Source: Methanocorpusculum sp. (GTDB lineage: Archaea > Halobacteriota > Methanomicrobia > Methanomicrobiales > Methanocorpusculaceae). From it: a DNA stretch of 10,789 bases. The position numbers and the translations under genes are program-made. The notes beneath the pieces are model-generated. The model made no database searches. It was given only the letters and a program-made list of their open reading frames with translations, and had not been told where the DNA came from. Of the stretch, positions 1 to 10,789 are shown one piece after another; the stretch's first letter is position 1; each line of letters opens with the position of its first letter. The stretch is from positions 1-10,789 of the forward strand of contig JAGARL010000248.1 of the NCBI GenBank assembly GCA_017622255.1. Direction: 5' to 3'.

Positions 1-606
1 CCAGCCGGAAATTTCCTGGGAGAAACGGATCGGGGTTGCGTCCTGCAGGTGGGTACGTCCGCTCTTGGTGATGCCTTCGTGCATTTTTTCAAGCTTGCGG
101 AATGTAGTGATCAGCTTTGCGGCTGCGGGAATGAGTTTATCTTCGATGGCACAGACGGCTGCGATGTGCATTGCGGTCGGGAAGGTGTCGTTGGAAGACT
201 GGCTCATGTTGATGTCATCGTTCGGATGGCAGAGCTTCTTGCCTGCGAGTTCGTTCGCACGGTTCGCAATAACTTCGTTGGCGTTCATGTTGGACTGGGT
301 ACCGGAACCGGTCTGCCATACAACGAGCGGGAAATGATCGTTGAGGTCGCCTGCGATGACTTCGTCGCACGCCCTGGAGATGACTTCGAGCTTTTCGTCG
401 GTCATCTTCGCGGGCTTGAGTTCGTTGTTGGCGATCGCTGCCGCCTTCTTGAGGATGCCGAATGCCTTGGTGATTTCACGCGGCATGGTTTCGATGCCGA
501 CACCGATCTTGAAGTTTTCGTGGCTGCGTTCGGTCTGGGCTGCCCAGTACTTGTCCGCAGGGACTTTTACTTCCCCCATCGAGTCGTGTTCAATGCGATA
601 TTCCAT
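1..606 (-). CDS. fumC: Class II fumarate hydratase, N-terminal 202 residues (cut by window edge)
   Basis: Interconverts malate and fumarate; class II enzymes are iron-independent cytoplasmic tetramers. I translated the minus strand from the ATG at 606; the frame stays open to base 1. The protein begins [20 protein letters not shown]. Class II landmarks are [12 protein letters not shown] (residues 101-112), [13 protein letters not shown] (135-147) and [10 protein letters not shown] (183-192). The family is about 460 residues, so over half is missing, including the C-terminal GSSxMPxKxNP signature. An AAGGAG lies 11 bases before the ATG and overlaps the mdh stop; the gap to mdh is 15 bases, so the two are surely co-transcribed. 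Next to mdh it points to a malate-to-fumarate step. The related aspartase family shares these motifs, but the QTGSGTQ stretch and the mdh neighbour favour fumarase. Confidence 0.95.
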
Positions 607-621
607 AGTATGTCCTGCTCC

Positions 622-1566
622 TTAAATCTGGATATTGCTGATGATCTCCTTAAGGCAATCTGCACTCTTGTGAAGAAGTGCGGTTTCTTCATCCGTCAGA
701 GGGAGAAGAATTCTGCCGTTGATGCCATCACGACCTACGATATTCAGAGTGCTGAGACATACATCTTCGATGCCGTATTCACCGTGCATCATGGTGGAAA
801 CCGTCATCGTCGTATCCATACCGTTGATAAGGCTCTTGCAGATATGGCAGACGGACAGGGATACCGCATAGAAGGTTGCGCCCTTTCTCTGAATGACACG
901 TCCGCCGGACTTACGCATATATTCTTCCACTTCCTTAAAATTCATGGGTGGGAACAGTGCATTTTCCGCTTTTACGACCTTGGGGTATTCCGCAATCGGT
1001 ACATTGGAAATATTCGCAAGAGACCACGGCACAAAGGAAGAGTCGCCGTGTTCGCCGAATACATAAGCGTGCACGTTCTGCTGGTTAATGTCGTAATATT
1101 CGGAGATTCTTGCGCGGAGACGTGCTGTGTCGAGAATGGTACCGGAACCGATGATCTTCTTTTCCGGAAGCCCGGACAGCTTGTTCCAGACATAAGTAAT
1201 GATATCAACGGGATTGGAAACGATTACATAGGTTGCATCCGGAGCATATGCGGTAACCTGAGGAATGATGGATTTCATGATGTTCACGTTTGCCTGAGCA
1301 AGATCAAGTCTTGTCTGACCGGGTTTACGTGCAAGACCGGAAGTCAGTACCACAATATCAGAGTTTGCAGCATCACGGTAAGATCCTGCATAAATAGACA
1401 CAGGGGGACAGAACGGTACTCCCTGACGAATGTCGAGAGCTTCGCCGAGCGCTTTTTCTTCGTTAATGTCGATCATAACGATTTCAGAAACATAACCGCC
1501 GCTCGCCATGGCGAATGCAATTGTAGAGCCGACGCTGCCGGCACCAATAATAGTAACCTTTGCCAT
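622..1566 (-). CDS. mdh: NAD-dependent malate dehydrogenase of the lactate dehydrogenase-like type
   Basis: Predicted to interconvert oxaloacetate and malate with NADH in the cytoplasm. It has 314 residues, normal for the LDH/MDH superfamily. The Rossmann loop is GAGSVGS (8-14), and Asp33 at the end of strand 2 indicates NAD rather than NADP. The catalytic loop reads SGLARKPGQTRLDL; its Arg80 aligns with LDH residue 102, which is Gln in lactate and Arg in malate dehydrogenases. Other active-site residues are Arg86, Asp146, Arg149 and His173 in GEHGDSSFVPWS. The rest looks LDH-like, including GATFYAVS where LDH has GATYYG, so activity on other 2-oxoacids cannot be excluded. AAGGAG lies 8 bases before the ATG. 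Fumarase follows after 15 bases, which supports malate as product. Substrate choice is inferred from Arg80 and context. Confidence 0.88.
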   Translation of the reverse strand: MAKVTIIGAGSVGSTIAFAMASGGYVSEIVMIDINEEKALGEALDIRQGVPFCPPVSIYAGSYRDAANSDIVVLTSGLARKPGQTRLDLAQANVNIMKSIIPQVTAYAPDATYVIVSNPVDIITYVWNKLSGLPEKKIIGSGTILDTARLRARISEYYDINQQNVHAYVFGEHGDSSFVPWSLANISNVPIAEYPKVVKAENALFPPMNFKEVEEYMRKSGGRVIQRKGATFYAVSLSVCHICKSLINGMDTTMTVSTMMHGEYGIEDVCLSTLNIVGRDGINGRILLPLTDEETALLHKSADCLKEIISNIQI

Positions 1567-1586
1567 AATATTTACTCCTTGTTGTT

Positions 1587-1615
1587 AATATGTGATATTC
1601 GTATGTCGCTGTCTA
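1587..1615 (-). promoter_or_regulatory. Possible weak internal promoter for mdh-fumC
   Basis: On the minus strand TAGACA (1610-1615, five of six matches to TTGACA) is followed after 17 bases by CATATT (1587-1592, four of six to TATAAT). It spans the end of the upstream hydrogenase gene and the 46-base gap, the largest in the operon. A start from it would leave only about 15 bases before the mdh ATG, just enough for the AAGGAG. This could give mdh-fumC expression independent of the hydrogenase genes, but matches of this quality arise by chance in AT-rich DNA. Confidence 0.25.
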
Positions 1616-3034
1616 TTTCAGAACCGATACAGCATCGCTGATCGTTTTTTCCATTGCTTCCTTGCCGTATTTATCGACCTCTGCTTTGTTCTTTTCGCCG
1701 TGAGTCAGGCAGCCTGCGCCGCCGATACAACCGCCGATACATGCCATACCTTCAATGAAGTTGCCGTCAAGAAGGTTCTTGCTCGCTTTCAGCAGAGCTG
1801 TACGACAGGCTTCAATACCGTCACAGGGAACTGCCTTGAGAGCAAAGTCGATGTTCTGTTCCTTCATTGCCTGTGCCACTGCATCGGAAAGACCGCCGGA
1901 ACGTGCGAAGATACGTCCGAAATAGGAAGCATTGTCGAGGACATCTTCCGGTAAGGCGGTAATGTCAATGTCGCGGCTGTCGTACAGTGCCTGCAGTTCT
2001 TCAAAAGTCATCACTGCATCCACATACGGCTTGACTTTCTCAAGCTGTGCCTCCGCTTTCTTCGCGGTACAGGGACCGATGAACACAACGCGGGACTGCG
2101 GATCATTTTCCTTGATATACTGTGCAAGAGCAGCCATCGGAGACGGATTATGCGAAACAAGGGGAAGAAGTTTGGGGAACGCAGACTTGATATAAGCCAC
2201 GAATGCCGGACAGCAGGAACTGGTCAGCATACCCTTTTCGGCAAGTTCGCGGGATTCCGCCATCGCCACCATATCGGCACCGAGTGCCGCTTCGATGACT
2301 GTATGGAATCCGAGTTTCTTCAGACCGCTGATCACCTGTCCGAGTTTCGCGTAGGTGAACTGGCTCGAAATCGAAGGTGCGACAACAGCATAGACCTTGT
2401 AATTCTTGTTATCATCGCTCTTCTGAATCATGTCGATCACATTCAGAATGTAGGAGCGGTCTGTAATGGCACCGAACGGGCACTGATAAACACACGCGCC
2501 GCACTGGATGCACTTCGTCTTGTCGATTGCCGCCGCGTTGTTTTCCGTAATGGAAATTGCCTTGACCTTGCAGGCATTCTGGCAGGGACGGCTGCGGTTT
2601 ACGATTGCGAAATACGGACAGACCTTGGCACACTGTCCGCATTCCACACATTTGCTTTTATCAATATGGGCTACGTGATCGTTGTCAAACCAGATTGCAC
2701 CGCGCTTGCAGACATCCTCACAGCGATGTGCCAGGCATCCGCGGCAGGAATCGGTTACTTCATAACCGGCAGCCGGGCATTCGTCACAGGCAATATCGAT
2801 GACCTGAATAACATTCGGATCCTCTGCATTACCGCCCATAGCGAGTTTAACACGTTCTGCGAGAATGGCACGTTCCTTGTACACACAGCAGCGCATCGTG
2901 GGTGTGGTATTGGGAACGATTATCTTCGGAATATCGAGAACATTTTCCAGAAGCGTTCCCGCCCATGCCTGACGTGCCACTTCACGAAGAACCTTATATT
3001 TCAGATGCTGTACTTTGGTATCAAATTTTTTCAT
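1613..3034 (-). CDS. [FeFe] hydrogenase, group B type, with N-terminal ferredoxin-like clusters
   Basis: Predicted to catalyse reversible H2 formation or oxidation with ferredoxin-type electron exchange, in the cytoplasm. It has 473 residues and no signal peptide. Iron-sulfur ligands in the N-terminal third include C97/C100/C105/C109, C129/C132/C135/C139, C151/C155 and C175/C178/C181/C185, enough for three or more [4Fe-4S] clusters. The H-cluster motifs are TSSCCPAFV (C274 the likely proton-transfer cysteine, C275 a ligand), IGPCTAKKAEA (C322) and ACIGGCIGGAGC (C432, C436). The GPCTAKK and GGCIGGAG forms, and the missing Trp after SCCP, fit group B rather than the group A M2/M3 enzymes. Its AAGGAG overlaps the stop of the phosphatase gene, 12 bases upstream. 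The maturases HydE, HydF and HydG are not in this window. Group B biochemistry is little studied, so direction of catalysis is unknown. Confidence 0.92.
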   Translation of the reverse strand: MKKFDTKVQHLKYKVLREVARQAWAGTLLENVLDIPKIIVPNTTPTMRCCVYKERAILAERVKLAMGGNAEDPNVIQVIDIACDECPAAGYEVTDSCRGCLAHRCEDVCKRGAIWFDNDHVAHIDKSKCVECGQCAKVCPYFAIVNRSRPCQNACKVKAISITENNAAAIDKTKCIQCGACVYQCPFGAITDRSYILNVIDMIQKSDDNKNYKVYAVVAPSISSQFTYAKLGQVISGLKKLGFHTVIEAALGADMVAMAESRELAEKGMLTSSCCPAFVAYIKSAFPKLLPLVSHNPSPMAALAQYIKENDPQSRVVFIGPCTAKKAEAQLEKVKPYVDAVMTFEELQALYDSRDIDITALPEDVLDNASYFGRIFARSGGLSDAVAQAMKEQNIDFALKAVPCDGIEACRTALLKASKNLLDGNFIEGMACIGGCIGGAGCLTHGEKNKAEVDKYGKEAMEKTISDAVSVLK

Positions 3035-3046
3035 GCAGCATTCTCC

Positions 3047-4222
3047 TTAAAAATAACTGACCTTGATCCGCTTCCCCATCCGCTTCAGACATTCGGAAAG
3101 TTCTTCCACCAGATTCATCTTGATGCTGAATGTGATCGGCAGATCGGGATTCTGATGAGCCGGGTTGATCGCACGGCCCACATAGAAATTAATATCGGTT
3201 GCTTCTTCAAACAGGAGTCGGCTGATGAGGGACGCTCCGTCACGGTGCTGGCTCCAGATATCGTATTTTGTGTTTTCTGCAAGATGGTCTCTTGCATATT
3301 CCAGAACATGGTTGACGGTAATAACCCCTTCCGTTACCAGATCGACCCCTTCCAGTTCCGCAATCGGAGGAATATCGGATTTTTCAAATTTCAGACTTGC
3401 CTTGAGAGGCTTGTGCAGGAATTTTGCCGCAATGGAAGAAGTGGTTCCGCCGCAGATGATGTGTTTTCCTTCTTTCGAGAAGAACAGGGACATCATGCGG
3501 TCGCAGTCGTCGCGGTTGGAAGGAGGACCGAACAGAATGTTCATCGGCTCGCGTTTCCGGACACGCACAATACATGCCGTCGCATCATCACCGGGCTTGC
3601 TGTCGTACAGACGGTTGCATTCGTCCACCAGCATCGTCGAAAGCGTTTTGGCAGTGTATCCGACGGGAACCAGCATTTCGATGAAGTCGATGATCTCGCT
3701 GCGCTTCCAGCCGAAATTATACGCGGTTCCGATTCCGGCGTGGGGGCATCCGTCACTCATAGCGACGAATACGTCATTTTCCTGAAGCTGAATGACGGAT
3801 TTCAGGATTTTCTTTCCGCCGATGTTCATTTCCGTGGTCGGATAATCATAGTTTTTTTCGTCGCGGATGACAATCACCTTCGGGTTGTCGTACTGGATGA
3901 TTTCCGCCGTCTGGTTGTTCTTGATCTGAATGATGGTAAAGGTAGAGTACGCAACGCCGCGAACCGAGCATACCGGAAGGGTTGCCGCGATGGTCGCAAC
4001 ACATTCTTCCAGCGGAAGTCCCTCCGCCATCATGGTGGAGATAATCTTGGATGTCAGTGTGGACAGGATACTGGCTTTCACGCCGCTGCCCAGACCGTCG
4101 GCAAGGACAATCACCGTGGCGTTCTCATTGCTCTGCTCTATGATATCCACATGGTCGCCGCAAAGCTGTTCGCCGTAATGATTGATGCTTTTATAGCCGA
4201 TATCCGCACATAAATCATTCAT
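3047..4222 (-). CDS. SpoIIE/PP2C-type serine phosphatase with an unassigned C-terminal domain
   Basis: Predicted metal-dependent phosphoserine/threonine protein phosphatase; the substrate is unknown. Counting from the ATG at 4222 it has 391 residues. Metal-binding motifs in order are ADGLGSG (41-47, Asp42), AMSDG (154-158, Asp157) and KPGDDATA (209-216, Asp212/Asp213), the SpoIIE/RsbU pattern. Residues from about 228 to 391 form an extra region that I cannot assign; it contains NRDDCDRMMSLFF and CGGTTSSIAAKF. No membrane segment is seen. The frame also allows a TTG start at 4228, but AAGGAG sits 10 bases before the ATG against only 4 before the TTG. The start overlaps the end of the sensory hydrogenase gene by 8 bases, implying translational coupling. 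Phosphatases of this type accompany PAS-containing hydrogenases in clostridial hfs-type loci, so it is likely the output of H2 sensing (inference). Confidence 0.87.
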   Translation of the reverse strand: MNDLCADIGYKSINHYGEQLCGDHVDIIEQSNENATVIVLADGLGSGVKASILSTLTSKIISTMMAEGLPLEECVATIAATLPVCSVRGVAYSTFTIIQIKNNQTAEIIQYDNPKVIVIRDEKNYDYPTTEMNIGGKKILKSVIQLQENDVFVAMSDGCPHAGIGTAYNFGWKRSEIIDFIEMLVPVGYTAKTLSTMLVDECNRLYDSKPGDDATACIVRVRKREPMNILFGPPSNRDDCDRMMSLFFSKEGKHIICGGTTSSIAAKFLHKPLKASLKFEKSDIPPIAELEGVDLVTEGVITVNHVLEYARDHLAENTKYDIWSQHRDGASLISRLLFEEATDINFYVGRAINPAHQNPDLPITFSIKMNLVEELSECLKRMGKRIKVSYF

Positions 4223-5891
4223 CTTCAATCGACTCCTTCAGTTTGGCAAGTGCGATCTTGGTTTCCGCTGCCGTTTCTCCGAGAAGCGAAGCGATTTCCT
4301 GTACGATACGCATCTGTTTGTCAACAACTTTATCGGCAACTTCGATGGTCTGTCGGCTGATGTTTTCCTTCTTTACGCGATCGCTTTCTTCGTTTGTCAC
4401 GTCGCGGAGGATACCGATCAGAAGGTGGGTGTCACGGTCGTACACAACGGTCTGTTCCACAAAACGCTTGTATTCCGCAAGATAGATGCGCTGATCGTGG
4501 ATGTCGCGTCCGGAATTCAGAACCTTCAGGAACATCGTAGGGTCAAGAATACGTACAACCTGATCGCCGACAATATCGGAATCGTAACGGATGTTCATGA
4601 TTTTCTTTGCCGCTTCGTTGATCTGCTGGACTTCCATCTGTTCGTTCAGAACGATCAGGCCGTTCGGCGAGCTGTTGACGATCGCATCGGAGAAACTTTC
4701 CGCCTTGTCCTTCAGGAAGGGCAGACACATGGACGGCTCCGCTTTTCCCTGATAGATCGCAATCGCTTTGTCACGGCAGGTATTGTAGCCGCAGGTTCCA
4801 CAGTTCAGTTCCTGAGAAGGCTTATACTTCCCCATCTGCCGCAGAATCTGCATGATTTCGGTTTCCGTCGGCATCTGCGCTCTCTGCTCGATATACTCAA
4901 AGTGTTTTTTCAGGACAACATCTTTCGGCTGTTCCACGTCAAAGTCCTTTTTGCCGGCATACGCGGAAATCGCCAGATAATCATGAACATGGGAGGAATG
5001 ATACTTTTCCATAACGGGACCGCTGATGCAGCTGCCCACGCAGGCAGACATTTCGATGAAGCACTTGTGAATCTTTCCGGCTTCGATGTCGCGCAGCGCG
5101 TTCATGCAGTTTTCCACACCATCCAGAGCCAGATATGTGTATCCGGAAATTTCCGGTTCCATCGTTTTGAGAATACCGCCGGTTGTGGGGAAGAAGCGTG
5201 CGCGGCTGTTTTCGTCGGAATCCATTTCCGTCTGCAGGACGATCTTTTCCTGCTTCAGCCATTCCGTGAGTTCTTCGTAAGTCAGAACCGCGTCCACGAT
5301 TCCGTCGTAGTGTTCGGCTTCATCTTTTTTCGCAACGCAAGGGCCAATGAAGACCGTCTTTGCGCCGGGAATCCGTTTTTTGATATCGATACAGTGTGCC
5401 TGCATCGGGGAAACGATGTCCGCCAGATATTCCAGTGCCTTCGGGAAATGCTTCTGAATCAGCAGGTTGATCGAGTGACAGCAGGAGGAGATGATAATAT
5501 CCCGTTCGTCTTCTCTCAGCATCCGTTCGTATTCTTTCTTGACAATGGTTGCACCGATTGCGGTTTCTTCCACATCATAGAACCCGAGCTTTTTGAGTGC
5601 TTCGCGCATGGCATGGATGCCGACACCGTGGTAATTGGCAATAAAGGAAGGAGCAAGGCTGACAACGACCGGTTCGCCGGTTTGCAGAAGAACTTTCACT
5701 TTTTCCAGCTCGCTTGTAATTTCCTTCGCGTTCTGAGGACATACAACAAAGCACTGTCCGCAGAGAATACATTCATTTCCGATAATATGCGCCTGGTTTC
5801 CGGAGAATCGGATCGCTTTTACCGGACAGTGACGGATACACTTGTAACAGTTTTTGCAGTTCGATTTTTTAAATGTCAGACAATTCGGCAT
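4215..5891 (-). CDS. Sensory-type [FeFe] hydrogenase with ferredoxin, H-cluster, Fe-S and PAS domains
   Basis: Likely a redox or H2 sensor (HydS/HfsB-like) rather than a bulk hydrogenase. Counting from the ATG at 5891 it has 558 residues. Domains in order are a 2x[4Fe-4S] ferredoxin (C12/C15/C18/C22 and C41/C44/C47/C51), an H-cluster domain with ISSCCHS (C137/C138), IGPCVAKKDEAE (C185) and SACVGSCISGP (C284/C288), a further Fe-S motif CGTCGYNTC (C364/C367/C372) with C389 as probable fourth ligand, a PAS domain (about 399-505, starting near SFSDAIVNSSPNGLIVLN), and a C-terminal helical tail. An in-frame ATG at 5912 abuts the upstream stop (TGATG), but the one at 5891 has a GGGGG-type ribosome site about 9 bases away and begins MPNCLTFKKSNCKNC, as expected. 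No kinase domain follows the PAS; the partner phosphatase is encoded immediately downstream with overlap. Confidence 0.9.
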   Translation of the reverse strand: MPNCLTFKKSNCKNCYKCIRHCPVKAIRFSGNQAHIIGNECILCGQCFVVCPQNAKEITSELEKVKVLLQTGEPVVVSLAPSFIANYHGVGIHAMREALKKLGFYDVEETAIGATIVKKEYERMLREDERDIIISSCCHSINLLIQKHFPKALEYLADIVSPMQAHCIDIKKRIPGAKTVFIGPCVAKKDEAEHYDGIVDAVLTYEELTEWLKQEKIVLQTEMDSDENSRARFFPTTGGILKTMEPEISGYTYLALDGVENCMNALRDIEAGKIHKCFIEMSACVGSCISGPVMEKYHSSHVHDYLAISAYAGKKDFDVEQPKDVVLKKHFEYIEQRAQMPTETEIMQILRQMGKYKPSQELNCGTCGYNTCRDKAIAIYQGKAEPSMCLPFLKDKAESFSDAIVNSSPNGLIVLNEQMEVQQINEAAKKIMNIRYDSDIVGDQVVRILDPTMFLKVLNSGRDIHDQRIYLAEYKRFVEQTVVYDRDTHLLIGILRDVTNEESDRVKKENISRQTIEVADKVVDKQMRIVQEIASLLGETAAETKIALAKLKESIEDE

Positions 5892-5911
5892 GGGTTGGAT
5901 CCCCCTTTCCA

Positions 5912-6157
5912 TCAGAGTTTCTTAAGAACCTGTTCTTTGAAAAATTCCTTGAAATTTTCACGGGTAATGCCGGTGTGGATCTCATCGTCAACCTGTATGG
6001 TTACGCCGACGCGGTTGCACTTTCCGATACAGAAGCTGCCGACCAGAGTGACGCTGTCTCCGAGGTTTTCCTTTTCAATCGATTCCTGAAGAAGTTCCAC
6101 GATTTCCGGCGAACCTTTCAGATGGCAGGAACTGCCTACACAAACCTGTATAACCAT
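5912..6157 (-). CDS. Small NuoE-like thioredoxin-fold [2Fe-2S] protein, second copy
   Basis: Probable electron carrier or accessory subunit for the hydrogenase genes. It has 81 residues with the four-cysteine pattern C6-x4-C11 ... C43-x3-C47 of thioredoxin-like [2Fe-2S] ferredoxins (the HydC/NuoE C-terminal fold). It lacks the N-terminal helical part of full NuoE (about 160 residues). It is a tandem paralogue of the gene just upstream: both begin with VC(V/I)GSSCHLKGS and I count 30 of 50 identical N-terminal residues. The start follows the preceding stop by 4 bases and an AGGTG lies 7 bases before the ATG inside the end of that gene. Its stop overlaps by one base an alternative ATG of the sensory hydrogenase. 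Confidence 0.88.
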   Translation of the reverse strand: MVIQVCVGSSCHLKGSPEIVELLQESIEKENLGDSVTLVGSFCIGKCNRVGVTIQVDDEIHTGITRENFKEFFKEQVLKKL

Positions 6158-6161
6158 GCTC

Positions 6162-6401
6162 TTACACCTTTGCGCGAACCGCTTCGTCGAAGAAGGTATC
6201 TACGGTATCGGGAGATACGGAGTGGAATTCTTCGTCAACCATAACGCAGACGCCCTGCTGACATTTGCCGAGACAGAAGGTAGCACCGAGTTCTACCTTG
6301 TCACCGAGTTCGTACTTGGCAATCAGCTCCTGGAGCTGTTCAACAACCTGACGGGAACCTTTCAGATGGCAGGAACTGCCGATGCAAACTGTGATTTTCA
6401 T
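6162..6401 (-). CDS. Small NuoE-like thioredoxin-fold [2Fe-2S] protein, first copy
   Basis: This 79-residue protein has [2Fe-2S] ligands C6, C11, C43 and C47 in VCIGSSCHLKGS and FCLGKC. An additional Cys52 is absent from its tandem copy. It has neither a NuoF-like flavin/NADH subunit nor a fused domain beside it, unlike the HydABC bifurcating hydrogenases where the NuoE-like HydC works with HydB. It may therefore shuttle electrons to the two hydrogenase-family proteins encoded downstream, or serve as a redox relay to the sensory one (inference). The ribosome site AAGGAG lies 8 bases before the ATG. The gap from the kinase gene is 14 bases. Confidence 0.88.
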   Translation of the reverse strand: MKITVCIGSSCHLKGSRQVVEQLQELIAKYELGDKVELGATFCLGKCQQGVCVMVDEEFHSVSPDTVDTFFDEAVRAKV

Positions 6402-6415
6402 GATGGGATCTCCTT

Positions 6416-7192
6416 TTATTTATTAAAATAATTTTTCATATGATTTTTGAAATCCTGCGAATTCACACATTCCAGAAGGACCGTGCGCTCCTGCAGGGGA
6501 CGGCGGACAGACATTGCCGCACCGATGATCGGCAGCCATGCGTAGACGTTTTCCTTGTCTTCATGGCTTTCGCTGCAATACAGCTCAAGATACAGTTCTG
6601 CGTCAGCGTAACCGCTGTTGATCCAGAGCATGATGTAGGTCTGAGCAACATCTGCCAGAGGATTGCCGCAGGAAGCGAGAGTCCAGTCAATGGTATAGTA
6701 GATGCCGTCTTCGGAAAGGATGACGTTGGACAGGCAGAAATCGCCATGGCAGATCGCCGTGCCCTTCGCCATCGTTTCCAGACGGTTATGGAGGTCAAAA
6801 CGGGTAGTTGCGTCGAGTTCGGAAACACTGATTTTCTGATTCAGCTCATCCTTCAGGCGATACAGATACGGGCAGTCTTTTTTGTGGATTGTATTCTGAA
6901 GATCGGCAAATGTACGGTAATACGTTGTTTTGTTTTCGGGATGCTCCGCCATCAGCTGCTCCATCGTCTTTCCGTGGATGTATTCCGTTACAATCGCCCA
7001 CTTGCCGTCCAGATTCGTCACTTCCAGAACCTTCGGAATGCTGAGACCGGTTTCTTCCAGACGTACATGGTTGGAGGCTTCGTTGAAGATCGCCGCCTTG
7101 CTGTAGGGAACATTGAAAACCTTGACGCAGCGGTCCCCGTCGCGGTAAATGGTCTTTTTGGTCCGTACCGCAATCACTCTGTCTAATTTCAT
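6416..7192 (-). CDS. Aminoglycoside phosphotransferase (APH)/choline kinase-family small-molecule kinase
   Basis: A 258-residue cytoplasmic kinase-fold protein; the substrate is unknown. Visible features are Lys24 in CVKVF (ATP-binding lysine candidate), Glu38 (helix C candidate), a hinge at IVTEYIHGK (67-75), the catalytic loop HGDFCLSN (149-156, Asp151 and Asn156) and the metal-binding TIDW (167-170, Asp169). These are intact, so it should be active. The family includes aminoglycoside, choline, homoserine and fructosamine kinases and some protein kinases; nothing here points to drug resistance. The start overlaps the rex stop as ATGA, with AAGGAG inside the rex end, so translation is coupled to rex. 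Its place between Rex and the hydrogenase genes suggests a role in the same redox response, perhaps phosphorylation opposed by the phosphatase downstream; that is speculation. Confidence 0.85.
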   Translation of the reverse strand: MKLDRVIAVRTKKTIYRDGDRCVKVFNVPYSKAAIFNEASNHVRLEETGLSIPKVLEVTNLDGKWAIVTEYIHGKTMEQLMAEHPENKTTYYRTFADLQNTIHKKDCPYLYRLKDELNQKISVSELDATTRFDLHNRLETMAKGTAICHGDFCLSNVILSEDGIYYTIDWTLASCGNPLADVAQTYIMLWINSGYADAELYLELYCSESHEDKENVYAWLPIIGAAMSVRRPLQERTVLLECVNSQDFKNHMKNYFNK

Positions 7193-7836
7193 ATCTCTTC
7201 TTTCTCCTTACGTTTTTGATCCAGCAATTGATTGTTCAGATACGCCAGCGATACCGCCAGATTCTCCTGCAGGAAGAGAACTCCTTCGGGAAGGCGCAGC
7301 TTGCACGGTGCAAAATTCCAGATTGCCGTGATTCCGCTTGCAAGCATCTGATCGCATACCGCCTGTGCGGAGCCTTCTCCGACCGTGATAATTCCGATCT
7401 TGATATCATGCGTACGGCAGAATTCCTGAAACTGTGACATCGGCAGAATTTCCAGAGAGCGGTGTATTTTCAGAACCTGTTCGTTGCAGTCGAACGCCGC
7501 CATGATCTGAACTCCGTATTTTTCAAACTCGTCGTATTCGAGCAGAGCTTTCCCGAGTTTCCCGGCTCCGACAAGCACCGCAGGAGTAAGTTTGCTCTGT
7601 CCCAGACAGGATTCTATGCTTTTGATCAAGTCGCCGGTACGGTATCCGAGTTTGGGTTTTCCTTTCCCGCAGACAACACTGAGATCTTTTCGAACCTGCA
7701 CTTCCCCGAGAGACAGTTCTTTCGCAATTTTGGTCGAGGAAATGAACGGTATATCCTGAGCGGATACATCCTCCAGAAACGCCAGATACTGCGGCAAGCG
7801 TCCCAGCACCGCTTTTGTTATCTTACTTTTTTCCAC
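7189..7836 (-). CDS. rex: Redox-sensing transcriptional repressor Rex
   Basis: Rex dimers bind operators when NAD+ is high and release them on binding NADH, controlling fermentation and hydrogen genes in Gram-positive bacteria. This copy has 215 residues, the usual size. It has a winged helix (about 1-75, with the recognition segment GEVQVRKDLS), a Rossmann domain with VGAGKLGKALLEY (89-101), Asp116 after strand 2 (AAFD), the conserved WNFAP (173-177) and a C-terminal domain-swap helix (ENLAVSLAYLNNQL). The wing reads SVVCGKGKPKLGYR, somewhat unlike the common FGEFGKRGVGY. The start is GTG at 7836 with AGGGAG 6 bases before it. It is the first gene of the operon, so it likely responds to the same redox state as its co-transcribed hydrogenase and malate dehydrogenase genes. 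Confidence 0.95.
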   Translation of the reverse strand: MEKSKITKAVLGRLPQYLAFLEDVSAQDIPFISSTKIAKELSLGEVQVRKDLSVVCGKGKPKLGYRTGDLIKSIESCLGQSKLTPAVLVGAGKLGKALLEYDEFEKYGVQIMAAFDCNEQVLKIHRSLEILPMSQFQEFCRTHDIKIGIITVGEGSAQAVCDQMLASGITAIWNFAPCKLRLPEGVLFLQENLAVSLAYLNNQLLDQKRKEKEEI

Positions 7837-7868
7837 AGTTTTCTCCCTATTTTGTCGTTTACAGCAGT

Positions 7869-7897
7869 ATTATAACAAATCACGCTTCTGAAAGGAA
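7869..7897 (-). promoter_or_regulatory. Promoter of the rex-hydrogenase-mdh-fumC operon
   Basis: On the minus strand a perfect TATAAT (7869-7874) has TTCCTT 17 bases upstream (7892-7897) in place of TTGACA. Transcription would begin near 7862, about 26 bases before the rex GTG. The poor -35 suggests dependence on an activator, and a conserved block lies directly upstream. A TTGTTA overlapping the -10 resembles half a Rex site, but the other half is absent. Confidence 0.65.
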
Positions 7898-7935
7898 TTC
7901 TTAAAATGTTATATCAGTCATATCCGTATCGATAA
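7894..7935 (-). promoter_or_regulatory. Putative operator/activator site upstream of rex, shared with the pck promoter
   Basis: This 42-base block matches 9059-9100 at 35 positions without gaps. It contains TTATCGATA at its far end, the interrupted dyad ATATGACTGATAT (7911-7923), and AGAATTCC running into the -35 element. The distance to TATAAT is 19 bases in both copies. The dyad is compatible with a LysR-type T-N11-A box. The binding protein is not shown by the sequence; the LysR gene upstream is the best candidate. Confidence 0.6.
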
Positions 7936-7958
7936 CAACGGTATAGATTGACAAACAA

Positions 7959-8004
7959 CAAACGCCCGTATGTACCTTGTCGTACAGGCACATACGGGCG
8001 TTTG
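7959..8004 (-). terminator. Rho-independent terminator of the LysR-type regulator gene
   Basis: Two 19-base arms (7959-7977 and 7986-8004) flank an 8-base loop. Only one pair, A7974/C7989, is mismatched on the plus strand; read from the minus strand it becomes a G-U pair, so the minus-strand RNA forms a continuous stem with a GC-rich core. The stem starts 11 bases after the lysR stop and is followed on the minus strand by the T-rich TTGTTTGT. This isolates lysR from the rex promoter that lies beyond. On the plus strand a run of seven T follows within a few bases, so it may also stop antisense transcription. Confidence 0.85.
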
Positions 8005-8015
8005 CTGTTATTTTT

Positions 8016-8921
8016 TTACAGGTATTTTCTTTTCGCTTCACACAATGCGGTGATAAACTGTTTGTCGAGCATCGATAATTTGTATCCATTTCGATATATC
8101 AAAACATCTTTATATATTTTTGTATTATCAACACACACTTTTTCTGTCAGCTGATAACGCTCCAGAACACTGTCCGGAACAAGCGATACCCACATGAAAG
8201 TTTCCGGATTTTTCGACAGAAGATCAAACTGACTTCCGCGCTCATAGATGAAAATGCGGCGGTCAATGTTGTCCGGAAGCTCTTCCTTCATCACCTTGGA
8301 AAGAGACATGGAAGGAACATACGGATCGGCATGGGCAATCTCGATCAGACCTTTCAGATCCTCAAACGTGATATGATCTTTCTGCGCCAGCGGACTTTCC
8401 GTACTCATCAAAAGGTGATACCGGAATTCAGTCACCATTTCGTAACCGATATCCTTTTCCTCCAGCATATCCTTAAAATACTTATCATAATTTTCCGCAT
8501 AACGGATAATACCCAGATTGTAGTTGTTTTCAAGAATATTGCGGATCGTTCTCTGTGAATTCGTTTCCTTATAAAAGATTTCCGCAGGTTCTTTCGTCAA
8601 CGATTTGGAAAATTCGGCAAATGCTTCCGAAATATAGCAGGCGCGCGGAACGGATATGGAAAATTTCTGTTTCCGTGCTGAGTTATCCTTATAATATTTT
8701 TCAACCTGATCAATCTGCGAAAGAATCCCTTTCGCGAAATTGATGAATTCTTCCCCTTCCGGTGTCAATATCATCCCCCGCGAAGTGCGGTCAAAAATTA
8801 CGATACCGAGATCATATTCGAGTTCTTTGATCGAACGGCTTAAATTCGGCTGCGCGATAAGCAGAACTTCCGATGCTTTGTTCAGAGAACCGGATTTTGC
8901 TACCTCCACAGCGTACTTCAT
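8016..8921 (-). CDS. LysR-type transcriptional regulator, divergent from pck
   Basis: A DNA-binding regulator with 301 residues from the ATG at 8921. The winged-helix segment is YAVEVAKSGSLNKASEVLLIAQPNLSRSIKELEYDLG followed by IVIFDRTSRGMILTPEG, typical of the family, then a C-terminal inducer-binding domain of about 200 residues. The ligand is not evident. The ATG appears to be five codons late: family proteins usually have about six residues before this Tyr, and the frame upstream reads INILH before MKY, with GGAAGGG 9 bases before an ATC codon at 8934-8936. From that start the protein would be 306 residues. LysR proteins commonly regulate a divergent neighbour, here the PEP carboxykinase gene. 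The gene ends at its own terminator, so it is not part of the rex operon although on the same strand. Confidence 0.93.
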   Translation of the reverse strand: MKYAVEVAKSGSLNKASEVLLIAQPNLSRSIKELEYDLGIVIFDRTSRGMILTPEGEEFINFAKGILSQIDQVEKYYKDNSARKQKFSISVPRACYISEAFAEFSKSLTKEPAEIFYKETNSQRTIRNILENNYNLGIIRYAENYDKYFKDMLEEKDIGYEMVTEFRYHLLMSTESPLAQKDHITFEDLKGLIEIAHADPYVPSMSLSKVMKEELPDNIDRRIFIYERGSQFDLLSKNPETFMWVSLVPDSVLERYQLTEKVCVDNTKIYKDVLIYRNGYKLSMLDKQFITALCEAKRKYL

Positions 8922-8945
8922 ATGCAGTATATTGATAAAAATACA

Positions 8946-8952
8946 CCCTTCC
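8946..8952 (-). promoter_or_regulatory. Ribosome binding site that argues for an earlier lysR start
   Basis: GGAAGGG on the minus strand is the only good ribosome site before lysR. It lies 24 bases from the ATG at 8921, too far for normal initiation, but 9 bases from the in-frame ATC at 8934-8936. No ATG, GTG or TTG occurs in that frame between the upstream TAA and 8921. Initiation at ATC or at the CTG (8925-8927) is possible. Confidence 0.5.
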
Positions 8953-8968
8953 GTTGTGAATTATAAAT

Positions 8969-8996
8969 ATTATACCATGTTTTTAACACATTGCAA
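8969..8996 (-). promoter_or_regulatory. Promoter of the LysR-type regulator gene
   Basis: On the minus strand a perfect TATAAT (8969-8974) is preceded, after 16 bases, by TTGCAA (8991-8996, four of six to TTGACA). Transcription would begin near 8962, giving a leader of about 25-40 bases depending on the lysR start. The intergenic region from here to pck is AT-rich and contains no gene. Confidence 0.6.
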
Positions 8997-9027
8997 TATT
9001 ATTTTTAACTTTATTGCGCTCTTTCCC

Positions 9028-9044
9028 CTGATATCAGTATATCC
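9028..9044 (-). promoter_or_regulatory. Third, variant copy of the putative operator, upstream of lysR
   Basis: The minus strand reads GGATATACTGATATCAG, against GGATATGACTGATATAA upstream of rex: one base is missing in the middle. It includes the perfect 10-base palindrome CTGATATCAG (9028-9037). It lies about 31 bases upstream of the lysR -35 and 14 bases from the pck-side block, so it could serve autoregulation of lysR or be a second site for pck. AT-rich sequence makes chance similarity possible. Confidence 0.4.
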
Positions 9045-9058
9045 ATTCACACTCCGTA

Positions 9059-9100
9059 TTATCGATATATATATGACCGATATACTATTTTGAGAATTCC
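9059..9100 (+). promoter_or_regulatory. Putative operator/activator site upstream of pck, shared with the rex promoter
   Basis: This 42-base block is 35/42 identical to the minus strand of 7894-7935 and has the same spacing to its TATAAT. It contains TTATCGATA (9059-9067), the dyad TATATGACCGATATA (9070-9084, five-base arms around five bases) and AGAATTCC up to the -35. The dyad centre lies about 55 bases before the predicted transcription start, a normal place for a LysR-type activator site. Confidence 0.62.
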
Positions 9101-9125
9101 ATTTTGCGCAAAGATCTGATATAAT
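9097..9125 (+). promoter_or_regulatory. Promoter of the PEP carboxykinase gene
   Basis: A perfect TATAAT (9120-9125) lies 17 bases after TTCCAT (9097-9102), a weak -35. The predicted start near 9132 gives a leader of about 57 bases in which I see no hairpin or riboswitch. The weak -35 directly under a conserved upstream block fits an activator-dependent promoter. Confidence 0.68.
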
Positions 9126-9188
9126 AGACAGCGTAGAAAAACATAACTCAGTAGAAGAAAATATCGAAAAAATTTAAGGAGAATGAAA

Positions 9189-10789
9189 ATGGTTACGAAT
9201 AAGCATGTCCTCTCCTGGATTGAGGAAATGGCAGCCCTGACTTGCCCTGATAAGATCGTATGGATCGACGGTTCCGAAGAACAGGCGGAAGCACTCCGTG
9301 CGGAAGCTTGCTCCACCGGCGAAATGATAAAGCTCAACGAAGAAAAGCTCCCCGGATGCTATCTTCACCACACTGCTGTCAACGACGTAGCGCGCGTTGA
9401 AGGCAGAACCTTCATCTGCACTTCCAAGAAGGAAGACGCAGGCACCATCAACAACTGGATGGATCCCGCTGAATGCTACGAAAAGCTCGGCAAGCTCTAT
9501 AAGGGCGCTATGAAGGGCAGAACCATGTACGTTATCCCCTACTCCATGGGTATCGTTGGTTCCGACTTCGCTAAGTACGGTATCGAACTTACCGACTCCA
9601 TCTATGTCGTTCTCAATATGCTCATCATGACCCGCGTAGGCACCAACGTCCTCGAAGCTCTCGGCGACAGCGACGACTACATCAAAGGTCTCCACGCAAA
9701 GGCTGAGCTCGACGAAGAAAACCGTTACATCTGCCACTTCCCGGAAGACAACACCATCTGGTCCGTTAACTCCGGCTACGGCGGAAACGTTCTCCTCGGC
9801 AAGAAGTGCTTCGCTCTCCGTATCGCTTCCTACCTCGGCCGTAAGGAAGGCTGGATGGCTGAACATATGCTCATCCTCGGTATCGAATTCCCGAACGGCG
9901 ATGTCAAGTACATCTCCGCTGCATTCCCGTCCGCTTGCGGCAAGACCAACCTCGCTATGCTCATTCCGCCGGAAGTTTACGCTAAGCAGGGTTACAAGGT
10001 ATGGTGCGTAGGCGACGACATCGCATGGCTCCGCGTCGGTGCTGACGGTCGTCTCTGGGCAGTCAACCCCGAAAACGGCTTCTTCGGCGTTGCTCCCGGT
10101 ACCAACGAAAAGTCCAACCCGAACGCTCTCCACACCTGCCTGAAGGACACCATCTTCACCAACGTATGCCACAACCTCGACGACAACACCGTTTGGTGGG
10201 AAGGTCTCGACAACAACCCGCCGGTTAACGCACGCAACTGGAGAAACGAACCGTGGGACTACAAGACCTACGACAAGACCGACAAGGTCAAGACCGCCGG
10301 TGCTCATCCGAACTCCAGATTCACCGCTAAGGCGATCAACTGCCCGTGCCTCTCCAAGGAATTCAACAATCCGGCAGGCGTTCCGATCTCCGCAATCGTA
10401 TTCGGCGGCCGCCGTGCAAAGACCGCTCCGCTGGTATACCAGTCCACTTCCTGGCAGAACGGTACCTTCGTTGGTTCCATCATGGCTTCCGAAACCACCG
10501 CAGCAGCTGCAGGTGCAGTTGGTGTAGTACGTCGTGACCCGATGGCAATGCGTCCGTTCACCGGTTATGACATGGGTGACTACTTCGCACACTGGCTCGC
10601 AATGGGCAAGAAGATTCCGAACGCTCCGAAGATCTTCCACGTTAACTGGTTCCGCACCGACGCAGACGGCAACTTCATTTGGCCCGGCTTCGGCGACAAC
10701 ATGAGAGTTCTTCTCTGGATCCTCGCTCGCTGCGAAGGCACCGTTGACGCTGACCTCACCGCAATCGGTTACGTTCCGAAGGCTGAAGA
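9189..10789 (+). CDS. pckG: GTP-dependent phosphoenolpyruvate carboxykinase, first 533 residues (cut by window edge)
   Basis: Interconverts oxaloacetate + GTP with PEP + CO2 + GDP in the cytoplasm. I translated it from the ATG at 9189 (AAGGAG 7 bases upstream); the frame is open to the window edge. It is the GTP family, not the ATP type: residues 246-256 read FPSACGKTNLA with the hyper-reactive Cys250 and P-loop lysine, followed by VGDDIAW (274-280), PGTNEKSNPNA (303-313) and FGGRRAKTAPLVYQS (405-419). The family is about 600 residues, so roughly the last 65-70 are missing. Codon use is strongly biased (mostly AAC, TAC, GGC, CTC), unlike the operon genes, which suggests high expression. With mdh and fumC it can feed PEP into the reductive C4 branch; in the other direction it serves gluconeogenesis. 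Context favours the former, but the sequence does not decide. Confidence 0.96.
   Translation, partial: MVTNKHVLSWIEEMAALTCPDKIVWIDGSEEQAEALRAEACSTGEMIKLNEEKLPGCYLHHTAVNDVARVEGRTFICTSKKEDAGTINNWMDPAECYEKLGKLYKGAMKGRTMYVIPYSMGIVGSDFAKYGIELTDSIYVVLNMLIMTRVGTNVLEALGDSDDYIKGLHAKAELDEENRYICHFPEDNTIWSVNSGYGGNVLLGKKCFALRIASYLGRKEGWMAEHMLILGIEFPNGDVKYISAAFPSACGKTNLAMLIPPEVYAKQGYKVWCVGDDIAWLRVGADGRLWAVNPENGFFGVAPGTNEKSNPNALHTCLKDTIFTNVCHNLDDNTVWWEGLDNNPPVNARNWRNEPWDYKTYDKTDKVKTAGAHPNSRFTAKAINCPCLSKEFNNPAGVPISAIVFGGRRAKTAPLVYQSTSWQNGTFVGSIMASETTAAAAGAVGVVRRDPMAMRPFTGYDMGDYFAHWLAMGKKIPNAPKIFHVNWFRTDADGNFIWPGFGDNMRVLLWILARCEGTVDADLTAIGYVPKAE

Follow-up and report, generated by a model that had tools for sequence, protein, structure and literature searches.

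The window, a stretch of 10,789 nucleotides, carries a rex-hydrogenase operon and a pck gene on either side of a gene for a LysR-type regulator (Table 1). A sequence-only reading held that the regions upstream of rex and pck share one promoter/operator architecture, which raises the question of whether PEP carboxykinase and the operon answer to a single activator and how such an arrangement may have come about. The answer favored here, with a probability of roughly three in four, is that both blocks would be LysR-activated σA promoters of a type that serves an electron-sink operon and, in one species, pck as well.

The window is contig C202 of a 1.5-Mb bin that is 79% complete. The contig is probably mis-binned since 60 relatives of the bin, 24 of them from the same genus, contain no match to LysR or pck at 1e-20, and since positions 5564–10789 are 98.3–98.5% identical to contig SVQN01000008.1 of the Oscillospiraceae MAG SIG618 (locus L017, genome G061), which ends there. 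G061 was treated as the same species as the window. A plasmid collection gave no match to the window. A motif scan of the bin found 13 places with at most two mismatches versus 6 in a reversed control; a bin-wide regulon was set aside because the bin looks foreign to the contig.

Table 1. Predicted genes and control elements of the window (positions on the 10,789-nucleotide stretch)
Feature	Position	Strand	Basis
Class II fumarase, cut by the window end	1..606	-	TIGR00979 best match; partial gene, under cut-off
LDH-fold dehydrogenase with malate-type Arg (mdh)	622..1566	-	NCBIfam LDH above cut-off; GLARKPG motif
hydA2, monomeric group B-type [FeFe]-hydrogenase	1613..3034	-	TIGR04105 above cut-off
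SpoIIE/PP2C-type phosphatase	3047..4228	-	Pfam SpoIIE
hydS-like putative sensory [FeFe]-hydrogenase	4215..5912	-	Fe_hyd_lg_C and FeS domains
Second small Cys-containing ORF	5912..6157	-	ORF call
Small Cys-containing ORF, ferredoxin-like by eye	6162..6401	-	ORF call
APH-family kinase-like protein (aph; no resistance function implied)	6416..7192	-	Pfam APH; present in relatives' operons too
rex, redox-sensing repressor	7189..7836	-	NCBIfam equivalog above cut-off
Predicted 75-bp promoter, rex operon	7861..7935	-	Operator 7891-7935, -35 TTCCTT 7892-7897, -10 TATAAT 7869-7874; matrix 50.4
Intrinsic terminator following lysR, shortly before the rex promoter	7958..8005	-	20-pair stem-loop and T tract
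lysR-type regulator, presumed activator for both promoters	8016..8921	-	Pfam HTH_1 (PF00126) 5.1e-16, above cut-off
Possible own promoter of lysR, TTGCAA-16-TATAAT	8969..8996	-	Consensus scan 10/12, TG before second hexamer
Predicted 75-bp promoter, pck	9059..9133	+	Operator 9059-9103, -35 TTCCAT 9097-9102, -10 TATAAT 9120-9125; matrix 36.2, copy outside training set; same-species match in G061 by model R1
pck, PEP carboxykinase of the GTP type, truncated at the window end	9189..10787	+	PRK04210 above cut-off

Two promoter copies within the window

The minus strand at 7894–7935 and the plus strand at 9059–9100 had been said to match at 35 of 42 positions without a gap. This was borne out by recomputation, and a repeat tool returned the pair as a block of 45 nt with 82% identity. 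Among 1000 pairs of dinucleotide-shuffled intergenic sequences, the best ungapped 42-nt match reached no more than 28 positions (mean 23.1, SD 1.1), and six shuffles of the whole window gave 27–30. It is also as claimed that a TATAAT hexamer follows at an equal distance from the block in both copies and that the −35 hexamers, TTCCTT and TTCCAT, are poor. Taken together, the two blocks read as copies of one putative 75-bp promoter with fixed spacing, composed of an operator, a TTCCNN −35 hexamer, a 17-bp spacer and an extended −10 hexamer.

The two upstream regions are alike only in the promoter itself. Identity between the copies is 37/45 in the operator, 4/13 in the next 13 bases and 9/17 in the last 17 bases, while the 50-bp flanks agree at 14/50 and 16/50 positions. 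The proposal of one promoter/operator architecture for the rex operon and pck is upheld. A 75-bp matrix was trained on regions downstream of lysR, including the rex copy of the same-species locus L017 and leaving the pck copy out. Within the window, the matrix scored the rex copy at 50.4, the pck copy at 36.2 and the next best site at −21.9. Of the 34 positions that carry the most information, 30 agree with the family consensus in the rex copy and 29 in the pck copy. Operator positions that differ between the copies are not significantly less informative than those that match (p = 0.11).

The element among lysR relatives and its likely reader

The best 80 of 250 lysR relatives (68–100% identity) were taken, all from MAG contigs and most named for ruminant gut samples. 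Seventy-eight of these loci were long enough to be scanned over the 700 bp downstream of lysR, and the element was present in 67 of them. Some of the 67 copies are identical, with 61 distinct. A search of relatives with a position matrix, as the sequence-only reading had proposed, finds the block conserved downstream of lysR. The matrix maximum over the reversed locus sequence, a control of 1.14 Mb on both strands, was −0.5. Among the other 11 loci, L027, L059 and L061 carry the element farther down and directly before rex, L044 carries it with an indel (G076 in the model search), L037 has a partial element truncated by the contig end, and by inspection it is absent from L019, L073, L079, L080, L086 and L093. 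In L027, L059, L061 and L070, the element adjoins rex although other sequence separates lysR from rex.

In the relatives, the element is laid out as TTATCGATAnTGATAATACCGATTAAACATTTTAAGAATTCCCAA, then 13 nearly free bases, then TGTTAAAATAnTAACGA; the family consensus has a TTCCCA −35 hexamer, a 17-bp spacer and an extended −10. The next gene, where readable, is rex, adhE or an iron-containing alcohol dehydrogenase, so that the element precedes three kinds of NADH-sink genes. The alcohol dehydrogenase is conserved behind the same promoter at L063:9525, L160:790, L232:366, L233:11343 and L236:10708.

Several other occurrences were noted. Two sites before a transporter-like ORF, G061:C32 and G062:C108, scored 4.5 and 9.8, above the reversed maximum, but the upstream palindrome is missing and they are probably due to chance. 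A scar-like remnant in genome G109 (L173:9975–10177) keeps the terminator, the promoter and the first rex codons at 92% identity; neither lysR nor further operon genes were found on that contig, nor a LysR in the genome at 1e-40. In genome G113 (L174:1733–1807), the promoter lies between rex and hydS and not before rex, in a 6.6-kb contig of a draft genome that gave no LysR at 1e-40.

The LysR protein encoded between the two promoters is the likely activator. Its substrate-binding domain (PF03466) scored 22.8 bits against a cut-off of 28, and its alignment to the CidR model is nearly full length with a score under the model cut-off. A palindrome, TTATC-N6-GATAA, is found in the relatives upstream of the weak −35 hexamer and is centered about 65 bp upstream of the predicted start (near −65.5 if transcription begins 7 nt after the −10). 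Only part of its right arm is kept in the window copies. T-N11-A motifs occur within the consensus palindrome as T1/A13 and T4/A16, asymmetric about the dyad center. That one LysR-type activator reads both sites had been proposed earlier, and it continues to be likely given that the element tracks lysR and that the palindrome lies where it does. Two genomes in the genus of G061 have lysR and both carry the element, and 20 of the 23 without lysR give no match at 0.001. In a search upstream of lysR for a general autoregulatory site, only the pck copy stood out (23.3), the next score of 12.9 falling short of the 16.0 reached by the best reversed control.

A LysR protein commonly acts on a gene divergent to its own. 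The position of the palindrome is close to that in the PltR/pltL system, where, in the passages available, an activator gene lies alongside a palindrome of roughly 20 bp in the region −75 to −53 (lys box at −74 to −53; PMC3382589). The conserved element differs from LysR-type promoters such as this in that it lies downstream of lysR at the next operon rather than in a divergent intergenic region, and in that its dyad has an even center. In the literature searched, the coverage of which is partial, no title or listing ties a LysR protein to an adhE/hydrogenase cluster.

In a different explanation, some other regulator reads the element and the neighboring lysR is only linked to it. The downstream site would suit such a regulator, LysR targets being so often divergent, and so would the presence of the element in G113, where no lysR was detected, and of its scar in G109. 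However, the G113 case comes from a short draft contig, the association with lysR holds in 67 of the 78 scanned orthologues and is also seen in the genus comparison, and both the position and the dyad fit a LysR-type site. Another regulator is thus quite unlikely. Under the preferred reading, LysR would bind the palindrome together with an AT-rich stretch that reaches the weak TTCCNN hexamer and, presumably in response to a signal or ligand, would recruit RNA polymerase to the extended −10 of the σA promoter.

A second regulator may act on the same promoter in the relatives. Compared to the clostridial Rex consensus TTGTTAANNNNTTAACAA as given in the available passages of PMC8457756, 42 of the 67 family promoters match at 11 or more of 14 positions in a Rex-like box over the −10, with the other 25 matching at 5–9. 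Unlike in the clostridial Rex regulons, this box sits within a LysR-type promoter, and the window copies lack it, matching at 7 (rex) and 5 (pck) of the 14 positions; no place in the whole window reaches 11. It could be argued that the shared block is itself a Rex operator and that Rex alone co-regulates the rex operon and pck, as might be expected with rex as the first gene of the operon and with so many boxes among the family promoters. The poor matches of the window copies speak against this, as does the location of the shared block, which lies upstream of and over the −35 and is free of the Rex consensus, so that the idea is highly improbable. For most relatives, Rex would probably veto the promoter at the −10 box, and an upstream activator combined with an NADH-sensitive repressor would form an AND-type gate from which the box is missing in the lineage of the window.

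The electron-sink operon and the pck copy

The usual gene order is lysR, promoter, (rex), adhE, aph, hydS, SpoIIE-type phosphatase and hydA2. From this content, the usual target may be described as an operon for NADH and H2 disposal, that is, an ethanol/H2 electron sink. The window differs by two small ORFs between aph and hydS. By tblastn, which located adhE in L026, L055, L070 and L071 where a stricter motif had missed it, 28 of the 31 operons that reach hydA have adhE and, as far as their contigs go, no mdh downstream. An mdh before hydA would be visible in all 28, while one behind hydA was judged only where the contig continues, for at least 500 bp in 22 of the 28 loci and for at least 900 bp in 19. 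The three operons without adhE (L085, L087 and L094) all carry mdh, and the window is a fourth case. As draft loci are related and some are near-identical, the count represents a pattern and not 31 independent cases. At least two events are likely since mdh lies before hydA in these three loci and after hydA in the window; in L035, it is found on the opposite side of lysR.

Full-length AdhE was missing at 1e-60 from G061, G062, G093, G099, G109 and G113 among 11 genomes searched, which may be incomplete. In G094, the AdhE matches were only partial (38–44%), and the four control genomes have AdhE. The window mdh product scores above the L-lactate dehydrogenase cut-offs of NCBIfam and above no malate dehydrogenase cut-off, with 272.6 bits against a cut-off of 283 for the model PRK06223. 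An arginine at the substrate-specificity position, which we take to indicate malate specificity, is present in all five mdh copies read (the window, L035, L085, L087 and L094).

A putative eight-gene cluster of Ruminococcus albus 7, with hydrogenase, adhE, sensory hydrogenase and phosphatase genes, is similar in content to the rex-adhE-hydS-hydA2 operon. In the passages available, this cluster was 111-fold lower when an H2 consumer was present in co-culture, a response ascribed to H2 sensing and proposed to occur via a group C hydrogenase (PMC6776011). The comparison is one of descriptions and not of DNA, and the term 'rex' occurs zero times in those passages. The R. albus hydrogenase is called group A1 whereas that of the window fits a group B model, and the R. 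albus counterpart of hydS is described with a PAS domain whereas none was found at 0.001 in the window protein. In addition, the R. albus cluster has adhE, whereas the lineage of the window has mdh and fum in its absence.

In these gut Clostridia, the element would normally switch on an electron-sink operon that runs from rex, adhE and aph through the sensory hydrogenase and phosphatase to the group B-type hydrogenase. In the lineage of the window, adhE appears to be gone, mdh and fumarase appear to have been appended, and pck lies next to lysR behind a second promoter copy. This would probably draw PEP into a reductive C4 branch of PCK, presumably in the carboxylating direction, MDH and fumarase as an NADH sink that replaces ethanol.

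The pck side is far more restricted. While pck is present in 33 of 40 genomes, the block was found upstream of it in one of 30 regions scanned, that of L097 from G061; the 30 regions come from genomes returned as loci, the other three pck genomes having given no locus. With model R1, a pck-side match was likewise obtained in G061 alone (1/40), and weak copies may have escaped this model, since its initial pass covered no more than 121 candidates in each genome. Within the genus of G061, 5 of 25 genomes gave any R1 match at 0.001, and only G061 gave one at pck (1/25). None of these counts shows the block to be conserved before pck orthologues. The copy is therefore seen in one species, in two assemblies that are 98.3–98.5% identical over 5564–10789 of the window. 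As for a single switch for C4 flux and hydrogen metabolism, the link of pck to Rex, hydrogenase, an MDH-like enzyme and fumarase stands, and its conservation as a switch does not, with the block before pck in 1 of 30 regions.

G062 is the closest relative examined (87% for LysR and 95% for pck); its pck is located elsewhere and is not preceded by the block. Since the pck homology between the window and G062 ends 13 bp before the start codon, the sequences suggest that the promoter was recently captured by pck, which fits a recent relocation with promoter duplication. The same end point, along with the restriction to one species and the perfect −10 of the pck copy, would also be expected if the copy were a relic of such a duplication, in which pck moved beside lysR with a copy of the promoter, the response to LysR was lost and the improved TATAAT drives pck. 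Against this reading, the operator has been kept at 37/45 while the spacer (4/13) and flanks (14/50 and 16/50) have not, the pck copy agrees with the consensus nearly as well as the rex copy (29/34 and 30/34), and the operator is identical in the two assemblies. A relic is thus unlikely, and a pck promoter under LysR control continues to be preferred.

A candidate antisense RNA in relatives

In some relatives, a candidate trans-encoded antisense RNA was observed (L071:3894–4036, L070:2467–2609, L077:8111–8240, L217–L219, L221 and L222), in most cases with a LysR-type promoter before it and a terminator after it. The promoter blocks at L070:2395, L071:3822 and L077:8039 each precede a stretch of about 130–140 bases that ends in a strong terminator. 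No coding gene was recognized in these three stretches and no Rfam family matched them at gathering thresholds. A small protein may be encoded since one forward frame is stop-free over all 146 bases in L070 and L077; in L071 it is open for 38 codons. In the window, the stretch found no match (blastn, 0.001).

With the L071 stretch as a query, 24 of 40 genomes gave a match at 0.01, nearly all in the first 31 bases only. Sixteen of the matching stretches were fetched, and all share a similar coding context, with the match on the strand opposite to it. In five genomes (G061, G062, G086, G087 and G089), the match falls within hydB, which was placed by a protein search and has Nuo51, NADH_4Fe-4S and ferredoxin domains. 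Over 40 bases and including G-U pairs, the L070, L071 and L077 RNAs would pair with hydB of their own genomes at 36, 32 and 36 positions, respectively. From the promoter, the complementarity and the terminator, the first 35 or so bases make up a candidate antisense sequence to hydB of a bifurcating [FeFe]-hydrogenase.

A model of promoter and antisense combined was run with stricter filters over 395 genomes of the family and matched nearly in full in 8 of them at 1e-8, six of which were new. The antisense core is present in seven of the eight loci and absent from L220. Across the eight RNAs with the core (these seven and L071), ungapped identity averages 82% over the 34 antisense bases and 43% over the next 36. 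In L077, the stretch is found a short way before the adhE promoter, and in G469, G266 and G433 a short way before that of rex; little of the operator is kept in G433, and the promoter copy in G266 scores −30.9. A search for hydB at 1e-60 found none in G469, G266 and G255. Several RNAs pair as well or better with a foreign hydB, and as no preference for the own genome was seen, co-evolution of RNA and hydB is not claimed. The match may in part reflect an origin of the RNA from a hydB fragment, given that several pair better with foreign hydB. In the literature searched, antisense or small RNAs in connection with hydB or hydrogenase gave only titles on Helicobacter pylori, and none on an electron-bifurcating NADH hydrogenase.

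A broader interpretation, offered tentatively and at somewhat less than even odds, is that this class of LysR-type promoter represents a two-armed electron-sink switch in gut Clostridia. One arm would turn on an alternative sink, adhE or, in the lineage of the window, MDH, fumarase and PCK, together with a group B-type hydrogenase. In some relatives, the other arm would drive the RNA antisense to hydB and thereby silence the NADH-dependent bifurcating hydrogenase. The window would then show gene exchange and promoter capture redirecting this switch from ethanol toward C4 acids.

How a fermenter chooses between giving off H2 and forming ethanol or C4 acids is relevant to ruminant methane formation. 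If the interpretation is true, the promoter points to a transcription factor for H2-responsive clusters of the adhE/hydA2 type, and the 75-bp motif would allow its regulon to be traced. The candidate antisense RNA would provide a direct link between two hydrogenase systems, and the locus would illustrate how an electron sink may be swapped while its control region stays in place.
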